From Haloprofundus salilacus (GTDB lineage Archaea; Halobacteriota; Halobacteria; Halobacteriales; Haloferacaceae), in the NCBI RefSeq assembly GCF_020150815.1, contig NZ_CP083723.1:992001-1056000 (forward strand): DNA of 64,000 nt, given 5' to 3'. This document shows positions 1 to 64,000 of the stretch, piece after piece; the first letter of the stretch is position 1, and each line of letters begins with the position of its first letter. The position numbers were made by a program, and so were the translations under genes. Below the pieces are notes generated by a model. It ran no database searches. It saw only the letters and a program-made list of their open reading frames with translations, and had not been told where the DNA came from.

Positions 1-1
1 G

Positions 2-202
2 CTGCGCAACGTCGTCGTCGACAAGCACGACCAGGGCGCACTCTGGGGGTCACACCCCATCGTCGCGCTCGACGTGTGGGAGCACTCGTACTACTACGAC
101 TACGGACCGGCGCGCGGCGACTTCATCGACGCGTTCTTCGAGGTCGTCGACTGGGACGAACCCAGCGCACGCTACGAGCAGGCACTCAAACTGTTCGAGT
201 AA
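2..202 (+). CDS. sod: Superoxide dismutase (Fe/Mn), C-terminal part
   Basis: The window opens inside this gene; the last 66 codons and the TAA stop are present. The Fe/Mn superoxide dismutase metal-binding segment ALDVWEHSYYYDYG is intact, with the Asp and His ligands of the DVWEHxYY signature. The tail (FIDAFFEVVDWDEPSARYEQA) is typical of haloarchaeal Mn-SOD. The enzyme dismutates superoxide to H2O2 and O2 in the cytoplasm. The start codon lies outside the window. A T8 tract follows the stop by 17 nt, so the transcript probably ends there. The family call is firm; Mn versus Fe preference cannot be read from this fragment. Confidence 0.95.
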   Translation: MRNVVVDKHDQGALWGSHPIVALDVWEHSYYYDYGPARGDFIDAFFEVVDWDEPSARYEQALKLFE

Positions 203-219
203 GCCGACAACCCCGACAA

Positions 220-227
220 TTTTTTTT
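220..227 (+). terminator. Poly-T terminator after sod
   Basis: A run of eight T residues lies 17 nt after the sod stop codon, with no strong stem before it. Archaeal RNA polymerase terminates at such T tracts. The tract is also just downstream of the convergent minus-strand gene ending at 309, but its polarity fits sod. Confidence 0.6.
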
Positions 228-308
228 CGACGCGACCCGTGACCGACCAGGGAGAGACGTCGCAATCCGTGCCGGGAGCGGAGACGCCGGGTCGGTCGCC
301 GTCGACGG

Positions 309-725
309 TCAGTCACACGTGCTCGGCATGAACTCCTCGACGGGCGTCTGCTCGACGGCGGCGACGATCTCGTCGTGGAGTCGCGCGAAGTCGTGACCGC
401 CGTTCGGACGGTCGAAGCCGGCGAAGACGCCGACGCGGTGGTCGCAGTCGGCGAGAAAGGTTCGGAACTGTTCGGTGTGCTCGAAGCCGCGAACCGTGTA
501 GGCGTACTCGTCGGCGAACAGCGACTCGTACGTGTCCCGGGTGACGTAGCCGTAGCGCTCGTTGTCGACGAGCGCGTCGACGTCGAGCGTCGAGCGGTCG
601 TCCGCGACGTCCGAACGAACGTACAGCTGTTCGTGCGTCCACTGGTCGAACAACCACACGTCGCGAAGCGACTCGCCGCCGAACTGCCGAATCGCCGCGA
701 GGAGTCGCTCTGTCGCGTCGCTCAT
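309..725 (-). CDS. Conserved haloarchaeal protein of unknown function (possibly DUF7522-like)
   Basis: A 138-residue soluble protein starting MSDATERLLAAIRQFGGESL. The start was chosen because the acidic, well-formed N-terminus begins at this ATG; the longer frame upstream is basic and runs into AT-rich intergenic DNA. The sequence alternates helices with aromatic-rich strands (LRDVWLFDQW, ERYGYVTRDTYESLF) and has no signal peptide, membrane segment or catalytic motif. It resembles small haloarchaeal proteins that have a DUF number only, and the DUF7522 assignment is from memory. It converges on sod. Function unknown. Confidence 0.75.
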   Translation of the reverse strand: MSDATERLLAAIRQFGGESLRDVWLFDQWTHEQLYVRSDVADDRSTLDVDALVDNERYGYVTRDTYESLFADEYAYTVRGFEHTEQFRTFLADCDHRVGVFAGFDRPNGGHDFARLHDEIVAAVEQTPVEEFMPSTCD

Positions 726-828
726 ACGACCTCCATTCGTCGATGAGTGATAATCATTTTTGTGATAGATTGGACAGTTGTCAGACGTTTGTCGCACGTG
801 GTACCGTACTCAAGATGGTTTCTCCTCT

Positions 829-838
829 ATTATATAAT
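829..838. promoter_or_regulatory. Palindromic TATA-like element ATTATATAAT
   Basis: A perfect 10-bp A/T palindrome in the divergent gap between the unknown gene starting at 725 and the gene at 933. It lies about 95-105 bp from each start codon, too far for a leaderless start. It could direct a longer leader or a small RNA in either direction. The gene at 933 has its own box (TTTACG near 902), 29 nt before the ATG. Confidence 0.35.
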
Positions 839-932
839 CAACACGTAGTACACAATAAAATCGTGTGCCGGTCGGATTGTACGTCGCTGCGCGACCGCAG
901 GAGTTTACGACGGGGCGGGCGTATCTGGATCC

Positions 933-1211
933 ATGCCACGACCGAAATCGGAGTTCGAAGAACTGTTCCCGTGTGACTTCTACACGCCCGAGGAACTGTT
1001 GGACGCCGACCAAATGTACACCGTCTACGAGATCGCCCGCCTCCTTCAGGGACTAGACGCCGACGCCGAAATCGACGAGGGAGTCGAGGATATCCTCCTC
1101 GACTGGGCGATTCCGTGGATAATGCGGAACTCCGACGAGATGGTCGTCGCCGAACCGCCCAGCGACGAGGAACCCGGCTACTACGGGTTGCGAGACGACG
1201 GGGACGACTGA
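933..1211 (+). CDS. Small acidic haloarchaeal protein, DUF5827-like
   Basis: A 92-residue protein (MPRPKSEFEELFPCDFYTPEELLDADQ...). It is strongly acidic, with one Cys, no signal peptide and no membrane segment, and it ends in an Asp-rich tail. The N-terminal pattern PKSEFEELFPCDFYTPEELL is one I associate with the haloarchaeal DUF5827 family, which has no assigned function. The stop is 3 nt before the start of the ATPase at 1215, so the two are probably co-transcribed. A TTTACG box about 29 nt upstream suggests a leaderless transcript. Confidence 0.75.
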   Translation: MPRPKSEFEELFPCDFYTPEELLDADQMYTVYEIARLLQGLDADAEIDEGVEDILLDWAIPWIMRNSDEMVVAEPPSDEEPGYYGLRDDGDD

Positions 1212-1214
1212 CGG

Positions 1215-2054
1215 ATGCGACTGCTCGTCGCCGGCGGTGACCGCGTCAACGCCGGAAAGACGACGTTCTCGGTCGGGTTGCTCGCCTCGCTTCGGCGCAA
1301 CGGCCGCGCGCCGGTCGGCTTCAAACCCCGTGCGGGCAATGACTACTGGTTCGACCACGACGACTACCGTGTTGCCGTCGACGCCGGGCGACTGTACGGG
1401 AAGGACGCCCGGAAACTCGCGGCGGCGAGCGTGGGCGACGTCGACCCCGAAACGATAAACCCGGTTCACCGCCTCTGGCGGCCGACGCCTGGCCGAACCG
1501 GCCTGCTCGGCGAGAGCGGCCGAACGTTTCTAGTCGACCGGGTGACCGGCGAGAGCGGCCCCGAGTTCGTCGTCAATGCGGTGGCGGAGGCCGAGGGACT
1601 ACTCCCGGAGTCGATGAGCGATTCGCTGCCGCTCAGTGGCGCCGTTCGCGTCGAGTCTGTCCCCGAGTTCAACGAGGTGATGCGCGAGCGGTACGTACCC
1701 GCGGCCGAGCGTCTCGCACGGCGCGTCACGGCGACGGAGACGAGCGTCGCCGAGTCGTACGCGGACATCGCAGTCCCGCTCTCGGACGTGACGTTCGACG
1801 CAGTCGCCGTCGTCGACCCGGGCCGAGCGCGCATCTACGATGGCGAGCGATACCTAAAGGCCCGCGACGTCGCCAGCGGCGGGCCGCACGAGGGTCAACT
1901 CGAAGAGTACGTCGATAGTATCGTCGAGATGATAGATCCGCTGGCGACGGTCGACTTACGGGCGCTCGGGAGCGCTGTCCGCGGGGACCCCGACCGGGTC
2001 GCCGACGCCTACGCCGAGGCGTACGGCGCGCTGGTCGACGCGGCGGAAAACTGA
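1215..2054 (+). CDS. P-loop ATPase of unknown role
   Basis: A 279-residue cytoplasmic protein with an N-terminal Walker A-like loop GGDRVNAGKTT (residues 7-17) directly after the first beta strand, as in Mrp/MinD- and dethiobiotin-synthetase-like P-loop proteins. Further conserved-looking segments are GFKPRAGNDYWFDHDDY (near 35-51), DPETINPVHRLWRP and a late VVDPGRARIYDGERYLKA. The K-P-R-A-x-N-D-x-W stretch resembles the substrate loop of cobyrinate/dethiobiotin-type amidation enzymes, but no biosynthetic partner lies nearby, so the substrate is unknown. It is probably an operon with the small gene 3 nt upstream. Haloarchaeal orthologs are usually annotated only as ATPase. Confidence 0.75.
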   Translation: MRLLVAGGDRVNAGKTTFSVGLLASLRRNGRAPVGFKPRAGNDYWFDHDDYRVAVDAGRLYGKDARKLAAASVGDVDPETINPVHRLWRPTPGRTGLLGESGRTFLVDRVTGESGPEFVVNAVAEAEGLLPESMSDSLPLSGAVRVESVPEFNEVMRERYVPAAERLARRVTATETSVAESYADIAVPLSDVTFDAVAVVDPGRARIYDGERYLKARDVASGGPHEGQLEEYVDSIVEMIDPLATVDLRALGSAVRGDPDRVADAYAEAYGALVDAAEN

Positions 2055-2068
2055 CCCACGCATCGCTC

Positions 2069-2647
2069 CTACCCGAGTCTCGCGGCGCGAGCGGCCATCT
2101 CGACGTGGTCGTACGGTCGGCGAGTGACGCTCGGTCCGTGACCGACATGCATCGCCGCGAGCGAGACGTCGACGCGGGCGAGAACGCGGTCGATGCTCTC
2201 GACCAGCCGTTCCCGATTCCCTTCCGGCAGGTCAGTCCGCCCGAACCCACCGTTCTGGAAGACGAGGTCGCCCGCGAACAACACGCCGGGGTCGGCCGAG
2301 TAGAAGCAGAGGTGGTCGTTCTTGTGTCCGGGCGTGTGGAGGGCGACGTACTCCTCGTCGCCGAGTTGCACGCTCGACTCGTCCGCGATCTCGTTGTCGA
2401 CGGCCGGTTGGTCGGGGTCGAACCCCCACGTCTCCGCGTCGAAGGCGTCGCGGACGGCGTTGACGTTGCCGACGTGGTCCGGGTGGGTGTGAGTGAGGAC
2501 GACGGCGTCGAGCGTTTCGACGTGCTCGCCAATTTTCGGCACGACGTCGAAGTTCGCACCGGTGTCGACGAGGACGGTTCGTTCGCCGTCGACGAGAAAC
2601 GCGTTGCTCGTGAAGGCGGAGATGCCCTGTGCGAGGTTCCGAATCAT
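2069..2647 (-). CDS. MBL-fold metallo-hydrolase
   Basis: A 192-residue metallo-beta-lactamase-fold enzyme. It has the HTHPDH motif (H53, H55, D57, H58), a third metal His in HTPGHKNDH (H108), the bridging Asp in FAGDLVF (D127) and a final His in HVGHGP (H170), so the binuclear metal site is complete. Start chosen at MIRNLAQGISAFTSNAF, since the beta strands of the fold begin immediately; upstream sequence is basic. The family is close to glyoxalase II-like haloarchaeal hydrolases that act on thioesters, but the substrate cannot be told. It converges on the ATPase gene (14-nt gap) and diverges from thyX. Confidence 0.88.
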   Translation of the reverse strand: MIRNLAQGISAFTSNAFLVDGERTVLVDTGANFDVVPKIGEHVETLDAVVLTHTHPDHVGNVNAVRDAFDAETWGFDPDQPAVDNEIADESSVQLGDEEYVALHTPGHKNDHLCFYSADPGVLFAGDLVFQNGGFGRTDLPEGNRERLVESIDRVLARVDVSLAAMHVGHGPSVTRRPYDHVEMAARAARLG

Positions 2648-2756
2648 ACGACCGATTCGCGCGGGGAGAACTCGACTCCATCGGTCCGCCACGAGAGCGA
2701 TCGACCGCCGGCGTCAAAGAGAGTCTTTTTGCGCCCCGAGTCACCTCACCTCCGAT

Positions 2757-3500
2757 ATGGACGTACGCCTGCTCGAAGCCACGCCGAATCCCGAGAAACT
2801 CGTCTGCAAGGGCGCGAGAAACGACTACTCCGCCGGATTCGTCGGTAGTCAGTCGTTCGAGGAGACGATGGAGACCGTCGACGGCGACAGCCAGCGGGAG
2901 AAGATGGAGACGCTCATCGGCCATCTGCTCAGCCACGGCCACTTCGGGCCGTTCGAGCATCCGCAAGCCACGTTCGCCATCGAGGGCGTCAGTCGGTCCT
3001 GCATGGCCCAGATCACGCGGCATCGACACGTGAGCTTCGACGTGCAGTCGATGCGCTACGTCTCCTTCGACGACGTCGACCCCGAGGACGTGGCCGCGGG
3101 CGAGATGGTCGTCACGCCGCCGTCGGCGTCGGACCCCAACTGGGTCGGCCGCAACCAGAAGACCGGCGCGGTCGACGAGGAAACCGTCGAGAAGCGAAAG
3201 GAGGTGTTCCGCGAGTCGGTCAGTCGCTCGGTCGCCGACTACCAGGAACTGCTGGACCTCGGGATGCCGCCGGAGGACGCTCGGTTCGTGCTTCCGATCG
3301 GCACGGAGGTCAACATCGTGATGTCGATGAACGTCCGGATGCTGATGCACGTCGCCGACATGCGCGCCGCCGCCGACGCGCAGTGGGAAATTCGAGAACT
3401 CACCGAGTCGGTGCTGGAGCTCGCCGAGGAGTGGTGTCCCATCACGTTCGCTCACTACAACGAGAAGATGCGCAACCGGAAGAACCGCCTCGCACCGTAA
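2757..3500 (+). CDS. thyX: FAD-dependent thymidylate synthase ThyX
   Basis: A 247-residue flavin-dependent thymidylate synthase, which makes dTMP from dUMP using methylene-tetrahydrofolate and NAD(P)H. The diagnostic ThyX motif RHRHVSFDVQSMR (RHRx7S, residues 88-100) is intact, and GPFEHPQATFAIEGVSR precedes it as in the family. The ATG at 2757 gives the expected N-terminus; the longer upstream frame is an artefact. DHFR follows after 6 nt. ThyX does not oxidise folate to dihydrofolate, so a coupled DHFR is not strictly required; the pairing is noted in the findings. Confidence 0.95.
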   Translation: MDVRLLEATPNPEKLVCKGARNDYSAGFVGSQSFEETMETVDGDSQREKMETLIGHLLSHGHFGPFEHPQATFAIEGVSRSCMAQITRHRHVSFDVQSMRYVSFDDVDPEDVAAGEMVVTPPSASDPNWVGRNQKTGAVDEETVEKRKEVFRESVSRSVADYQELLDLGMPPEDARFVLPIGTEVNIVMSMNVRMLMHVADMRAAADAQWEIRELTESVLELAEEWCPITFAHYNEKMRNRKNRLAP

Positions 3501-3506
3501 CCGGGG

Positions 3507-4082
3507 ATGGAACTCGCGCTCATCGCCGCCGTCGCCGACAACGGCGTTATCGGCGTCGACGGCGACATGCCGTGGCACTACCCCGAGGACCTCCAGCACT
3601 TCAAGGAGACGACGACCGGCCACCCCGTCATCATGGGCCGGCGGACGTACGAGAGCATCGCCCGACAGCTCGACGGTCCGCTGCCGGGACGGACGAACGT
3701 CGTGCTGAGCAGGGGCGAGATGGATCTCCCCGAAGGCGCGGTTCACGCGGACTCGATAGACGCCGCGCTGACGGCGGCGCGCGAGGCCGTCGACGAGAGA
3801 GACGCGGTCGGCGGCGATGGAGACGGCGAAAGCGACGAGGGTGACGGGCGCGAGGAGGACGCCGAGGGGGACGGGAACGACGGAACCGTCTTCGTCGTCG
3901 GCGGGGCGACGGTGTACGAGCAGTTCATCCCGTGCGCCGACCGACTCGTGTTGACCAAGATACACGAGTCGGTTGAGGGCGACACCGAGTTCCCGACGTT
4001 CGACCGCGACTCGTGGGTCGAAGTCGAACGCGACGAACGCGGCGAGTTCGACTTCGTCGAGTACCGCCGTCGCGAGTCGTAA
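3507..4082 (+). CDS. folA: Dihydrofolate reductase with acidic insertion
   Basis: A 191-residue DHFR, which reduces dihydrofolate to tetrahydrofolate with NADPH. It shows the family marks AAVADNGVIGVDGDMPWHYPEDL (active-site Trp and Glu region, residues 7-29), GHPVIMGRRTYES (NADPH-binding region) and VFVVGGATVYEQF with the conserved Gly-Gly (residues 128-140). About 28 residues near 98-125, almost entirely Gly, Asp and Glu, sit just before that strand and make it longer than the usual 160-165 residues. Start is 6 nt after the thyX stop, so the pair forms an operon. Confidence 0.93.
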   Translation: MELALIAAVADNGVIGVDGDMPWHYPEDLQHFKETTTGHPVIMGRRTYESIARQLDGPLPGRTNVVLSRGEMDLPEGAVHADSIDAALTAAREAVDERDAVGGDGDGESDEGDGREEDAEGDGNDGTVFVVGGATVYEQFIPCADRLVLTKIHESVEGDTEFPTFDRDSWVEVERDERGEFDFVEYRRRES

Positions 4083-4209
4083 TCGGGAGAACGTACCGCT
4101 CGCGCGTGTTTGCGCACCCTTGCGAACCTGAGAGTTCGGGCAGGCGGTGATATCGGCTAAAATTCGTCTTAGCGAGAGTTTTTCCGGGCGGGCCTCGTAG
4201 ACGGGTCCG

Positions 4210-4263
4210 ATGACCGGCAGCGTCCTCGCACGGACTAGTCGAATCGGCGGTGATGGTCGATGA
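4210..4263 (+). CDS. Possible 17-codon leader ORF before psmA
   Basis: A short frame with ATG at 4210 and TGA at 4261-4263; the TGA overlaps the proteasome ATG at 4260 as ATGA. It has three Arg residues and no recognisable motif. Such overlaps allow termination-reinitiation coupling in archaea. A TATA-like ctaaaat box lies near 4155-4162, so this frame could be inside the transcript leader. It may equally be chance. Confidence 0.25.
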   Translation: MTGSVLARTSRIGGDGR

Positions 4264-4994
4264 ACAACTCGAATCAGCAAGCGTACGACCGGGGCACCTC
4301 GCTGTACTCCCCGGACGGCCGAATCTATCAGGTTGAGTACGCGCGCGAGGCGGTCAAGCGCGGCGCGCCCGTGGTAGGCGTCCGCGCGGCGGACGGCGTC
4401 GTACTCGCCGCCCGGACCCGTTCGAGTTCGCCACTGATGGTCACCGAGAGCATCGAGAAACTCCACAAGGTCGACAACCACGTCGGCGCGGCCAGCGCCG
4501 GCCACGTCGCCGACGCCCGGCGCCTCGTCGACTACGCCCGACGGGAGGCGCAGGTCAACCGCCTCCGCTACGGCGAACCGGCGGGCGTGGAGGGACTCAC
4601 GAAGGAAGTCACCGACTTCATCCAGGAGAACACCCAGCGCGGTGGCACGCGGCCGTTCGGCGCGGCGCTGCTCGTCGCCGGCGTCGACACCAGCGGTCCA
4701 CGCCTGTTCGAGACGGACCCCTCGGGCACGCCCCACGAGTGGAAAGCCGTCGCCATCGGCGGCGAGAGCGCGACCATCCGCGAGTATCTCGAAGAGGCGT
4801 ACGACCCCGAGATGAGCGTCGACGACGGGGTGACGCTCGCCGTCGAGGCGCTGCTCGAAGGCGCGAAAGACGACGACATCGACGCCGAGAGCGTCAGCAT
4901 CTCGACGGTCGACGAGTCGGGGCACCGCACCTACGACACCGACGAGATCGCTACCATCATCGACGGCATCGACACCGGTAGCGACGACGAGTAA
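4260..4994 (+). CDS. psmA: Proteasome subunit alpha
   Basis: A 244-residue alpha subunit of the archaeal 20S proteasome. The N-terminal signature YDRGTSLYSPDGRIYQVEYAREAVKRG (residues 9-35) is the alpha-type pattern, including the gate-forming N-terminal helix and the YDR motif. Unlike beta subunits it has no propeptide or catalytic Thr. The C-terminus is acidic (DTGSDDE). Haloarchaea often carry two alpha subunits, so this could be alpha1 or alpha2. It is transcribed alone after a 177-bp gap containing a TATA-like box and a short leader frame. The subunit forms the outer rings and docks PAN/Cdc48-type ATPases. Confidence 0.95.
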   Translation: MNNSNQQAYDRGTSLYSPDGRIYQVEYAREAVKRGAPVVGVRAADGVVLAARTRSSSPLMVTESIEKLHKVDNHVGAASAGHVADARRLVDYARREAQVNRLRYGEPAGVEGLTKEVTDFIQENTQRGGTRPFGAALLVAGVDTSGPRLFETDPSGTPHEWKAVAIGGESATIREYLEEAYDPEMSVDDGVTLAVEALLEGAKDDDIDAESVSISTVDESGHRTYDTDEIATIIDGIDTGSDDE

Positions 4995-5061
4995 CTCGCA
5001 AGACAACCCTCGTCACCGCCGACCACGACTGTTTTTGCGGACGGTCGGCGAACGGTCGGCG

Positions 5062-5871
5062 ATGGCGACGCTTCGTCGAATCTTCGTCTACCCGATCAAG
5101 TCGCTCGACGCGCAGGCGGTCGACACCGCGCGCATCGTCGAGAACGGCGGTCTCGACGGCGACCGGCAGTTCGCACTGTTCGACGCCGACGGCCGGTACG
5201 TCAACGGCAAACGTAACCGCGACACGCACCGACTCCGCTCGGCGGTCGACTTCGAACGCGAGGCTGTTCGTCTCGAACCGCCCGAAGGCGAGGCCCGGAC
5301 GTTCACCCTCGACGACGACGAACTCACCGACTGGCTCTCGTCGTACTTCGGCGAACCCGTCACGTTAGAGCGCGAGCGCGCGGGCGGGTTCCCCGACGAC
5401 ACCGACGCGTCGGGACCGACGATCATCTCGACGGCGACGATCCGGGAACTCGCGTCGTGGTACCCCGACATCGACGCCGAGAGCATGCGCCGCCGCCTCC
5501 GGCCTAACCTCGAAATCGGCGGCGTTCCGCCCTTCTGGGAGGACCGCCTCTTCGCGGGTCGCGACGAAGTCGTCGAGTTCACCGTCGGCGACGCGGACGG
5601 CGACTCCGATGACGGGATCGCGTTCGACGGCGTCAACCCGTGTCAGCGCTGCGTCGTCCCCTCGCGCGACCCCGACACCGGCGAGGAGTACGACGGCTTT
5701 CGCGAACGGTTCGTCGAGAAGCGCCGCGAGACGATACCCGAGTGGAGCGGCGGCGACTGGTTCGATCACCACTTCCGGGTGATGGTCAACACCCGCGTCG
5801 ACGAGGCCGACTGGGGAGAGACGCTCTCGGTCGGCGACGAACTGGAGATACGCGGGACGGAACCCGCGTAA
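5062..5871 (+). CDS. MOSC domain protein (molybdenum-cofactor-related)
   Basis: A 269-residue protein with an N-terminal MOSC beta-barrel domain (MATLRRIFVYPIKSLDAQAVDTARI...GLDGDRQFALFDADGRYVNGKR) followed by a C-terminal MOSC domain carrying the conserved Cys segment GVNPCQRCVVPSRD and a final LSVGDELEI strand. This architecture matches the YcbX/mARC-type family, which binds molybdenum cofactor and reduces N-hydroxylated compounds, or carries sulfur. No redox partner domain is fused. Start chosen at ATG 5062, where the VYPIKS strand of the family follows. The gene stands alone; the SDR gene converges on it 12 nt after the stop. Confidence 0.9.
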   Translation: MATLRRIFVYPIKSLDAQAVDTARIVENGGLDGDRQFALFDADGRYVNGKRNRDTHRLRSAVDFEREAVRLEPPEGEARTFTLDDDELTDWLSSYFGEPVTLERERAGGFPDDTDASGPTIISTATIRELASWYPDIDAESMRRRLRPNLEIGGVPPFWEDRLFAGRDEVVEFTVGDADGDSDDGIAFDGVNPCQRCVVPSRDPDTGEEYDGFRERFVEKRRETIPEWSGGDWFDHHFRVMVNTRVDEADWGETLSVGDELEIRGTEPA

Positions 5872-5883
5872 CCTCGAACCGAA

Positions 5884-6618
5884 CTACCACCCCGAGAACT
5901 TGTCTCGCCTGTAGAGGTCGAGTTCGCTCACCGTGGAGTTCGTCTGCTTCGCGGCAAAGGCGATGGCGTCGGCGATCTCCTCCGGTTCGGTCACCTCGCC
6001 GGGGTCAAATCGGTCCTCGAACGCCTCGTCAATCTCCGAACCGAACTCGGTTCTGACCTCGGTGGGGTTGACGACGCTGATTCCGACGCCGTCCTCGCCG
6101 ACGGCCGCTTCGACGCTGTGAGCGAATCCACGGAGCCACCACTTCGTCGCCGCGTACACCGGGTTGGCGGGACGCGGGAACTTTCCGGCGAAACTGCCGA
6201 CGAAGATGAGGTTCCCGGTCGTCTCGCGGAGGTGCGGAAGCACTGCGCGCGTGGTGAAGAACGCCCCGTCGACGTTCGTGTCCATCATCGTCCGGTACTC
6301 CTCGGTGGAGATGTCGACGCCGGAGCCGCGCCCCAAACCGGCGTTGACGACGGTGATATCCAGTTTCCCGAACCGATCAACGGTGTCGGCGACGACGGAT
6401 TCGACCGCCTCCTCCTCTCGAACGTCCGCCGGGACGACGAGCGTCTCGACGCCGTAGTCGGCTTCGAGTTCGTCGGCGAGTTCGGTGAGTCGCTCTTCGC
6501 GACGTGCGGAGAGCGCGACGTTCGCGCCGTCGGTCGCCAGCGCCCGCGCCGTCGATGCGCCGATTCCGGAACTCGCGCCCGTTACGAGCGCGATGCGGCC
6601 GGAGAGTTCGTCTGCCAT
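5884..6618 (-). CDS. Short-chain dehydrogenase/reductase
   Basis: A 244-residue classical SDR. It has the dinucleotide-binding TGASSGIG loop (residues 13-20), the NAG motif (92-94), catalytic Ser142 in VGSFAGKF, and Tyr155 and Lys159 in YAATK, so the catalytic triad is complete. Arg residues in the ALSARREER loop after the second strand suggest NADP preference. It is closest to YdfG-like NADP-dependent oxidoreductases acting on small hydroxy acids or aldehydes; the substrate is not deducible. It is transcribed divergently from the membrane beta-propeller gene at 6733. Confidence 0.9.
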   Translation of the reverse strand: MADELSGRIALVTGASSGIGASTARALATDGANVALSARREERLTELADELEADYGVETLVVPADVREEEAVESVVADTVDRFGKLDITVVNAGLGRGSGVDISTEEYRTMMDTNVDGAFFTTRAVLPHLRETTGNLIFVGSFAGKFPRPANPVYAATKWWLRGFAHSVEAAVGEDGVGISVVNPTEVRTEFGSEIDEAFEDRFDPGEVTEPEEIADAIAFAAKQTNSTVSELDLYRRDKFSGW

Positions 6619-6732
6619 ACGTACCGATTCTCGGGCGGTGACTTAGTTTCCGAGGCCGGTGCAAAAACGGGACGACGCTCTGCTCCACCGACGGCGACAA
6701 CGCTGATTGTGCTTCGTCGACTATCGGAACCC

Positions 6733-8118
6733 ATGTCGTCGAACGGGCGAATGCAGGACATCTCGAACTTCTACCGGGAGTACGCCCGCGGCGGTATCCA
6801 CGCCGCCAGCGCCGCCGCGATGACCGCGTTCGGCCTGCTCACCATCTACCACGAAGCGTTCGCCGTGTTGGCGCTGCTTTCGTACGTCGTTCCGGCGCTC
6901 TACATGTACGCCGAATGGGGAAGCGAGGACGGGCAGAAGACCGAGAACGGGGACGACCGGAGCACCGAGACTGGCCGTTCCGACCCCTCGGCGGCCGGGA
7001 GGCCGGCCGAGAAGCCGGAGGAGCGGGTCGACGGAGACGGGACGGGTGGCGGCGAGAGTCGCGGAGGCGATGGGATCGTCGGGACGCACGAGAGAGACGA
7101 GCGTAGCGACCATCTCACGGAAGACGAACGCAGCGAACCTCGATCGACGCCGGAGGGCGATGTCGGCTCAGTCGGCTCAGTCGGCGACGAGAGCGGTGTG
7201 AACGACGAGGAGTGGGTCGACGTCGACTCGCCCGTCGGCGTCGACTTCTCCGACGTGGTCGACGCCGAGGACGGGGTGTACGCGGTCGGAGAGGACGGCT
7301 ACGTTCTCGCACGGGCGAACGGCGAGTGGTCGGCAGTCCTCGAAGACGGTCCCGCGGCGCAGGGCGAGAACCTGACCGGCGTCGACGCCACCGACGACGG
7401 GCACGCCGTGTGGGTTGCGGGCGACGGAGGCGCGCTCGGCAGGGTCGACGCGGCGTCGACCCGACACACCGACCACTCCGCGCCCGACGGCGACACCAGC
7501 ACCCTGTCCGATATCGCCGTCGTCGGCGAGGCGGGAGCGGAGGTCGTCGTGTTGGTGAACGGGTCGGGGGAGGTGCGCCGCGGCGAGTACGACGGCGAAC
7601 GCGTGCGGTGGGAAGCCGCCGAAAAGCCCGGCAGCGGTTCGAGTTTTTCGGCCGTCGCGTTCGTAGACGACGGCCGGGGGTATCTCGCGGACACGAACGG
7701 ATCGGTGTTCCGGACGACCGACGGCGGCGAGACGTACGAGGAGCTCGGCATCGACGACGCCGGGACGCTGACCGCCGTCGAACCGGTGTCCGACAGAGCG
7801 TCGAACACCGAATCGTTCGTCACCGAGGACGACGGCACGGTCCACCGGTACGACGGAGCGCGGTGGACGCCAGTCCGCCCGACCGACGAAGGACTCTGGG
7901 CGATGGTCGTCGAAGGCGATTCGGACCGCGTCGTCGCGGTCGGCGAACACGGGACGGCGCTCGACGGCAACGACGGCGATTGGCAGCGCCGGGAGACGCC
8001 GACCGACGAGACGCTCCGCGGCGTCTGCGCCGCGACCGACCGGCAGGTCGCCGTCGGCGATGACGGGGCGATACTGGAACGACGGCGTGCGCGACTGACG
8101 ACGGAGCGTCCGCGCTGA
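6733..8118 (+). CDS. Membrane-anchored beta-propeller-like protein
   Basis: A 461-residue protein. An N-terminal segment contains two hydrophobic helices (AASAAAMTAFGLLTIYHEAF and VLALLSYVVPALYMYAEW, about residues 22-62). A long acidic, Gly/Glu/Asp-rich low-complexity linker (about 65-155) leads to a C-terminal domain of repeated strands of the type GVYAVGEDGYVLARANGEWSAV, GRGYLADTNGSVFRTTDGG and DRVVAVGEHGTALDGN. These are Ycf48/sialidase-like propeller blades; at least six are discernible. ATG 6733 is used because the frame extending upstream is antisense to the SDR gene. Role unknown; the propeller suggests protein or ligand binding at the membrane surface. Confidence 0.7.
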   Translation: MSSNGRMQDISNFYREYARGGIHAASAAAMTAFGLLTIYHEAFAVLALLSYVVPALYMYAEWGSEDGQKTENGDDRSTETGRSDPSAAGRPAEKPEERVDGDGTGGGESRGGDGIVGTHERDERSDHLTEDERSEPRSTPEGDVGSVGSVGDESGVNDEEWVDVDSPVGVDFSDVVDAEDGVYAVGEDGYVLARANGEWSAVLEDGPAAQGENLTGVDATDDGHAVWVAGDGGALGRVDAASTRHTDHSAPDGDTSTLSDIAVVGEAGAEVVVLVNGSGEVRRGEYDGERVRWEAAEKPGSGSSFSAVAFVDDGRGYLADTNGSVFRTTDGGETYEELGIDDAGTLTAVEPVSDRASNTESFVTEDDGTVHRYDGARWTPVRPTDEGLWAMVVEGDSDRVVAVGEHGTALDGNDGDWQRRETPTDETLRGVCAATDRQVAVGDDGAILERRRARLTTERPR

Positions 8119-8231
8119 CAGACGGGACCCGACGACCCGTCGCAGACTGCCGACACCGTCGCGGACGCCTGTCACCCGTCGCGGACTGCCGACACCACGC
8201 CTTTTAGGATACGAGCCACTAACTCCAGAGT

Positions 8232-9383
8232 ATGCACGTACTGACTGGTGGGACAGTCGCGGACGCAGACGGGACACGGGACGCGGACGTCGCTATCGAA
8301 GGCGGTGAAATCGTCGCCGTCGGCGACGTTCCCGAGGGCGATAGCCAGACGGACATCTCCGGGCAGGTCGTCGCGCCCGGCCTGATAGACACGCACGTCC
8401 ACGTGATGATGGACGGACGACCCGACGTGAGCACGATTTTCGACGATAGCCCCTACACCGCGAGTTACCGGGCGACCGCGAACCTCGAAGCCGCCGTCGA
8501 GACGGGCGTGACGACAGTTCGCGACCTGGGGAGTCGCGAGACGTTGGCGCTTGACGCCGGGGCCGCCGTCAACGACGGCCTCCTGACCGGACCGCGGGTG
8601 CTCGGCTCGGGTCAGAACATCGTGATGACCGGCGGTCACGGGCACGCGTTCGGATGCGAAGCCGACGGCTCAGACGAGGTGTTGAAAGGCGCCCGCCAGC
8701 AGTTGAAGCGCGGCGCGGACGTCATCAAGTGTATGGCGACCGGCGGCGTGCTGACCGAAGGCGCGGTGACCGGGTCGCCCGAATTGACGGAAGAAGAACT
8801 GCGCGCGGCCGTCGAGGCCGCGAGCGCCAAGGGCGTCCCAACGGCCGCACACGCGCACGGCGAAGAGGGAATCAAGAACGCGGTTCGCGCCGGAATATCG
8901 AGCGTCGAACACGGGACGTTCATGGACCGCGAGGCGGCGGAGATGATGGCCGACAACGGGACCTACTGGGTGCCGACGGCGAGCGCCCTCGTCAACATCG
9001 TCGAGAACGGCGTCGAGGCGGGTATTCCCGAAGAGGCCGTCGAGAAGGCGGAAGACGCCGCAGCCCGGTTCGAGCGCGCGTGGGAACACGCGCTGGAAGC
9101 GGGCGTCGACATCGCGATGGGGACCGACGCCGGGACGCCGTTCAACTACTTCGGCGACATTCCACGCGAACTCGAACTGATGGTCGACTACGGTCTCGAA
9201 CCGGACGCCGCGCTGGAAGCGGCGACGGTGAACGCCGCGGAGCTCGTCGGCCGTGACGACATCGGCCGCGTCGCCGAGGGGTACCGCGCCGACCTCGTAG
9301 TGCTCGAGACGGACCCCAACGCCGACGCGACGGCGTGGCAGTCCCCGACGGCGGTGTTCGCGGGCGGAGAACGGGCCAGGTAA
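8232..9383 (+). CDS. Amidohydrolase family protein
   Basis: A 383-residue metal-dependent amidohydrolase of the imidazolonepropionase/Xaa-Pro dipeptidase-like subgroup. Metal ligands are visible in order: LIDTHVHV (H55, H57), the Lys region DVIKCMATGG, PTAAHAHGEEGIKNA, SVEHGTFMD and IAMGTDAGTPFN (catalytic Asp). The flanking small beta-sandwich begins MHVLTGGTVADADG and closes with GRVAEGYRADLVVLETDP. No signal peptide, so it acts in the cytoplasm. The natural substrate is unknown; relatives hydrolyse dipeptides, hydantoins or organophosphates. A TTTTAGG box about 29 nt upstream suggests a leaderless monocistronic transcript. Confidence 0.9.
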   Translation: MHVLTGGTVADADGTRDADVAIEGGEIVAVGDVPEGDSQTDISGQVVAPGLIDTHVHVMMDGRPDVSTIFDDSPYTASYRATANLEAAVETGVTTVRDLGSRETLALDAGAAVNDGLLTGPRVLGSGQNIVMTGGHGHAFGCEADGSDEVLKGARQQLKRGADVIKCMATGGVLTEGAVTGSPELTEEELRAAVEAASAKGVPTAAHAHGEEGIKNAVRAGISSVEHGTFMDREAAEMMADNGTYWVPTASALVNIVENGVEAGIPEEAVEKAEDAAARFERAWEHALEAGVDIAMGTDAGTPFNYFGDIPRELELMVDYGLEPDAALEAATVNAAELVGRDDIGRVAEGYRADLVVLETDPNADATAWQSPTAVFAGGERAR

Positions 9384-9512
9384 CGAGTCAAATAATCAAC
9401 GTGAACGATTTACATGGTCGTGCGACGGTCAGCACGGAGCGATTATGAGAGCAGCAGACACAGTCGATTAGTGTCACAAACTCTTTTGCCCACCACTGAG
9501 TGTATCCGGCCG

Positions 9513-10694
9513 ATGCACCGCCGGGCAACGTTCGTCCTGCTCGCCTTCTTCCTCGTCACGTCGGCGGTAGCCCCGCCAGCGATGGCGTTTTCGGGGACGA
9601 GGGCTGGGGGGACCGCCGCCGTTTCGACGACAGACTCGATGGCGGCGATGCAGCAGTCGTTCGACAGCAGTGAAGTTCGAATCGTCGTCCACGAGGACGG
9701 CTCTGCTCGGTGGACCTTCCACTACGAACAGACGCTCGCAAACGAGACGGAGAGACAGAACTTCCAAGCGTTCGCCGACGAGTTCAACAACAGCGACACG
9801 CCGCTGTACAACGGTTTCAAAAGCGAGTCGGAGTCGCTCGTCAGAAGCGGTGCGAACGCCACCGAACGGCCGATGGACGCCCAAAATCATACGCGGCAGG
9901 CGTACGTGACCGACAGTCTCGGAAACTCCATCGGCGTCGTCGAGATGTCGTTCGTCTGGACGGGCTTCGCGCAGACCGACGACGACGGGACGGTGACCGT
10001 CGGCGACGTGTTCGAGGGCGGCCTCTACATAAGCGAGAACCAGTCACTGGTCGTCGAAGCCGGTGAGAACCTCGAGTTCAAAAACGTCACGCCAGCGGGG
10101 ACGCAGTCGAACACGAGCTCGCTTCCGGCGAGCGACTCGGTGACGTGGATGGGCGAGCGTCGGTTCACCGACAACCGACCACAGGTCGCGTTCGTCCCCG
10201 AGGGAACCCAGACCATCGACGCCGGCGCCGGTGGAAACGATGAGGGAGCGAACGGCACTGACGACGTGACGACGACGCCCATCGGCAGCGGCGGCGGGAG
10301 TATGTGGCTCGCCGGAGCGGTTCTCGTCGTTTTCGGCGGTGTCGCTGCCGCGCTGTGGTACCGGCGCGGCCGCGAGGAGACGGTCGAACCCGTCGAGGGC
10401 GAGACGGCAGACGGCTCCGAGGCTGCGGCCGCACCGCCGGAGCCGTCAGTGTCCGACGAGGAGTTGCTCTCGGACGAGGACCGCGTCGTCTCGATGCTCG
10501 AAGACCACGGCGGACGGATGCGGCAGGTGCGCATCGTCGAAGAGACCGACTGGTCGAAGTCGAAAGTGAGCATGCTGCTCTCGGAGATGGAAGACGAAGG
10601 TCTCATCTCGAAACTCCGCGTCGGCCGCGAGAACGTCATCAGCCTCGACGGGCACGAACCCGAGGCGACGAAGTCACCGTTCGACGACGAGTAA
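9513..10694 (+). CDS. Membrane-anchored winged-helix one-component regulator
   Basis: A 393-residue protein with a signal peptide (MHRRATFVLLAFFLVTSAVAPPAMAF), an extracellular sensor-like domain (about 45-250) rich in NxT/NxS sites, one transmembrane helix (SMWLAGAVLVVFGGVAAALWYRRG, about 268-291), an acidic linker and a C-terminal winged helix (LLSDEDRVVSMLEDHGGRMRQVRIVEETDWSKSKVSMLL..., about 315-375). It matches the haloarchaeal DUF7345/DUF7343 architecture as I recall it. The DNA-binding half closely resembles that of the regulator at 17940-19409 (WSKSKVS-LLS-ME-EG and VGRENVI). ATG 9513 is chosen for the signal peptide. It presumably transmits an outside signal to DNA directly; the target is unknown. 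Confidence 0.85.
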   Translation: MHRRATFVLLAFFLVTSAVAPPAMAFSGTRAGGTAAVSTTDSMAAMQQSFDSSEVRIVVHEDGSARWTFHYEQTLANETERQNFQAFADEFNNSDTPLYNGFKSESESLVRSGANATERPMDAQNHTRQAYVTDSLGNSIGVVEMSFVWTGFAQTDDDGTVTVGDVFEGGLYISENQSLVVEAGENLEFKNVTPAGTQSNTSSLPASDSVTWMGERRFTDNRPQVAFVPEGTQTIDAGAGGNDEGANGTDDVTTTPIGSGGGSMWLAGAVLVVFGGVAAALWYRRGREETVEPVEGETADGSEAAAAPPEPSVSDEELLSDEDRVVSMLEDHGGRMRQVRIVEETDWSKSKVSMLLSEMEDEGLISKLRVGRENVISLDGHEPEATKSPFDDE

Positions 10695-10771
10695 CGCACG
10701 GTGCGACAGGACGGGACACAGTTCCGTCGAAACGCAAACGTTAAACATCACTCGCGGATAGTAGGAGATGC

Positions 10772-10846
10772 GCTCCGTTGGTGTAGTCCGGCCAATCATC
10801 TTGCCCTCTCACGGCAAGGACCAGGGTTCGAATCCCTGACGGAGCA
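10772..10846 (+). tRNA. tRNA-Glu (anticodon CTC)
   Basis: A 75-nt cloverleaf. The acceptor GCTCCGT pairs with ACGGAGC, followed by discriminator A. The D arm is TGGTGTAGTCCGGCCA; the anticodon stem TTGCC/GGCAA encloses loop CTCTCAC with anticodon CTC, which reads GAG; the T arm is CCAGG-GTTCGAAT-CCCTG. No intron and no encoded CCA. A TATA-like gttaaac box lies about 30 nt upstream and a T-rich tract follows. Confidence 0.97.
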
Positions 10847-10847
10847 C

Positions 10848-10851
10848 TTTT
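10848..10851 (+). terminator. Short T tract after tRNA-Glu
   Basis: The tRNA 3' end is followed by c-tttt-cctac, a short T tract usual for haloarchaeal tRNA genes. About 215 bp up to the next gene show no further feature I can support. Confidence 0.4.
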
Positions 10852-11066
10852 CCTACTACCGAACCGCCGAGCCCGACGAGTCGTGTTCGATTCTCCGAAA
10901 ATGCGACGAAGGAATACGAATCAGAGAGTGAAGCGAGTCGCGTTCTCAACGAAACGGAACACGAACCGTCTGAGCCTCATCTACTGTCATTTAACCGCTT
11001 GCGAGCGGGACGTCGCGTGTCGTAGTCAGAACAAACGGTCATGAAGGAGAAAACCGGCACCGATCA

Positions 11067-11429
11067 TCAGTTTCTCAGGGGGCTAACCTCGATGACGTCC
11101 TCCCCGAAGACGACCACCTCGAAGCCTTCGTAGTAGAACGAGATACGGGGTCGACTCCCTTCACGGCTTGTCGACTCGTCGAACAGAGCGTCGAGCGCGT
11201 CGGTATCGAGGGTGTAGAACAGCGAAGACAGCTCCAGCGGGTCCCGCCGGTCGACGGCCGCCAACACAGCAACCACCGCCAAGCTAGGTTCGTCACGACT
11301 GCTGTCGTAGGGCGCCCGAAAGACATCGTCTTCGGGGTGGTATCTGATCGTGTCTATGGAGTCGACGAATTCGGTCGAATTGGGGTATCGGACAGGTGGT
11401 TTCTCGCACCCCGCGGATTTTCCGGTCAT
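11067..11429 (-). CDS. HalOD1-like output domain protein
   Basis: A 120-residue protein made of a single HalOD1-type domain: EPSLAVVAVLAAVDRRDPLELSSLFYTLDTDALDALFDE followed by strands RISFYYEGFEVVVFGEDVIEV. The D-P-L-E-L and LD-D-AL-LF pattern is shared with the gene at 62552-62899. HalOD1 is a haloarchaeal domain found alone or after response-regulator receivers, thought to act as an output module; its biochemistry is unknown. ATG 11429 is preferred over the upstream start at 11504 because a TATA box (11486-11493) lies between them. It sits just downstream of the Bat-type regulator gene. Confidence 0.8.
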   Translation of the reverse strand: MTGKSAGCEKPPVRYPNSTEFVDSIDTIRYHPEDDVFRAPYDSSRDEPSLAVVAVLAAVDRRDPLELSSLFYTLDTDALDALFDESTSREGSRPRISFYYEGFEVVVFGEDVIEVSPLRN

Positions 11430-11485
11430 CGTGTTTCTAGTGTCTCCGAAGCCGCGTAAGGCTAGATTTTGCTCGTGCAACCCGG

Positions 11486-11493
11486 TTATATAC
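11486..11493 (-). promoter_or_regulatory. TATA-like box for the HalOD1 gene
   Basis: TTATATAC on the plus strand (GTATATAA on the minus strand), 57-64 nt upstream of the ATG at 11429. Initiation about 27 nt downstream would give a leader of about 30 nt, and it excludes the longer upstream start for that gene. It lies just after the 3' end boundary of the regulator gene at 11512. Confidence 0.5.
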
Positions 11494-11511
11494 TCACCGA
11501 TCACGTGTCAG

Positions 11512-12159
11512 CTAGTTCGGGGTGGCGAGGGTACTCGCTATCAGTCTCCGCGTCCCTCGCTGTAATCGCGAGGAAACCGCCTGTCGGGTAATTCCGAGCG
11601 CGTCGGCGATATCTTGTTGTGTGGCTCCGCGCGGAGAGTCGAAATATCCGCTCGTGTACGCTAACATCAGCGCTTTGCGTTGACCCTCTGTCAGGTCGTA
11701 CTCTTGGTCGGGGGCGAGCGTCGATAGCGCGTGGAGCTGAGAGAGTTTGACGGGAATACCGTGGTCTCGGCAGTACGCTTGGAACTCCGAGATTGCCTCT
11801 TGGGTAGTGCTTCGGACCTCGAACGTCCACCGGTCCTTCTCCCCGATTCCGGAGACGAGGTCGACATCGGTCTCGACGAACGCGGTCAGGACGGTGTCAC
11901 GGCTAAAATCCCAGAGAACGCGGAGGAGCAACTGGTCTCCCACCTCGTCGATTACGGTGATGGTCTCTACTCCGCCGTTGTCGGCGAGACGAGAGACGGT
12001 CTCGTTCACTCCGTCAGCGTGAACCCAGAAATACGGGACGGTCTCCCTGTTAGTGGAGACGAGCCGGTCCAGTTCTACGGTCGCGTCGGGGAGTTCCTCG
12101 AAGATACGACGTAACGGAAACTCGGTTACGTCAACGGTGAAGGACGCTTCGATAGCCAC
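11512..12159 (-). CDS. Bacterio-opsin-activator-type HTH regulator
   Basis: About 215 residues. The N-terminal half is the Bat-associated sensor fold (EASFTVDVTEFPLRRIFEELPDATVELDRLVS...FWVHADGVNETVSRLADNGGV). The C-terminal HTH_10 domain reads LTEGQRKALMLAYTSGYFDSPRGATQQDIADALGITRQAVSSRLQRGTRRLIASTL. The GYFDSPR-x-T-x-x-D-I-A signature is diagnostic. The start is uncertain: two GTG codons (12168 and 12159) precede the conserved strand; 12159 is used. Related proteins at 41606 and 56769 differ in their sensor regions. Target genes are unknown; the HalOD1 gene lies immediately downstream. Confidence 0.85.
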   Translation of the reverse strand: MAIEASFTVDVTEFPLRRIFEELPDATVELDRLVSTNRETVPYFWVHADGVNETVSRLADNGGVETITVIDEVGDQLLLRVLWDFSRDTVLTAFVETDVDLVSGIGEKDRWTFEVRSTTQEAISEFQAYCRDHGIPVKLSQLHALSTLAPDQEYDLTEGQRKALMLAYTSGYFDSPRGATQQDIADALGITRQAVSSRLQRGTRRLIASTLATPN

Positions 12160-12382
12160 AACGACCACTGGCGTTCCGAAAGCGTGAACTGAGCGTTTTA
12201 GTGGGGAGTTCACGTGCCATCGACTCCGGTTGCACTGTCGACTCGTGATGACGATGGAAGAGAGACGACAGCACCTCTGCAGAAGACACAGGGAGGCCAT
12301 CGAGGGGTATGGCGTCGGCAGTGGCTGACCGCATCATCGCACTGTTCGACACCTGTGAACGTCCCGAGCGCGGCGCGAGTAA

Positions 12383-13411
12383 TCAGCCGAACAGCCGGCG
12401 TAGGAGCGCGTTCGAGGAGTCGTTCCCCGACCCGTCGTCCGTCGAGAGCGTCCCCTCGGACGTAATCTCGGCGCTCGTCATCGCCTTCAGCGAGTCGGTG
12501 ATGGTGTATCCGGGGGTTTCGACGGTGACCTCGTCGGACCCGGAAACGTCCACCCATCGGAGTTCGAGTTCGTAACTTCCGTCAGCCTGAATCTTCGATG
12601 CTTCCTGCTGGCCGGAGGCTTCGTGGTACGCCCACGCGCCCTCGTCGGCGTGTTCGGGGTCCGTCTGACCGACGATAGTTCGAACGTCGATAGAGCGGTT
12701 CGTGTCGGACCCGGCCATCGGGTACTCGCTGTCGACCCACGCGCGGTAGCCCTCTTCGATTGCGAAGACGTTCGTGTAGCCGTTCTCGATGAGTGTCGCC
12801 GCCCGCTGCGAGGAGAGGTAGTTCGGGCAGTCGCAGTAGACGACGATGCGGTCGGATTTTGGCCAGTCGGCTGTCGGGTCGTTTCGCTCAAGTCCGTCGG
12901 GAGCGATGCTCTGGGCCGCGCCGAACACGTGCGAGACGTCGTACGCGGCCGCGCTGCGCGCGTCGACGATACGGGCTTCACCGCGCGCGTACCAATAGTA
13001 CGCAACGTCGACCGGAACCAACGGGACATTGACGATGCCGGAGTCGCGTTCGACCCGGTTGGTCGGGAACTGACCCGTGTCGACGGTCCGCTCCGCGGGC
13101 ACTGTCTCGAATTCGGGCGGATAGCCGTCGAGCGGGGCCGTTTCCTCCGGCAGGTCGTCGCCGTGTCGCGGTCCGTCGAGGTCCTCGAACGAGCCGGCGG
13201 CGTCGGCGGACTCGTCGACGGAGTCATTGGTGGCGGCGTCGGTCGTCTGGTTCGACGCCGCGTCGGTCTCGGTCGGGTCGGCGGTCCGTGTCGACTCGTT
13301 CGTCGGCGTGCCCTCGTCGTCTCCCGAGGACGCACATCCGGCGACACCGATAGTCGCCGCCGCCCCGAGCGCCTGGACGTATCGGCGTCGTGTCGTGTCT
13401 TTCGATGGCAT
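12383..13411 (-). CDS. Rhodanese-domain lipoprotein
   Basis: A 342-residue exported protein. The N-terminus has a twin-arginine signal (TRRRYVQALGAAATIGVAGC) with a lipobox ending at Cys26, followed by a Thr/Asp/Asn-rich linker to about residue 75. A rhodanese-like domain follows (about 130-215): ARIVDARSAAAYDVSHVFGAAQSI and VVYCDCPNYLSSQRAATLIENGYTNVFAIEEGYRAWVDSEYPM. The active-site loop begins at Cys193 or Cys195, so it may be catalytic. The last 100 residues are an extra domain of strands (YELELRWVDVSGSDEVTVETPGYT). It is probably a membrane-tethered sulfur-carrier or sulfurtransferase at the outer face. Confidence 0.88.
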   Translation of the reverse strand: MPSKDTTRRRYVQALGAAATIGVAGCASSGDDEGTPTNESTRTADPTETDAASNQTTDAATNDSVDESADAAGSFEDLDGPRHGDDLPEETAPLDGYPPEFETVPAERTVDTGQFPTNRVERDSGIVNVPLVPVDVAYYWYARGEARIVDARSAAAYDVSHVFGAAQSIAPDGLERNDPTADWPKSDRIVVYCDCPNYLSSQRAATLIENGYTNVFAIEEGYRAWVDSEYPMAGSDTNRSIDVRTIVGQTDPEHADEGAWAYHEASGQQEASKIQADGSYELELRWVDVSGSDEVTVETPGYTITDSLKAMTSAEITSEGTLSTDDGSGNDSSNALLRRLFG

Positions 13412-13521
13412 TCGTACCCAGCGCTCGAGTCCGACGAGACTTTACTATCGACATGATAAGCCGAAATCGGTCGTTTAATCGGTTCTCGCTGGATCCCGTC
13501 GGCGACCGTTGTGCTCGGTTT

Positions 13522-13540
13522 CGAACGGTTCAACCGTTCG
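13522..13540. repeat. Perfect 19-bp palindrome CGAACGGTT-C-AACCGTTCG
   Basis: Nine-base arms are perfectly complementary around one base. It lies 111 bp upstream of the rhodanese lipoprotein start and 42 bp before the promoter-like motif at 13582. No T tract follows, so it looks more like an operator for a dimeric regulator than a terminator. Confidence 0.6.
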
Positions 13541-13581
13541 GGCGAGGGGCATCGACCGACGAGAGGGTGCGGATCGAGTGG

Positions 13582-13600
13582 TTACCGCGTTCATAATAAT
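13582..13600 (+). promoter_or_regulatory. Polysaccharide-type promoter motif upstream of glmM
   Basis: TTACCGCGTTCATAATAAT. It matches the boxes upstream of glmS (17418), asnB-like (32066) and the GT4 gene (32144) at 14 or more of 19 positions. It lies 263 bp before the glmM start, so it would give a long leader or serve an unannotated RNA; glmM has a closer TATA-like box as well. Confidence 0.45.
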
Positions 13601-13862
13601 ATTCATAGCGGTTCTCCGATGAATTGCGTCGCGTCGAGCGCGGTGTTCCGGGCAATCGAACTCTCACAGTCTGTGAGATCACACCCGTTCTCCGCGACCA
13701 CCCACCACACGGGTTCGACGGCCCTTTGACCCGAGGGCAGTCGGATCCGCCAACCCAACTCTCCCCCTCGTCTTTCGTCGGGGCACAGCCCCGACTGTGG
13801 TGTGTCAGGTGAGCCGATTTATTCCCTCTATAACTACCACCCGCGAGACCGAACTACAGACA

Positions 13863-15188
13863 ATGTTCGGAACCAGCGGTATCCGTGGAGCAGTCGGCGA
13901 CGACGTGACGGGGGAGTTAGCCCTCGCCGTCGGTCGCGCCCTCGCCGCAGAGGGCTACGACCACGTCGTCCTCGGACGCGACGCCCGGGAAAGCGGTGCC
14001 TTCCTCGCCAACGCCGTCGCCGCGGGTGCACAGGAGTGCGGCACGAACGTCACCCGCGTCGGCGTCGCGTCGACGCCGACCGTCGCACGCAGCGTCGCCG
14101 AGTTCGACGCCGACGCTGGCGTCGTCATCACGGCCTCGCACAACCCTGCGACCGACAACGGCATCAAACTCTGGACGCGCAGCGGCCAGGCGTTCAACGC
14201 CGAGCACCGCGCGGCCATCGAAAAGCGGATTCGAGACGAGTCGTTCGAGCGCGCCGACTGGCGGACCGTAGGAGTCGAACGGAAGCGAAACGACGCTATC
14301 GAAAACCATATCGAGGCGCTCGTCGCCGCAGTCGATCTCGGGCGCGAACTCTCCGTCGTCGTCGACGCCGGGAACGGGCCCGGCGCGCTGACGGCGCACG
14401 CGCTCTCGGAACTCGGCTGCGTGGTGACGACGCTGAACGCGCAACCCGACGGAAGCTTCCCCGGTCGGCCGAGCGAACCCACCGAGGAGAACTGCACGAC
14501 GCTCTGTTCGGTCGTCGCCTCGACGGACGCCGATCTCGGTATCGCACACGACGGCGACGCCGACCGGATGATGGCCGTCACCGAAGACGGTGAGTTCGTC
14601 CCCGGTGACCACCTGCTGGCGCTGTTCGGCCGCCGCGCCGCCGGCGACGGCGAACGCGTGGCCGCCCCGCTGAACACGAGCCTCGCCGTCGACGACGCGC
14701 TCTCGCCGCAGAGAGCGACGGTCGAACGAACGCCCGTCGGCGACGTGTACGTCGCCGAGGCCGCTAGCGACCCCGCCGTCGCCTTCGGCGGTGAGCCGAG
14801 CGGCGCGTGGATCTGGCCCGACGAGACGCTCTGTCCCGACGGTCCTCTCGCCGCGGTGAAACTCGCCGAACTCGTGAGCGTCGAAGGCTCGCTCGAGACG
14901 CTACTCGGCGAATTGCCGCGCTACCCGACGCTCCGCGACAGCGTGGAAGTCGAGGACAAGACGGCGACGATGGCGGCGGTGGCCCGGCGCGTCAACAACG
15001 AGTTCGACGAGGTGGACGAGATGGACGGCGTCCGCGTCGCACTGGAGGATGGGTGGTTCCTCGTCCGCGCCAGCGGGACGCAGCCGCTGGTCCGCGTGAC
15101 GGCGGAAGCCCGCGACGAGGCGCGCGCGCAGGAACTGTTCGACGAGGCGTACGCGATGGTCGAGGAAGCCGCGAAAGCGTCGGCGTAG
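13863..15188 (+). CDS. glmM: Phosphoglucosamine mutase
   Basis: A 441-residue alpha-D-phosphohexomutase. It has the start signature MFGTSGIRGAVG, active-site Ser92 in TASHNPATDNG (phosphoserine), the metal loop DGDADRM, the sugar-binding GEPSGAW and the phosphate-binding RASGTQP near the C-terminus. It interconverts glucosamine-6-phosphate and glucosamine-1-phosphate, the step after GlmS towards UDP-GlcNAc. The convergent neighbour glmS supports GlmM rather than a phosphomannomutase. ATG 13863 gives the exact conserved N-terminus. Confidence 0.93.
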   Translation: MFGTSGIRGAVGDDVTGELALAVGRALAAEGYDHVVLGRDARESGAFLANAVAAGAQECGTNVTRVGVASTPTVARSVAEFDADAGVVITASHNPATDNGIKLWTRSGQAFNAEHRAAIEKRIRDESFERADWRTVGVERKRNDAIENHIEALVAAVDLGRELSVVVDAGNGPGALTAHALSELGCVVTTLNAQPDGSFPGRPSEPTEENCTTLCSVVASTDADLGIAHDGDADRMMAVTEDGEFVPGDHLLALFGRRAAGDGERVAAPLNTSLAVDDALSPQRATVERTPVGDVYVAEAASDPAVAFGGEPSGAWIWPDETLCPDGPLAAVKLAELVSVEGSLETLLGELPRYPTLRDSVEVEDKTATMAAVARRVNNEFDEVDEMDGVRVALEDGWFLVRASGTQPLVRVTAEARDEARAQELFDEAYAMVEEAAKASA

Positions 15189-15497
15189 CGCGTTCGCCTC
15201 GCGTTACCGACGAGGGTTCTCTGGCTTCGGTTTCTCCTCGTCTCGGGTAGCGCTCCGCGCTGTTCTCGCGTTCTCTCGTTCTGTTCTTTCGTATTTCTCG
15301 TGTTCTGTGCCCGTATTCTGTCTCTCCGTGTCCCCGTCTTCTGTCCTTTCGTGCCCCTCGCTTCGCTCACGTCGCTGTCAAAATCGAGAGCGAGTGCCGT
15401 AGCACTCCGGAGGGAGAGTCGATCGGGCGGGAAGTCGAAGACGAACTCGGTGGGTCGGGCCACCGGGCGTCAAAAGAGGATGGTCCGCGGGGTTAGC
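15189..15497. other. Intergenic region between convergent glmM and glmS, with pyrimidine-rich tract
   Basis: No gene seen. From about 15256 to 15360 the plus strand is almost only C and T with recurrent CGT (ttctcgcgttctctcgttct and similar), a low-complexity tract that may act as a bidirectional transcription end. Frames across it encode only Arg/Gln/Thr-rich low-complexity sequence. Confidence 0.5.
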
Positions 15498-17300
15498 TCA
15501 CTCGACGGTGACGCTCTTGGCGAGGTTCCGTGGTTTGTCGATAGAGCGACCCAGCAGGTTCGCCGTGTGGTACGACACCAGCTGGAGTTGAACGTTCGCG
15601 AGTAGACCGGCCAGTGCGGGGTCGGTGTCCGGAATCGGGAGGTGCGCGTCGGCGGCGTCGACGGCGGGGTGACCCTCGGGGGCGACGGCGACGATGGGCG
15701 CGCCGCGAGTCTGCGCCTCCTTCGCGTTCGTGAGCGTTTTCTGGTCGTCAGTGCCGGTGAACACCGCGAACACCGGCGTCTGGGGCGTGACGAGCGCCAG
15801 CGGGCCGTGTTTCAGCTCGCCGGAGGCGAACCCCTCGGCGTGCTCGTACGTGATCTCCTTGAACTTCAGCGCGCCCTCGACGGCGACGGGGTAGCCGAGG
15901 CCGCGACCGATGAAGAAGAACGCCTCGCTGCCGAGGTAGCGGTCGGCGAGTTCGTGGGCCTGGTCGCCGTCGAGCACCTCGCGGACGTCCGCGGGCAGCG
16001 AGCGCAGCGACTCGAAGAAGTTCTTCGGGTCGTCCCACGGCAGGTCGCCGGTCACGTCCTCGCCGACGCAGTGGCTGAGCAGACAGAGCGCCGCGACCTG
16101 CGAAGAGAACGTCTTCGTCGCCGCGACGCCGATTTCCGGTCCGGCGCGGACGAGGAGCGTCTCGTCGGCCTCGCGCGAGGCAGTCGATCCCTGCACGTTC
16201 GTGACGGCGACGGTCCGGGCGCCTTCCGCGTCGGCGCGTTCGAGCGCGCTGAGGGTGTCCGCCGTCTCGCCGCTCTGGGTGACGGCGACGACGAGCGTCT
16301 CGTCGGTGATGGGGTCGGAGGTACCGTACTCGCTGGCGCGGAAAGCGCGGGCGCGGACGCCGGCAGCGTTGAGCAGTCGCGCGCCGTACAGCGCCGCGTG
16401 GTACGACGTTCCGCAGGCGACGAACTGTACTTCGGTCACGTCTTCGAACGCGTCGAGTTCGGTGAGCGTTACGCCGGTTTCGTCGATTCGGCCGTCGACC
16501 GTGTTCGCCAGCGACGTCGGCTGGTTGTGAATCTCTTTGAGCATGTAGTGATCGTAGGAGCCTTTCCCGGCGTCCTCGGGGTCCCAGTCGACGGTGTCGA
16601 TCTCGCGGGAGACGGGTTCGCCGCCGACGGTGGTCATCGTGACGCTGTCGGGTTCGACGACGACCATGTCGCCGTCTTCGAGGTAGACGACTTCCGCGGT
16701 GTGTTCGAGGAACGCAGGCACGTCGCTAGCCAGGAAGTACTCGCTGTCGTCGAGTCCGAGCACGAGCGGCGACCCCTGTCGCGCGGCGTAGACGGCCTCG
16801 AATCCGTCGACGATCGCGGCGATAGCGTAGCTGCCCTCGAGTTCGCGGACGGTGCGGCGGAATGCCTCTTCGGGCGTGCCGACCTCCCCGAGATGGGAAG
16901 CGATGAGGTGCGGGACGACTTCCGTGTCGGTGTCGCTGACGAACTCGACGCCTTCTGCTTCGAGACTCGCCTTCAGTTCCTCGTAGTTCTCGATGACGCC
17001 GTTGTGGACGACGGCGACCCGACCGGACTCGTCGGTGTGGGGGTGGGCGTTGTCGTCGGTCGGCGCGCCGTGCGTACTCCAGCGCGTGTGACCGATGCCG
17101 ACGTTACCGCTCGGCTCCGCGCCGCGAATCGCGCTTTTCAGCTCCGCGACTTTCCCCGAGCGCTTGTGGACTTTGATACCGGTGCCGTTCTTGACGGCGA
17201 CGCCGGCAGAGTCGTAGCCGCGGTATTCGAGGCTCTCTAACCCCGAGACGAGCGCGCCGACGGAGTCCGTCCGGCCGACGCGAGCGATGATGCCGCACAT
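15498..17300 (-). CDS. glmS: Glutamine--fructose-6-phosphate aminotransferase (isomerizing)
   Basis: A 600-residue GlmS of normal length. The N-terminal glutaminase domain starts MCGIIARVG, so Cys is exposed as nucleophile after Met removal, followed by GLESLEYRGYDSAG and GHTRWSTHG. Two SIS domains follow (FVACGTSYHAALYGARLLN, TQSGETADTLSALE; GLGYPVAVEGALKFKEITYEHAEGF). The C-terminus ends AKSVTVE as in the family. It makes glucosamine-6-phosphate from fructose-6-phosphate and glutamine. It is transcribed towards glmM. A leader ORF (17301-17393) and a promoter motif (17418-17436) lie upstream. Confidence 0.96.
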   Translation of the reverse strand: MCGIIARVGRTDSVGALVSGLESLEYRGYDSAGVAVKNGTGIKVHKRSGKVAELKSAIRGAEPSGNVGIGHTRWSTHGAPTDDNAHPHTDESGRVAVVHNGVIENYEELKASLEAEGVEFVSDTDTEVVPHLIASHLGEVGTPEEAFRRTVRELEGSYAIAAIVDGFEAVYAARQGSPLVLGLDDSEYFLASDVPAFLEHTAEVVYLEDGDMVVVEPDSVTMTTVGGEPVSREIDTVDWDPEDAGKGSYDHYMLKEIHNQPTSLANTVDGRIDETGVTLTELDAFEDVTEVQFVACGTSYHAALYGARLLNAAGVRARAFRASEYGTSDPITDETLVVAVTQSGETADTLSALERADAEGARTVAVTNVQGSTASREADETLLVRAGPEIGVAATKTFSSQVAALCLLSHCVGEDVTGDLPWDDPKNFFESLRSLPADVREVLDGDQAHELADRYLGSEAFFFIGRGLGYPVAVEGALKFKEITYEHAEGFASGELKHGPLALVTPQTPVFAVFTGTDDQKTLTNAKEAQTRGAPIVAVAPEGHPAVDAADAHLPIPDTDPALAGLLANVQLQLVSYHTANLLGRSIDKPRNLAKSVTVE

Positions 17301-17393
17301 CTACATTACCTCCGTGGTGTTTCGAGCCAGAGGGCGGGCGTGTCGGTTGATTTCGGTGCTGCGTCCCGATAGGGCGGAACTGTCGCGGACCAT
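17301..17393 (-). CDS. Putative 30-residue leader ORF directly before glmS
   Basis: An ATG at 17393 lies about 28 nt downstream of the TATA-like ATAGTAAT of the promoter motif, the distance expected for a leaderless transcript. The frame runs 30 codons and ends with TAG immediately before the glmS ATG, in the same reading frame. It contains five Arg and two Glu residues and no known motif. Translation of it would force termination-reinitiation at glmS. The arrangement is seen in the sequence; a function is inferred. Confidence 0.35.
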   Translation of the reverse strand: MVRDSSALSGRSTEINRHARPLARNTTEVM

Positions 17394-17417
17394 ACTTCGA
17401 CCTCCCACCCTGTATCA

Positions 17418-17436
17418 ATTACTATGAACGAGGTAA
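17418..17436 (-). promoter_or_regulatory. Polysaccharide-type promoter motif upstream of glmS
   Basis: Minus-strand TTACCTCGTTCATAGTAAT. It shares GTTCATARTAAT with the boxes at 13582 and 32144. The G of GTTC lies 129 nt from the glmS ATG, exactly as in the GT4 gene at 32280. Confidence 0.55.
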
Positions 17437-17939
17437 TGAGAACTTATTTCGCCGCTAAAGACCGTTTCAACCTGCAACAGTAACAACCACGGCACCCGCC
17501 AGGGGTTCCGGTGGTGTCGGTGACGGTCGCGGAACCCCCACCGAAAAACCCGTCGCCGACACACCGACAGTTCGATACCACGTCTTCGAGCGCGAGATGG
17601 GTCTGTCGTCGGCACACCCACCGGCGCAGCCAGCGACACGCCGTAGTGAGGCCGTCGAGTCGATTCACACCGAGTCGACAGGCAGTACGTTGCGTCTCGT
17701 CGTCCGACCGACAGCGTCACCGCGTCGGAGGAGGGTTGCGTGTCCGGGCGGGCCCTCGCGTCGTCGACTGGCAGATCGAGTGACGCGGAGGGCGAATCGG
17801 ACGACGCCGAGTACGCGCTACCGTCTACGTCTCCGAAAACAGGTCTGACTCCCCGGGTGCCGGCGGCTCTCGACGATCTCAAGCGATGGCAGCGTCGACG
17901 GCCGAAGAACGGTGACAGCAGCTGCCGACGGCTCGAACG
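17437..17939. other. 500-bp intergenic region with no recognised gene
   Basis: It lies downstream of the regulator ending at 17940 and upstream of the glmS promoter. Open frames here are Arg/Ser-rich, change frame often and lack start signals. I see no tRNA, repeat or clear terminator apart from the general G+C-rich sequence. Confidence 0.5.
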
Positions 17940-19409
17940 TCACCGAAGCGCCGAGTCGGCCCAGTCGGGCGTCTCGTCGGTGAGCGCGATGACATTCTCG
18001 CGACCGACGTTTATTTTCGTGAGTTTGCCCTCCTCCTCCATCCGCGAGAGGAGGCGGCTCACTTTCGACTTCGACCACTCGGTGCGCTTGACGATTTCAC
18101 TCTGTTTGAGTCGCCCGCTCTCCTCGTGTAGCATCTGCAAAACGCGGCCGTCGTCCGATAGGGGAATCTGTGGGTCGAACGACGCCTCGGCGGACGGTTC
18201 GGCGGGGGCGCGTCCGGCTTCGATGGCGTCTCGTTCCTCGTCGGAGCCGGTTTTGAGCGCCGCGACGAGCGCATCGCCGCGCGTGTGGACCACCGTGGCG
18301 ATGCTGCGGTCGCTGCGACGGTACCAGACGCCGAGCGCAGCGAGTAGCGCGAGCGCAAGCCCGACGAACCCGACCGTCGTCGTCGGATTCGTCGGGTCGG
18401 ATCCCAACGCGAACTCCGTACTGTCGGAGAGTCCGTCGCCGTCGGTGTCGGTGTCGAGCGGGTCGGTACCGTAGACGGTGGCCTCCGCGCTGTCGTTGAG
18501 ACCGTCGCCGTCGGTGTCGGGGTCGAGCGGATCGGTGTTGTGCTCGTCGACTTCCGCGCCGTCGAGGAGACCGTCGTCGTCGGTGTCCTCTTCGACGGGG
18601 TCGGTCTCCAAGGCGAGTTCCTCGCTATCGGTGAGACCGTCGCCGTCTGTGTCGGGGTTGAGCGGGTCGGTGCCGTGGTCGTCGACTTCCGCGCCGTCGG
18701 GGACGCCGTCGCCGTCGGTGTCGGGGTTCGTGATGTTCGTTCCGACGATTATCTCCTCTTGGTCTCGGAGTCCGTCGCCGTCGGTGTCGGGGTCGAGCGG
18801 ATCGGTGCCACGGTCGTAGACCTCCGCGCCGTCGAAGATTCCGTCGCCGTCGGTGTCGCGGGAGTTGAGGTCGGTGCCGAGTTCGACCTCGCGTTCGTTC
18901 GAGAGGTTGTCGTCGTCGTAGTCGCCGGAGCGTTCGATGAAAGTGTACGTCGCGGTGGTCGACGCGACGGCTTCCTCGTTGCCGAACCCGCGGCTCGCGA
19001 CGAGGGTGACGTTCCGTTCGCCGCTGATGTTCGGCGGGTAGCGCTCGAAGGCGAACACGACGTTTCTCGACCCGTTCGGGTCGACGTTCATCTGCTGGCA
19101 GTCGAGTTGCACCCGCTTTCCGCTCTCGTCTTCGGCGTACGCACAGAACTCGTACAGGGAGCTGTTTCCGGCGTTGTGAAAGCGCGCCGAGAGGGAACTT
19201 GACTCGTTCCGCCAGATGTACGTCCGGTTTTCGCCCTGTTCGACGGTTCCCGCTTCGGAGACGCGTAGTTCCCCGAACGAGGAGCCGGCGCTCACGCCCT
19301 CCGACTGCGAGAGCGCCGGGGCGTTCGCCGCCGTCGCGGCCGGGACACTCGCGAGTATCAACAGGAGGGCTAGAACCGTTCGGGCGACTCGGTGCTTCGG
19401 TTTCGTCAC
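17940..19409 (-). CDS. Membrane one-component regulator with TSP3 calcium-binding stalk
   Basis: A 489-residue protein. In order it has a signal peptide (about 1-30, [16 protein letters not shown]), a beta-rich extracellular domain with NxT/NxS sites (30-160), at least six thrombospondin type-3-like units [14 protein letters not shown] (about 165-345), one transmembrane helix ([22 protein letters not shown], about 348-370) and a C-terminal winged helix ([48 protein letters not shown]..., about 415-475). The Asp-rich loops are of the kind that bind Ca2+. The DNA-binding domain is close to that at 9513-10694. GTG start. It may sense envelope state; it lies between glmS and another regulator. 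Confidence 0.87.
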
Positions 19410-19666
19410 GTTACACTCTCCCCTCGATTGATGGGTACGAGAGTGGTCGGTCGATATCGAACGTAGTTCTTTCGGTGTTGTAATATCTCATTACCGATAC
19501 AAATGCGAGCCAATGACAGGTTTCGAAGAGAGCGTCTTACGCCCCGTCAAGGACTCGTTTTCGGGTAATTAATCATTACCGGGGGCTAGTCTTTCCGACC
19601 GCACTTGGCGGTAATCAAACACGACATCCGCGTCGGGGGCGGGGGGCGGCGTTCCGAGCGGAACAG

Positions 19667-20299
19667 TCAGTTGCTATCGGTGTCGGTCGAGAGGGCGGAT
19701 CGGGAGTATCCCGAGAGGGCGTACGTGACGGTGGCGATGGTGAGCATCACCGCGATGAGTCCCACCGCGAGACCGCTAGATTGGCCGAGTACGGGGGCGT
19801 CGAAGGTGATTCCGAGCAGTGCGAGCGCGCCGACGCCCGAGACGCCGATGGAGTACTTCTGCCACGAGGCCGATTCCACTGCCTCGACCCCTGGGGTTGC
19901 GGGCCCAGATGGGGAGGCTTCCTCGACGATCTCGTTCGTCAGGTACGGGTCAAACTGGTCGGCGATGTCGTTTCGCTCGACGACACCGCGGCTTTTGTTG
20001 TAGTCGATGACGCCGTCTTCGTCGAGTTTCGGGAGGTGTTCTTGATAGAGCGCGATGTAGACGCGCTGGCGCTGGTCGGACATCAACGCTTCCACGGTGG
20101 TGTCGTTCTCCCACGCGGCAACCTGTTCTGCGATGTCGCGCATGCGAACCGGGCCTTCGGTTCCGCGGAGATACCAGAGTACGTCGCGGCGGCGACGGTT
20201 CTGGAGGATGTGGAACAACTGGTCCTTCGACAGGGGGGTTTCCTCCGCCATCTGGGGGGGCTCGAACCGGGCCATGTTATCGGACTCTGTGACTGTCAT
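19667..20299 (-). CDS. DUF7344-like winged-helix regulator with two membrane helices
   Basis: A 210-residue protein. Residues 22-125 form the haloarchaeal winged helix LSKDQLFHILQNRRRRDVLWYLRGTEGPVRMRDIAEQVAAWEND...LPKLDEDGVIDYNKSRGVVE. Two C-terminal hydrophobic helices (YSIGVSGVGALALLGITFDAPVLG and LAVGLIAVMLTIATVTYALSGY) anchor it. Proteins of this kind sit next to surface-glycan loci in haloarchaea. The gene at 59091 is a soluble relative. ATG 20299 is supported by a TATA box about 30 nt upstream (20325-20332, leaderless). Phased CTGTT repeats upstream may be its operator. Confidence 0.85.
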   Translation of the reverse strand: MTVTESDNMARFEPPQMAEETPLSKDQLFHILQNRRRRDVLWYLRGTEGPVRMRDIAEQVAAWENDTTVEALMSDQRQRVYIALYQEHLPKLDEDGVIDYNKSRGVVERNDIADQFDPYLTNEIVEEASPSGPATPGVEAVESASWQKYSIGVSGVGALALLGITFDAPVLGQSSGLAVGLIAVMLTIATVTYALSGYSRSALSTDTDSN

Positions 20300-20324
20300 G
20301 TGGCAGGTACAAACTCTGGGGAGG

Positions 20325-20332
20325 TAATAAAT
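20325..20332 (-). promoter_or_regulatory. TATA box for the DUF7344-like regulator
   Basis: Plus-strand taataaat (minus ATTTATTA), centred about 29 nt before the ATG at 20299. This fits a leaderless mRNA. Confidence 0.6.
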
Positions 20333-20357
20333 CAGGATGTCTGTATCGATAGATGCA

Positions 20358-20428
20358 ACTGTTGCAGCGCGTCAGACGTACTGTTGCAAACCGTTTCAGA
20401 CTGTTGTATGCGACCGTTTTAGCTGTTT
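20358..20428. repeat. Four CTGTT(G/T) repeats phased at about 21 bp
   Basis: CTGTTGCA at 20359, CTGTTGCA at 20381, CTGTTGTA at 20401 and CTGTTTAT at 20423, giving spacings of 22, 20 and 22 bp, about two helical turns. They lie directly upstream of the TATA box of the DUF7344-like gene, so a cooperatively bound activator or repressor on one face of the DNA is plausible. Confidence 0.5.
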
Positions 20429-21019
20429 ATAGTTATTTACTCAAGTTCGAATTGCTATTTTCCGAGATCGGAGACGAATCGCCCCGAGAAATGGTATTAA
20501 ATCTGGTAAAACGGGCGTGGAGAGAGGGTTGACAGTCACTCGTCTCGCCGTCGAAGACGCGGCGTCCTGACGGCGGTCCGATTGCCCGTTCGGGTCGTCT
20601 CACTCGCCGCTCTGTTCGGTCACCTCGGTTGGAGTTGCCGAACCGGAGGCGACGCGGGACAGCGTCGCTTCCGCGGCGAGCGAGCGGACGATGGCGGTGG
20701 GTGTCGCGTACGTCATGGGGTTCGCGGGAAGGCTCCCGCAGATTCTCCGAGGGGAGACACCCACATTGTTATATGCGACACAATGACGGAAACAGTGAAA
20801 TTCGTTGAAACGGCCGGCGGTCCGCCTGCGCGACGCCTGGTCGACGCAGACGGTCCGAGGAATCCGGAGAGCGTCGCGAGAGGGCTTGTGGACCTCCTAA
20901 ACGAGTGAATAGACGAAACAGTCGGCGTCACTTTCACGAAGAACGGACGCGAGAGCCTCGAGAAGGGCCGCGACGGCAGTTTCCGACCGTCTCGTGCATC
21001 GAAAATCGGGCAATTCCGC
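20429..21019. other. Intergenic region upstream of the polysaccharide operon
   Basis: 590 bp with a TATA-like ggtattaaatc near 20492-20500 (plus strand) and one weak small frame (20783-20908). Otherwise I see no gene or structured RNA that I can support. Confidence 0.45.
20783..20908 (+). CDS. Possible 41-residue small protein
   Basis: A short frame (MTETVKFVETAGGPPARRLV...) with plausible haloarchaeal composition and a helical, acidic C-terminus (VARGLVDLLNE). A TTATAT element is only about 14 nt before the ATG, too close for a normal TATA position, which weakens the case. No family recognised. It may be a remnant or chance frame. Confidence 0.25.
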   Translation: MTETVKFVETAGGPPARRLVDADGPRNPESVARGLVDLLNE

Positions 21020-21038
21020 TTACTCGCTCTATAATAAA
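21020..21038 (+). promoter_or_regulatory. Promoter motif of the five-gene polysaccharide operon
   Basis: TTACTCGCTCTATAATAAA, with TTAC spaced from ATAATAA as in the other polysaccharide promoters. It lies 150 nt before the dehydrogenase ATG and 67 nt before the short leader frame at 21105. Confidence 0.45.
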
Positions 21039-21104
21039 GCCGGTATCGTGGTTCGGGAGAGACGAAGCCCACCTGCGGTCTACGCAGGGGGAAGGAAACT
21101 CCAC

Positions 21105-21191
21105 ATGAGCGAGATACAGACGCTTCGTCACGGCAGACGGAACTGCACGGTCGAAAACGGACGGCTCCCTGCAGCGGAGGTCCAGCGATGA
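21105..21191 (+). CDS. Putative 28-residue leader ORF before the dehydrogenase
   Basis: ATG at 21105 is preceded by a purine-rich stretch (gggggaaggaa). The frame ends with TGA at 21189-21191, overlapping the dehydrogenase ATG as ATGA. It is rich in Arg. The architecture resembles the leader frames before glmS, GT4 and the flippase, suggesting translational coupling; it could also be chance. Confidence 0.3.
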   Translation: MSEIQTLRHGRRNCTVENGRLPAAEVQR

Positions 21192-22534
21192 GTTCGGGAC
21201 TGACCGACACCCGTCGTCGCGACGAGGGCCGCCGCATCGAGTCGGTCGGCCGCACCGAGACCATCTGTGTCGTCGGTCTCGGCTACGTCGGTCTCCCGCT
21301 CGCAGTTCATTTCGACCGCGTCGACCAGCAGGTCATCGGCTACGACATCGACGACGAGAAGGTGGACACTCTCACCGAAGGCACCGACACGACCGGTGAT
21401 CTCGGAGACGCCGCTGTCGCCGACAGCGAGGTGGAGTTCACGACCGACCCGGCGACCATCGCCGACGCCGACTACGTCATCGTCACCGTGCCGACGCCCG
21501 TCGACGAGATGGAGAACCCGGACCTCCGGTTCGTCGAGAGCGCCGGTGAGACCATCGGCACGCACATGACGCCCGAGACGACCGTCATCCTCGAATCGAC
21601 GGTGTTCCCCGGCGCGACCCGCTCGGTGCTCGCCCCCGTGCTCGAAGAGGCGTCCGGTCTCACCGCGGGCGAGGAGTTCTTCGTCGCATACTCGCCCGAG
21701 CGTGCGACCCCCGGCGACGAGAAACACGGTCTCCGCGACGTGGTGAAAGTTGTCGGCGCCGACGACCCCGCGGTGCTCGAAGACGTTGCTGACCTCTACG
21801 AGCGCGTCGTCGACGCGGGCGTTCACCGCACGTCGTCGCTCGAAGCGGCCGAGGCGTCGAAAGTCGTCGAGAACGTCCAGCGCGACCTGAACATCGCGCT
21901 AATGAACGAGCTCGCCATCGCCTTCGAGCACATCGGCATCAACACCCAGGAGGTGCTCGACGCCGCCGGGACGAAGTGGAACTTCCACGACTACTCGCCG
22001 GGCCTCGTCGGTGGCCACTGCATCCCCGTCGACCCGTTCTACTTCGCGTACCGCTCGAAGATGGAGGGCTACGTCCCGGAACTGACGCTGAAGGCGCGCG
22101 ACGTCAACCGCCGGATGCCCGAGCACGTCTCCGAACTCGCGCTGAAGACGCTGAACGACTGCGGTAACGTCCTCGGCGAGAGTCGCGTCGTCGTGCTCGG
22201 ACTGACGTACAAACCGAACGTCGCCGACACGCGGACGTCGGTCGTCGACGGCGTAATCGACACGATGAAAGAGTACGGCGTCGACGTGCTCGGATTCGAC
22301 CCGTACGCTGACCCCGAGCAGACGAGCCAACAGTTCGGCATCGACGTGATGGACCAGCCCTCCTTCGAGGGCGCAGACGGTATCGTGCTCGCGACGCCGC
22401 ACGACGTGTTCGAGAACCTCGACCTCGCGGCCGCGCGAGAGGTGATGAACGACGACCCGTTCCTCTTCGACGTTCGCGGGGCGCTCGACGCCGAGGAAGT
22501 CGTCGGACACGGCTTTACCTATCGGAGGGTCTGA
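21188..22534 (+). CDS. Nucleotide-sugar dehydrogenase (UDP-GlcNAc/ManNAc or UDP-glucose 6-dehydrogenase family)
   Basis: A 448-residue UDPGDH-family enzyme, which oxidises a UDP-sugar C6 to the uronate with two NAD+. It shows the NAD fold CVVGLGYVGLPLA (residues 27-39), VTVPTPVDE, ESTVFPG, the catalytic Lys/Asn segment KVVENVQRDLNIALMNE and the active-site Cys278 in GGHCIPVDPFY, then GLTYKPNVADTR of the UDP-binding domain. The GGHCIPVDP form is closer to the WecC/TviB type acting on N-acetyl sugars than to UDP-glucose dehydrogenase, which fits the glmM/glmS context; the exact sugar is inferred. First gene of a five-gene operon. Confidence 0.92.
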   Translation: MSSGLTDTRRRDEGRRIESVGRTETICVVGLGYVGLPLAVHFDRVDQQVIGYDIDDEKVDTLTEGTDTTGDLGDAAVADSEVEFTTDPATIADADYVIVTVPTPVDEMENPDLRFVESAGETIGTHMTPETTVILESTVFPGATRSVLAPVLEEASGLTAGEEFFVAYSPERATPGDEKHGLRDVVKVVGADDPAVLEDVADLYERVVDAGVHRTSSLEAAEASKVVENVQRDLNIALMNELAIAFEHIGINTQEVLDAAGTKWNFHDYSPGLVGGHCIPVDPFYFAYRSKMEGYVPELTLKARDVNRRMPEHVSELALKTLNDCGNVLGESRVVVLGLTYKPNVADTRTSVVDGVIDTMKEYGVDVLGFDPYADPEQTSQQFGIDVMDQPSFEGADGIVLATPHDVFENLDLAAAREVMNDDPFLFDVRGALDAEEVVGHGFTYRRV

Positions 22535-23619
22535 TGTACCGAGAGTCGAGAATTGGCGTAGTCGTCCCCGCCTACAACGAGGAGGGTCTCGTCGGCGAGG
22601 TCATCGACACGATTCCCGCGTTCGTCGATCGGGTGTACGTCGTCGACGACCAGTCGACCGACGGCACGTGGGACGAGATACGGCGCCACGCCGAACGCGC
22701 GAACGCCGCGCACGTCGGCGACGGCGGGCGCCTCGTCGAAACCGACGGCGGCACGGCCCAACTTCACCGACGCAACGGGTCGGCGACTGACGACGACACG
22801 GACGCCCGCGGACCCGACGACGACGCAGCGAGCGAGTCGCCGCCCGCCTTCGACGAGCGCGTCGTCCCCATCCGCCTCGAACGCAACCGCGGCGTCGGCG
22901 GCGCGATCAAGACCGGCTACGCACGCGCGCTCGCTGACGGCATCGACGTCGTCGCCGTGATGAACGGCGACGGGCAGATGGACCCCGAGAAGCTCGACCG
23001 CCTCATCGACCCGGTCGTCTCCGGCGAGGCCGACTACGCGAAGGGCAACCGCCTCCGCTACCGCGAGTACCGCGAGGGGATGAGCGCGTGGCGCTCGTTC
23101 GGCAACTGGCTGCTCACGCTGCTCACCAAGGCCGCCAGCGGCTACTGGAAGACGATGGACCCCCAGAACGGCTACACTGCCATCTCGCGGGAGGCGCTGG
23201 AGACTATCGACTACAAGTCGCTGTACGAGCGCTACGGCTTCTGCAACGACGTGCTCGTCCGTCTGAACGCTCACGGCCTCCGCGTCGCCGACGTGGCGAT
23301 TCCGGCCGTCTACGGCGACGAGGAGAGCACCATCGAGTACAAGACGTTCGTCCCCCGCCTGTCGGCACTGTTAGCCCGGGACTTCCTGTGGCGGCTCCGC
23401 GTGAAGTACCTCACCGTCGATTTCCACCCGCTGGCCGGCCTCTACCTGTTCGGCGCCGCCATCGCCGGCGCGGGCGTCCTCGACGCGCTGCGGAGCGCGG
23501 TCGACGACGACAGAGAGAGCTCCGGCGGCGTCCTCGCCGCCATCGGCACCGTGTCGATGCTCCTGGCGATGGTGTTCGACATGCAGGAAAACGAGGAGTT
23601 GGAGGTGCGCCGAGAGTGA
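22534..23619 (+). CDS. Family 2 glycosyltransferase with acidic insertion
   Basis: A 361-residue GT2 enzyme. The GT-A fold starts GVVVPAYNEEGLVGEVIDTIPAFVDRVYVVDDQSTDGTW (residues 5-49). The usual continuation RNRGVGGAIKTGYARAL is delayed to residue 118 by an insertion of about 60 residues rich in Asp, Ala and Gly. The metal site VAVMNGDGQMDPEKL follows. Two C-terminal hydrophobic segments (LAGLYLFGAAIAGAGVLDAL and VLAAIGTVSMLLAMVFDM) anchor it, as in dolichyl-phosphate mannose synthase-like enzymes. Its ATG shares one base with the preceding stop (TGATG). It probably transfers a sugar to a lipid carrier. Confidence 0.9.
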   Translation: MYRESRIGVVVPAYNEEGLVGEVIDTIPAFVDRVYVVDDQSTDGTWDEIRRHAERANAAHVGDGGRLVETDGGTAQLHRRNGSATDDDTDARGPDDDAASESPPAFDERVVPIRLERNRGVGGAIKTGYARALADGIDVVAVMNGDGQMDPEKLDRLIDPVVSGEADYAKGNRLRYREYREGMSAWRSFGNWLLTLLTKAASGYWKTMDPQNGYTAISREALETIDYKSLYERYGFCNDVLVRLNAHGLRVADVAIPAVYGDEESTIEYKTFVPRLSALLARDFLWRLRVKYLTVDFHPLAGLYLFGAAIAGAGVLDALRSAVDDDRESSGGVLAAIGTVSMLLAMVFDMQENEELEVRRE

Positions 23620-24674
23620 GAGTCGCCGTCACCGTCCAACATCCGGGTCACGTCCACTTCTTCAAGCACGCCATCGACGAACTGGAGGCGCGGGGCCACG
23701 ACGTCCACGTCTTCGCGCGCGAGAAGGAGATGGCCGTCCGCCTGCTCGAACTCTACGAGATAGAACACGAGGTGCTCGCCGGCGAGTCGCACGGACTGGC
23801 CTCCCTCGCGGCAGTGCAGGCGACGTACGAACTGCGACTGCTCCGCCGGGCGCGCGAGTTAAATCCCGACGTCATCACGGCCATCGGCGGCGTCGCAGCC
23901 GCCCACGTCGCGCCGCTCGTCGGCGCGCGGAGCGTCGTCTTCTACGACACCGAGCACGCGACGATCATCAAGAACCTTGCGTATCCGTTCGCACACACCG
24001 TCTGCACGCCGTCGTGCTACGTCGGCGACATCGGCCCGAAGCAGGTCAGGTATCCGGGCTACCACGAACTCGCCTACCTCCACCCCGACCGCTTCTCGCC
24101 CGACCCCGCGGTGCTTGACGACCTCGGACTCGACGAGGGCGACTCGTTCGTCGTCACTCGGTTCAACGACTGGGGCTCGTCGCACGATATGGGTCAGAGC
24201 GGCTTCGACGACATCGGCGAAGTCGTCGAACGGCTCTCCGACACCGGCGCGACGGTGTTCGTCACCGCCGAGATGGAGCTTCCGGCGGACGTAGCGGGGC
24301 ATCGTCTCGACCTCTCGCCCGAGCGGATGCACGACCTGCTGTACTACGCCGACTGTTACGTCGGCGAGGGGGCGACGACGGCCGCCGAGTGCGCGATGCT
24401 CGGCACGCCGGCCGTCTACGTCAACAGCCTCTCGCTCGGCTACGTCAGCGAACTCGACGACGAGTACGATCTTGTCTACAGCTGCAACGGGCCGAACCGA
24501 CACCGCGACGCGCTCAGCCACGCCGTCGCCATCCTCGAGGGTCACGACGGCGACGCCGAGACGTGGCGCGCCCGCCGCGACCGACTACTCTCCGAGCGCG
24601 TCGACGTGACCGACGTCATCGTCGACCAACTGGAGTCGTCGGGCGGCGGTCGTCGAATCAGAGCCACAGCATGA
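23616..24674 (+). CDS. DUF354 family (GT-B-like) protein
   Basis: A 352-residue protein starting at GTG 23616, which overlaps the previous stop as GTGA. It begins VRVAVTVQHPGHVHFFKHAIDELEARGHDVHVFAREK, the DUF354 N-terminus, and continues with VITAIGGVAAAHVAPLVGARSVVFYDTEHA and YYADCYVGEGATTAAECAMLGTPAVYVNSLSLGYVSELD, a nucleotide-sugar binding pattern of the epimerase/glycosyltransferase superfamily. DUF354 proteins are common in archaeal glycan loci; activity is unproven (glycosyltransferase or 2-epimerase-like). It is tightly coupled to both neighbours. Confidence 0.9.
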   Translation: MRVAVTVQHPGHVHFFKHAIDELEARGHDVHVFAREKEMAVRLLELYEIEHEVLAGESHGLASLAAVQATYELRLLRRARELNPDVITAIGGVAAAHVAPLVGARSVVFYDTEHATIIKNLAYPFAHTVCTPSCYVGDIGPKQVRYPGYHELAYLHPDRFSPDPAVLDDLGLDEGDSFVVTRFNDWGSSHDMGQSGFDDIGEVVERLSDTGATVFVTAEMELPADVAGHRLDLSPERMHDLLYYADCYVGEGATTAAECAMLGTPAVYVNSLSLGYVSELDDEYDLVYSCNGPNRHRDALSHAVAILEGHDGDAETWRARRDRLLSERVDVTDVIVDQLESSGGGRRIRATA

Positions 24675-25606
24675 GGGTCCTCCAACTCATCACCTCGACG
24701 CGTTCGTTCTTCGAACAGCAGGTCGAGGCGCTCGAAGCCAACGGCGTCGACTGCACCGTCGTCGCGGTTCCCGGCGAGTACAGCCCCGACTCCCCCCGTA
24801 CCGTCGGCGACTACCTCCGATACTACCCCGAGGTGCTCGCCGAGGGACTCGACTCCTACGACCTCGTCCACGCGAACTACGGCCTGACGGTCCCGTTCGC
24901 GCTGGCGCAACCGACCCGTCCGCTCGTCCTCACCCTCTGGGGGACGGACGTCATGGGCGAGTACGGGTGGCTCCGCCGCATGAGTCGCTACGGCGCGCGT
25001 GTTGCCGACGAGACCGTTCTCCCGAGTCGCGCGATGGCGAGTCACCTCGGTGAGAACTACACGTACCTCCCGTTCGGCGTCGACACCGGCCGGTTTCGAC
25101 CCATCGACCGCGACGAGGCGCGTGAACGAATCGGGTGGGAGACCGACGAGCGAATCGCTCTCTTTCCGTACGAGAAGTCGCGCAACGAGAAGGATTACCC
25201 GCGCGCACGGGCCGTCGTCGAGGCGGCCGACGCTGACGTCACCCTCCGGACCGTCTCGAACGTCCCCTACGAGGAGATGCCGTACTATATGAACGCCAGC
25301 GATGCGCTGCTCGTCACCTCGCGCCGCGAGAGCGGTCCGATGGTCGTCAAGGAGGCGGCCGCGTGCGGACTCCCCGTCGTCTCGACGGACGTGGGTTTCG
25401 TCCGCGACGAGTTCGGCGACGCGCCGGGCGTCGTCGTCGGAACGACGAGCGACGAACTCGCGTCCGGGCTTGACGACGTGGTCGCCGAGGCGGACGCGCT
25501 CGTGGACCGCGAGCGCCGACGCTCGGTCTCCCCGGACGTGAGCGTCGACCGAATGGGCGAGCGCCTCGCCTCGCTGTACGAGTGCGTCGCGCAGGGGGCG
25601 GCCTAA
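24671..25606 (+). CDS. Family 4 glycosyltransferase
   Basis: A 311-residue GT-B enzyme. The N-domain reads MRVLQLITSTRSFFEQQVEALEANGVDCTVV...DLVHANYGLTVPFAL; the C-domain has YLPFGVDTGRFRPIDRDEAR and the donor-binding segment LLVTSRRESGPMVVKEAAACGLPVVSTDVG, with the E-x7-E type motif of GT4. It is slightly short because the linker regions are compact. No membrane segment, so it acts on the cytoplasmic face. Start ATG 24671 overlaps the previous stop (ATGA). Confidence 0.92.
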   Translation: MRVLQLITSTRSFFEQQVEALEANGVDCTVVAVPGEYSPDSPRTVGDYLRYYPEVLAEGLDSYDLVHANYGLTVPFALAQPTRPLVLTLWGTDVMGEYGWLRRMSRYGARVADETVLPSRAMASHLGENYTYLPFGVDTGRFRPIDRDEARERIGWETDERIALFPYEKSRNEKDYPRARAVVEAADADVTLRTVSNVPYEEMPYYMNASDALLVTSRRESGPMVVKEAAACGLPVVSTDVGFVRDEFGDAPGVVVGTTSDELASGLDDVVAEADALVDRERRRSVSPDVSVDRMGERLASLYECVAQGAA

Positions 25607-25607
25607 G

Positions 25608-27605
25608 ATGAGCATCGGTTCGGTCGGCGACTGGCTCCGAAGCCGTCGCTTCGACGTGGACGCGGCGGTGCTCGCGCTGCTCGCGGCGATCGCGATGTTG
25701 CCGCTGCGGTTGCTGTTCTCGCAGGTGTACGTCGAGACCATCCCGCTGGTCCTCGGCGGAGCCGCCGTGCTGTACCTGCTGTCGGTGTACAGCAATCGAG
25801 GGGAGAACTCGAACGGCACGTTCGTCTTACCCGTCGGCGTCTCCCGGTACCTCCCGAGCGTCGTCGTCTTCGGCACCGCGGCGATGCTCTTTGCAGCAGT
25901 GACCGCCGGCGAGCGAGGCGTCGCCTTCTACGCGATCGCCGGGGTAACGGGCGCGTTACTTCTCTCTCAGATTCTGTTCGCCAAGGAGGAGGCGTTCAAC
26001 CCCTCGATACTCCTCCTGCAGATCGTCCTTGTCGCCGGGACCGTCCGCTTCGCGGCGCTCGCGACGGTACCCGGGTTCGTCGGCATCGACATCTGGACGC
26101 ACCTACCGGAGCTGACGACGGGCATCCTCGAAGCGGGGTCGTTGGACGCTATCTCCGACGACAAACACTACGTCTCGCCGCTGTACCACCTGCTCGTCGC
26201 GTCGGCGTCGCTTATCTACGACGTACCGCTTCGGACGGCGCTGTACCTCTCGTTGGGGCTCGTCCTCCCCCTATCGCCGCTTCTCGTCTACATGGCGACG
26301 CGCGAACTCGTCGCCGAGCGCTGGGCGGTGCTCGCGGCGGCACTGTTCTCGTTCGGCGACTACGTCATCGAGTGGGGCATCCACATTATCCCGACGAGCA
26401 TGGGTCTCGTCATCTTCCTGACGGTGCTGTACGCGCTGATTCGACTGATGCAGACCGACTACGCACCGCGCGACTTCGCGTTGCTAGCGGGACTCTCTGT
26501 GGCGCTCATCCTCACCCACCAGGTGTCGTCGTTCATCATGCTCGTCGTCTTCGGCGGCGCGGTCATCGCGTACTTCCTCCTGAATCTGGGCATCTACCGC
26601 GTCTCGCCGCTTCGCCCGGACGTGTTCCGCGCGCGAAATCCGGTGAACATCCTCGGTCTCGTCGTCTTCGACGTGGGACTCATCACCTTCCTCTGGTCGT
26701 TTACGCCGTACAAGGGCGGGACGTTCCTGGAGACGATTCTGAGCTTCCTCGCGGAGACGGTGGCGTCGAGCGCCGGGTTCGGGAACCTCGCGGGCGGTGC
26801 GAGCGCCGGTGCCGAGGCGAGCACCGAGAGCGCAGGCGCGACGTTGCCGCTCGAACAGGCGGCGATGTACATCGACGTGCTCGGTTTCCTCTTGCTCCTG
26901 TTGGGCACGTTCGTCGGCTGTCTGTACGTGGTTCACCGCGATCACGCCAAGCAGTCGGTGTTCACGCTCCTCATCGGAACGGCCATCATGCTCGTGTTCA
27001 CGCTGGGGCTGCCGATGTTCGGCATCCGGAACTTCATCCCGCAGCGATGGTTCGCGTTCATGTACGCGCCGATGGCGATTCTGAGCGCGGTCGGCGTGCG
27101 CTACCTCGCCGCGAACCTCAACGCGCGCGTGTTGGTCGCGGGCCTGCTCGTCGCCGCGCTGGTGTTCCCCGGAGCGATGGTCGTCTCGCGCAACGGCACC
27201 ATCGACAACCCGGTGCTCCCGGCGGGCGAGACGCTGAGCTACAACGAGGAATCCGTCGCCGCAGTGCACACCATCGGCGAGATGACCGGTGGTCCCGAAC
27301 CGATGGAGATTCGACCCGAACAGCAACTGCGGACCGACCACCCGTATCAGACGGTGTTCAAGCGAACGGGGGCGTACACCGCCGACACGGCGAACGTCAC
27401 CAACGGCGACCCGGTCACTCACGACGTGACCGTCTACCGCGAGTTCCAGTCCGACGGCACGACGTACTTCATCAACGAGGACGGAGTGGGACAGACGCGC
27501 GACATTCCGCAGGAGCGCATCTGCCGACCCGACCAGAGCACGCTGTACGACAACGGCGACGTGACGATGTGCGTCACGCCAGTAGACGACGACGCCAGCG
27601 GCTAA
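25608..27605 (+). CDS. Large polytopic membrane protein, candidate GT-C glycosyltransferase
   Basis: A 665-residue protein with about 12-14 hydrophobic helices in the first 530 residues and a C-terminal extracellular domain of about 140 residues. A short motif FVGIDIWTHLPELTTGI lies in the first large loop. An Asp/His pair at this position is typical of GT-C enzymes (compare the DxD/ExD loops of AglB, PMT and ArnT), and a buried LILTHQVSSF helix follows. No wider similarity recognised. It is the last gene of the operon (1 nt after the GT4 stop) and could be a polymerase, lipid-linked sugar transferase or ligase for the product of the upstream enzymes. Confidence 0.7.
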   Translation: MSIGSVGDWLRSRRFDVDAAVLALLAAIAMLPLRLLFSQVYVETIPLVLGGAAVLYLLSVYSNRGENSNGTFVLPVGVSRYLPSVVVFGTAAMLFAAVTAGERGVAFYAIAGVTGALLLSQILFAKEEAFNPSILLLQIVLVAGTVRFAALATVPGFVGIDIWTHLPELTTGILEAGSLDAISDDKHYVSPLYHLLVASASLIYDVPLRTALYLSLGLVLPLSPLLVYMATRELVAERWAVLAAALFSFGDYVIEWGIHIIPTSMGLVIFLTVLYALIRLMQTDYAPRDFALLAGLSVALILTHQVSSFIMLVVFGGAVIAYFLLNLGIYRVSPLRPDVFRARNPVNILGLVVFDVGLITFLWSFTPYKGGTFLETILSFLAETVASSAGFGNLAGGASAGAEASTESAGATLPLEQAAMYIDVLGFLLLLLGTFVGCLYVVHRDHAKQSVFTLLIGTAIMLVFTLGLPMFGIRNFIPQRWFAFMYAPMAILSAVGVRYLAANLNARVLVAGLLVAALVFPGAMVVSRNGTIDNPVLPAGETLSYNEESVAAVHTIGEMTGGPEPMEIRPEQQLRTDHPYQTVFKRTGAYTADTANVTNGDPVTHDVTVYREFQSDGTTYFINEDGVGQTRDIPQERICRPDQSTLYDNGDVTMCVTPVDDDASG

Positions 27606-27615
27606 CTTTCTTTTC
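27606..27615 (+). terminator. T-rich terminator after the polysaccharide operon
   Basis: ctttcttttc directly follows the operon's last stop codon, a pyrimidine/T-rich tract suited to archaeal termination. Confidence 0.45.
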
Positions 27616-27731
27616 GCGACGTCTTCGGCAGTGTCAGCAGCGGACGCCAGCGCACGGCGTCCCACAGACTGAGTACCGCCGGGGAACTACCGCCGCAGAG
27701 AACGTCTCACACCGATATCCGATCATCGGAG

Positions 27732-27962
27732 ATGGACCTCCGCTTGCTTCTCAGGGGTCTTCAACTGCCGGTCGTGTTCCTCGGAATTTCCGTCGTCGCG
27801 TTCGTCGGCGGTCTGGGGTGGCGCGTTGGTGTGGTGTTGTTGGTGAGGTGGTGCTGGTGTGATAGTGCTGGTTGGTGGTACTACCGCGAGTCGCATAGAG
27901 AGTGTGACCCCTTAGATACCGGAACCTTCCTCCGAACTCCGTGTCGAGACCGGAATCGATAG
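27732..27962 (+). CDS. Possible small membrane protein or gene remnant
   Basis: A 76-residue frame beginning MDLRLLLRGLQLPVVFLGISVV, a plausible membrane helix, then GGLGWRVGVVLLVRW. After residue 40 the sequence becomes Trp/Cys-rich and Arg-rich over a TGG/GTG-rich low-complexity stretch (27825-27885), unlike haloarchaeal proteins. It may be the first part of a decayed membrane protein. The rest of the 27616-27987 gap shows nothing else. Confidence 0.25.
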   Translation: MDLRLLLRGLQLPVVFLGISVVAFVGGLGWRVGVVLLVRWCWCDSAGWWYYRESHRECDPLDTGTFLRTPCRDRNR

Positions 27963-27987
27963 GTTCGAAGCGTCGTCAGCTGTTTTT

Positions 27988-28429
27988 ATGCGCCGCCGAA
28001 CGGTCCTCTCCGGCTTCGTCTCGGTGACCTTCTCGACCCACCTCGCCGGATGTGCAACGCTCCGAGACGACGAACTCAGCTACCGACTCGCCCCCGATAG
28101 TCGTTCAGAACCGCGACACTGAACCGCACGACGCGACCGTCGGAGTCGAGGACGACTCGCTCGTCTTTCTCGACTCCAGCGTCGCGTCGCCGGGCGAGTG
28201 GGACGACGGGAGCCTCGAACGCGAGGGGCGCGTCGAGTTCGAGCCGCCGCTCGCGGAACCCGGTAGCTACGCCGTCAGCGTTCGAATCGACGACGGACCG
28301 CTACGCTGCGTTCCGACCGACGAAGTCGTCGAAGACGGCGCCTGTCTCGGGGTCCGACCGACCATCGAGCGCGGCGGCGACTTCAACTTCACGTACGTCT
28401 ACGAGGGCTGTCCAAACGACGAAGCGTAG
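27988..28429 (+). pseudogene. Small lipoprotein gene with a frameshift in a C5 run
   Basis: The first frame (ATG 27988) encodes a signal peptide with lipobox, MRRRTVLSGFVSVTFSTHLAGC, and stops soon after, at 28120. The +1 frame from about 28090 to 28429 encodes a coherent secreted domain (IVVQNRDTEPHDATVGVEDD...SYAVSVRIDDG...NFTYVYEGCP) with two Cys residues in its last part. Removing one C from the CCCCC run at 28091-28095 joins LAP to IVVQN into one open frame of about 146 residues. Either the gene is broken or there is a sequencing error. Function of the intact protein unknown. Confidence 0.7.
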
Positions 28430-28480
28430 ACGGTGAAGCGTGGACGACGAATCGTGAGAGGCGTCAAAACGTGTCAGAAG

Positions 28481-29047
28481 TCACCGGCGCAGCGGCCGAA
28501 CCACCGTCGCGACGCCGGGGAAACCGTCGTACGCCCAGAGACCGAAGACGCACGCCGCCAGCGCCAACTCGAAGGCGAGCAGCAGACCTACGTCGAGTCG
28601 AACCAGGTCTACCAACCATCGGGCGAGGTAGTAGACGACGAGCTCAAGCGACCCCGCCTCGGGGGCCGCGCCGGTGTTGTTGACCAGCGGCCACAGCAGC
28701 GGGGCGAACGAGAGCGTGTCGCCCTCAATGAGCGGGTAGACGACATCGCCCGCGAGGTGCGAGAGGTGGCCGACGACGAACGCTGCGCCCCACATCACGT
28801 CGCCGAGACATTTGCCGACGAGGAGCGCCGCGGCGGCGAAGACAGGCATGAGAAAGATGGAGTGCGCCAGCCCGTACCCCGTCGGCACCACGCCGAACGT
28901 CCACGACAGCGGCTTGTCGACGAGGTCAGGAAACTGCGTTGCCGCCGCGAGGACGAACACCTCAGGTCCCGTCGGGCTTCGACCGGTCGCGTGTCGAAAC
29001 AGCGAGTAGAGGACGTAGCCGAACGCGAGATGCTCCCACGGCCACAT
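28481..29047 (-). CDS. Membrane-bound metal-dependent hydrolase-like protein (YdjM/DUF457 type)
   Basis: A 188-residue protein with four or five membrane helices. The His/Asp motifs HLAFGY (N-terminus), TQFPDLVDKPLSW, GLAHSIFL and VVGHLSHLAGDVVYP match the YdjM (LexA-regulated inner membrane hydrolase) family. Its paralog is at 42592-43140, on the other side of the polysaccharide locus. Its ATG overlaps the stop of the DUF1616 gene by one base, so it is the last gene of a three-gene operon. Relatives may hydrolyse lipid or phosphodiester bonds in the membrane; the substrate is not known. Confidence 0.85.
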   Translation of the reverse strand: MWPWEHLAFGYVLYSLFRHATGRSPTGPEVFVLAAATQFPDLVDKPLSWTFGVVPTGYGLAHSIFLMPVFAAAALLVGKCLGDVMWGAAFVVGHLSHLAGDVVYPLIEGDTLSFAPLLWPLVNNTGAAPEAGSLELVVYYLARWLVDLVRLDVGLLLAFELALAACVFGLWAYDGFPGVATVVRPLRR

Positions 29048-30168
29048 CAGAGAGATCCTGTGGTCCGTGCCGTCGATCTGGTGAGCGAGTCAGTCACGAG
29101 CGCCGCGTCGCCCGGAGACGGGGGCGCGAGCGACGCGTTGGACTGTCCGTCACCGCCGGAGACGGTGACGTAGAGGCGAAGACTCCGGTAGGCGTTTTCG
29201 ACCGACGGGTCCGCCGGTGCGCCGTCGCGGTACAGCAACAGCGTGAAGCGAACGTCGCCGGACATCGACGGCGTCACGGTCACGTCGCGGGTGACGTTCT
29301 CGTTGGAGTCGAGCGTGAGGTCGGTCGAGCCGATCTGCTCGGACTCCGTCACCGTCGTCTCGTTGCCGTCCGTCTGGACGCGTTCGCTCAGTACGACGAC
29401 GGTGTACGACATCTCCTGTTGTTCGCGGTTCTCGACGCCGAACGTGACGTTCACGGGGTCGCCCGCCGCGAACTGGTTCTGGTACATCGACTGCGTGTTG
29501 CCGTTTACGTTCTCCGTCTCGACGTAGAACTCGGTGAAGCCGTCGTCGTCGGTCGGCACCGTCGCCGCGTAGCCGACCGTCGAGAGCAGGACGAGCAGGC
29601 TCAGCGCCAGCGCGACGGCCGGAAGCCGTCCGCCCTCGGCGCGCCCGCGCATCGGGTGCTCCGGCGGTCGCGAGGAGAACAGTCCCGCGATAGCGGTCGG
29701 ATACGGCGGTGCATAGCGCTCGTCCGGGTCGAGTGCCGCGCGTCGCGCGAAGGCGATGGCCAACAGGATGACGGTCGTCCCCTCGACGCCGATTGCGACG
29801 GGAAGCAGTTCGATGGGTTGCGGCGAGAAGTGGACGCCGACCGCGACGAGCGGAACGAGCAGCGCGCTCCCGACGACGGCCAGCGCAACGCGCTCGACGC
29901 CCGTCACCGACCGCGCGGTGGGAAGCGGGTTGCGGAGGCCTGAGACGGCGTCGTCGAAGGCGGTTCGGGAGGTCGTGTTACGGTCGGGGAAGACGACCGA
30001 CACCAGCGCGTAACCAGGGAGAAACAGCACGAGCGGGAGCGTGAGGAGGAGACGCGGCAGTCCCGACAGCGAACTGTGAATCGCCGCGGCGGCGACACCG
30101 ACGAGCGCGACGGCCGCGAGCAGGTCGGTGAACCACGGGCTGCGGCGCGAGTACGGGGAGTGGGACAC
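29047..30168 (-). CDS. DUF1616 membrane protein
   Basis: A 373-residue protein starting at GTG 30168 (VSHSPYSRRSPWFTDLLAAVALVGV...), 5 nt after the preceding stop. It has four N-terminal helices (LLAAVALVGVAAAAIHSSL, LLLTLPLVLFLPGYALVSVVFP, VALAVVGSALLVPLVAVGV, LLPVAIGVEGTTVILLAIAF), then another helix near 205 and a C-terminal extracellular beta domain with many NxT/NxS sites (NVTFGVENREQQEMSYTVVVL). The PGYALVSVVFP segment is typical of DUF1616, a family often found in archaeal glycosylation loci, role unknown. It is sandwiched between the asparagine synthetase-like gene and the membrane hydrolase gene. Confidence 0.85.
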   Translation of the reverse strand: MSHSPYSRRSPWFTDLLAAVALVGVAAAAIHSSLSGLPRLLLTLPLVLFLPGYALVSVVFPDRNTTSRTAFDDAVSGLRNPLPTARSVTGVERVALAVVGSALLVPLVAVGVHFSPQPIELLPVAIGVEGTTVILLAIAFARRAALDPDERYAPPYPTAIAGLFSSRPPEHPMRGRAEGGRLPAVALALSLLVLLSTVGYAATVPTDDDGFTEFYVETENVNGNTQSMYQNQFAAGDPVNVTFGVENREQQEMSYTVVVLSERVQTDGNETTVTESEQIGSTDLTLDSNENVTRDVTVTPSMSGDVRFTLLLYRDGAPADPSVENAYRSLRLYVTVSGGDGQSNASLAPPSPGDAALVTDSLTRSTARTTGSL

Positions 30169-30173
30169 GTCGC

Positions 30174-31883
30174 TCAGGCACCCCGTTTTCCGGTGTCGGG
30201 CGCGCGTTCGTCGACGGCGAACACCTCTTTCGGGCGAATCGACCGCTCCGTGCAGAGTTCGAGCCAGCCGAAGCTGTCGTTGATGCGGAGTTTGTGTCGA
30301 ACCGGGAGGTCGTGGACGTACGGTTCGTCGGGGAACAGTACCTCGTCGAGTTCGTACTCGCGGTAGATGTCGCGGCGGTTGGGCCACGGCGACTCGAACC
30401 CTTCGACGAGTGGCAGTTTCCGGCGGATAAAGCCCTCGACGTGGTTGAAAATCTGCGTGTCGTAGGGGCGGTCCGGCGGCGGGTTCCGCAGGATATCGTC
30501 GTCGAGACGCCGGAGCGCCTTGATGAACGTCGCCGTGTTGCGGTGCTGCGGCGGCGTCGTCAGGTGCCAGTCGAGCAGCTCGACGTCGGCAATGACGAAC
30601 GACTCGAAGAAGTTGTCCGCGAGGTGGGTCCGAAACGGCGTCGACGGCTGGTTGCTGATGCCCGTGAGGTCGATGGCGTTCTGTACGCCGTCGGCGCGGT
30701 CCCACGCCTTCTCGAACTCGCGGGAGACGGCGTCCCTGACGAACGTCGCCGGGTCCACGTCCAGACCGACGAGCTGCTCGGCGACGGCTTGGCTCGCTTC
30801 GGGCATGTAGCCGAGTTTCGAGAGCAGGTTCTCGACGGGGTTCGGATTCGAGTCGAGTCGCCGGAACGGCACCGTCTTGCCGAACAGTTCGACGCCGTCC
30901 TGCGCGAGGAAGTGCCCGCGGAGGAACGTGTCGCAGAGCAGGCCGTGGAACATCGAGTCGACGTCCATCTCGTCGGTGTATCCGGCGTGGTGGATGTGCA
31001 GCGACTCCTTGATGCCCTGCGAGTAGCGGACTTTCGCCTCGTCGGCCAGGAGATACCGGTGCGTCGGCGGGAAGGCGGTGTGTTCCGCGCCGTACTGGGC
31101 GGCGAGCGTCCGAGCGCCCTCGGTCTCCTGGTCTTCGTGGTGACCGACGGTGTAGCAGTGCTCGATTTCGGGCATCTTCGAGAGCACCGTCCGGGAGTCG
31201 TAGCCCGCGGAGAGAAGCAGTCCCTTCCGTCCGGGTGCGCGGGCGCGACGGCGGACCGCCCGCCCGAGTCGGTCAGCCAGTTCCTGTACGTAGTCGAACT
31301 CCTTGGGTTCGTAGACGAACCGCGAGAGGTCGCACACGTTCGAGGAGGTGAGCATCGAGTCGATGGGGAGGCGGAACATCCGTTCGAGCAGCGACTTCTC
31401 GCCGAGGACGACGCCGAGGTGGAGGAACTCGAGGAGGGCGTCGCGGCGGATGGCGTGGCCCGACAGCGTCCGCGCGACGGCGGCCGCGTCAGTGCTGAAC
31501 ACGCGTCCGTCGTCGGTGTCGGCGTAGAAGCAGTCCCACGAGCGGATGGAGTCCGTGACGACGAACGCCTCGCCGTCTCGCTCGACGAACACCAGATACG
31601 AACCGTTGAGTTCCGAGAAGGCGTCGCGGCCGCGCTCGGCGAAGCGGTCGAGCACCCACTCGGCGACGTTGGCGTGGGTGCTCGGCGCGTACGCCTCGCC
31701 CCAGACCACGCACTCGCCTTTCGGACCCGAGTAGGTGTCGCTGCGGCCTGGGTGCCCGAGCGCCGGGTCGCGGATGCCGACGGTGGCGACGTCGCCGCCG
31801 ACGACGGCGTCGAACTCGTTCGGCGACCGCAGACGCTCGAACTCGTCGGCGTCGCCGAAGACGCCGAAGAACTGCTTTTTCAT
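30174..31883 (-). CDS. Asparagine synthetase-like protein lacking the glutaminase Cys
   Basis: A 569-residue protein with the two-domain plan of asparagine synthetase B: an N-terminal Ntn-hydrolase-like domain (ELNGSYLVFVERDGEAFVVTDSIRSWDCFYAD, residues 91-122) and a C-terminal ATP-pyrophosphatase domain (KGLLLSAGYDSRTVLSKMPEIEHCYTVG, residues 220-247). The nucleophilic Cys2 is missing (it starts MKKQFFGVFG) and the PPi loop is SAGYDS rather than SGGxDS. It may therefore use ammonia or another amine to amidate a sugar acid, or be a scaffold. Such proteins are frequent in glycan clusters. ATG 31883 preferred over GTG 31889. First gene of a minus-strand operon. Confidence 0.85.
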   Translation of the reverse strand: MKKQFFGVFGDADEFERLRSPNEFDAVVGGDVATVGIRDPALGHPGRSDTYSGPKGECVVWGEAYAPSTHANVAEWVLDRFAERGRDAFSELNGSYLVFVERDGEAFVVTDSIRSWDCFYADTDDGRVFSTDAAAVARTLSGHAIRRDALLEFLHLGVVLGEKSLLERMFRLPIDSMLTSSNVCDLSRFVYEPKEFDYVQELADRLGRAVRRRARAPGRKGLLLSAGYDSRTVLSKMPEIEHCYTVGHHEDQETEGARTLAAQYGAEHTAFPPTHRYLLADEAKVRYSQGIKESLHIHHAGYTDEMDVDSMFHGLLCDTFLRGHFLAQDGVELFGKTVPFRRLDSNPNPVENLLSKLGYMPEASQAVAEQLVGLDVDPATFVRDAVSREFEKAWDRADGVQNAIDLTGISNQPSTPFRTHLADNFFESFVIADVELLDWHLTTPPQHRNTATFIKALRRLDDDILRNPPPDRPYDTQIFNHVEGFIRRKLPLVEGFESPWPNRRDIYREYELDEVLFPDEPYVHDLPVRHKLRINDSFGWLELCTERSIRPKEVFAVDERAPDTGKRGA

Positions 31884-31885
31884 GC

Positions 31886-32020
31886 TCACCGTCCCACGCT
31901 CCGGCCTCGCGCGGGGCGACGAACGACGCGCTCTGAACGCTGTCCGACTGGGGAAAGGGTGGATGTGCCGCGGGGAGTCGACGCGTCGTGCCGACTCGCG
32001 CGGCGGGTAGTCGATATCAT
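31886..32020 (-). CDS. Possible Arg-rich leader ORF before the asparagine synthetase-like gene
   Basis: A 44-codon frame, ATG at 32020, TGA ending 2 nt before the main ATG at 31883. It lies between the promoter motif (32066-32084) and the gene. Very Arg/Ser-rich, as random G+C-rich frames can be, so support is positional only. Confidence 0.2.
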   Translation of the reverse strand: MISTTRRASRHDASTPRGTSTLSPVGQRSERVVRRPARGRSVGR

Positions 32021-32065
32021 AGCTGTCGATAGGTTCGGATACGACTCACTGCGAACGCCCGGGGC

Positions 32066-32084
32066 TTTGCTATGAACCGGGTAA
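32066..32084 (-). promoter_or_regulatory. Promoter motif of the asparagine synthetase-like operon
   Basis: Minus-strand TTACCCGGTTCATAGCAAA. It forms one arm of a 15-bp inverted repeat (one mismatch) with the GT4 promoter 57 bp away, because both divergent promoters carry CTTAYCCGGTTCATA. Confidence 0.5.
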
Positions 32085-32143
32085 GCGAGTTCATCGGATC
32101 GATTGTGGTGGGCGTAACCGACGGTTCACGACCGAATGCGGGC

Positions 32144-32162
32144 TTATCCGGTTCATAATAAT
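32144..32162 (+). promoter_or_regulatory. Promoter motif of the second GT4 gene
   Basis: TTATCCGGTTCATAATAAT. The ATAATAAT element is about 30 nt before a leader ATG at 32189 and about 120 nt before the GT4 GTG. The G of GTTC is 129 nt from the start codon, identical to glmS. Confidence 0.55.
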
Positions 32163-32188
32163 CCCCTCGAAGAACTCACCCACCGACG

Positions 32189-32287
32189 ATGAACAGTTCC
32201 CTCCGCCAGCGTCGCGCGCACGTACCGAAATTGACGCACCCGCGTCGACGCCGTCGGGACGCTTCCCCGGTGACGACTCGTGGATAG
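32189..32287 (+). CDS. Putative 32-residue basic leader ORF overlapping the GT4 start
   Basis: ATG about 31 nt downstream of the TATA-like box, fitting a leaderless transcript. The frame has about ten Arg plus several His and Lys residues and ends with TAG at 32285-32287, overlapping the GT4 GTG (32280) by 8 nt. In the GT4 frame a TGA at 32271 excludes an upstream start, so the region is not part of the GT4 protein. Confidence 0.35.
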   Translation: MNSSLRQRRAHVPKLTHPRRRRRDASPVTTRG

Positions 32288-33629
32288 CGACGAGACCAGA
32301 TTCGAACCGCCCGAACGCCTCGACGTGGGGTTCGTCCCGGTCGAAGTCCCCGGTCTCGACGGCACCGGCGCGACGTACACCGCCGCCCTCCTCATCCGCG
32401 AACTCTCGAAACATCACGACCTCACGGTGTACGTCGTCAGCCAGCGGAGCGCGGACCGCTCGAAGTTACCCGCGACCGACCGCGTCGACTACGTCGTCCG
32501 CGACGGCCTCGCGAAACTGCCGCACCCGCTCCTGACCAAAATCGACGCCGTGGAGGAACTCGCAGATCGACTGGAGCGACACGACCTCGTCCACTCGTAC
32601 TCGACGGGCTTCATCGAACCGCTGTCGGCGCTGTCGACGCCGACGGTGGTGACGCTAAACTCCTATCAACCCGTCTGCCCGAAGGGCGACATGATGTGGC
32701 TTGACCGAAAGAAGTGCGGCGGGCCGGGTCGGGCGAAGTGCACGGCCTGCATCGCCGGAAGCGCCTACACGCGGAAGTCCGGCGTCGAGACCACCCTTCG
32801 GTCTTCGTACGACTCGCTGGCGAAGGTAGAGTTCGTCCAGAACTCCATCGCTGCGCGAGACGGCATCTCGGCGTACCACCTGCTGTCGCCGCACCAGCGC
32901 GACGACTACGCCGAGTTCGGATTCCCGGAGGAGCGCCTGAAGGTGATTCCGCACTTCGACAGCGGCGAGTTCGCCGTCGACGACCCGGCGGCGTACAAGC
33001 GCGGCGGCGATACTGGAGTCGGCCGAGACGACGACGAGCCGTTCACGCTGCTCGCCGTCGGCGCGTTCAAGTACGTCAAGGGGTTTCAGGTGCTGCTGCG
33101 GGCGTTGCCGTCGATACTCGACGACGGCCACGACGTGCGCATCCGCATCGCCGGGGCCGGGCCGTACGGCGACGCGCTTCGCTCGCTGTCGACGGACCTC
33201 GGCGTCGACGACCGCGTCGACTGGCTGGGGTTCGTCGACCACGACGACCTCCCGGCGGAGTACGCCGCCGCGGACGCGTTCGTCTACCCCGGCCTGCTCG
33301 ACGAACCGTTCGGGCGCGTCTTCCTCGAAGCGCTGTCGAGCGAAACGCCGGTACTCTCCTCGGACGTCGGCAGTACCGGCTTCATCGTCGGCGACGCGGG
33401 CGTTCGCTTCGAATCCGACGACCCCGAGTCACTCGCCCGCGCGTTCGGGCGTCTACGAGACGGATACGACGGCTACCGTGCGGCGATTCCGGGGCAGTTG
33501 GCGCGCTTTTCGCGCGAACGCGTCGTCGACGAGTTCCTGTCGCTGTACGCCGACGTTCGGGCCGGGCGGCCGCCGACCGAACGGACTGAAACGTTCGAAA
33601 CGGAGCGAACAGTCGCTCGCTCCGATTAG
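32280..33629 (+). CDS. Family 4 glycosyltransferase
   Basis: A 449-residue GT-B enzyme. The N-domain is LDVGFVPVEVPGLDGTGATYTAALLIRELSKHHDLTVYVV, followed by HSYSTGFIEPLS; a Cys-rich loop CPKGDMMWLDRKKCGGPGRAKCTACIAGSAY (about residues 128-158, four Cys) is unusual and may hold a metal or act in acceptor binding. The C-domain has LLAVGAFKYVKGFQVLLRALPSI, IAGAGPYGDAL and the donor site VYPGLLDEPFGRVFLEALSSETPVLSSDVG. GTG start forced by the in-frame stop at 32271. Transcribed towards the deacetylase gene 78 nt downstream, divergent from the asparagine synthetase-like operon. Confidence 0.92.
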   Translation: MDSDETRFEPPERLDVGFVPVEVPGLDGTGATYTAALLIRELSKHHDLTVYVVSQRSADRSKLPATDRVDYVVRDGLAKLPHPLLTKIDAVEELADRLERHDLVHSYSTGFIEPLSALSTPTVVTLNSYQPVCPKGDMMWLDRKKCGGPGRAKCTACIAGSAYTRKSGVETTLRSSYDSLAKVEFVQNSIAARDGISAYHLLSPHQRDDYAEFGFPEERLKVIPHFDSGEFAVDDPAAYKRGGDTGVGRDDDEPFTLLAVGAFKYVKGFQVLLRALPSILDDGHDVRIRIAGAGPYGDALRSLSTDLGVDDRVDWLGFVDHDDLPAEYAAADAFVYPGLLDEPFGRVFLEALSSETPVLSSDVGSTGFIVGDAGVRFESDDPESLARAFGRLRDGYDGYRAAIPGQLARFSRERVVDEFLSLYADVRAGRPPTERTETFETERTVARSD

Positions 33630-33659
33630 CGCGTCGGTAAGCGCCGGTGGCTCGGACGC

Positions 33660-33678
33660 ATAGCGAATCCATAGTAAT
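33660..33678 (+). promoter_or_regulatory. Promoter motif of the deacetylase gene
   Basis: ATAGCGAATCCATAGTAAT matches the flippase promoter at 15 of 19 positions. The ATAGTAAT box is about 33 nt before the ATG at 33708, and a GGAGGT Shine-Dalgarno-like sequence precedes that ATG by 5 nt. Confidence 0.45.
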
Positions 33679-33707
33679 GCACCCAGTTCGCCAAGCGGGA
33701 GGTACAG

Positions 33708-35078
33708 ATGAAGGACGACAGTCGAAGCCGAAGACGGTTCCTCCAGACCACCGGCGCGGCCGGCTTGGCCGGTCTCGTCGGCGTCGCGGGTTGTAGCGGC
33801 CAGTCGCCCGACGACGCGAACGACTCCGCCGCCAACGGGTCGACCCAGAGCGCGAACCAGACCGCGGGCGACGGCGCGGCGACCGACGAGCCGACGGAGA
33901 CCGAAAAGCCGGTCACGGACGAACCGGCGACGGTGGAGACGAAGTACCAGAGTCGGGAGAAGTACAACGAACCCGGCGAGTTGCTCGACGACTTCACCGA
34001 CCTCTCGGCGTGGCTCTCGAACGCCGGCGAGATGGAGTCCGCCTCCGACCACGCGTTCAGAGGCGACACGAGCGCGAAACTCATCGGCAAAGGCGGCGAG
34101 AACGCGAGCATCGCGCGCTCGTTCGAGAACAACCGCGACCTCACGAAGAAAGACTTCTCGCTCGCGCTGCGCACGACGACGCCGTCGAAGTTCGCGCTGT
34201 TCGTCTACCTCCGCGACCCGTTCGGCAACTACGCGGTGCTCGAACTGCGGAACATTTCGATGGAGACGCCGGATGTCGGCTGGTTCCGCACCGCGCCGGG
34301 CGTCTACGAGACGAGCAACACGCCGCCGGACCTCACGCAGATTTCGCGCATCGAAATCGTCGCCAACAACGCCACTGGCAACGATATCGAGGTGTGGGTC
34401 GACGACCTGCGCATCCACGACAAACCCGACAAGGGCTACATCGTCTTCAGCTGGGACGACGGGCGCAAGAGCTACTACGACGACGCTGCGCCGATGCACG
34501 ACGAATTCGGCGTCCCCGCCGTGCAGGCCGCCGTCCCGCGATTTGTCGGCCAGTCGAAGTTCATGACGCTCGGCGAACTGAAGGAGCGGTACGAGGCCGG
34601 TGACGAGATCGTCGCCCACGAGAGCATCAGCAACCGCTTCCACTCGCTGTCGGGCGACGAACTCGACAAGATTGTCCGCCAGAACAAGCAGTGGCTCCTC
34701 GGCCACGGCTTCGAAGGGTCGAACTTCGTCGTCTACCCCGGCAACGACTACGACGCGACCGCGCTCGACATCGTCAACAAGTACCACTACATGGGCGGGA
34801 TGAACCAGTCGTTCGAGCTGAACACGACCAGCCCGTACGCGTTCGACCCGCTGGTGCTTCCCCGCACCGTCGGCCACGATCTGGACATCGCGAAGCGGGT
34901 TGTCGACCAGTGTGCGAAACACCAGAACGTCGGCATCCTCAACTTCCACGACTTCGCCAACGACAACACGATGAACAAAAGCGACTACCGGAAGCTCCTC
35001 GAACACGTCACGCAGAAGGAGGGCGTCGAGGTCATCAACTTCTCGCAGCTCTGGAAGCTGCGAAAATCCGCGCCGTAA
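33708..35078 (+). CDS. Polysaccharide deacetylase-family lipoprotein
   Basis: A 456-residue exported protein. The Tat signal and lipobox are RRRFLQTTGAAGLAGLVGVAGC, with an acidic Thr/Glu/Asp linker to about 70. A CBM-like beta-sandwich follows (about 80-240: LDDFTDLSAWLSNAGEMESASDHAFRGDTSAKL...IEVWVDDLRIHDKPD). A polysaccharide deacetylase (NodB) fold follows (about 243-450): YIVFSWDDGRKSYYDDA supplies the catalytic Asp pair, DEIVAHESISNRFHSLS and VVYPGNDYD follow, and LNFHDF is near the end. The usual HxxxH is rearranged as HESISNRFH. It likely removes N-acetyl groups from extracellular polysaccharide. Confidence 0.88.
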   Translation: MKDDSRSRRRFLQTTGAAGLAGLVGVAGCSGQSPDDANDSAANGSTQSANQTAGDGAATDEPTETEKPVTDEPATVETKYQSREKYNEPGELLDDFTDLSAWLSNAGEMESASDHAFRGDTSAKLIGKGGENASIARSFENNRDLTKKDFSLALRTTTPSKFALFVYLRDPFGNYAVLELRNISMETPDVGWFRTAPGVYETSNTPPDLTQISRIEIVANNATGNDIEVWVDDLRIHDKPDKGYIVFSWDDGRKSYYDDAAPMHDEFGVPAVQAAVPRFVGQSKFMTLGELKERYEAGDEIVAHESISNRFHSLSGDELDKIVRQNKQWLLGHGFEGSNFVVYPGNDYDATALDIVNKYHYMGGMNQSFELNTTSPYAFDPLVLPRTVGHDLDIAKRVVDQCAKHQNVGILNFHDFANDNTMNKSDYRKLLEHVTQKEGVEVINFSQLWKLRKSAP

Positions 35079-35342
35079 CTCGTTTTCGCCGCAACACACT
35101 GTCCTTCCGACCCCGCTCGTTCCCGCTCCTGTCAGGTGTGCTCCGGGGTCGGCTCGTCGTTTCAGCTCTCGCACCGCATCTCGTCTTTCTCCGTTCGAGC
35201 CGTAGAAAACCAGCACGAAGTGCGTGATCTTCGTTGCATCCGCGAACGGGGGAGCGTAGCTGTACGCGCTGCTCTTCTGGTGAGGGCCGTACAACCATCG
35301 AGATTCGACGCGAGGACTGATTCGACCGCCTCGTCCGCCGAC

Positions 35343-36851
35343 TTACGGGTACTGGTTCAGATACATCCGAAGTCCCGACGAACCGAGGTTCTCGATGCCG
35401 TTTTCGAGGACGCTCTCCTTGATGGTCACGCCGCTGCTCTCGTCGTACAGTTGGACCGCCTCCCTGCCGCCCGTCGAACCCGCTGTGAGCTCCTCCATCC
35501 ACGTGTCGTCGCCGACGTTGACGACGGGGTAGCCGCCGGAGCGATACCGACCCGCGTAGAGGAAGCAGTCGTCACCGGTGAGTTCGATGCCGTGGCGGTA
35601 CCGCGTGCTAATCTGGTCGATGCCGACGGCACGGATCTGCGTGTCGTCGCGGTCGGCGCGAATCGCCGCGCGGAAGGTGTCGTCGCCCACGTCGCCGGTG
35701 AACGTGCAGTACTCGGCGACGACGCGGTCGGAGTTCGTTCCGGCTTTGGTCCAGAGACCGTAGCCGCCGGGGGTGCGCTGCTCGACGTCGCTGCGCAGGA
35801 GGACGGTCTCGCCGGCCTCCGGCGAGACGACGACGCCGTGGTTCGGTCGGTCGCCGTCGACGCTGACCGAGAGTCCCGACAGCCACGCCGACTCGGCGCT
35901 GTTCTGCACCGAGATGGCCGCCCCGTTGGCCGCGTCGAGGCGAATCGTCGTGTCGAACACCGACAGCCCGGACCCGTTTTCGAGGCGGATGCCGCGCTGG
36001 GTGTCGTCGTACTCGCGGTTCCGGTCGACGACGACCGTTGCTCCGCGGACGGAACTACCCTGCCCGGCGAGGCGGATGCTCGCTGCCCTGCTGTTTCGGT
36101 ACTCGCCGCCGCGGACGAGAACCTGCCCGTCGTCGTCGGAGACGTACAGTCCGTTGTCGGGGAAGCCGCCGAGTTCGCAGTCGCGGAACTCGATGGTTCC
36201 GCGGTGGTTCACGTCGACGATGATGCCGGTCGGTCCCCACCGAAGGTCGCCGGGCGCTCGAATCGAGTACGTCCCGCCATCAGGCGCGCGGAAGTTTTCC
36301 ACGAGACCCGATCCGGAGGCACTGGTGATGTTGAACAGTCCCGGTCCCCACGTCCCGCTGTCGTGCTCGCCGACGACGTCGACGTCGCGCACGACGAGAC
36401 CGTCCTCGACTTCGACGTGGAACGCGCGGATGCCCGTGTCGGCGGCGGTCTGGTCGATGGTGAAGTTCTCGACGTGGAGGTCGACGCCGGGGTCGTAGGA
36501 GACGCCCAGTCGGAAGAGGCGGTACTGCGGACCGTCGAACTCGTCGTAACTCGCCGGGACGATGGTTGCTCCGTTCGAGGCGAGACCGAAGTTCTCGAAG
36601 CCGGTGAAACGGAACTGCTCGTCCATGTAGTAGCGCCCCGGCGGGAACTTGACGAGCGTGTCGTCGTCAGCTACCTCGCGGAGCACCGGCGTTATCGACT
36701 CGCCACCCTCGGGGTCCGCACCGGCGTCGACGATGTCGACGACGGTTCCGAAGTCGTCGTTCAGCGAGTGCGTCGCGGCGCTGGTGCCGGAGAACGAGGC
36801 GACGCCGAGGGCGGCGGCACCGGCGAGCGAGAGGTACGAGCGACGGTTCAT
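35343..36851 (-). CDS. Tat-exported right-handed beta-helix protein
   Basis: A 502-residue secreted protein. Tat signal RRSYLSLAGAAALGVASFSGTSAA; then a pectate-lyase-like N-cap (VVDIVDAGADPEGGESITPVLREVADDDTLVKFPPGRYYMDEQFRF) and about ten parallel beta-helix coils with regular Asn/Gly/Val turns (VRDVDVVGEHDSGTWGPG, FRDCELGGFPDNGLYVSDD, IRLENGSGLSVFDTTIRL). Close paralog of the protein at 39631. It probably binds or cleaves the surface polysaccharide; catalytic residues are not evident. A TATA-like box (36907-36925) is 29 nt before an in-frame GTG at 36881, so the true start may be 10 codons upstream of the ATG given here. Confidence 0.85.
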   Translation of the reverse strand: MNRRSYLSLAGAAALGVASFSGTSAATHSLNDDFGTVVDIVDAGADPEGGESITPVLREVADDDTLVKFPPGRYYMDEQFRFTGFENFGLASNGATIVPASYDEFDGPQYRLFRLGVSYDPGVDLHVENFTIDQTAADTGIRAFHVEVEDGLVVRDVDVVGEHDSGTWGPGLFNITSASGSGLVENFRAPDGGTYSIRAPGDLRWGPTGIIVDVNHRGTIEFRDCELGGFPDNGLYVSDDDGQVLVRGGEYRNSRAASIRLAGQGSSVRGATVVVDRNREYDDTQRGIRLENGSGLSVFDTTIRLDAANGAAISVQNSAESAWLSGLSVSVDGDRPNHGVVVSPEAGETVLLRSDVEQRTPGGYGLWTKAGTNSDRVVAEYCTFTGDVGDDTFRAAIRADRDDTQIRAVGIDQISTRYRHGIELTGDDCFLYAGRYRSGGYPVVNVGDDTWMEELTAGSTGGREAVQLYDESSGVTIKESVLENGIENLGSSGLRMYLNQYP

Positions 36852-36906
36852 CTGCGTGCTGCGGGATCGGTCGGTAGGCACGTCTGTCACGCACCGCTGG
36901 GCGCAT

Positions 36907-36925
36907 TTTATTACCACGCGACTAA
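36907..36925 (-). promoter_or_regulatory. Promoter motif of the first beta-helix gene
   Basis: Minus-strand TTAGTCGCGTGGTAATAAA resembles the dehydrogenase operon promoter (14 of 19). The GTAATAAA box lies 29 nt from GTG 36881 and about 60 nt from ATG 36851. Confidence 0.4.
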
Positions 36926-37025
36926 CCGCCCTAAAACACATTCACAACGTCCGAAACGGTTGAACAGTAGACATCCGGATCGAGGGGTGTCGGCCCGGCG
37001 TACGCGCCGACGGGGAATCCCCCGG

Positions 37026-39425
37026 TCAGATCGAAAACGGCAACGCCAGGCGAGAGAACGTCAGCACGTCGAACAGGCTGCCGTCGGTATCCTCGGTCGT
37101 GTTCCCCGACTGCGACGTGTCCGTCGTCGGCTCCGAGGTCGTCGTCTCGACGGGTGTCGACGTGGGAGTCGGCGTCTCCGTCTCCGTTGGCGTCTCGGTG
37201 GGCGTCGACGTGGTGGTCGGTTCTGGCGTAGTGGTTGGCTCCGACGTGGTGGTCGGTTCCGACGTGGTGATCGGTTCCGACGTGGTGGTTGGCTCAGACG
37301 TCGTTGTTTCGGTGGGCGTCTCAGTCTCCGTCGGCGTCGATGTCGTCGTGGGCGGCGACTCCGTCGTCGTCGGTTCGGTGGTCGTCGTCGGTTCAGTGGT
37401 CGTCGTCGGTTCGTTGGGAGTTCCCGTCGGCTCCGAGGTCGTCGTTTCGGTGGGCGTCTCCGTCGGCGTGTCCGAGTCGCCACCGTCGTCGTTGTCGCCG
37501 CTATCGTCACTATCGCCGTCGTTCCCACTATCGTCGTCATCGTCGCCGCCGCCGAACCAGTCGCCGATACCGCCGGAGTCGTCGTCACTGTCGCCCCCGT
37601 CGTCTCCGCCATCACCGCCGCCGCTCTGCGGTGTCTGCGTCGAGTTCGGCGTGGGCGACCCGTTCGTATCCCCGGGACCGGTGTCGTTGGCCTCCGCGGG
37701 CGTCGTCTCGTTGGACGCCTCCGCCGGGGTGGGTGCCGGCGTCGCCGTCGGCGTCTCCGTGGTGTTCGCGTAGTCGGGTATCGACGGGCCGCCGTCGTCG
37801 CCGCTGTCGCCGCCTACGTCGGCGAGGACGACGCCGCCGGCGGCGACGAACAGCAGCAGGCCGGCGACGAACATGCCGCGCTGCATCACGTTGGTGCCGC
37901 CGTCGGTGACGAGGCGGGCGTGACGCCAGTAGAGGTTGTCGCCGACGCCGCCGACGGGGCCGGGGAACTCCGCGAGCAGTTCGAGTAGCTCGCCGACGCC
38001 AAGCGCGCCCGTGAGGAACGCGACGCAGAGGAACAACAGCAGACCGACCGGCGGCACGACGACCAGCGAGAGCAGGTCGTTGCCGACGAGCGACGGCAGC
38101 ACGAGCACGAGCGGCGCGGCGATGCCGATGGTCGCGATACTCCGGAAGAGACGGGCCTCCGAGACGGGGTCGAAGCCGACCCGTTTCGCGCTCCAGAGGT
38201 GAAAGAGGAACATCGACCCGTAACCGACGCTGGTGGCGACGGCCGCGCCGCGCATCCCGAACTGCGGGATGAGCGCGACGTTGAGCGCAACGTTGATAAC
38301 CGCCGCCGCTCCCGTCGCCGCCACGGGGAACTTCATCGTCCCGTTACCCTGCGCAACGGCGAGAATCGGCCGCGCGACGGCGAAACCGACGGTTCCAGGC
38401 AACAGCAGGATGAGCGGGATGACCGCGTTGACGAACTCCTCGCCGAGGTAGAGCGGGACGACGACGGGCGCGAGCGCCGCCAGACCGAGCGCCATGATGC
38501 CCGTAAACAGGAGCGTGTAGCGCGTCGTCCGGGCGACGAGCTTCGAGATACGCTCCGTCTGGCCCTTCGACCACATCTCGGAGGTGGAGTGGACGAACAC
38601 GGTTTGGAAGGCGATGGGCGCGAACCAGAGGAACTCCGCGATGGCGAGCGCGCCCTTGTAGTGACCCACCACGTCGTTCGGCCACCAGTACTGCAGCATC
38701 AGGATGTCGAGGTGGTACAGCGACATCATCAGCGCCATCAGGACGATGCTCATCCCGTTGAACGTCAGCATCTCGCGGCGCGGAAGGGTGTCCGGCGCAC
38801 CGCGGAACACCGCCGAGAGCGACACCTGTTTTCCGACCAGCACTAGTCCGATGATGCCGACGACGACGCCGGAGACGAGGTGACCGACGAGCGCGCCGAG
38901 CACGCCGTAGCCGAGGACGACCAGCGAGACGCCGATACCGATGAACAGCAGCGAGTCGAGGACGCGAAGCGGTTCGGAGTACTCTTCCAGACCGAACCCC
39001 ATCAGCGTCCGGCGGGTGTACGCGCGGAACTGCGCAGCGACGACCAATCCGGCGAGGACCGTCGCGTACTGGACGAACGAATCGCCGAACAGTCGGCCCC
39101 CGAGACCGGTCTCGGCGAGGACGAGAACGGTCCCGCTACCGAGCAGAGCGAGCACGATAGCGACGCGGAAGTAGAAGCCGACGACGGCGTCCTCCCAGTC
39201 GGCGACGTCGCGGTCCTCGGCGATGTACTTGCGGACGCCGTCGGTGACGCCAGAGCTGACGAAAATCATCATCAGCGCGAACACCGACAGCAGCGTCGTG
39301 TACGCGCCGACGTTCGCGTCGCCGAGTTCGCGGTACAGCAGCGGCGTCGTCGCCGCGCCGATGATGAGCGTGGCGACGCGACTGCCGCCGACCGAGAGGA
39401 TCCCTTTCAGAATGGACCGGTCCAT
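37026..39425 (-). CDS. Polysaccharide flippase (Wzx/MATE-like) with long mucin-like C-terminal tail
   Basis: A 799-residue protein. Residues 1 to about 535 are a polysaccharide-export flippase of the MOP superfamily, with about 14 helices (start GILSVGGSRVATLIIGAATTPLLYRELG, then TLMGFGLEEY, LPGTVGFAVARPILAVAQGNG). A further helix (RGMFVAGLLLFVAAGGVVLADV) leads to a tail of about 250 residues: Thr/Pro/Ala-rich with NxT sites, an Asp/Gly/Ser-rich block (GGGDGGDDGGDSDDDSGG) and EPTTTS-type repeats, ending in a hydrophobic SLFDVLTFSRLALPFSI. The flippase moves lipid-linked glycan across the membrane; the tail is not part of the known family. ATG 39425 overlaps a short leader ORF. Confidence 0.88.
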   Translation of the reverse strand: MDRSILKGILSVGGSRVATLIIGAATTPLLYRELGDANVGAYTTLLSVFALMMIFVSSGVTDGVRKYIAEDRDVADWEDAVVGFYFRVAIVLALLGSGTVLVLAETGLGGRLFGDSFVQYATVLAGLVVAAQFRAYTRRTLMGFGLEEYSEPLRVLDSLLFIGIGVSLVVLGYGVLGALVGHLVSGVVVGIIGLVLVGKQVSLSAVFRGAPDTLPRREMLTFNGMSIVLMALMMSLYHLDILMLQYWWPNDVVGHYKGALAIAEFLWFAPIAFQTVFVHSTSEMWSKGQTERISKLVARTTRYTLLFTGIMALGLAALAPVVVPLYLGEEFVNAVIPLILLLPGTVGFAVARPILAVAQGNGTMKFPVAATGAAAVINVALNVALIPQFGMRGAAVATSVGYGSMFLFHLWSAKRVGFDPVSEARLFRSIATIGIAAPLVLVLPSLVGNDLLSLVVVPPVGLLLFLCVAFLTGALGVGELLELLAEFPGPVGGVGDNLYWRHARLVTDGGTNVMQRGMFVAGLLLFVAAGGVVLADVGGDSGDDGGPSIPDYANTTETPTATPAPTPAEASNETTPAEANDTGPGDTNGSPTPNSTQTPQSGGGDGGDDGGDSDDDSGGIGDWFGGGDDDDDSGNDGDSDDSGDNDDGGDSDTPTETPTETTTSEPTGTPNEPTTTTEPTTTTEPTTTESPPTTTSTPTETETPTETTTSEPTTTSEPITTSEPTTTSEPTTTPEPTTTSTPTETPTETETPTPTSTPVETTTSEPTTDTSQSGNTTEDTDGSLFDVLTFSRLALPFSI
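37213..37302 (-). repeat. Five 18-bp tandem repeats in the flippase tail
   Basis: Units of 18 bp (plus-strand gtggtcggttccgacgtg with few changes) encode the hexapeptide EPTTTS and close variants. Near-identity of the units suggests recent slippage or copy-number variation of the tail. Confidence 0.75.
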
Positions 39426-39493
39426 CAGCTCCTCACCGGGTAGCGATAGGAGAGGCGTCTGACAGGGGCGATGCTGTGGAGGCGCGGTGACAT
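39425..39493 (-). CDS. Putative 22-residue basic leader ORF before the flippase
   Basis: ATG at 39493 lies about 29 nt after the TATA-like box at 39519-39526. The frame ends with TGA that shares one base with the flippase ATG (TGATG). It has five Arg and one His residue and no motif. Same architecture as the frames before glmS and GT4. Confidence 0.35.
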   Translation of the reverse strand: MSPRLHSIAPVRRLSYRYPVRS

Positions 39494-39518
39494 GGGAACC
39501 ACTCGGCCCTCCGGGGTG

Positions 39519-39537
39519 ATTATTATAGAGACGCTAT
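39519..39537 (-). promoter_or_regulatory. Promoter motif of the flippase gene
   Basis: Minus-strand ATAGCGTCTCTATAATAAT, 15 of 19 positions shared with the deacetylase promoter at 33660. The box is about 100 nt from the flippase ATG and 29 nt from the leader ATG. Confidence 0.5.
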
Positions 39538-39630
39538 GTCGGTGAGCCGCCGGAGTTCGGGCGGTCGTAAGCCAGCGGTGTTCGCGTCGCGTCGAGACGC
39601 CTCCGTTTATTTAGTTCTCGTCGATCGAGA

Positions 39631-41232
39631 TCAGAACTCGTTGCCCCACGCGCGCAGCTTGTCTTCCGTCTTGTCGTAGATGCCGCCGACGAGCGTACTC
39701 TTCTTGACGTATGCGTCACGACTCGGCTCGTAGAGATACAGCCCGTAGTAGTCGTCGTCGGACTCGGCGTAGACGCTCTCGACGCGGAAACCGTTACCGT
39801 AGTTACAGATGGGGCGTTCGCTCGCGAGGTACTCGCCGCCGTATAGCTTGCAGTCGTCGCCGACGTTCTCGATGGCGCGGCGGTGGCCCACCCCCGTCTG
39901 GTCGACGGTCACCATCGAGAATCGTACGTTGTCCCGTGCACAGAAGATGCCCGACCGGGCGCCCTCGTCGCCCACGTCGCCGGTTATCTTCACTTCCTCG
40001 CAGTTCACCCGGGCTGTCCGGTTGCTGTCGGTGAGTTTGATGCCGTAGCCGCCGGGGATGTTCATGTCGATCGCCGTTCGGTAGACGGTCGTCTCGCCCG
40101 CTTCCGGGGAGATGACGATACCGTGTTTGACCTTGTCGCCGGCCATCGAGATTCGAACGTCCTGAATCCACGTCGACTCGCAGGTGTTCATCACCGTCAG
40201 TGCGTGGCCGTTGACCGACCGGATACGGATATCGGTGTCCCGAACCGCAAGATTCTCGCCGTTTTCGAGGCGAATCGCCCGCTGGTTGACGTCCTGCGGG
40301 CGGTTGTCGTCGACGACCACCGTCGCGTTCCGAATCTCGCTTTCGGTGCCGCCGAGACGGATGTTGGCGGTGTCGCTGTTCTTGTACAGACCGCCGTCGA
40401 CGACGATTTTCCCCGTTCCGCCCGAGGCGTACAGGCCGTTGTCGGGGAACGCACCGAGCTCGCAGTCTCTGAACGTCAATTCGCCGTGGTTGTGGACGTT
40501 CGAGATGATGCCGCTCGGCCCTTTCCAGAGGTTACCGTCGTTGGGCGTCTCGTCGACCCACGCCCCGCCGTCGGGCGCGCGGAAACGCTCGACGATACCG
40601 ACACCGTCGGGGTCGGTGACGCAGAACCGCCCCGGACCCCACGTTCCACTGTCGTGCTCGCCGACGACGTCGACGTCGCGCACGAGCAACCGTTCCGACG
40701 CCAGCGCGTCGATGACGCGAATTCCGGTGTCGTCGGCGGTGAAGTCGACCTCGAATCCCTCGAACCGGATGTCCGCGCCCGGCGCGTAGTGGACGCCGAG
40801 GCGGAACAGGCGGTACTGCGGGCCGTCGAACTCGTGATAGTTCGCCGGGACCAGCGTCGCGTCGTTGCCGACGAGACCGAACTGCTCGAAGTCCGAGTAG
40901 CGGAACTGTCGGTCCATCCGGTAGCGGCCCGGCGGGAACACCAACAGCGTGTTGTCGCCGCGGAGACGTTCCAGAACGTCGTTTATCGGCTGGTTGCCCG
41001 TGTTGTCAGCCCCCGCTTCGACGACGTCGTACACGCGGTCGTACTCCTCGAACAGCTCGCTCATGTCGGTGCTCGTTGTAGCCGCACCGACGCCGCTACC
41101 CAGTCGAACACCCGCCCCGGCGACCCCCACGCCGAGAACGCCCTTGAGATAGCCGCGTCGGGTTCGGTTCGTCGCATGTTCGTTCGATTCCGCTCCACGT
41201 TCGTTTCCGCAGACGTACATATTGTTAGGCAT
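39631..41232 (-). CDS. Tat-exported right-handed beta-helix protein (paralog)
   Basis: A 533-residue secreted protein with a long n-region before the Tat motif (TRRGYLKGVLGVGVAGAGVRLGSGVGAA), then the same N-cap and coils as the protein at 35343: YDVVEAGADNTGNQPINDVLERLRGDNTLLVFPPGRYRMDRQFRY, VRDVDVVGEHDSGTWGPG, FRDCELGAFPDNGLYASG, ITGDVGDEGARSGIF. The pair clearly arose by duplication and flanks the flippase gene. Likely extracellular polysaccharide binding, lyase or scaffold role; active-site residues are not identified. The start could also be the Met five codons in. No clear polysaccharide-type promoter motif is seen for this gene. Confidence 0.85.
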   Translation of the reverse strand: MPNNMYVCGNERGAESNEHATNRTRRGYLKGVLGVGVAGAGVRLGSGVGAATTSTDMSELFEEYDRVYDVVEAGADNTGNQPINDVLERLRGDNTLLVFPPGRYRMDRQFRYSDFEQFGLVGNDATLVPANYHEFDGPQYRLFRLGVHYAPGADIRFEGFEVDFTADDTGIRVIDALASERLLVRDVDVVGEHDSGTWGPGRFCVTDPDGVGIVERFRAPDGGAWVDETPNDGNLWKGPSGIISNVHNHGELTFRDCELGAFPDNGLYASGGTGKIVVDGGLYKNSDTANIRLGGTESEIRNATVVVDDNRPQDVNQRAIRLENGENLAVRDTDIRIRSVNGHALTVMNTCESTWIQDVRISMAGDKVKHGIVISPEAGETTVYRTAIDMNIPGGYGIKLTDSNRTARVNCEEVKITGDVGDEGARSGIFCARDNVRFSMVTVDQTGVGHRRAIENVGDDCKLYGGEYLASERPICNYGNGFRVESVYAESDDDYYGLYLYEPSRDAYVKKSTLVGGIYDKTEDKLRAWGNEF

Positions 41233-41605
41233 GATGTCTCGTGCGTCGCTCCCTACCTCGTATCGAAAACGGCGTTCTTCCCCCCGTTATCGTGACCCTA
41301 ACGTGGCACCCAGTTTGGTAGGTCTGCAACGTTCGTGGAAATAATACAGAACAATCAGGTCTAATAGACAGTCGTTCAGTGCTGTAGGTTTTAAATAACC
41401 GACCCCCAATAACGAGCGGTTAATCGGAGCTTACCGGCCTCCAAATCGCCACCGGAACGGGCGCAACGGACGCAACGGACGCCGGTGCGAGGGTGGGCTT
41501 TTCGGTCCGAAACCCGGTGTCACTCGAACGGTTACTAGCTTGCTAAACGACGTCTCGTGCTGTTTTTCGAGCGATGAGAGGGCGCGGGGCGATCCCGTAT
41601 CGCGG
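41233..41605. other. 370-bp intergenic region at the end of the polysaccharide locus
   Basis: Lower G+C than its surroundings. It contains GGTT-ttaaat-AACC (41388-41401), an imperfect palindrome with an A/T core, and AT-rich stretches (aataatacagaacaatc). No gene or clear terminator. It lies between the beta-helix promoter side and the 3' end of the regulator at 41606. Confidence 0.5.
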
Positions 41606-42478
41606 TTAGAACTCGTTCTCGAACGTCGGCGTCACGAGCGTACTGCCGACGAGCGCGCCGGTCCCGCGCCGCAGTTGCTGGGAGACCGCCGACGGCGACA
41701 CGTCGAATCGCTCGGCCAACTCGTTCTGTGAACTCCGGCGGGGGACGTCGTAGTACCCTATCTCGTAGGCGGCGCGGAGCAGTCGTTCCTGGTCGTCGGT
41801 GACGCCGTAGCGTGTTCTCTGACCCCGCTCCTCCTCGGTGTCGGTCGTGTATAGTTGCCGAACCCGGAAGTCCACGTCGTTCTCGCGGCAGCGGCCGCTC
41901 AGCGTCGCCAGCGCCTCTCTGTCCGGGAGGCGCATACGGACGAGCCACCCGCTGCTGTTGCTCTCGGCGGTCATCACGGACGCACCGAGCGCCTCGGGCA
42001 ACTCGGTGGGCCACTTCGCCGACTCGCTCAACCCGACCCGGTACATCCTGTAGTTCGATTCGACGCCGACGAGCGTCGGGTCGCGAACCGTCGAGTCTTC
42101 GACGAGCGCCGTCTCCAAGCCGCGGTAGTCGACGTTCGAGGCGGTGAAAAACAGCGTCTCGCGGCCGCGATACGTCGTCTGCGACCGCGGTTTGAGGGTC
42201 GACTCCGAGACCGCGTCGAGCGTGGGGCAGAGCACGACGCTCGGGTGTGCGAGATACGCTTCGACGACGAGTTCGTAGAGGTCGGTTTCGAGACCAGCGG
42301 CCGTCGCCACTCCGTCGACGTTTCGGTCCGAGTCGCCGTCGGCGTCCCGGTCGGGCCCGTCGTCAGGGTCACCGTCCATACTCAACGGCACGGTGCCGCC
42401 CACCTGCAGAAACGGGACCCGCTCATCCGCAGTTGCGCCGTCTTCGACGGGGCTATCGTCGGTCGGAGCTGGACCCAC
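41606..42478 (-). CDS. Bacterio-opsin-activator-type HTH regulator
   Basis: A 290-residue protein. The first 60 residues are an Asp-rich, probably disordered region. A sensor-like part follows (about 60-215: LYELVVEAYLAHPSVVLCPTLDAVSES...LVRMRLPDREALATLSGRC). The C-terminal HTH_10 domain is VTDDQERLLRAAYEIGYYDVPRRSSQNELAERFDVSPSAVSQQLRRGTGALVGSTL. The GTG start at 42478 is preferred because the acidic composition continues to it; ATG 42379 is the alternative. A TATA-like box (ggatttatc) lies about 34 nt upstream. Its position at the edge of the polysaccharide locus makes it a candidate regulator of the locus. Confidence 0.85.
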   Translation of the reverse strand: MGPAPTDDSPVEDGATADERVPFLQVGGTVPLSMDGDPDDGPDRDADGDSDRNVDGVATAAGLETDLYELVVEAYLAHPSVVLCPTLDAVSESTLKPRSQTTYRGRETLFFTASNVDYRGLETALVEDSTVRDPTLVGVESNYRMYRVGLSESAKWPTELPEALGASVMTAESNSSGWLVRMRLPDREALATLSGRCRENDVDFRVRQLYTTDTEEERGQRTRYGVTDDQERLLRAAYEIGYYDVPRRSSQNELAERFDVSPSAVSQQLRRGTGALVGSTLVTPTFENEF

Positions 42479-42591
42479 ATATCAGAAGAGTTCTCCACGC
42501 GGGAGCTAGATAAATCCAAAGCTCCGTTTCGACTGTTTCCGGCGGTCTAGCGGCCTTAGCATCGGGGTAATCGGACGTGGTGCGCGGGCAG

Positions 42592-43140
42592 TTACCTCTG
42601 AATACGTTGCGGGACCGACCGCTTCTTTCGGCGTCGCTCCGCGACGAACAGCGCGAGCGCGACGAGACAGACGAGCAGTTCGAGTGGGAACGACACCGAC
42701 GACAGGTACTGACTGACGTAGCCGTCCGAGAGGAACGGCACCGCCGACAGCAGCGTGTCGGTGTAACCCGGAACCGACCCATCGACCATGGGGTTCGACC
42801 AGTGCGTCACCGGCCATCCGAGCATTCCGGCGGCATGCGCGCCTCGGCCGTCGAGCGTCAACTGGAGGAGGTCCGCGCCGAGATGCGAGAGCCACCCGAC
42901 GCCGAACGCGACGCCCGCCGTCTTTCGGTACTCGGTGGGCGTCGAGTACAGCACCGTGCCGACGACGGCGAGTCCGAAAAGCGAGTGCGAGACGGTCTGG
43001 TACGCGGGGAAAATACCGGTCAAGCCGAGCGATTTGTCGACGAGGTCCGGCAGCGCGGCGCCCAGCAGACACCACCCCAGCGAGAGGCGGACCCGGACGC
43101 CGAGGAGGTAGCCGACGGCGAGGTGGGCGGGGAACCACAT
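42592..43140 (-). CDS. Membrane-bound metal-dependent hydrolase-like protein (paralog)
   Basis: A 182-residue YdjM/DUF457-type protein with about four helices and the His/Asp motifs HLAVGYLLG, AALPDLVDKSLG, TVSHSLFGL and GVGWLSHLGADLLQL. Paralog of the protein at 28481. The ATG at 43140 aligns with the start of the paralog and is 29 nt from a TATA box (43164-43172), so the transcript is probably leaderless; an upstream ATG at 43176 is the alternative. C-terminus is basic (RRRKKRSVPQRIQR). Confidence 0.83.
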   Translation of the reverse strand: MWFPAHLAVGYLLGVRVRLSLGWCLLGAALPDLVDKSLGLTGIFPAYQTVSHSLFGLAVVGTVLYSTPTEYRKTAGVAFGVGWLSHLGADLLQLTLDGRGAHAAGMLGWPVTHWSNPMVDGSVPGYTDTLLSAVPFLSDGYVSQYLSSVSFPLELLVCLVALALFVAERRRKKRSVPQRIQR

Positions 43141-43163
43141 TGCGTTCGTCAAATCCGTTTCCT

Positions 43164-43172
43164 CGTATAAGC
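43164..43172 (-). promoter_or_regulatory. TATA box for the membrane hydrolase gene
   Basis: Minus-strand GCTTATACG, centred about 28 nt before ATG 43140. It decides the start in favour of the shorter protein. Confidence 0.55.
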
Positions 43173-43382
43173 GCATGGATTCATCCCGATTGGTGACTGG
43201 TCGCCGACAGGCGCTGCGGGAGTCGTCGCTTCGGAGCGACCGGTAGCGCCGCCCTCGCATCCCGCGCCGACGGCGAGAGCTATCGCTCGCCGACTGAAAA
43301 TTCCGTAGGGCGCGTGAACGACGCGTACCCCTACCCGTGTTCCCGACGACCTACGGTCTGTACTTCCGTAGATGAACAACCA

Positions 43383-43390
43383 ATATATAA
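43383..43390. promoter_or_regulatory. Orphan strong TATA element ATATATAA
   Basis: A strong A/T box in the 258-bp gap between the membrane hydrolase and DUF5786 genes. On the minus strand it reads TTTATATATT and would start RNA about 230 nt upstream of the hydrolase; on the plus strand it would give an antisense RNA to DUF5786. No gene start lies at a suitable distance in either direction. Confidence 0.35.
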
Positions 43391-43434
43391 ACGTATGTCA
43401 GACGGGCGTCATCGGAGACGGCCGGAGACCGTCG

Positions 43435-43623
43435 CTACTCGTCTTCCGTTTCCGCATCCGCTTTTATTTCTTCGAGCTGCGAGAGCAGGTCGTCCGTCGT
43501 CGCCTCCGAGTCGAACGTCACCTTCCCCTCGTGGTCGTTCTCGTGGACGTTCACGCCGTCGTCGGCGTCGGCGCTCACGGTCTGGTCTCGCTGCTCGGAT
43601 TCGTCGTAGCTACCAAAACCCAT
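43435..43623 (-). CDS. DUF5786 small acidic protein
   Basis: A 62-residue, very acidic haloarchaeal protein starting MGFGSYDESEQRDQ and containing DDGVNVHENDHEGKVTF, a segment characteristic of DUF5786; the C-terminal helix is DDLLSQLEEIKADAETEDE. The family is conserved and has no known function. Single-gene unit. Confidence 0.85.
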   Translation of the reverse strand: MGFGSYDESEQRDQTVSADADDGVNVHENDHEGKVTFDSEATTDDLLSQLEEIKADAETEDE

Positions 43624-43686
43624 GTTTCTAGACTCTCACCCGGCTACAAAACACGTACGGTACGTCGCAGATTCGTGTCGGACTCG

Positions 43687-44241
43687 TTAGTCGTCCGCGG
43701 GGGTTTGCTTCGCTTTGTCGGTGAACTTCTCGCGAACCTTTCTGATCTTCGGTTCGGCGTTGAACGTGCAGTAGGCGTCGCCGGGGTTCTTCTCGTAGTA
43801 GTCTTGGTGGTACTTTTCGGCGATGTAGTACGGCCCGAGCGGCTCGATCTCGGTGACGATGGGGTCGTCGAACGCGTCCTCCGCTTCGAGTTCCTCGACG
43901 AACGACTCGACGAGTACCCGCTGCTCGTCGTCGTGGTAGTACACCGCGGAGCGGTACTGCGTGCCCACGTCGGGACCTTGGCGGTTGAGCATCGTCGGGT
44001 CGTGGACGGTGAAAAACACCTGCAGGAGGTCCTCGTAACTCAGTTTCTCGGGGTCGTACTCGATTTGGACGGCCTCAGCGTGGCCCGTCTCGCCCGTGCA
44101 GACCTGCTCGTACGTCGGGTCGGCCACGTCGCCGCCGGTGTAACCCGAGGTGGCTTCGAGGACGCCGTCGAGTTCCTTCATCGCCGCCTCGATGCACCAG
44201 AAGCAGCCGCCGGCGAACGTCGCTGTCTCCGTGTTGCTCAT
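43687..44241 (-). CDS. msrA: Peptide-methionine (S)-S-oxide reductase
   Basis: A 184-residue MsrA with the catalytic GGCFWCIEAA motif (Cys13 nucleophile, Cys16), GYTGGDVADPTYEQVCTGETGHAEAVQIEYDP and the YYHDDEQ and YHQDYYEKNP segments. It reduces methionine-S-sulfoxide in proteins using thioredoxin. ATG 44241 gives the normal N-terminus; the longer frame upstream is antisense to the neighbouring aldo/keto reductase gene. Transcribed in the same direction as that gene. Confidence 0.96.
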   Translation of the reverse strand: MSNTETATFAGGCFWCIEAAMKELDGVLEATSGYTGGDVADPTYEQVCTGETGHAEAVQIEYDPEKLSYEDLLQVFFTVHDPTMLNRQGPDVGTQYRSAVYYHDDEQRVLVESFVEELEAEDAFDDPIVTEIEPLGPYYIAEKYHQDYYEKNPGDAYCTFNAEPKIRKVREKFTDKAKQTPADD

Positions 44242-44309
44242 AGGGTAGATACGGGCGCGAGGCGTTAAGATGCTACGGAAAGGGAGGTCGTTTGGCCGAG
44301 CGCGTTCGG

Positions 44310-45158
44310 TTACTCGTTCAGCCGCGACATCTCGTCGTCGGAGAGGTCGATTCGGGACGCGGCGACGTTGTCGTGGAGGTGGTCGACGCTGGATGTGCCC
44401 GGAATTGGCAGTATCACCTCCGAGCGGTGGAGCAACCACGCCAGCGCGATCTGCTGGGTCGTCGCGTCGTGCGCGTCGGCGATCTCCTCGACGGCGTCGG
44501 CTTTGTCGCCCAGGTCGCCCGCGCCGAGCGGGTACCACGGGATGAAACCGATGCCGGCGTCTTCGCACGCCTCCAGTACGTCCTCCTGCTCCCGGTCGCC
44601 GACGTTGAATCGGTTCTGGACGGTGGCGACGTCGAGGATGTCGCGAGCGGCGTCGATTTGATCGACCGAGACGTTGCTGAGACCGACGTGTTCGATTTTT
44701 CCGTCGTCCTTCAGTTCCGCGAGCGTCCGCACCGACTCCTCGAAGTCGACGTCGGGGTCCGGGCGGTGCAGTTGGTAGAGATCGATGCTGTCGACGCGGA
44801 GGCGGTCGAGGCTCCCGAGGACGGCGTTGCGGAGGTAGTCGGGGTCGCCGTTCGGTATCCAGTCGCCCTCGTCGTTGCGGAGCAGGCCGCCCTTGGTGGC
44901 GACGACGAGGTCCTCCGGGTACGGGTGAAGCGTCTCGCCGATAAGTCGTTCGCTCACGGCCGGGCCGTAGGAGTCTGCGGTGTCGACGAGGTCGGTTCCG
45001 GTCGCGATGACCTCGTGGAGCACGCGGCGGGCCTCCTCGCCATCGTCGGGTTCGCCGATGATGTTCTCGCCGGTGAGGCGCATCGCGCCGTAGCCGAGTC
45101 GATGCACGGTGAGGTCGCCGCCGATGTCGAACGTGTCACTTCGGTTTTCGAGCGTCAT
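44310..45158 (-). CDS. Aldo/keto reductase
   Basis: A 282-residue AKR. Catalytic tetrad regions are visible: LVDTADSYGPAVSERLIGE (Asp and Tyr), VVATKGG (Lys) and IDLYQLHRPDPD (His). The NADP-binding C-terminal part is AWLLHRSEVILPIPGTSSVDHLHDN. Barrel start HRLGYGAMRLTG is typical of oxidoreductases of the YdhF/general stress group. Substrate unknown. Upstream (45159-45289) is the divergent hydroxyacid dehydrogenase gene. Confidence 0.93.
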   Translation of the reverse strand: MTLENRSDTFDIGGDLTVHRLGYGAMRLTGENIIGEPDDGEEARRVLHEVIATGTDLVDTADSYGPAVSERLIGETLHPYPEDLVVATKGGLLRNDEGDWIPNGDPDYLRNAVLGSLDRLRVDSIDLYQLHRPDPDVDFEESVRTLAELKDDGKIEHVGLSNVSVDQIDAARDILDVATVQNRFNVGDREQEDVLEACEDAGIGFIPWYPLGAGDLGDKADAVEEIADAHDATTQQIALAWLLHRSEVILPIPGTSSVDHLHDNVAASRIDLSDDEMSRLNE

Positions 45159-45289
45159 AGAGGAAGAGACGGCCGCGAGATAGTAGCCTCTTGGGTGACC
45201 GGCGCGCGCCGCCCTTCAGTGACCGCAACGCCTGCTTCCCTGACGGTCGACCACAACGCTTGCCTCCCCCGTTGCCAAAGTCACGGGCG

Positions 45290-46261
45290 ATGGCCGAACA
45301 ACTCACTGTCGGCGTTCTCCGCGGCCGCGCTCACGGTCGGTCGAGCGAAGAAGCGGCCGAGGCGCTCCGCAAACGACTGCCGACCCACGACGTTCGCTAC
45401 GCGCGGACGCGCCCCGAGGAACTTGACGTCGCCGCAGATGCCGACGTACTCGTCGGTCTCCGCGCCGACGAAGAACTGCTTGAACACGCCCCGAACCTGC
45501 ACGTCTTCGCCGCTGGCTCGGCGGGCGTCGACCACCTGCCGCTCGACGCGTTCGCCGACCGCGACGTCGCGGTGACGAACGCGTCGGGGGTCCACGGACC
45601 GAACATGGCCGAGCACGTGCTGGCGACGTTGCTGTCGCTCACCCGCCGCCTCGACGTGGGGATGCGTCGGCAGGCGCGCCGCGAGTGGCGGCGGTTCCAG
45701 ACTCGCGGCGAGTTGTACGACAGCACCGTCACCGTGGTCGGTCTCGGCGCAATCGGCGAGGCGCTGGTCGAACGCCTCTCGGGGTTCGGCGTCCACACCG
45801 TCGGGGTGCGCTACTCGCCGGAGAAAGGCGGGCCGACGGACGAGGTCATCGGCTTCGAGGACGACGAACTGGCCGACGCGTTCGCGCGGACCGACGCGCT
45901 CGTCCTCGCCTGCCCGCTGACCGAGACGACCCGCGGGCTCGTCGACGGCGACGCGTTCCGGACGCTCCCGACCGATGCCATTCTCGTCAACGTCGCCCGC
46001 GGCCCCGTCGTCGACACCGGCGCGCTCGTCACCGCCCTGCAGAAAAACTCGATTGCCGCGGCGGCGCTGGACGTGACCGACCCCGAACCGTTACCCGAGG
46101 ACCACCCGCTGTGGACGTTCGGCAACGTCATCATCACGCCGCACAGCGCCGGGGACACGCCGCGGTACTGGCAGCGCGTTGCCGACATCGTCGCCGAGAA
46201 CGTCGAAAGGCTCGCAGAGACCGAAGAGACCGCGGAGCTCAGGAACCGAGTGGAGTTCTGA
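45290..46261 (+). CDS. D-2-hydroxyacid dehydrogenase
   Basis: A 323-residue NAD(P)-dependent 2-hydroxyacid dehydrogenase. The nucleotide-binding motif is TVVGLGAIGEALVERL (GxGxxG), followed by LACPLTETTRGLVDGDAF, the catalytic Arg in VNVARGPVVDTGAL, Glu in DVTDPEPLPEDHPLW and His in ITPHSAGDTPRYW. It reduces a 2-keto acid to the D-hydroxy acid or the reverse; the substrate cannot be specified. ATG 45290 fits the family N-terminus (LTVGVLRGRAHG). Converges on the DUF4166 gene. Confidence 0.93.
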   Translation: MAEQLTVGVLRGRAHGRSSEEAAEALRKRLPTHDVRYARTRPEELDVAADADVLVGLRADEELLEHAPNLHVFAAGSAGVDHLPLDAFADRDVAVTNASGVHGPNMAEHVLATLLSLTRRLDVGMRRQARREWRRFQTRGELYDSTVTVVGLGAIGEALVERLSGFGVHTVGVRYSPEKGGPTDEVIGFEDDELADAFARTDALVLACPLTETTRGLVDGDAFRTLPTDAILVNVARGPVVDTGALVTALQKNSIAAAALDVTDPEPLPEDHPLWTFGNVIITPHSAGDTPRYWQRVADIVAENVERLAETEETAELRNRVEF

Positions 46262-46269
46262 ACGGAGCC

Positions 46270-46944
46270 TCACCGTGGCGGGAGCGCGTCGAGTCCGCGC
46301 GTCGGTCGGAACTCGTCGGGGATCGTTTCGAGCGTCTCCGTCTCCTGAGTGAACGTGCCGCGATAACTGAGGACGTGACCCGCGAGTCGGTTTTCGACGA
46401 CGGCGTCGACGTGGTACCGCTCGTCGGCGTCGTCGTACCGCTCGCGAACCTCGACGCTCGCCGCCAGCAGGGCGGGAAGTCGGACGTACCGGTCGCCGCG
46501 TCGAACCCACTGGCGGCCGCTTTCGACGACGAGCGCGCCCGCCTCGACCGATGGTCGGAGTTCCGTGACGAGGAGACCGCCCGTTCCGAGGAAGTCGAGT
46601 AATCGCCCGTTCTCGGCGTCCCAGACGGTCAGCGAGTCGAACCGGCGGCGTCCGTGGTCGAAGCGGAACGTTCGAATCGTCGAAAGCGCCTCGCGCCCGG
46701 CGTCGTCGCGCAGACCGACAGTTTTCAGCGTGAACGGGACGTCGTTACCGGCTTCGGGAAAGAGGAGATTTCGGGAGGCCATCGCGTACAGCGCCGGCAA
46801 CACGTGCGTCCCGCGACTGATGTTCATCTCACCGCGGCCGACGCAGAGCGCGTCGTCTTCGGCGTCGAGGACGTATCGCTCTCGAACCTCCGGGTGGAGT
46901 TCGTCGGCTTCGGACCCGAGCGCCCGCTCGTAGACGCCGGTCAT
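46270..46944 (-). CDS. DUF4166 domain protein
   Basis: A 224-residue soluble protein: MTGVYERALGSEADELHPEVRERYVLDAEDDALCVGRGEMNISRGTHVLPALYAM..., which fits DUF4166 (L-H-P-x-V-R-E-R at the N-terminus and repeated antiparallel strands, e.g. FTLKTVGLRDDAGREALSTIRTFRFD). Role unknown; DUF4166 domains also occur fused to saccharopine-dehydrogenase-like proteins. Its ATG overlaps the stop of the MaoC-like gene by 4 nt, so the pair is an operon. Confidence 0.8.
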   Translation of the reverse strand: MTGVYERALGSEADELHPEVRERYVLDAEDDALCVGRGEMNISRGTHVLPALYAMASRNLLFPEAGNDVPFTLKTVGLRDDAGREALSTIRTFRFDHGRRRFDSLTVWDAENGRLLDFLGTGGLLVTELRPSVEAGALVVESGRQWVRRGDRYVRLPALLAASVEVRERYDDADERYHVDAVVENRLAGHVLSYRGTFTQETETLETIPDEFRPTRGLDALPPR

Positions 46945-47330
46945 CGGCGCTCTTCCTTCCAGAGTAGTCCGGTAACCGTACCCGAGAGAACGGTTTCGTC
47001 GCTCCAAGAGCAGACAACGGTGGCGGTGAGGTCGTACCGGTCGGAGCGCTCCTCGACGGTCTCGTAGGTCCACGTGCAGGTGATTCGCTCGTTCGTGTAC
47101 ACCGGGCGAGCGAACGTGAACTCCATCGTGTGCGCGAGGACTCCCTGCTCGCCGCCGATTTGGGTGGGGAGCGTCGCCGTCAGCAATCCATGAACCATCC
47201 GCCGCCCCTCCTCGTCCGGTTCGGTGTGCTGCGGTTGCGTGTCACCCGAGAGATCGGCGAAGGCGTCGACTTCTTCGGCGGTGAACGTGCGTTCGACCGT
47301 GTGGCTATCGCCCGGTGTCGGCGGAGTCAT
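46941..47330 (-). CDS. MaoC-like hotdog-fold dehydratase
   Basis: A 129-residue protein. FTAEEVDAFADLSGDTQPQHTEPDEEGRRMVHGLLTATLPTQIGG is the R-hydratase/MaoC signature, with catalytic Asp and the following His/Gln; HTMEFTFARPVYTNERIT is the second half of the hotdog. Members hydrate trans-enoyl-CoA. Here the usual NPxHxD motif is degenerate (DTQPQHTE), so the substrate or activity may differ. Co-transcribed with the DUF4166 gene; divergent from the recombinase gene. Confidence 0.85.
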   Translation of the reverse strand: MTPPTPGDSHTVERTFTAEEVDAFADLSGDTQPQHTEPDEEGRRMVHGLLTATLPTQIGGEQGVLAHTMEFTFARPVYTNERITCTWTYETVEERSDRYDLTATVVCSWSDETVLSGTVTGLLWKEERR

Positions 47331-47502
47331 CGTCTGGAGAGTTAGAACACCTCGAGAGTAAAAGCGAGGGTAGCTCTCGTCTCCGTCGTTTGTATAGTAA
47401 TATCTGATTTATAAGTCTCGCGTCCGTCGAGCCAGTCGGCCGTTTTCGGACTCGAACGCCGGACTGACAGCTATTTACGGCTGGCTACGTCAAACGGAAC
47501 CG

Positions 47503-48621
47503 ATGCACCAGGAGAGTGACCCGGCGACCATCGAGTCGGCTATCGAGCGCTATCTCGACGGCGTCGAGGCGGGGAACTCCCGGAAGAACTACCGCTCGGT
47601 GCTAGCCGGGTGGGCCGCGTGGCTTCGCGACGAGGCAGACGTGGCTTCACTCAACGGCCTGACCGTCATGCACTGTCGGCGCTACGCCCGTCACCTGAAA
47701 GAACTTGTGCGCGAAAGTGAACTCCGCGCGAGCACGGCAAACACGTACTACGCCTACGTCCGGGCGTTTCTCGGGTTCTGCGTGGCCGACGAACTCCTCG
47801 ACGTGAATCCGGCGAAATCGGCGCGTGCGACCGACGAACTCCCCGAAGACCACGGCGACAGGGAACGTCAGTTCTGGCGCCGTAAACAGCGGAACGCTAT
47901 ACTCACTTACGTCGACCGCCGAGCCGAGGAGGCGCAAGAGACCGGCTCCGAGCGCGAGATACGGCGTGCGCTTCGCGATAGGGCGCTCGTCGCCCTGTTA
48001 GCACTTTCCGGCGTTCGCGGCGGTGAAGCGTTCGCCGCTGCCGCCGACGACAGGCGCTCGGGACTGACGTGGAACGACGTCGACACCGACGCCAACGCAG
48101 TTCGGGTGTTCGGCAAGTCCCGCGAGTACGAGTACGCGCAGTTGCCTGAACGCGCGAGTGCGGCGCTCGTCGACCACCGCGAGTACTGTAAACCCGCCGA
48201 CGCGTCGTGGCCGGTGTTTCCGACCGGTCACGGTCCGTCACTTCGGCAGGCTATCGAGATGCAACTCGGCGCGCGGGGGTGGACTGACGAGGAGATCGAC
48301 GCACGCTGCGAGAAAGCGCCGTTGTCGCATGTCGTCCGCGAGGAGCGGGTGACGCCGCCGTCGCTCACGACGAACGGCGCGCGGAGCGTGATGAAGCGTC
48401 TCTGCGCCGACGCGGACATCGACGTTCGCGGCGAGTACCTCAAACCGCACGGTGCGCGGCGGGGGCTGGGCCACGAACTGTACGCCAGCGGTCACGCCGA
48501 ACTCGCGCAGTCAGCGCTCAGGCACGCGAGTATCGAGACGACGCACGAGTCGTACTCCGACATCCGGGCGGCCGAAACCGCTCGACGGGTCGACCGGGTG
48601 TTGGAGCGCGACGGAGCGTGA
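47503..48621 (+). CDS. Tyrosine recombinase / integrase
   Basis: A 372-residue site-specific recombinase. The N-terminal SAM-like core-binding domain covers about residues 8-105. The catalytic domain has Arg172 in LSGVRGGE, Lys205 in FGKSREYEYA, His316 and Arg319 in KPHGARRGLGHELY, His341 in ALRHASIETT and nucleophile Tyr351 in HESYSDI, so the active site is complete. It resembles haloarchaeal XerC/D-like proteins found on chromosomes and in integrated elements. A TATTTACG box is 33 nt upstream. No tRNA, direct repeat or excisionase is seen beside it, so no att site can be proposed. Confidence 0.92.
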   Translation: MHQESDPATIESAIERYLDGVEAGNSRKNYRSVLAGWAAWLRDEADVASLNGLTVMHCRRYARHLKELVRESELRASTANTYYAYVRAFLGFCVADELLDVNPAKSARATDELPEDHGDRERQFWRRKQRNAILTYVDRRAEEAQETGSEREIRRALRDRALVALLALSGVRGGEAFAAAADDRRSGLTWNDVDTDANAVRVFGKSREYEYAQLPERASAALVDHREYCKPADASWPVFPTGHGPSLRQAIEMQLGARGWTDEEIDARCEKAPLSHVVREERVTPPSLTTNGARSVMKRLCADADIDVRGEYLKPHGARRGLGHELYASGHAELAQSALRHASIETTHESYSDIRAAETARRVDRVLERDGA

Positions 48622-48660
48622 CTGATCGAGTTTCTCCCGATTGCTCGCGGCTGCCCGTAC

Positions 48661-48891
48661 CTACCCCTCGAAGTCGCCTTCAAGCGTCACGCGGTCGCCC
48701 GTCACTTCCGCGACGGAACCTGAACCGACGGGGTAGCGCTCCTCGTCCGCGCCGCCCCACGTAACTTCGACACCTTCGCCGAAGCGAAGGTAGAACCCGT
48801 CGTCGGTCACCTCGTCGACGGTACCGACCTCGTTTCCACCGTCGTCATAGACGGATTTGCCGACGTCGTCCTCGGATAGTTGAGATGCCAT
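48661..48891 (-). CDS. Small PRC-barrel-like protein
   Basis: A 76-residue acidic protein: MASQLSEDDVGKSVYDDGGNEVGTVDEVTDDGFYLRFGEGVEVTWG..., with the K-x-V-Y-D-x-x-G-x-x-V-G pattern of PRC-barrel domains. Such proteins occur alone in haloarchaea; some bind RNA or regulate partners (CdpB-type proteins in cell division are PRC-barrel), but this small one cannot be assigned. Start ATG 48891; the longer upstream frame is basic. Convergent with the recombinase. Confidence 0.8.
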   Translation of the reverse strand: MASQLSEDDVGKSVYDDGGNEVGTVDEVTDDGFYLRFGEGVEVTWGGADEERYPVGSGSVAEVTGDRVTLEGDFEG

Positions 48892-49032
48892 ACGCGACGT
48901 ACGACCGCGAGCGGGGAATAACTGATGGCGGGACGAGTGGTCGAGGTCGAACACAGCAACGTTTTGTCACCTGCCGGTGAACCGCCGACAGCATGCCCTC
49001 CAGTATCGTCAGCTGTACTCGGGAACGCCTGA

Positions 49033-50400
49033 ATGCGGTCATCTCTCTCAGACGTTTTCGACCCACCCGTGACTGAAAACGAAACGTCGACGGTGTTCGT
49101 CGTCTGTCTCTGCGTACTCGCCCTCACCGGCGGTATCTGTTACATTGCCGTCTCGCCGCAGTTTGGGGAGCGAAGCGCCGCCGAATCGACCCCGAGCTCC
49201 GCGACGGTCGGGTCGGAGGAGCGACTCCACCGACTCCACGGCGCTGGACTCACCGGCGAGAACGTCACCGTCGGCATCGTAGACGTGACCGAATTCGACC
49301 GCTCACAGTCGAATCTGAGTGAGAGAGTCGTCGTATCGCGCACGTTCGAATCGGACAAATCGGTCGGAGTGAGTCTGGACCGTCGGTCGAACACGCACGG
49401 AACCAGCGTCGCGTCCATTGTCGCTCGAACCGCGCCCGACTCGAAGCTGTATCTCGCGACAGTCGATTCGCCAGAGGGCTACGAACGGGCAGTTGAGTGG
49501 TTTCTTCGAGCGAACGTTGACATCGTCGTCACCCCCGTCTCTTTCTACGGCAAACCCGGTGACGGCAGTTCGCGTGTCGCCCGACTCGCGACGAGGGCGA
49601 CCGAACGAGGAGTCGTCTTCGTCGCCCCGGACGGGAATCTCGCGCGGGGGCAGTGGTCCGGACGGTACCAGTCGGGGCGAAACGAGTCAGGAGCGACCGG
49701 CGTCCATCAGTTCGGCAACGACGAGCGGAACTATCTGCGCGGCGACACGGGAACGGTGACGCTCTGGCTCTCGTGGGACGACGCGCATCGAAACGAGGCG
49801 TTCACCGCTGAACTATACCGAACGACCGAAGACGGAACGCGTCTCGTCGCTCGGTCACAGCCCTACACGGCCGACACGACCCCGAACGAGCGGCTGACCG
49901 CACACGTCGGCTCGGGGACGTACTTCGTCGTCGTTCGTGGCCCTCGAAACGAGACGACGGCGCGAGTGACGCTCGAATCGTCGACGCACGGGTTACAGTT
50001 TACCACGCCCGAACGGAGCGTCACTGCCCCGGCGACGGGACAACTTCTCTCTGTCGGCGCGTACGACCAGCAGGCAGAACGACTCGAACCGTTCAGTTCG
50101 CGCGGGCCGACCGACGACGGTCGTCTCGGCGTTGACGTGGTCGCACCGAGTCGCCACCGCGTCGCCGGGCAGGAAGAGCCGTTCGTCGGAACGTCCGCGG
50201 CCGCCGCCTACGTCGGCGGTGTGGCTGCGCTCTTGCTAGACGCGGACCCGACGCTCGAACCGTGGGAAGTCGAGCGCCGACTCGAACGAACGGCGACAGA
50301 CGTCGGGAAGACCGGAATCGACACATCGACGGGGTACGGCCGTGTCGAACCGGTTGCGGCCGTCGGCAACGGGACGGTTAAATCAGCATTTGACTCATAG
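49033..50400 (+). CDS. S8 (subtilisin-like) serine protease with N-terminal membrane anchor
   Basis: A 455-residue protein. An N-terminal hydrophobic helix (STVFVVCLCVLALTGGICYIAV, about 19-40) acts as signal or anchor. The catalytic domain has Asp84 in VGIVDVTEF, His122 in NTHGTSVASI, oxyanion Asn202 in VAPDGN and Ser388 in FVGTSAAAAYVGGVAALLL, so the triad is complete. Between Asn202 and Ser388 sits an extra beta-rich insert of about 120 residues (TGTVTLWLSWDDAHRNEAFTAELYRT...SGTYFVVVRGP) resembling a bacterial pre-peptidase C-terminal domain. Unlike halolysins it has no Tat signal and no long C-terminal extension. The membrane regulator follows 52 nt downstream. Confidence 0.9.
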   Translation: MRSSLSDVFDPPVTENETSTVFVVCLCVLALTGGICYIAVSPQFGERSAAESTPSSATVGSEERLHRLHGAGLTGENVTVGIVDVTEFDRSQSNLSERVVVSRTFESDKSVGVSLDRRSNTHGTSVASIVARTAPDSKLYLATVDSPEGYERAVEWFLRANVDIVVTPVSFYGKPGDGSSRVARLATRATERGVVFVAPDGNLARGQWSGRYQSGRNESGATGVHQFGNDERNYLRGDTGTVTLWLSWDDAHRNEAFTAELYRTTEDGTRLVARSQPYTADTTPNERLTAHVGSGTYFVVVRGPRNETTARVTLESSTHGLQFTTPERSVTAPATGQLLSVGAYDQQAERLEPFSSRGPTDDGRLGVDVVAPSRHRVAGQEEPFVGTSAAAAYVGGVAALLLDADPTLEPWEVERRLERTATDVGKTGIDTSTGYGRVEPVAAVGNGTVKSAFDS

Positions 50401-50452
50401 ATAGCACTTAGTACCGACTCGTCGTCGGTCCGAACGAAACTCCACTCTAGCT

Positions 50453-51055
50453 ATGTCCGGATTTATCGACAAACTCCACCAGCGTAGTTCGACGACGAAC
50501 GAATGTCCTCGCGTCCTCGACGTCCAGTCCGAAGAAACTGACGAAGTGCTCGATGCGCTCGCGTCCGATACGGCACGTCGACTGCTTCGCAGCCTGTTCG
50601 AAGAGCCCCGAACCCCCTCGGAACTCGCTCACCACACCGACACGTCGGTCCAGAACATCAACTACCACCTCATGAACCTCAGAGAGGCTGGTCTCACCGA
50701 GGCCGTCGATACTCAGTACTCCAAGAAGGGTCGTGAGATGACCGTCTACGGGCCGACAAGCGACCCTCTCGTCTTCGTCAGTAACCACGAACTCCGGCCC
50801 GCCGTCGACCGATCGCTTCGAGAACTCGTCGCCGGACTGGGTATCCTCGTCGGAGCGAGCGTTCTCGTCCAGTGGGGTACCGAGCGGTTGGTCGGGGGGT
50901 CGCGAGACGCGGTTCTCGGTCCGGCCAGTTGGGGTGCGCCGGACCCGGGTACGACGCTCGCGTGGGTCGTCTTCGGAGTCGTCGAACCGGGTGTGCTCTT
51001 TTTCTTCGGTTGTCTTCTCGTCGTTGCCGCACTCGCACTCACCGCAGACGCGTAA
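50453..51055 (+). CDS. ArsR-like winged-helix regulator with C-terminal membrane helices
   Basis: A 200-residue protein. Winged helix at about residues 26-95 (DEVLDALASDTARRLLRSLFEEPRTPSELAHHTDTSVQNINYHLMNLREAGLTEAV), then two membrane helices (LRELVAGLGILVGASVLVQWGTERL and TTLAWVVFGVVEPGVLFFFGCLLVVAALAL). This inverted form of a one-component membrane regulator is common in haloarchaea. It follows the protease gene closely and may be co-transcribed, suggesting control of envelope or secreted functions. Convergent with the surface protein gene. Confidence 0.87.
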   Translation: MSGFIDKLHQRSSTTNECPRVLDVQSEETDEVLDALASDTARRLLRSLFEEPRTPSELAHHTDTSVQNINYHLMNLREAGLTEAVDTQYSKKGREMTVYGPTSDPLVFVSNHELRPAVDRSLRELVAGLGILVGASVLVQWGTERLVGGSRDAVLGPASWGAPDPGTTLAWVVFGVVEPGVLFFFGCLLVVAALALTADA

Positions 51056-51107
51056 TTCGCCTGCCTGACTCGCCGGAAAATCGTCCGTAGAGAGAATTTG
51101 GGAACCG

Positions 51108-51150
51108 GTACGACCGGAAGTTACGACCGATTACGACCGGTTACGACCGG
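51108..51150. repeat. Four tandem ACGACCGG repeats
   Basis: GTACGACCGG, TTACGACCGA, TTACGACCGG and TTACGACCGG follow one another; the last three are an exact 10-bp tandem. They span the end of the surface protein gene (its stop and last codons lie in the final unit) and the gap to the regulator. Confidence 0.6.
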
Positions 51151-52181
51151 AAGAATCCGAGGAGAACGCCGATACCTACAACGGCGAGAGCGCCGCCGAG
51201 CGCGAGTGCACCGACGCTCCCGAGAAGATTCGACATGCTATCGAGAACCGTCGATTGATTCCGCACGGGCGTCTCCGTCTCTGACTTCGGCGTCGGCTCG
51301 GCCGTTTGCGTCGTCGGTGTCTCGGTCAACACCGGAGTTTCGAGCACGGAGAGCGTGCCGACGTCGACCGGTTCGCCGTCGGTATCCGATCCGAGATACA
51401 GTCGCAGCGGGTAGTCGCCGGGGTCGAGAACCCGGCTCAGTTGCGTCTGCGACTCGTCCACTACGTCGTCGTCGGAACGCGTCGGAGAGGAACTGAACCC
51501 TGCTTCGCTGGTGTCGAACTCGATAACCGCGCGACCGTCGTCGTTCTCGTCGCGAACCGTCACAGTGGCGGTGAAGCCCACATCCTCGCCGCCGATGACG
51601 AGTGTCACTCGGCTGGCGTCGCCGTACGTCACTGGGATACGCGCGGTGTTGCTCTGTCGGACCCGAACGGCGGGTACAACGGTTGCTTCGTCGGCGGGCG
51701 GCAGCGTCATCTGCGTCGGGGACGAGGTGCAGTCAGTGCACGGTTCGAGTCGGCCGTCCACGTCGTCCGACGAGAGACCACCGCCGTATGCGGAGATGGT
51801 AAACGACGTGTTCGCCTGCTTGTCGCTCAGGTCGAACGAGACGTTGAACGTCCCGTACTCGTCTACCTCGGTGAACCGACTTTCGAGGAACACGTCGTCG
51901 GCACCGTGTGCCGACCGTATTCGAACAGTCACTTCGATTCCCGCGTCCAGCGTCGTCTCGCCGTGGACCACCTGGTTCTCCGCAGCTTCGAGCAGGAGTT
52001 CGTCACCTGCGTAGAGGAGGACTAGCTCTTCGTCCGAATCGTCGGCAGCCGCGGCGACGGTACCGGTTCCCACAGCAGTCAGGAGAACGGAGAACACGAC
52101 GAAGCCACGTGCGACAGCTGTCAGCATCGTTCGTCGACGCACTGCCGACTCGCGGGTCAACGTCGACTGTCGAGTCAACAT
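51141..52181 (-). CDS. Exported surface protein with C-terminal anchor
   Basis: A 346-residue protein. Signal peptide (RRRTMLTAVARGFVVFSVLLTAVGTGTVAAAA, ending near 46); beta-rich repeats of the haloarchaeal surface-glycoprotein type (AENQVVHGETTLDAGIEVTVRIRSAHGADDVFLESRFTEVDEYGTFNVSFDLSD), which I associate with BGTF/DUF7827 domains; a Thr/Pro/Glu stalk (ETPVLTETPTTQTAEPTPKSETETPVRN); and a C-terminal helix GALALGGALAVVGIGVLLGFFRS with no PGF-type archaeosortase motif. A CTDC pair near residue 150 could form a disulfide. It faces the regulator and protease genes. Confidence 0.8.
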   Translation of the reverse strand: MLTRQSTLTRESAVRRRTMLTAVARGFVVFSVLLTAVGTGTVAAAADDSDEELVLLYAGDELLLEAAENQVVHGETTLDAGIEVTVRIRSAHGADDVFLESRFTEVDEYGTFNVSFDLSDKQANTSFTISAYGGGLSSDDVDGRLEPCTDCTSSPTQMTLPPADEATVVPAVRVRQSNTARIPVTYGDASRVTLVIGGEDVGFTATVTVRDENDDGRAVIEFDTSEAGFSSSPTRSDDDVVDESQTQLSRVLDPGDYPLRLYLGSDTDGEPVDVGTLSVLETPVLTETPTTQTAEPTPKSETETPVRNQSTVLDSMSNLLGSVGALALGGALAVVGIGVLLGFFRS

Positions 52182-52568
52182 CCAATCACCGACGGGCGTC
52201 GACGAGACGGCGTTTTGTCGGAGGGCGGTGCAACGGCGTTCGCGTTGACGGCGACGTCCAGCAGGGAGTTTCGAACGGTCACGAGTCAGCAGATAGCCGA
52301 GTAGGGTGATAATGTCGGCGATAAGTTAAGTCTCGACTGAAGTAACGACACCAGAGAGAACGGGGACCGGTACGACGCTCGTCGCCGCATGTCTGAACCG
52401 TGACTGACCAGAGTGTGCGTGAGCGTCGCATTCGAGGCTACCGTAACGCGCTTACATAAAATGGACGCATACGGTAACAACCGCAGTTTCGTTTGTCTCG
52501 GTTGATACTCGAATCGTCCGACTGCGGCCGGACACACTCTCGCGCAACCGGTAACGCTGCCCGTAGAA

Positions 52569-52659
52569 TTACAATTTTTACAACTTTTACAAATTTTAGA
52601 GCCACCACGCGACTGAGACGACTCGGCAGGATTTCTTAAAGAAAGTGGTTTTTACAAAT
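52569..52659. repeat. TTTACAA iterons upstream of the parA-like gene
   Basis: TTACAA occurs at 52569, 52578 and 52587 with an exact 9-bp period (TTTACAAnT units), and TTTACAAAT again at 52651-52659. Iterons of this kind upstream of a ParA operon are the usual centromere (parC/parS) or operator layout of type Ib systems. The same 9-mer TTTACAAAT recurs at 59862. Confidence 0.6.
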
Positions 52660-52783
52660 TCTGGAAATTCCAAAGCGGGTGGACAGTCAGGTGCGCGTGG
52701 ATACTGTTAAGCCACGTCGGAGAGACGTGAGCGACGATGACACGGTCGACACTTGGTACGCGGTGTTCGAATTGGAGACTGTC

Positions 52784-52794
52784 TACAAATTGTA
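52784..52794. promoter_or_regulatory. Palindrome TACAA-A-TTGTA at the parA promoter
   Basis: Perfect 5-bp arms around one A, directly before or overlapping the likely TATA element (ttgtaaaatg), whose distance to the GTG at 52829 is about 30 nt. A protein bound here would block TBP/TFB, so autoregulation is plausible. Confidence 0.5.
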
Positions 52795-52828
52795 AAATGT
52801 TCACGCAGTTCGGACGGGGTGAGATGCG

Positions 52829-53707
52829 GTGAGTCGTGCGGTCAGCGTCTCGCTGCAGAAAGGCGGCGTCGGCAAGACGACTGTCGCGATCAACCTCGCG
52901 GACGCGCTCGCTGCGCGGGGCAACGACGTACTGCTCGTCGATTTGGACCAGCAGGGGAACGCAACGGAGGGCGTCGGTCTCAAGGAATGTTACGAAGCAG
53001 AGAGTCCGCACATCGGCAATGTCCTCACCGAGGACGACCCCGTCGCCGTCGACGCGGTGATCCGCGAGCGCGAGGGGTTCGACGTCGTTCCGGCGCACGT
53101 CGACCTCGACGGGGCCGAGGACCGAGTTCGAAACTCGACGTTCGGGGTGCTGTGGGTCCGCCGTCGCATCGTCGAACCGTTGCTCGGCGAGCGCTACGAC
53201 TACGTCGTCATCGACTCACCGCCGAGTCTCGGGCCGCTCTCGGACGCGGCGCTCATCGGGTCGGGTAACGTCATCGTTCCGCTGCTGATGAGTGAACCGA
53301 GCGTCAGCGGGTTCGAGCGGATGTGGGAGCAGCAGATCGTTCCGATTCGCCAGGAGGTTGACCTCGAACTGCTCGCCATCGTGCCGAACGACCTTAGCGG
53401 TAACAACGAGGAGAAGCGCATCATCCGCGACCTCGAATCCTCATCGTTCGCCGAGTACCTCCCCGGGTTCGCCCGCAGCACGGAGTTTGACGACGACGAT
53501 TCACCCGGTCCCGGTCTCCGTCGCCGCATCGCGTTCCGGCGCTCGTGGCGCGACGGCAAGACGCTGCGCGAGTACGAACCGGACAACGACATGGTCGCGC
53601 GCCTCAACGAACTCGCCCACGTCGTCGAAGCGGGAACGGTCGACGTCGGCGCCGACAGTGACGCCGACAGGAGCGAGGAGAACGAAGAGGTGACGGCCAG
53701 TGCCTGA
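52829..53707 (+). CDS. ParA/SegA-type partition ATPase
   Basis: A 292-residue Walker-type ATPase with the deviant Walker A KGGVGKTT (residues 11-18), the A' motif LLVDLDQQGNAT, Walker B YVVIDSPPSLGPLSDAAL and a Lys/Asn-containing later segment NDLSGNNEEKRIIRDL. It starts almost at the P-loop, so it lacks the N-terminal HTH of type Ia ParA and is like type Ib ParA and archaeal SegA. GTG 52829 is used; the only upstream ATG is followed by a stop after one codon. The next gene overlaps it by 8 nt. Upstream iterons complete a partition cassette. Confidence 0.92.
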   Translation: MSRAVSVSLQKGGVGKTTVAINLADALAARGNDVLLVDLDQQGNATEGVGLKECYEAESPHIGNVLTEDDPVAVDAVIREREGFDVVPAHVDLDGAEDRVRNSTFGVLWVRRRIVEPLLGERYDYVVIDSPPSLGPLSDAALIGSGNVIVPLLMSEPSVSGFERMWEQQIVPIRQEVDLELLAIVPNDLSGNNEEKRIIRDLESSSFAEYLPGFARSTEFDDDDSPGPGLRRRIAFRRSWRDGKTLREYEPDNDMVARLNELAHVVEAGTVDVGADSDADRSEENEEVTASA

Positions 53708-54101
53708 CGGCAACCGTTTCGCGGGGTTGAGCGACGCGCTCGGCGACGAGGAAACGGCCGAAGAAGCACAGAGAACGGAATCGCCTGAGGGTGCGGACGA
53801 CGAGACAATCAGCAGCGAAACGATGGACGATGAAACGCTCGACGAGGAATCATCGGCATCGACGCCCGAGGAGGGCGGCCCGGCGTTCTCCTTCGAGGAG
53901 ACGACCCCGAAGAGCGTCTACGTCCGCGACCAGACGCTCGACGCGCTCGAAGACCTCGAGTTCGAGGTGGAGGTCGCGCTTCGGCGCGAGCACGGCGTCC
54001 GCGACGTGACCGGCCGGGAGTTTCACGACGCCTTGGTGCGCGTCGCGGCCGAGCACGCCGACGACATCGCCGCACTGGTCGTCGAGACGCGCGAGGAGTA
54101 G
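53700..54101 (+). CDS. ParA partner protein, predicted DNA-binding (SegB/ParB-like)
   Basis: A 133-residue protein starting at GTG 53700 inside the parA stop region. Residues 1-70 are acidic and probably disordered (EETAEEAQRTESPEGADDE...); residues 71-133 form a compact domain, PKSVYVRDQTLDALEDLEFEVEVALRREHGVRDVTGREFHDALVRVAAEHADDIAAL. The strand-helix-helix pattern (SVYVRDQTLDAL ... GREFHDALVRVA) is that of ribbon-helix-helix proteins with a longer turn. Position and size fit the centromere-binding partner of a type Ib/SegAB system. No family name can be given with confidence. Confidence 0.75.
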   Translation: MPDGNRFAGLSDALGDEETAEEAQRTESPEGADDETISSETMDDETLDEESSASTPEEGGPAFSFEETTPKSVYVRDQTLDALEDLEFEVEVALRREHGVRDVTGREFHDALVRVAAEHADDIAALVVETREE

Positions 54102-54237
54102 GCGACCGTCTCCGAGGTCGTTCGTTTACGGTGACGATCGGTTTGAATCGATAGACCCTGAAACGGAACCGTTTGCACAGGATGACTGTCGACGAACGTT
54201 TATCGGCGTCCTCGTGGCGAACTCATGTGCAGAAACC

Positions 54238-54759
54238 ATGGCCACAGAAACACAATCCCTGCAGACGCTTCGAGACCTGTTCGAGTACGAACTCGGCTGT
54301 ATGTACTACGTGGAGAACCAACTCGTCGACGCGCTCGACGAACTCGCGATGCAGACGCCGAACGAGAACGTCAGCCAGGGCTTCGCCGACCACCGCGACG
54401 AGACCCGACAGCAGGTCGAACGGCTCGAACGCGTGTTCGACGCCATCGACCGCGAACCATTCGAGCACGAGGTGTACGCGCTCGACGGCATGCTCCAGGA
54501 CAAACGTAACTTCGACGAGATGGTCGGAGAAGACGAACTCCGCAACGTCCATTATCTCGGCGCCGGAATGAAGACCGAGCGGTTCGAGATAACGGGCTAC
54601 GAGAGCCTCCAGATGCTCGCTGACCGGCTGGATATGGGTCGCGAGGTGACCGAGCCGCTGGAGCAGAACCTCGACGAAGAGCAGCGAACGCTGGACGAAC
54701 TCCAGACGATGGCGACCGGGTCGAAACTCAAGGAACTGTTCCAGAAGCTCACCGGGTGA
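54238..54759 (+). CDS. DUF892 (YciE/YciF-like) ferritin-fold protein
   Basis: A 173-residue all-helical protein: TLRDLFEYELGCMYYVENQLVDALDELAMQTPNENVSQGFADHRDETRQQVERLERVFDAI, typical of DUF892 with Glu and His residues that could form a di-iron site (E-x2-Y-x2-E, HRDET). The family is stress-induced in bacteria, function unclear. A TTTATCGG box about 40 nt upstream and a separate gap of 136 bp indicate its own promoter rather than co-transcription with the partition genes. Confidence 0.88.
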   Translation: MATETQSLQTLRDLFEYELGCMYYVENQLVDALDELAMQTPNENVSQGFADHRDETRQQVERLERVFDAIDREPFEHEVYALDGMLQDKRNFDEMVGEDELRNVHYLGAGMKTERFEITGYESLQMLADRLDMGREVTEPLEQNLDEEQRTLDELQTMATGSKLKELFQKLTG

Positions 54760-54920
54760 GCGCGGCGGCGGTCGGGCGAGACGGGGACCGAGTGCCGGTT
54801 ACCGAGGCTGTCTTTTTCGCGTTGAATCGGGTCCTCTCCGCGATAGCAGGCGCTTTCGGCGGTAGAGCGTCGCCTCGTCCGAGCGGCGCATCATTACTCC
54901 TCCTCGTTGCGAGCGACGCC

Positions 54921-55322
54921 TCACCCCTCCATACCGGGCGGCGGTCCCTCCGCTTCCAACCCGACGAGCACGAGCGGTTCGTTGTCGGCGTCGAGCATCT
55001 CGCGGACCCGGTCACGTTCGCCGCGGTCCTCGGCCGAGCGAACCATTTCGCGGTAGTGCGCGTCCCGGGCCGCCGCCGTCAGGTCGTCGTCGAGTTCGAG
55101 TTCCTCTCCGAGTCGCTCCCAGAGGTGCTCGCTCCCGTAGAGGTAGTACGACTGGTCGTCCCGCCAGCCGAAGTGGTGGCGGTTGGAGTACTCGTACCCG
55201 CCGTCGTCGCACTCGAAACTGCGTTGGACGGCAGCCAGCGCCTCGGAGAGGCCGTCGCGGTCGATGCCGCGCGCGTCGGCGACGGCGTCGACGACGTCGT
55301 CGTGGAACGGGTAGTCGGTCAT
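54921..55322 (-). CDS. Conserved haloarchaeal protein of unknown function
   Basis: A 133-residue acidic, soluble protein (MTDYPFHDDVVDAVADARGIDRDGLSEALAAVQRSFECDDGGYEYSNRHHFGWRDDQSYYLYGSEHLWERLGEELELDDD...). Aromatic- and His-rich centre (YEYSNRHHFGWRDDQSYYLYG); C-terminal helices. No family recognised. Same strand as the antiporter gene, 76 nt downstream of its stop, so possibly co-transcribed with it. Convergent with the DUF892 gene. Confidence 0.7.
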   Translation of the reverse strand: MTDYPFHDDVVDAVADARGIDRDGLSEALAAVQRSFECDDGGYEYSNRHHFGWRDDQSYYLYGSEHLWERLGEELELDDDLTAAARDAHYREMVRSAEDRGERDRVREMLDADNEPLVLVGLEAEGPPPGMEG

Positions 55323-55398
55323 TGGTGGTCACCACCGAACCGTACGAGACGGCAACGGAAGAGCACCGAGAATCGTGTTCCGTGGCTGATAAATCTGG

Positions 55399-56628
55399 TC
55401 ACTCCGTCACTCCGGTCGCGCGGAGAACGAACGGCATCAGGAGCCCTTGGACGACGGTACCAACGACGGCGACGCCGAAAACGAGCGTGCGGAGTGCATC
55501 CAAATGGGGGACGCCGTCGGGGAGGCTCAGCACCAGCGCGACCGGAACTACGGTGTGGAGGCCGCCCCAGACCATCACGTGCTGGATGGTGAGCGGGACG
55601 CCCTCGTCGGCGACGCGGTTCGCGAGACCGACGACGGAATAAATTGTTACCGCGCGCGCGAGGACGACGAGGACGGCCACGAGGACGATGAGGTCGAACT
55701 GCGCGATGAAATGGTCGAACCGGACGTTCGTCCCGATGAGCAGGTAGACGAACGTCGAGACGAGAAACGCCGCCGTGTCCCAGACCGTCCGAACGAACTG
55801 CGCCTCGTCACTCCGTTCGGTGAACTGTTCGCCCGACAGCCCCAGCGCGAGACCGGCGCCCACCGTCGCGAGGACACCGCTGACGCCGAGGGTGTGTTCG
55901 GCGAGCACGTAGCTCCCGTACGCCAGAAGCAGCGTGAACAGCACGGTCCCCATCGGGTCACGGATGTACCGCGTCGCGTAGCGTCCGAGGTAGCCGAAGA
56001 GCACGCCGACGAGCAAGCCACCCGCGCCGACGACGACGAGTCGGACGGCCAACTGCTCTATCGAGACCAGCGAGAGAAACTGCGAGGTCGAGGGCGCTCG
56101 CGATCCGAAGGAGATGGTACCGAGGACGACAGTGAACACGACGATAGCGACGCCGTCGTTGAGCAGGCTCTCGGCGTCAACGACCACCGAGAGTCGTTCA
56201 GGCGCGTCCAACTCGTCGAAAAGCGAGAGCACCGCCGCCGGGTCCGTCGGCGAGATGATAGTCGCGAACAGCGTTGCAACCGCCAGCGGAACCGCCAGCG
56301 CGACGTGTGTCGAGACGGCGAGCAGCAGGATCGCGAGTGGTAGACCGACGACGACGAGCACGAGCGGCAGTTCCCAGTTCCGTCGGAACGTCTCGTGGTC
56401 GAGTTCGACCGCACCTTGGAACAGCAGCGTCGGCAGGAGGATCGCCATGATGAGGTCGTGCGAGAGCGTGAGCGTGAGAGGGATCTGCAGCGCAGAGACG
56501 GCGAATCCGACGAGTACGAGCGTCACCGAATAGGAGACGTTCGAGACGCGGTCGGTGAGCAACCGAACGAGAAGCGCGAGCGCGGAGACGCCCAGGAGCG
56601 TCGAGAGCGTAGAGACGGCCTCGGGCAT
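55399..56628 (-). CDS. Na+(or K+)/H+ antiporter, CPA1/NhaP type
   Basis: A 409-residue membrane protein with about 12 helices. The family segments are present: LILPTLLFQGAVELDHETFRRNW, ATLFATIISPTDPAAVLSLFDELDAPERLSVVVDAESLLNDGVAIVVFTVVLG (the TDP and ND motifs of the ion-binding site) and LAEHTLGVSGVLATVGAGLALG. It exchanges cations for protons, important for Na+ homeostasis in halophiles. No long cytoplasmic C-terminal tail or TrkA-type domain. Starts ATG 56628. Confidence 0.93.
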   Translation of the reverse strand: MPEAVSTLSTLLGVSALALLVRLLTDRVSNVSYSVTLVLVGFAVSALQIPLTLTLSHDLIMAILLPTLLFQGAVELDHETFRRNWELPLVLVVVGLPLAILLLAVSTHVALAVPLAVATLFATIISPTDPAAVLSLFDELDAPERLSVVVDAESLLNDGVAIVVFTVVLGTISFGSRAPSTSQFLSLVSIEQLAVRLVVVGAGGLLVGVLFGYLGRYATRYIRDPMGTVLFTLLLAYGSYVLAEHTLGVSGVLATVGAGLALGLSGEQFTERSDEAQFVRTVWDTAAFLVSTFVYLLIGTNVRFDHFIAQFDLIVLVAVLVVLARAVTIYSVVGLANRVADEGVPLTIQHVMVWGGLHTVVPVALVLSLPDGVPHLDALRTLVFGVAVVGTVVQGLLMPFVLRATGVTE

Positions 56629-56768
56629 GGGAGGCAGTGTACCGGGGAGACAGTGATGTAACTAACTCGCGTCGAACGGAATGTACTCGTATCGATAGAG
56701 TGGAGAACCGAACCCCAAAGCGTCGCACCCGATTCTGCGGTCGAAAGCCGCCAGTTCCGTAAGGTCCG

Positions 56769-58799
56769 TCAATTCGAGCGGTCCGCGCCTTCGAGCGACG
56801 CGCCGAGTAACTGCGCGAGACCGTTTCTGAGGTGTTCGTGGAACGTCGCTGGGGCGATACCGAGTCCCTCGGCGATCTCCTCGCCGGTACTCTCGCGGGG
56901 CCACGTGAAGTAGCCGGCGACGAACGCCGCTTCGAGCGCGGCCTGCTGTTTGTCCGTGAGCCGCGAGGCCAGCGCTGACTGGAACTGCTTGAGCGTCTGG
57001 ACGCTGCGCGTCGTTGAGCGCTGGGCGACGAGTTCGGCGTCGGGGTACGCCCGCTGGACCGCCGTCGCGATTTCGCGGATGTCGATCTCGTGGGGCACCT
57101 CGACCACGACGCGGAACTCGCCGTCTTCGACGACGGCTTCGACGACCTGCCCGCCGTACGTCGCCAGTTTCGAGGTGATTGGCGTCTCCGGCGAGCGAAT
57201 CTCGACCAGACAGCCGTCCTCCTGCTCGGAGACGACGCGGGCGTGGTCGACCGAGGGGTCGTCGGTGAGCGCGGTCCGAACCTCCTCCCATCCCATCCCG
57301 TTGACGCGGATGAACTGGATGGCTTTGTCGTCGGCGAGCGGAATCGTCCGCTCGTACGTCACCGTGCAATCCCCGTCGTTCGTCGCGCCGAACAGCGGGC
57401 TGCTCGGGTCGCGCATGACGAACTCCAGTTCGACGACGATGTTGTCCAGAAGCGCCTCCTTGCGCTCGATGGCGTTGATAGCGTGGCCGACGATTTCGCG
57501 GAGTTGGGCGACGGCGCCGCGTTCCTGCCCGCTGAAGGCGTGGTCGCGCGACGAGTAGATGGTGAGGACGTCGTACTGGAACTCCTGGAAGCCGATGGGA
57601 ACCGCGGCCGCCGAGTTGTATCCGTTCTCCAGCGCCCACGCGCTCCACTCGCTGTCGGCCTCGTCTTCGATGTTGGAGACGACTACGACCTCCTGCGTTC
57701 GGGTCGCCCGCATCGCCGGCGAGGCGAACCGCTCGTCGTCGGCGTTAGCCACGTCGAGCGCCTCCGTCTCCGATTCGAGCGCGGCGGTGTCGATTCCGTC
57801 GCTGGCGCGGGGCGTAATCGTCCCGCGGGCGCTGTTGACTTCGCCGATCCACGCCGCCGCGTACGACGAGGAGTCGGCGAGTCGCCGACAGACGAGCTCC
57901 TCGACTTCCTCGCGGGTCGACATCGAGACGAGCGCGCTGTTGATACCCTGGATGACTCGGTTTATCTGGTCGAGCGCAAGCAGCTGTTCGCGCTGCTCTC
58001 GGAGCTTTCGTTCCCGCTGCTTCCGTTCGGTCACGTCGCGCTGTGAGCCGAGGAAGTGGACGATTTCGCCGTTCTCGTCGCGAATCGGGACGACCTCGAC
58101 CTGATTCCAGAACGGCGTGCCGTCCTTCCGGTAGTTTTTCAGCTCTACCGAGGCGGGTTCGCCCTCGTCGACGGCCTCGCGCAGTTGGTCGACGGCTTCG
58201 GGATCGGTGTCGTCGCCCTGGAGGAAGCGACAGTTCTGTCCGATGGCTTCTTCGGCCGTGTATCCGGTGACTGCCTCAAATCCGCGGTTGACGTAGATGA
58301 GTGGGTTGCCGGGGCGACGTGGGTCGGTGAGACAGAGCGCGATGGAGGCGTCGTCCATCGCGCGGATTTTCACCCACCGGTCGCGGCCGTGGATTCCCTG
58401 CTCGCTCTCGTCCGGTTGGACGCCGACGGAGCCGCGGAACTCCTCGTCGGGCGGGCGGGAGATGAGGTCGAGCGCGAACGAGGCGGTGTCGTCGTCGGCC
58501 GTCGGGACCTCGGTCTCGACGGTTTCGACCGAGATGGTGTTGGCGTCGAGCAGCCGCTGAATCGCCTTCGCGAGGGCGTCGTTCGCTTCGTCGTCGGGTT
58601 CGTCAACCTCGCGCGTCAGAACCGACAGCGCGTCCCGACCGACGAACTCTTCGCGGGTGTATCTAGTCGTCTCCAAGAAGCGGTCGGTCACCGCGGCGAT
58701 GGTACCGTCCGTCTGCAACCAGATGGTGCATCGGTGTGTCGTATCGGGCGCTCCCGAGGCGATTCGGCGTCCGTCTTCCGGCGGGTTCTGGTGTGTCAT
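56769..58799 (-). CDS. LOV/PAS-GAF bacterio-opsin-activator-type regulator
   Basis: A 676-residue cytoplasmic regulator. Order: a PAS domain (about 22-135); a second PAS of LOV type (142-258) with GQNCRFLQG (Cys190); a coiled segment TERKQRERKLREQREQLLALDQINR; a GAF domain (about 295-420); the Bat-specific domain (about 425-600); and HTH_10 at the C-terminus (LTDKQQAALEAAFVAGYFTWPRESTGEEIAEGLGIAPATFHEHLRNGLAQLLG). Asn222, Asn232 and Gln253 occupy the flavin-contact positions of LOV domains. It is probably light- or redox-responsive. Monocistronic; no opsin gene is in this window. Confidence 0.92.
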   Translation of the reverse strand: MTHQNPPEDGRRIASGAPDTTHRCTIWLQTDGTIAAVTDRFLETTRYTREEFVGRDALSVLTREVDEPDDEANDALAKAIQRLLDANTISVETVETEVPTADDDTASFALDLISRPPDEEFRGSVGVQPDESEQGIHGRDRWVKIRAMDDASIALCLTDPRRPGNPLIYVNRGFEAVTGYTAEEAIGQNCRFLQGDDTDPEAVDQLREAVDEGEPASVELKNYRKDGTPFWNQVEVVPIRDENGEIVHFLGSQRDVTERKQRERKLREQREQLLALDQINRVIQGINSALVSMSTREEVEELVCRRLADSSSYAAAWIGEVNSARGTITPRASDGIDTAALESETEALDVANADDERFASPAMRATRTQEVVVVSNIEDEADSEWSAWALENGYNSAAAVPIGFQEFQYDVLTIYSSRDHAFSGQERGAVAQLREIVGHAINAIERKEALLDNIVVELEFVMRDPSSPLFGATNDGDCTVTYERTIPLADDKAIQFIRVNGMGWEEVRTALTDDPSVDHARVVSEQEDGCLVEIRSPETPITSKLATYGGQVVEAVVEDGEFRVVVEVPHEIDIREIATAVQRAYPDAELVAQRSTTRSVQTLKQFQSALASRLTDKQQAALEAAFVAGYFTWPRESTGEEIAEGLGIAPATFHEHLRNGLAQLLGASLEGADRSN

Positions 58800-59090
58800 C
58801 TTTTGGGAGATCTGTAGTCGAAGACCGGTGTTTCAGCTCTCTGTGATGGCCCACAATCGAACTCTCCTCTCACCGGTAAACTGTCGAGCGTGTAGCCGTA
58901 GTGGGGACACCGAGTACGTGGAAGTCGGGTTATATTCACACAGGGATGCCGTTACGCTGGCTATCGTCTGGGTGCTCATAATTAGTGAGGGTGTGTGTGT
59001 GTTTGTAACCGCTATATGGGAGAGTCTCCACGAAGAAACCAATCTCTTTCGGCCGTTAACATATGGGAGTTCGATACAGTGGTTCTGTCG

Positions 59091-59450
59091 ATGTACGACC
59101 GACCTGTCGATTCATCTACGCCCGATATCGATAGTCGTCCAGTCACGTCGCTTTCTACCGGGCAACTCCAGACGCTCTTTGCCAGTAGTCGACGCCAGCA
59201 GGTCGTCCGAGCGATTCGGACGTATCCGCGGCCGATATCGTTGGATACGCTCGTCGACGCTGTCGTCGCACAAAACCCCGAGGACGTTCCCGACGAGGCG
59301 GCGGTCCGAAAACGACTCCGAGTAGCACTGTACCACGTCGACCTGCCGAAACTCGACGAGGCAGAGATCATCTGCTTCGACGGGGACGAACGGGTCGTCA
59401 CGGACGTAACCGACGACATCGACGGTATCCGTCTGCAACCGACTGAGTAG
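59091..59450 (+). CDS. DUF7344-like soluble winged-helix regulator
   Basis: A 119-residue protein related to the domain at 19667: LQTLFASSRRQQVVRAIRTYPRPISLDTLVDAVVAQNPEDVPDEAAVRKRLRVALYHVDLPKLDEAEIICFDGDERVVT, with the same LPKLDE turn. No membrane segment, so it acts as a soluble DNA-binding protein. ATG 59091 is favoured because a TATA-like taacatatg lies about 33 nt upstream; upstream in-frame ATGs lie in AT-rich non-coding sequence. Divergent from the LOV regulator gene, which it may control. Confidence 0.8.
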   Translation: MYDRPVDSSTPDIDSRPVTSLSTGQLQTLFASSRRQQVVRAIRTYPRPISLDTLVDAVVAQNPEDVPDEAAVRKRLRVALYHVDLPKLDEAEIICFDGDERVVTDVTDDIDGIRLQPTE

Positions 59451-59521
59451 TCGGAGAACCTAGTGGTATCCCAATCTCTTACGGGATTATCTTGACACCG
59501 AGACTCGCGCAAGCTCACACC

Positions 59522-59740
59522 GTGGCGCAGATCGAAATCACGCTTCCGAACGACAAGCAAGCACAGTTCGAGCGTTTCGCCGAGGAGGAGTTTCTCAACG
59601 AAGAGCGAGCGGTAGAGGAACTGCTCACCGCCGGTCTCGACGCCTACAGAGATGTCGCCGACCGAGAGGAGACCGAAGTCGAGAGAAGCCCGTTCGCCGC
59701 CGGCGCCGAAGAAGAGTACGGCCGACGCGGGGAACTTTAA
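59522..59740 (+). CDS. Small ribbon-helix-helix-like protein (DUF7120 type)
   Basis: A 72-residue protein starting at GTG 59522: AQIEITLPNDKQAQFERFAEEEFLNEERAVEELLTAGLDAYRDVADREETEVERSP. The N-terminal strand and two helices with E-x-A-V-E-E-L-L match CopG/RHH-like haloarchaeal DUF7120 proteins, which I recall as uncharacterised. The tail is acidic and Gly-rich. A hairpin (59795-59810) and TTTACAA repeats follow directly, so this RHH protein may act on those sites. Confidence 0.78.
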   Translation: MAQIEITLPNDKQAQFERFAEEEFLNEERAVEELLTAGLDAYRDVADREETEVERSPFAAGAEEEYGRRGEL

Positions 59741-59794
59741 TTCGGACGACTGTTTTCCGCCCGCGTCGAAAACGCCGACCAGCACCGATAGCCG

Positions 59795-59810
59795 GGGGTT
59801 CGAGAACCCC
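59795..59810 (+). terminator. Hairpin after the RHH gene
   Basis: GGGGTT-CGAG-AACCCC, a perfect 6-bp stem with a tetraloop, 55 nt after the stop at 59740, followed by cactttgt. It may terminate the transcript or insulate the adjacent repeats. Confidence 0.4.
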
Positions 59811-59816
59811 GACACT

Positions 59817-59870
59817 TTGTAAACGGTGTGCAATTTCTACAAACTGTAGGAAGCGTACAAGTTTACAAAT
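59817..59870. repeat. TTTACAA-type sites shared with the parA locus
   Basis: TTTGTAAA (inverted copy) at 59817-59824, palindrome CTACA-AAC-TGTAG at 59837-59849, TACAAG at 59856 and TTTACAAAT at 59862-59870. The last is identical to the 9-mers upstream of the parA-like gene at 52586 and 52651, and the palindrome resembles TACAA-A-TTGTA at 52784. Confidence 0.55.
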
Positions 59871-59968
59871 CTCTACTCACGTCCCGCCAAGGAGTGGTAT
59901 CTGCGTCGTCGAGTGGGCGAACGTGCCCGCTCGGAACGCGAGTTCGGCACTGATTGAGGGACAGCAGT

Positions 59969-60031
59969 CACTGTCGGAAGCGACCGAGAGTTACCGACAG
60001 TTCCGACACGTTCTGACAGTCACCGACAGTC
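59969..60031. repeat. CCGACAGT repeats
   Basis: CACTGTCGG (inverted) at 59969, CCGACAGT at 59994, CTGACAGT at 60013 and CCGACAGT at 60023, in a gene-free stretch beside the TTTACAA-type sites. The whole gap 59741-60068 thus consists of a hairpin and two sets of repeats and has no reading frame of its own. Confidence 0.5.
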
Positions 60032-60068
60032 TGGCGGTTACAAACGAGCTACCGGCGGTCGCCGACGG

Positions 60069-60455
60069 TCAGCGGCGGTCGAACCGTTCGAGCGCCGTCA
60101 GGAGACCGACGTACTCGGCGCGGCGGGTCGCCAGCGCGGCCAGTCGGTCGTCGAGGTGGTTGAGCGCGTCGTGGACGTCGTCGACGACGGCGTCGGGGTC
60201 GCGTTCGCCGACCTCGAACTGGACCCGTCGAACGTGTTTGCAGCGAACGTCGCGGTACTGGAAGTCGGGGCAGGTGCAGGCCGGTTCGCGCGTGTCGACA
60301 ACGTACTCGTCGCCGCTCTGCGTGCGGACCCGGTAGAAGTCGGGGGCTTCTCTGTCGACGAACATCGTCTCGGTGAGCGCGCGCACGTCGCGTTCGTCGA
60401 CGGAGGTCGTGGTCGATTCGGTTATCGCGTCGGGAGTATCTGATGTCGAGGTCAT
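60069..60455 (-). CDS. SWIM zinc-finger protein
   Basis: A 128-residue protein with a SWIM finger CTCPDFQYRDVRCKH (CxCx9CxH pattern, about residues 64-78) between an acidic N-terminal part (ESTTTSVDERDVRALTETMFVDREAPDFYRVRTQSGDEYVVDTREPA) and a C-terminal helix bundle (VVDDVHDALNHLDDRLAALATRRAEYVGLLTALERF). SWIM domains bind DNA or protein. ATG 60455 is used; upstream extension is basic and not protein-like. It lies next to the repeat-rich gap. Confidence 0.85.
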   Translation of the reverse strand: MTSTSDTPDAITESTTTSVDERDVRALTETMFVDREAPDFYRVRTQSGDEYVVDTREPACTCPDFQYRDVRCKHVRRVQFEVGERDPDAVVDDVHDALNHLDDRLAALATRRAEYVGLLTALERFDRR

Positions 60456-60744
60456 GTGTCGCCCTGGTGTGTTTCGGCGAGGCGAGGTGCTCTGGAGGCT
60501 ATCGGTTCGCACTCGATTCAGGGGACGCACGGGCATAAATCGACGCTTCGTCGGATTTCGGACGTGTCGGAGCGGAAGCCTGTTTCGTTTCGAGTGGACG
60601 GATTTCGAGACGCCCAGATGCAGCAGAGATGTCCGGACGGCGGCGGGGACCTCGGTCACGGTTGAGACGGGGTAGCGCACGAGGGTGTCGAACTCGGCCA
60701 GTATCAACAAAACGCTGATAGTCGTCTCCGCCGATATTACGGTC

Positions 60745-62457
60745 GTGACCGGACGAATTCGGCGGTGTCTCGCGGTCGTCCTCGCGGCGCTTCTGGTCGT
60801 CTCGTCGGCCGGCGTCGGTGTCGGCGCAGAGACGTCGCCGAGAGACGACGGTGCGTCCGTCCCGTACCGCTCGGCGGCGGGAGCGGCCGCCGAGAACGTC
60901 GGCGTCGAACAGCAGATTCACCTCTCGAACGGCACCGGACCCGGCGCGGTTGCCGCCGAGGTGACGTACCGTCTCAACGACGAGGCGACGGCGCTGGAAC
61001 TCCGGTTCGATGAGGCGGCGAACGTCACCGTCGCGGAGACGGCGGGGTTCGAGCGCGTCGAACCCGGCGTCTACCGCTGGACGGGCGAGCGCCGCCGCCC
61101 GACGCTGACGTTCGAGCGGTCGGTGAGCCGGACGACGCTCGACCACCGCGGCGCGGGCGTCGACACGGGGACGTGGGCCGCCGTCGACGTGCGGCGGTTC
61201 ACTCCGTCGATTCGGGGACGGACCGCAGGAGCGACGGGCGTCTCGACGGCCGTTTCCGTCGAGGGGCCGGGCCACGCGACGCCTTCGTTCGCCTTCCTCG
61301 GTCCGGTTGAGGTGTCCAACCGGACCGTCGACGGCGAGCGAATCAGCCTCGTCGTCCCCGACGCGGCGTCAATGGCGTCGGAGCCGTCGGCGGTGCTCGC
61401 GTCGGTGGCGTCGGCCGCGGAGCGACTGCCCGAGAGCGACCGCGACGAGGCGCACCTGTTCGCGATTCCGTCGGGGTACGTTCAGACGACCGCCGGCGGG
61501 TTGAGCTTCGACGGTGGCGCGACGGCGTGGGTCCGCGACGACGCCTCGGTCGACGCCCCGAGCAACGTCTGGGTCCACGAGTACGTCCACGTGCGGCAGT
61601 CGTACAAGGCGACGGCCGAGATGCGGTGGTTCCGCGAGGCGAGCGCCGAATACTACGCCAGCTATCTGCCCCTGCAGTCGGGCGACCTCGCGTTCGAACG
61701 GTTCCAAGCGACGGTGCGCACCGACGCGTACGACGACGCCGTGTTGTCGACGCCGTCGAACTGGTCGAGTCCGCTCGTCCCGTATCGGAAAGGCGCTCGC
61801 GCGCTCGCCGCGCTCGACGCGTCGATTCACGACGCCACCGACGGCGAGCGGACGTTGACGGCGGTGTTCGAGCGGGTCAACGCCCACGAGGGAACCGTCG
61901 ACTACGAGACGTTCCGCGCGATAGTCGTCGACGTGAGCGACGAGTCGGTCGCGGCGGAACTCGACCGGACGGTTTGGTCGACGGCGACGCCGAACGTCTC
62001 GACGCGGCCGCTCGACTACACTCAGTATCCGAGCGACGACCCCGACACCGACGGTCTCACCAACGCCGAGGAGCGAGCGACCGGTACGCACCCGTTCGTC
62101 GCCGACACTGACGGCGACGGCTACGATGACGGCGAGGAGCGAGAGCGTGGAACCGACCCGACCGTCGCGGACTCGACGCCCGAGACGGGAGGCGAGGGCG
62201 AAGAGACCGGCGACGGAACTGACCGCACTGACGCAGGCGTCGTCGATACTGACGGTGACGGCCTCTCGGACGCTACAGAACGCGAGCGGGGAACCGACCC
62301 GACCGACGCCGACACCGACGGCGACGGTTACGACGACGATCGGGAGGTGGCGGTCGGCACCGACCCGACGGAACCGACGGAGACGGTGTCGTTCTGGGTT
62401 GCGCGCCTGTTCGCGGCGTTCGAGTCGGTCGTTTCGGGGAGTCTAGTCGCTCGGTAG
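60745..62457 (+). CDS. Exported gluzincin-like metalloprotease with TSP3 repeats and C-terminal hydrophobic segment
   Basis: About 570 residues from GTG 60745. Signal peptide TGRIRRCLAVVLAALLVVSSAGVGVGA; beta-rich N-terminal domain with NxT sites (30-200); metalloprotease core with HEYVH (about 278-282) and a downstream REASAEYY supplying Glu, as in gluzincins; then Asp-rich TSP3 calcium-binding units [36 protein letters not shown] and DTDGDGYDDDRE (about 433-545); and a terminal amphipathic/hydrophobic VSFWVARLFAAFESVVSG. The start is uncertain (GTG 60685 also possible). Likely a cell-surface, calcium-stabilised protease. Confidence 0.82.
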   Translation: MTGRIRRCLAVVLAALLVVSSAGVGVGAETSPRDDGASVPYRSAAGAAAENVGVEQQIHLSNGTGPGAVAAEVTYRLNDEATALELRFDEAANVTVAETAGFERVEPGVYRWTGERRRPTLTFERSVSRTTLDHRGAGVDTGTWAAVDVRRFTPSIRGRTAGATGVSTAVSVEGPGHATPSFAFLGPVEVSNRTVDGERISLVVPDAASMASEPSAVLASVASAAERLPESDRDEAHLFAIPSGYVQTTAGGLSFDGGATAWVRDDASVDAPSNVWVHEYVHVRQSYKATAEMRWFREASAEYYASYLPLQSGDLAFERFQATVRTDAYDDAVLSTPSNWSSPLVPYRKGARALAALDASIHDATDGERTLTAVFERVNAHEGTVDYETFRAIVVDVSDESVAAELDRTVWSTATPNVSTRPLDYTQYPSDDPDTDGLTNAEERATGTHPFVADTDGDGYDDGEERERGTDPTVADSTPETGGEGEETGDGTDRTDAGVVDTDGDGLSDATERERGTDPTDADTDGDGYDDDREVAVGTDPTEPTETVSFWVARLFAAFESVVSGSLVAR

Positions 62458-62500
62458 TTCTCGTCGCTTCGGGAGTTCTGAGTGTATGAGAACGCGCACG

Positions 62501-62514
62501 CTCGCGTACGCGAG
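62501..62514. repeat. 14-bp palindrome CTCGCGTACGCGAG
   Basis: A perfect palindrome in the gap between the convergent metalloprotease and HalOD1 genes. It may form a hairpin for bidirectional termination; no T tract follows. Confidence 0.35.
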
Positions 62515-62551
62515 AGATGAAATTTGAGCGGTAGAGTGATCGAAGCCCACG

Positions 62552-62899
62552 TCACTCGCTGGCTTCCCGTTCACCGCCGTCGAGCTGTCTGACCGCGACC
62601 GTTCCGGGGGAGACGACGACCTCGCACCCGCTGAACGAGAAGACGAACTGTCCGTCTACCGACCTGTCGGTAAACAGGTCGTCGAGTGCGTCGGGGTCGA
62701 CCCTCCCGTACAGTTGATCGAGTTCGAGCGGGTCGCGCCCGGTGGTCGTTGCGACGGCCCTGACGACGACTTCGCTGATAGACTCGCCGCTGGCGGAGAA
62801 CGTCCAGTATGAGTCGTCGGTCGTGCGGTACGAGTCGTCGGTCATGCGGTACGTGTCCCGTTCGAGATGGTCATCTGCACAATCGGGCATATCGGACAT
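62552..62899 (-). CDS. HalOD1-like output domain protein
   Basis: A 115-residue protein with one HalOD1-type domain (SISEVVVRAVATTTGRDPLELDQLYGRVDPDALDDLFTDRSVDGQFVFSFSGCEVVVSPGTVAVRQL), preceded by a short repetitive N-terminus containing DDSYRTTDDSYWTF. Related to the gene at 11067. A GTAATATC element about 20-28 nt upstream of ATG 62899 fits a leaderless start. Role unknown; HalOD1 proteins are numerous in haloarchaeal signalling. Confidence 0.82.
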   Translation of the reverse strand: MSDMPDCADDHLERDTYRMTDDSYRTTDDSYWTFSASGESISEVVVRAVATTTGRDPLELDQLYGRVDPDALDDLFTDRSVDGQFVFSFSGCEVVVSPGTVAVRQLDGGEREASE

Positions 62900-63193
62900 T
62901 CCACTCCAGACCGCCAGATATTACCATACACTACGGTCTACGGGCCCTACCTAAGGAGTTATGGTATCTCTGTTCAACGACAGTGTCAGACGAAAAACAG
63001 CAAAAGGGAATCTAGCGTACTCACCGATGACGCGCTCGGTGGGCGTTCGGTGACCGTCCGGAGTGCCGGTTCGTCGCAGCTTGGAAACCGAATTCTATCA
63101 CCGAGAGCGGGTCGAAAACGAAACTCTGAGTCGGCAACAGCGGCACCCTCGCAAGGAAAACGGGCTAAAAGAGAGACGTTGACCATACCGTGC

Positions 63194-63541
63194 ATGGCAC
63201 TACAACAGATCTCACATCTGTCCGACGAACAGCGCGACTGTATCGACAACTGCTTCGAGGCGACGCAGGTCTGCGAGTGGTGCGCCGACGAGTGCATCGA
63301 CGAAGGCGAAGGGATGGAACGCTGTATCCGTCTCTGCCGAGACGTCGCCGACGTGGCGTCGATGCACGCGCGATTCATGGCGCGCAACTCGAACTACAGT
63401 ACCCACCTCGCGGAAGTGTGCGCGGGCGCGTGCGAAGAGTGCGCCGAGGAGTGCGAGCAGCACGACCACGAGCACTGCCAGGTGTGCGCCGATGTGCTCC
63501 GCGACTGCGCGGAGTCCTGTCGGAACATGGCGTCGGCGTAA
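63194..63541 (+). CDS. Cys-rich four-helix-bundle copper-binding-like protein
   Basis: A 115-residue protein with 14 Cys residues spaced along helices: RDCIDNCFEATQVCEWCADECI, RCIRLCRDVADVA, AEVCAGACEECAEECEQHDHEHCQVCADVLRDCAESCRNMA. This is the DUF326/Csp four-helix-bundle pattern, in which Cys residues line the core and store Cu(I). No signal peptide, so a cytosolic Csp3-like role is likely. TATA-like ctaaaag is 28 nt before ATG 63194. Confidence 0.9.
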   Translation: MALQQISHLSDEQRDCIDNCFEATQVCEWCADECIDEGEGMERCIRLCRDVADVASMHARFMARNSNYSTHLAEVCAGACEECAEECEQHDHEHCQVCADVLRDCAESCRNMASA

Positions 63542-63605
63542 CGTCGACGAACCGCTCGACGGACGGCAGTCCTCGTCTGAACGCCCGCAACTGGTGGACG
63601 AGACC

Positions 63606-63654
63606 TTTAGATAAACACGATTTTTTGGCCGGAAATATGGTTATTTAGATAGAC
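63606..63654. repeat. TTTAGATARAC direct repeat
   Basis: TTTAGATAAAC at 63606 and TTTAGATAGAC at 63644, 38 bp apart, with AATAGACTAG further on at 63664. They lie in the AT-rich promoter gap of the last gene, around a T6 tract (63621-63626) that probably terminates the preceding gene. Confidence 0.35.
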
Positions 63655-63748
63655 ATTCTTTCAAATAGACTAGTTCTCGGCGATAGTCCGTTCCTACTCG
63701 GCGAGAATGGACACAACGGATAAACCGACTCTTCCCGATGGCCTACCT

Positions 63749-64000
63749 ATGGCCGGACGGATTAGTCTCCGAGTCGTCTTTGTCGCTCTCATCGCACTCT
63801 CCGTACTCGCAGTGGGATTCGGGTACGCGTCGTCTGCGACCGAGTCCACGTTCGAAAGCAATCTCGCCGACGACGGCGTCGCCGACCCGAGCGCCCAAAT
63901 CGCGCCGGAAACGGACGGCATCACCGTCGTTGCCACCGACTCGAACTCGTGGCGCGGCGAGAGCGCCGACGGCCCGCGGGCGCGCGCTGAACTGGTCGCG
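63749..64000 (+). CDS. Probable arylsulfotransferase-like membrane-anchored protein (5' part)
   Basis: The first 84 codons of a gene that runs off the window. An N-terminal hydrophobic anchor or signal (SLRVVFVALIALSVLAVGFGYAS) is followed by GITVVATDSNSWRGESADGPRARAELVA, which resembles the start of haloarchaeal arylsulfotransferase (ASST) beta-propellers. ATG 63749 is used; an in-frame ATG at 63707 would add 14 residues. The family call rests on a short segment only. Confidence 0.6.
   Translation, partial: MAGRISLRVVFVALIALSVLAVGFGYASSATESTFESNLADDGVADPSAQIAPETDGITVVATDSNSWRGESADGPRARAELVA

Follow-up and report, generated by a model that had tools for sequence, protein, structure and literature searches.

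A 9-bp-phased palindrome shared by the parA upstream region and an intergenic gap of Haloprofundus salilacus as a probable parS-like centromere element

Introduction

Bacterial chromosomal ParABS systems combine an HTH-type ParB protein with parS sites near oriC. Haloprofundus salilacus likewise has a number of sites grouped in the chromosomal region near an origin, but the partner in the bacterial systems is ParB, whereas no ParB/CTPase domain was found in the partner protein described here. To our knowledge, centromeres of such a kind have rarely been described in haloarchaea. In the open literature, by a search that was not exhaustive, no paper on the sites of haloarchaeal ParA partners was found, the nearest system being SegAB of Saccharolobus/Sulfolobus (Kabli et al. 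2025, PMC12284271); that paper does not contain the word 'haloarchaea'.

SegAB resembles the locus studied here in that a ParA-type ATPase gene overlaps a small downstream DNA-binding gene, and in that palindromic sites are present before the operon and elsewhere on the chromosome, with higher density near the operon; SegAB sites are also denser near an origin (PMC12284271). The SegAB motif is TCTAGA-S-TCTAGA (TCTAGASTCTAGA type), as opposed to TACAAWTTGTA in 9-bp phase here, and 83.7% of the SegAB sites are intragenic, whereas those analyzed here lie between genes (PMC12284271). No SegB chain was present among the PDB hits of the partner's profile up to an E-value of 10.

Another comparable system is delta/omega/parS of pSM19035, which also has (PMC9499535) several multi-repeat sites per replicon built from short phased repeats, and a small ParA without N-terminal HTH together with a small partner (type Ib partition). 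Its sites overlap promoters, and here phased repeats are located upstream of parA (52570-52598, 52784-52794), where a site may serve autorepression as in pSM19035 (PMC9499535). The repeats of pSM19035 are 7-bp non-palindromic WATCACW units in arrays of 7-10 at six sites on the plasmid (PMC9499535), whereas the units here are 9-bp palindromes, which form arrays of 2-4 and occur both on a chromosome and on megaplasmids.

In this study, we analyzed a gap between two convergent genes for which a sequence-only reading had offered a regulon, a two-site centromere or an origin/replicon remnant as explanations. The centromere is the best supported of these options, with the correction that further sites exist beyond the two, and we conclude that the gap is probably a member of a multi-site, parS-like centromere of a ParA/partner system that would also be autoregulatory. 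With a defined set of sites, a gene pair and laboratory-tractable Haloferax relatives, the question is directly testable.

Materials and methods

The source genome (G000; 3.73 Mb) consists of two contigs, the 3.24-Mb chromosome C1 and the 489-kb C2. The window, that is, the whole stretch of 64,000 nucleotides that was analyzed, corresponds to G000:C1:992001-1056000, and positions without prefix refer to it. Within the genus, five genomes were compared, G000 and the four congeners G001-G004. For scoring, a 13-bp matrix was trained on 52 parA-upstream sites from 25 loci outside the genus, 7 of which gave none; sequences deviating from the consensus of this genus at no more than one position served as training sites, so that the seed is not independent. 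Genomes were scanned with a 20-base tandem pattern allowing up to 3 mismatches. This pattern is its own reverse complement, each match was counted once, and the reversed pattern was used as control. A loosened palindrome, TA[ACG]A-N3-T[CGT]TA, was counted at 28 named loci.

Results and discussion

The gap and its palindromes

The gap comprises 331 bp and is flanked by two genes that converge on it with their 3' ends. It extends from the stop codon of an RHH-like gene (59738-59740, plus strand) to that of a SWIM gene on the minus strand (60069-60071). The former (59522..59740, plus strand) encodes 72 amino acids with a weak match to DUF7120 (Pfam 25.9 bits, cut-off 27), the latter (60069..60455, minus strand) a SWIM zinc-finger protein (Pfam SWIM, 25.4 bits). 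All listed frames entering the gap are short or overlap better genes. Scanning the window for Rfam families and tRNAs turned up a single tRNA-Glu.

The sequence-only reading had named the 9-mer TTTACAAAT as the unit common to the gap and the region upstream of parA. Its positions (52586, 52651 and 59862) were reproduced, and with up to one mismatch it occurs 7 times in the window vs 0.74 expected, a count reached by 0 of 100 shuffles; TACAAANTGTA with up to two mismatches occurs 27 times vs 5.3 expected (0 of 100 shuffles). The two loci, 7 kb apart, do have one site type in common, but this shared element is the palindrome TACAAWTTGTA repeated in 9-bp phase. The genome has seven copies of TTTACAAAT; around the four that lie beyond the window, no tandem site was found (score at most 4.1 within 3 kb), and TTTACAAAT was rejected as the unit. 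The copy in the gap (59862..59870, plus strand) is probably not a site, because it is out of phase with the palindrome and has a matrix score of -0.7. The palindrome CTACAAACTGTAG stands at 59837-59849 as described, and the inverted TTTGTAAA is present as well, at 59816-59823, one base off the reported 59817.

Across the 64-kb window, high tandem scores are obtained solely in two places, before parA at 52569-52783 (maximum 35.7) and at 59828 within the gap (26.9), the best value elsewhere being -4.9. The cluster in the gap, TGCAATTTC TACAAACTG TA (59829..59848, unstranded), is accompanied by a weak in-phase unit at 59811. Upstream of parA, the highest scores of the window (35.6 and 35.7) belong to three 9-bp-phased units, TACAATTTT TACAACTTT TACAAATTT TA (52570..52598, unstranded), followed by a weaker tandem site, TACAAATTCTGGAAATTCCA (52653..52672, unstranded; score 20.5), which matches the tandem pattern with 2 mismatches. 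Finally, a perfect palindrome-like site, TACAAATTGTA (52784..52794, unstranded), precedes the parA start codon by 35-45 bp. Each of the five genomes has a site at this position, reading exactly TACAAATTGTA in three of them, TACAATTTGTA in G002 and TACAAATTCTG in G003, and it is likely both operator and site. The minus strand of G002:C2 has the 9-bp-step string TACAAATTG TACAAATTT TAGAAATTG TA.

When the gap was compared between relatives, as the sequence-only reading had suggested, the tandem site turned out to be kept, whereas the gap as a whole could not be aligned between species. When 15-20 kb were scored in each of the four congeners and the region upstream of parA was set aside, the top-scoring tandem site was always located in this gap, with scores of 25.4 (G001), 23.3 (G003), 9.7 (G002) and 3.4 (G004). 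The sites are thus degenerate in two of the five genomes, which counts against the centromere reading. Could such sites be chance AT-rich patches in non-coding DNA? Intergenic DNA is generally AT-richer than genes, the gap is unalignable between species and single palindromes occur elsewhere. Nevertheless, this is highly improbable: the reversed control gave 0 matches in every one of the five Haloprofundus genomes and on five megaplasmids, the gap ranks first outside parA in the window and in 4/4 congeners, and among 2000 dinucleotide shuffles the gap score was reached by none for the window, G001, G003 and G002 and by 2 for G004.

The isolated single palindromes also count against the centromere reading. 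With up to one mismatch, TACAAATTGTA was found 24 times in G000 on both strands (control 8), in part on C2, and one exact copy is located at C1:2286419. A lone palindrome, TACGATTTGTACAAATCGTA, was seen in G003 on another contig (C11:18978-19006).

The CCGACAGT-type copies that had been reported next to the palindromes are present, too (59970..60030, unstranded; two exact copies at 59994 and 60023 and a reversed one at 59970, with near-copies around). With up to one mismatch, CCGACAGT occurs 117 times in the window vs 96 expected; none of 100 shuffles reached 117, the largest count being 116. The local cluster of 8 matches in the 331-bp gap is real, since its density is equalled by only 2 of 1274 overlapping tiles. 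Each of the four congeneric gaps contains 1 match vs 8 here, and CCGACAGT was rejected as part of the conserved system; judged from these sequences, the copies are particular to H. salilacus and stand outside that system. By eye, the gap of G002 (L012:1905-1990) has a different repeat of its own, of the CGGCGAGTCACGAACCG type, and species-specific repeats such as CCGACAGT may arise beside the site.

The RHH-like neighbor, which the sequence-only reading had linked to the gap, was rejected as its partner. Among 119 genomes, close orthologues (E at most 1e-12) turned up in 5, each of which belongs to this genus. In G001 (L011:1719-3145), the site still stands beside the SWIM gene, but the RHH gene is 1.3 kb away from it, with other sequence in between, and none of 13 paralogue loci in the genus has a tandem site (best score 0.1). 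Because of this separation and the site-free paralogue loci, the site does not go with the RHH gene. Scans of the genome contigs with the RHH protein confirmed nothing, and a search of plasmids gave no match.

The parA gene and its partner

The parA gene (52829..53707, plus strand) encodes a 292-aa ParA-family ATPase (Pfam AAA_31, E 2e-35, match beginning at residue 3) with the deviant Walker A motif KGGVGKT at residues 11-17. It belongs to the short type without N-terminal DNA-binding (HTH) domain and is 88-92% identical in all four congeners. The gene of its partner, a protein of 133 aa that is proposed to bind the sites, follows at 53700..54101 (plus strand) and overlaps parA by 8 nt; the same offset was observed in 22 of the 27 loci in which a partner frame was found, out of 30 scanned. 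Of 170 genomes from the family, 83 encode relatives of the partner (E at most 1e-5).

Alignment of 13 partner sequences revealed that both the N-terminus (MPDxNRFAGL) and a C-terminal domain with invariant K71, Y74, R76 and T79 are conserved, whereas the acidic linker between them varies in length. AlphaFold2 predicted this domain with pLDDT 94 as a strand-like KSVYVR followed by helices of 22, 13 and 13 residues. As a guess from this model, it could be an RHH domain, the order strand-helix-helix being that of an RHH monomer. Neither Foldseek nor VIA-align gave a meaningful structural match for the partner or its domain, sequence and profile searches of the PDB gave no relative, and Pfam/NCBIfam contained no family for it. 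For 23 partner sequences, Pfam/NCBIfam searches up to E 1 detected no ParB-type (HTH/CTPase) domain, and PHROGs returned a weak match to a family of unknown function and nothing else.

According to the centromere reading, the partner would bind the 9-bp-phased TACAAWTTGTA palindromes as adjacent dimers via its conserved C-terminal domain and would contact and stimulate ParA via its conserved N-terminus. We infer that nucleoid-bound ParA would move or position the origin-proximal part of the chromosome, and that the copy of the site before parA would also autorepress the operon.

Association of the palindrome with the gene pair

When up to two mismatches were allowed, 26 out of 30 partner loci showed palindrome hits. 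Almost all of these hits are upstream of parA, where 'upstream' was judged by position, minus-strand loci being left unoriented; clustered hits step by 9 bp. At one locus (L075), two hits lie downstream of the partner gene. The loosened palindrome occurs 84 times in the 28 kb upstream of parA (3.00 per kb) vs 12 times in the remaining 482 kb (0.025 per kb), and its density at these 28 loci is therefore 120-fold higher in the kilobase preceding parA than in the rest of the sequence. Among other ParA paralogue loci, 0 of 6 had a tandem score above 2 (best 1.8), and at one of these paralogue loci, L035, a lone site scores 16.8 but no tandem is present. The palindrome and its 9-bp phase are tied to the parA/partner pair across genera.

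All four hit-free partner loci come from the genus Halolamina (g3), and the loosened palindrome was not found upstream of parA in five Halolamina/Haloparvum loci (L108, L111, L113, L115, L116). These pairs probably use another site sequence; that Halolamina keeps the gene pair without the motif counts against the centromere reading. At L119-L123, which represent Salinibaculum and four Natrialbaceae-type genera, the palindromes before parA take the form TACACATTCTA or TACACTGTGTA, and these sequence forms suggest a drift of binding specificity.

Distribution of the sites over chromosomes

The tandem pattern matched 14, 4, 8, 12 and 4 times in the five genomes of the genus. All 14 matches of G000 lie on C1 and none on C2, and 13 of them fall into six clusters within 670,041-1,051,848, the remaining one being at 54,757. 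Five of six remote clusters are at most 375 kb from parA (binomial P 0.0016, with the distance of 375 kb picked after seeing the data). Several chromosomal loci are conserved: besides the gap and the site before parA, the site before an XPB-like gene at 670 kb is common to the genus, having, by eye, the same flank in G001, G003 and G004 and a similar one in G002. Three remote sites of G000 lie inside open frames of 116-485 aa, two of which overlap better genes on the opposite strand, and these frames were taken as spurious. Each chromosomal site has two or three good units. pSM19035 needs four contiguous repeats (PMC9499535), and the lower number here counts against the centromere reading.

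In 35 other genomes, 2-17 matches were found in the 21 with a near partner, 0-1 in four of Halolamina and 0-2 in ten without partner. The reversed control gave 0-2 matches, and in G049 the 2 matches equal the control of 2. For five of the 21 partner-bearing genomes, whose matches were listed in full, 60 of 65 matches were on the parA contig (G111 12/14, G096 12/12, G090 15/17, G066 6/7, G120 15/15).

Megaplasmids and the question of a regulon

The gene pair is also present on complete megaplasmids of Haloferax and Salinigranum. On five of these, the tandem pattern matched 12, 2, 10, 13 and 17 times at spread-out positions (control 0), for example in clusters at 148, 162, 252, 272 and 324 kb of the 328-kb plasmid of Haloferax larsenii. 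On the Salinigranum megaplasmid, neither of the 2 matches is beside parA, where a looser site alone scores, and this counts against the centromere reading. Nine of the 15 remote megaplasmid clusters were examined, and each of them is intergenic with respect to the annotated genes, which have mixed functions, in a plasmid gene table that is incomplete; three of the nine are between convergent gene ends. Two site-bearing gaps, VOC/MFS and USP/IclR, are common to two species.

These positions bear on the possibility that the palindromes are solely operators of the partner or of a different regulator, for parA and for the genes at the remote sites, without any role in segregation. The checked sites are intergenic, that of parA at an operator-like distance of 35-45 bp from the start codon, and remote sites in G000 precede genes for an XPB-like helicase and CBS-domain proteins; such positions before gene starts count against the centromere reading. 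Moreover, RHH partition proteins elsewhere double as repressors (PMC9499535). We still regard a pure regulon as rather unlikely. The sites remain on the parA replicon although Haloprofundus and Haloferax have different genes next to them, and no XPB-like gene was found on the five site-bearing megaplasmids among 25 of 46 records listed. At the gap and at three of the nine megaplasmid clusters, which lie between convergent ends, no promoter is evident on which an operator could act. A role in segregation is favored because the sites follow the replicon and not particular genes, and because of these convergent positions.

Replication origin and possible plasmid ancestry

An origin in the gap itself, one of the options of the sequence-only reading, was rejected, since the nearest orc1 gene (matching Cdc6_C) is about 22 kb farther on and has different repeats of its own. 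The orc1 frame (G000:C1:1073348-1074649) is accompanied by inverted TTCACCGGAAACGTGGTGTG copies at 1074558-1075797 (L131:17348-19797), and together they are predicted to form a replication origin, its repeats being about 30 kb from parA and about 23 kb beyond the gap. The layout is the same in G004 (L133:9843-12482), the repeats having been checked in these two genomes, and the Orc of G001 is 96.5% identical to the one near parA. The distance from parA to orc1 is 28 kb in G001 and 25 kb in G004; the contigs of G002 and G003 end before.

On four Haloferax megaplasmids (285-505 kb), close relatives of the gene pair adjoin orc1, which could mean that the parA arc is an integrated megaplasmid and the partition system its relic. 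A tyrosine recombinase of the phage integrase family, encoded 4 kb upstream of parA (47503-48618, plus strand), would fit this, too. However, the Orc proteins beside parA on three Haloferax megaplasmids have their nearest G000 relative in the C2 Orc (L088, G000:C2:4038; 49-50% identity) and not in the Orc near parA (35%), and the far sites of G000 are found at genes such as XPB with DUF790 and an EF-1A-like GTPase. In addition, parA and its sites are kept across the genus, which argues against a relic, and we consider this origin of the arc improbable.

Beyond the probable assignment of the gap to a centromere, we suggest tentatively, as a possibility somewhat short of probable, that the polyploid main chromosome of Haloprofundus is segregated by a distributed, origin-proximal centromere of six clusters over about 380 kb, to which a ParA partner from a family not yet described would bind. 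On megaplasmids of related genera, this machinery would operate as well, the system moving between chromosome and megaplasmid, and its specificity would drift by genus, from TACAAWTTGTA in Haloferax and relatives to TACACWTTSTA-like forms in Natrialbaceae and another sequence in Halolamina.

A second, diverged ParA/partner pair, with 37% identity of the partner, was observed on plasmid pMHR1-1 of Haloprofundus sp. MHR1 (L130).
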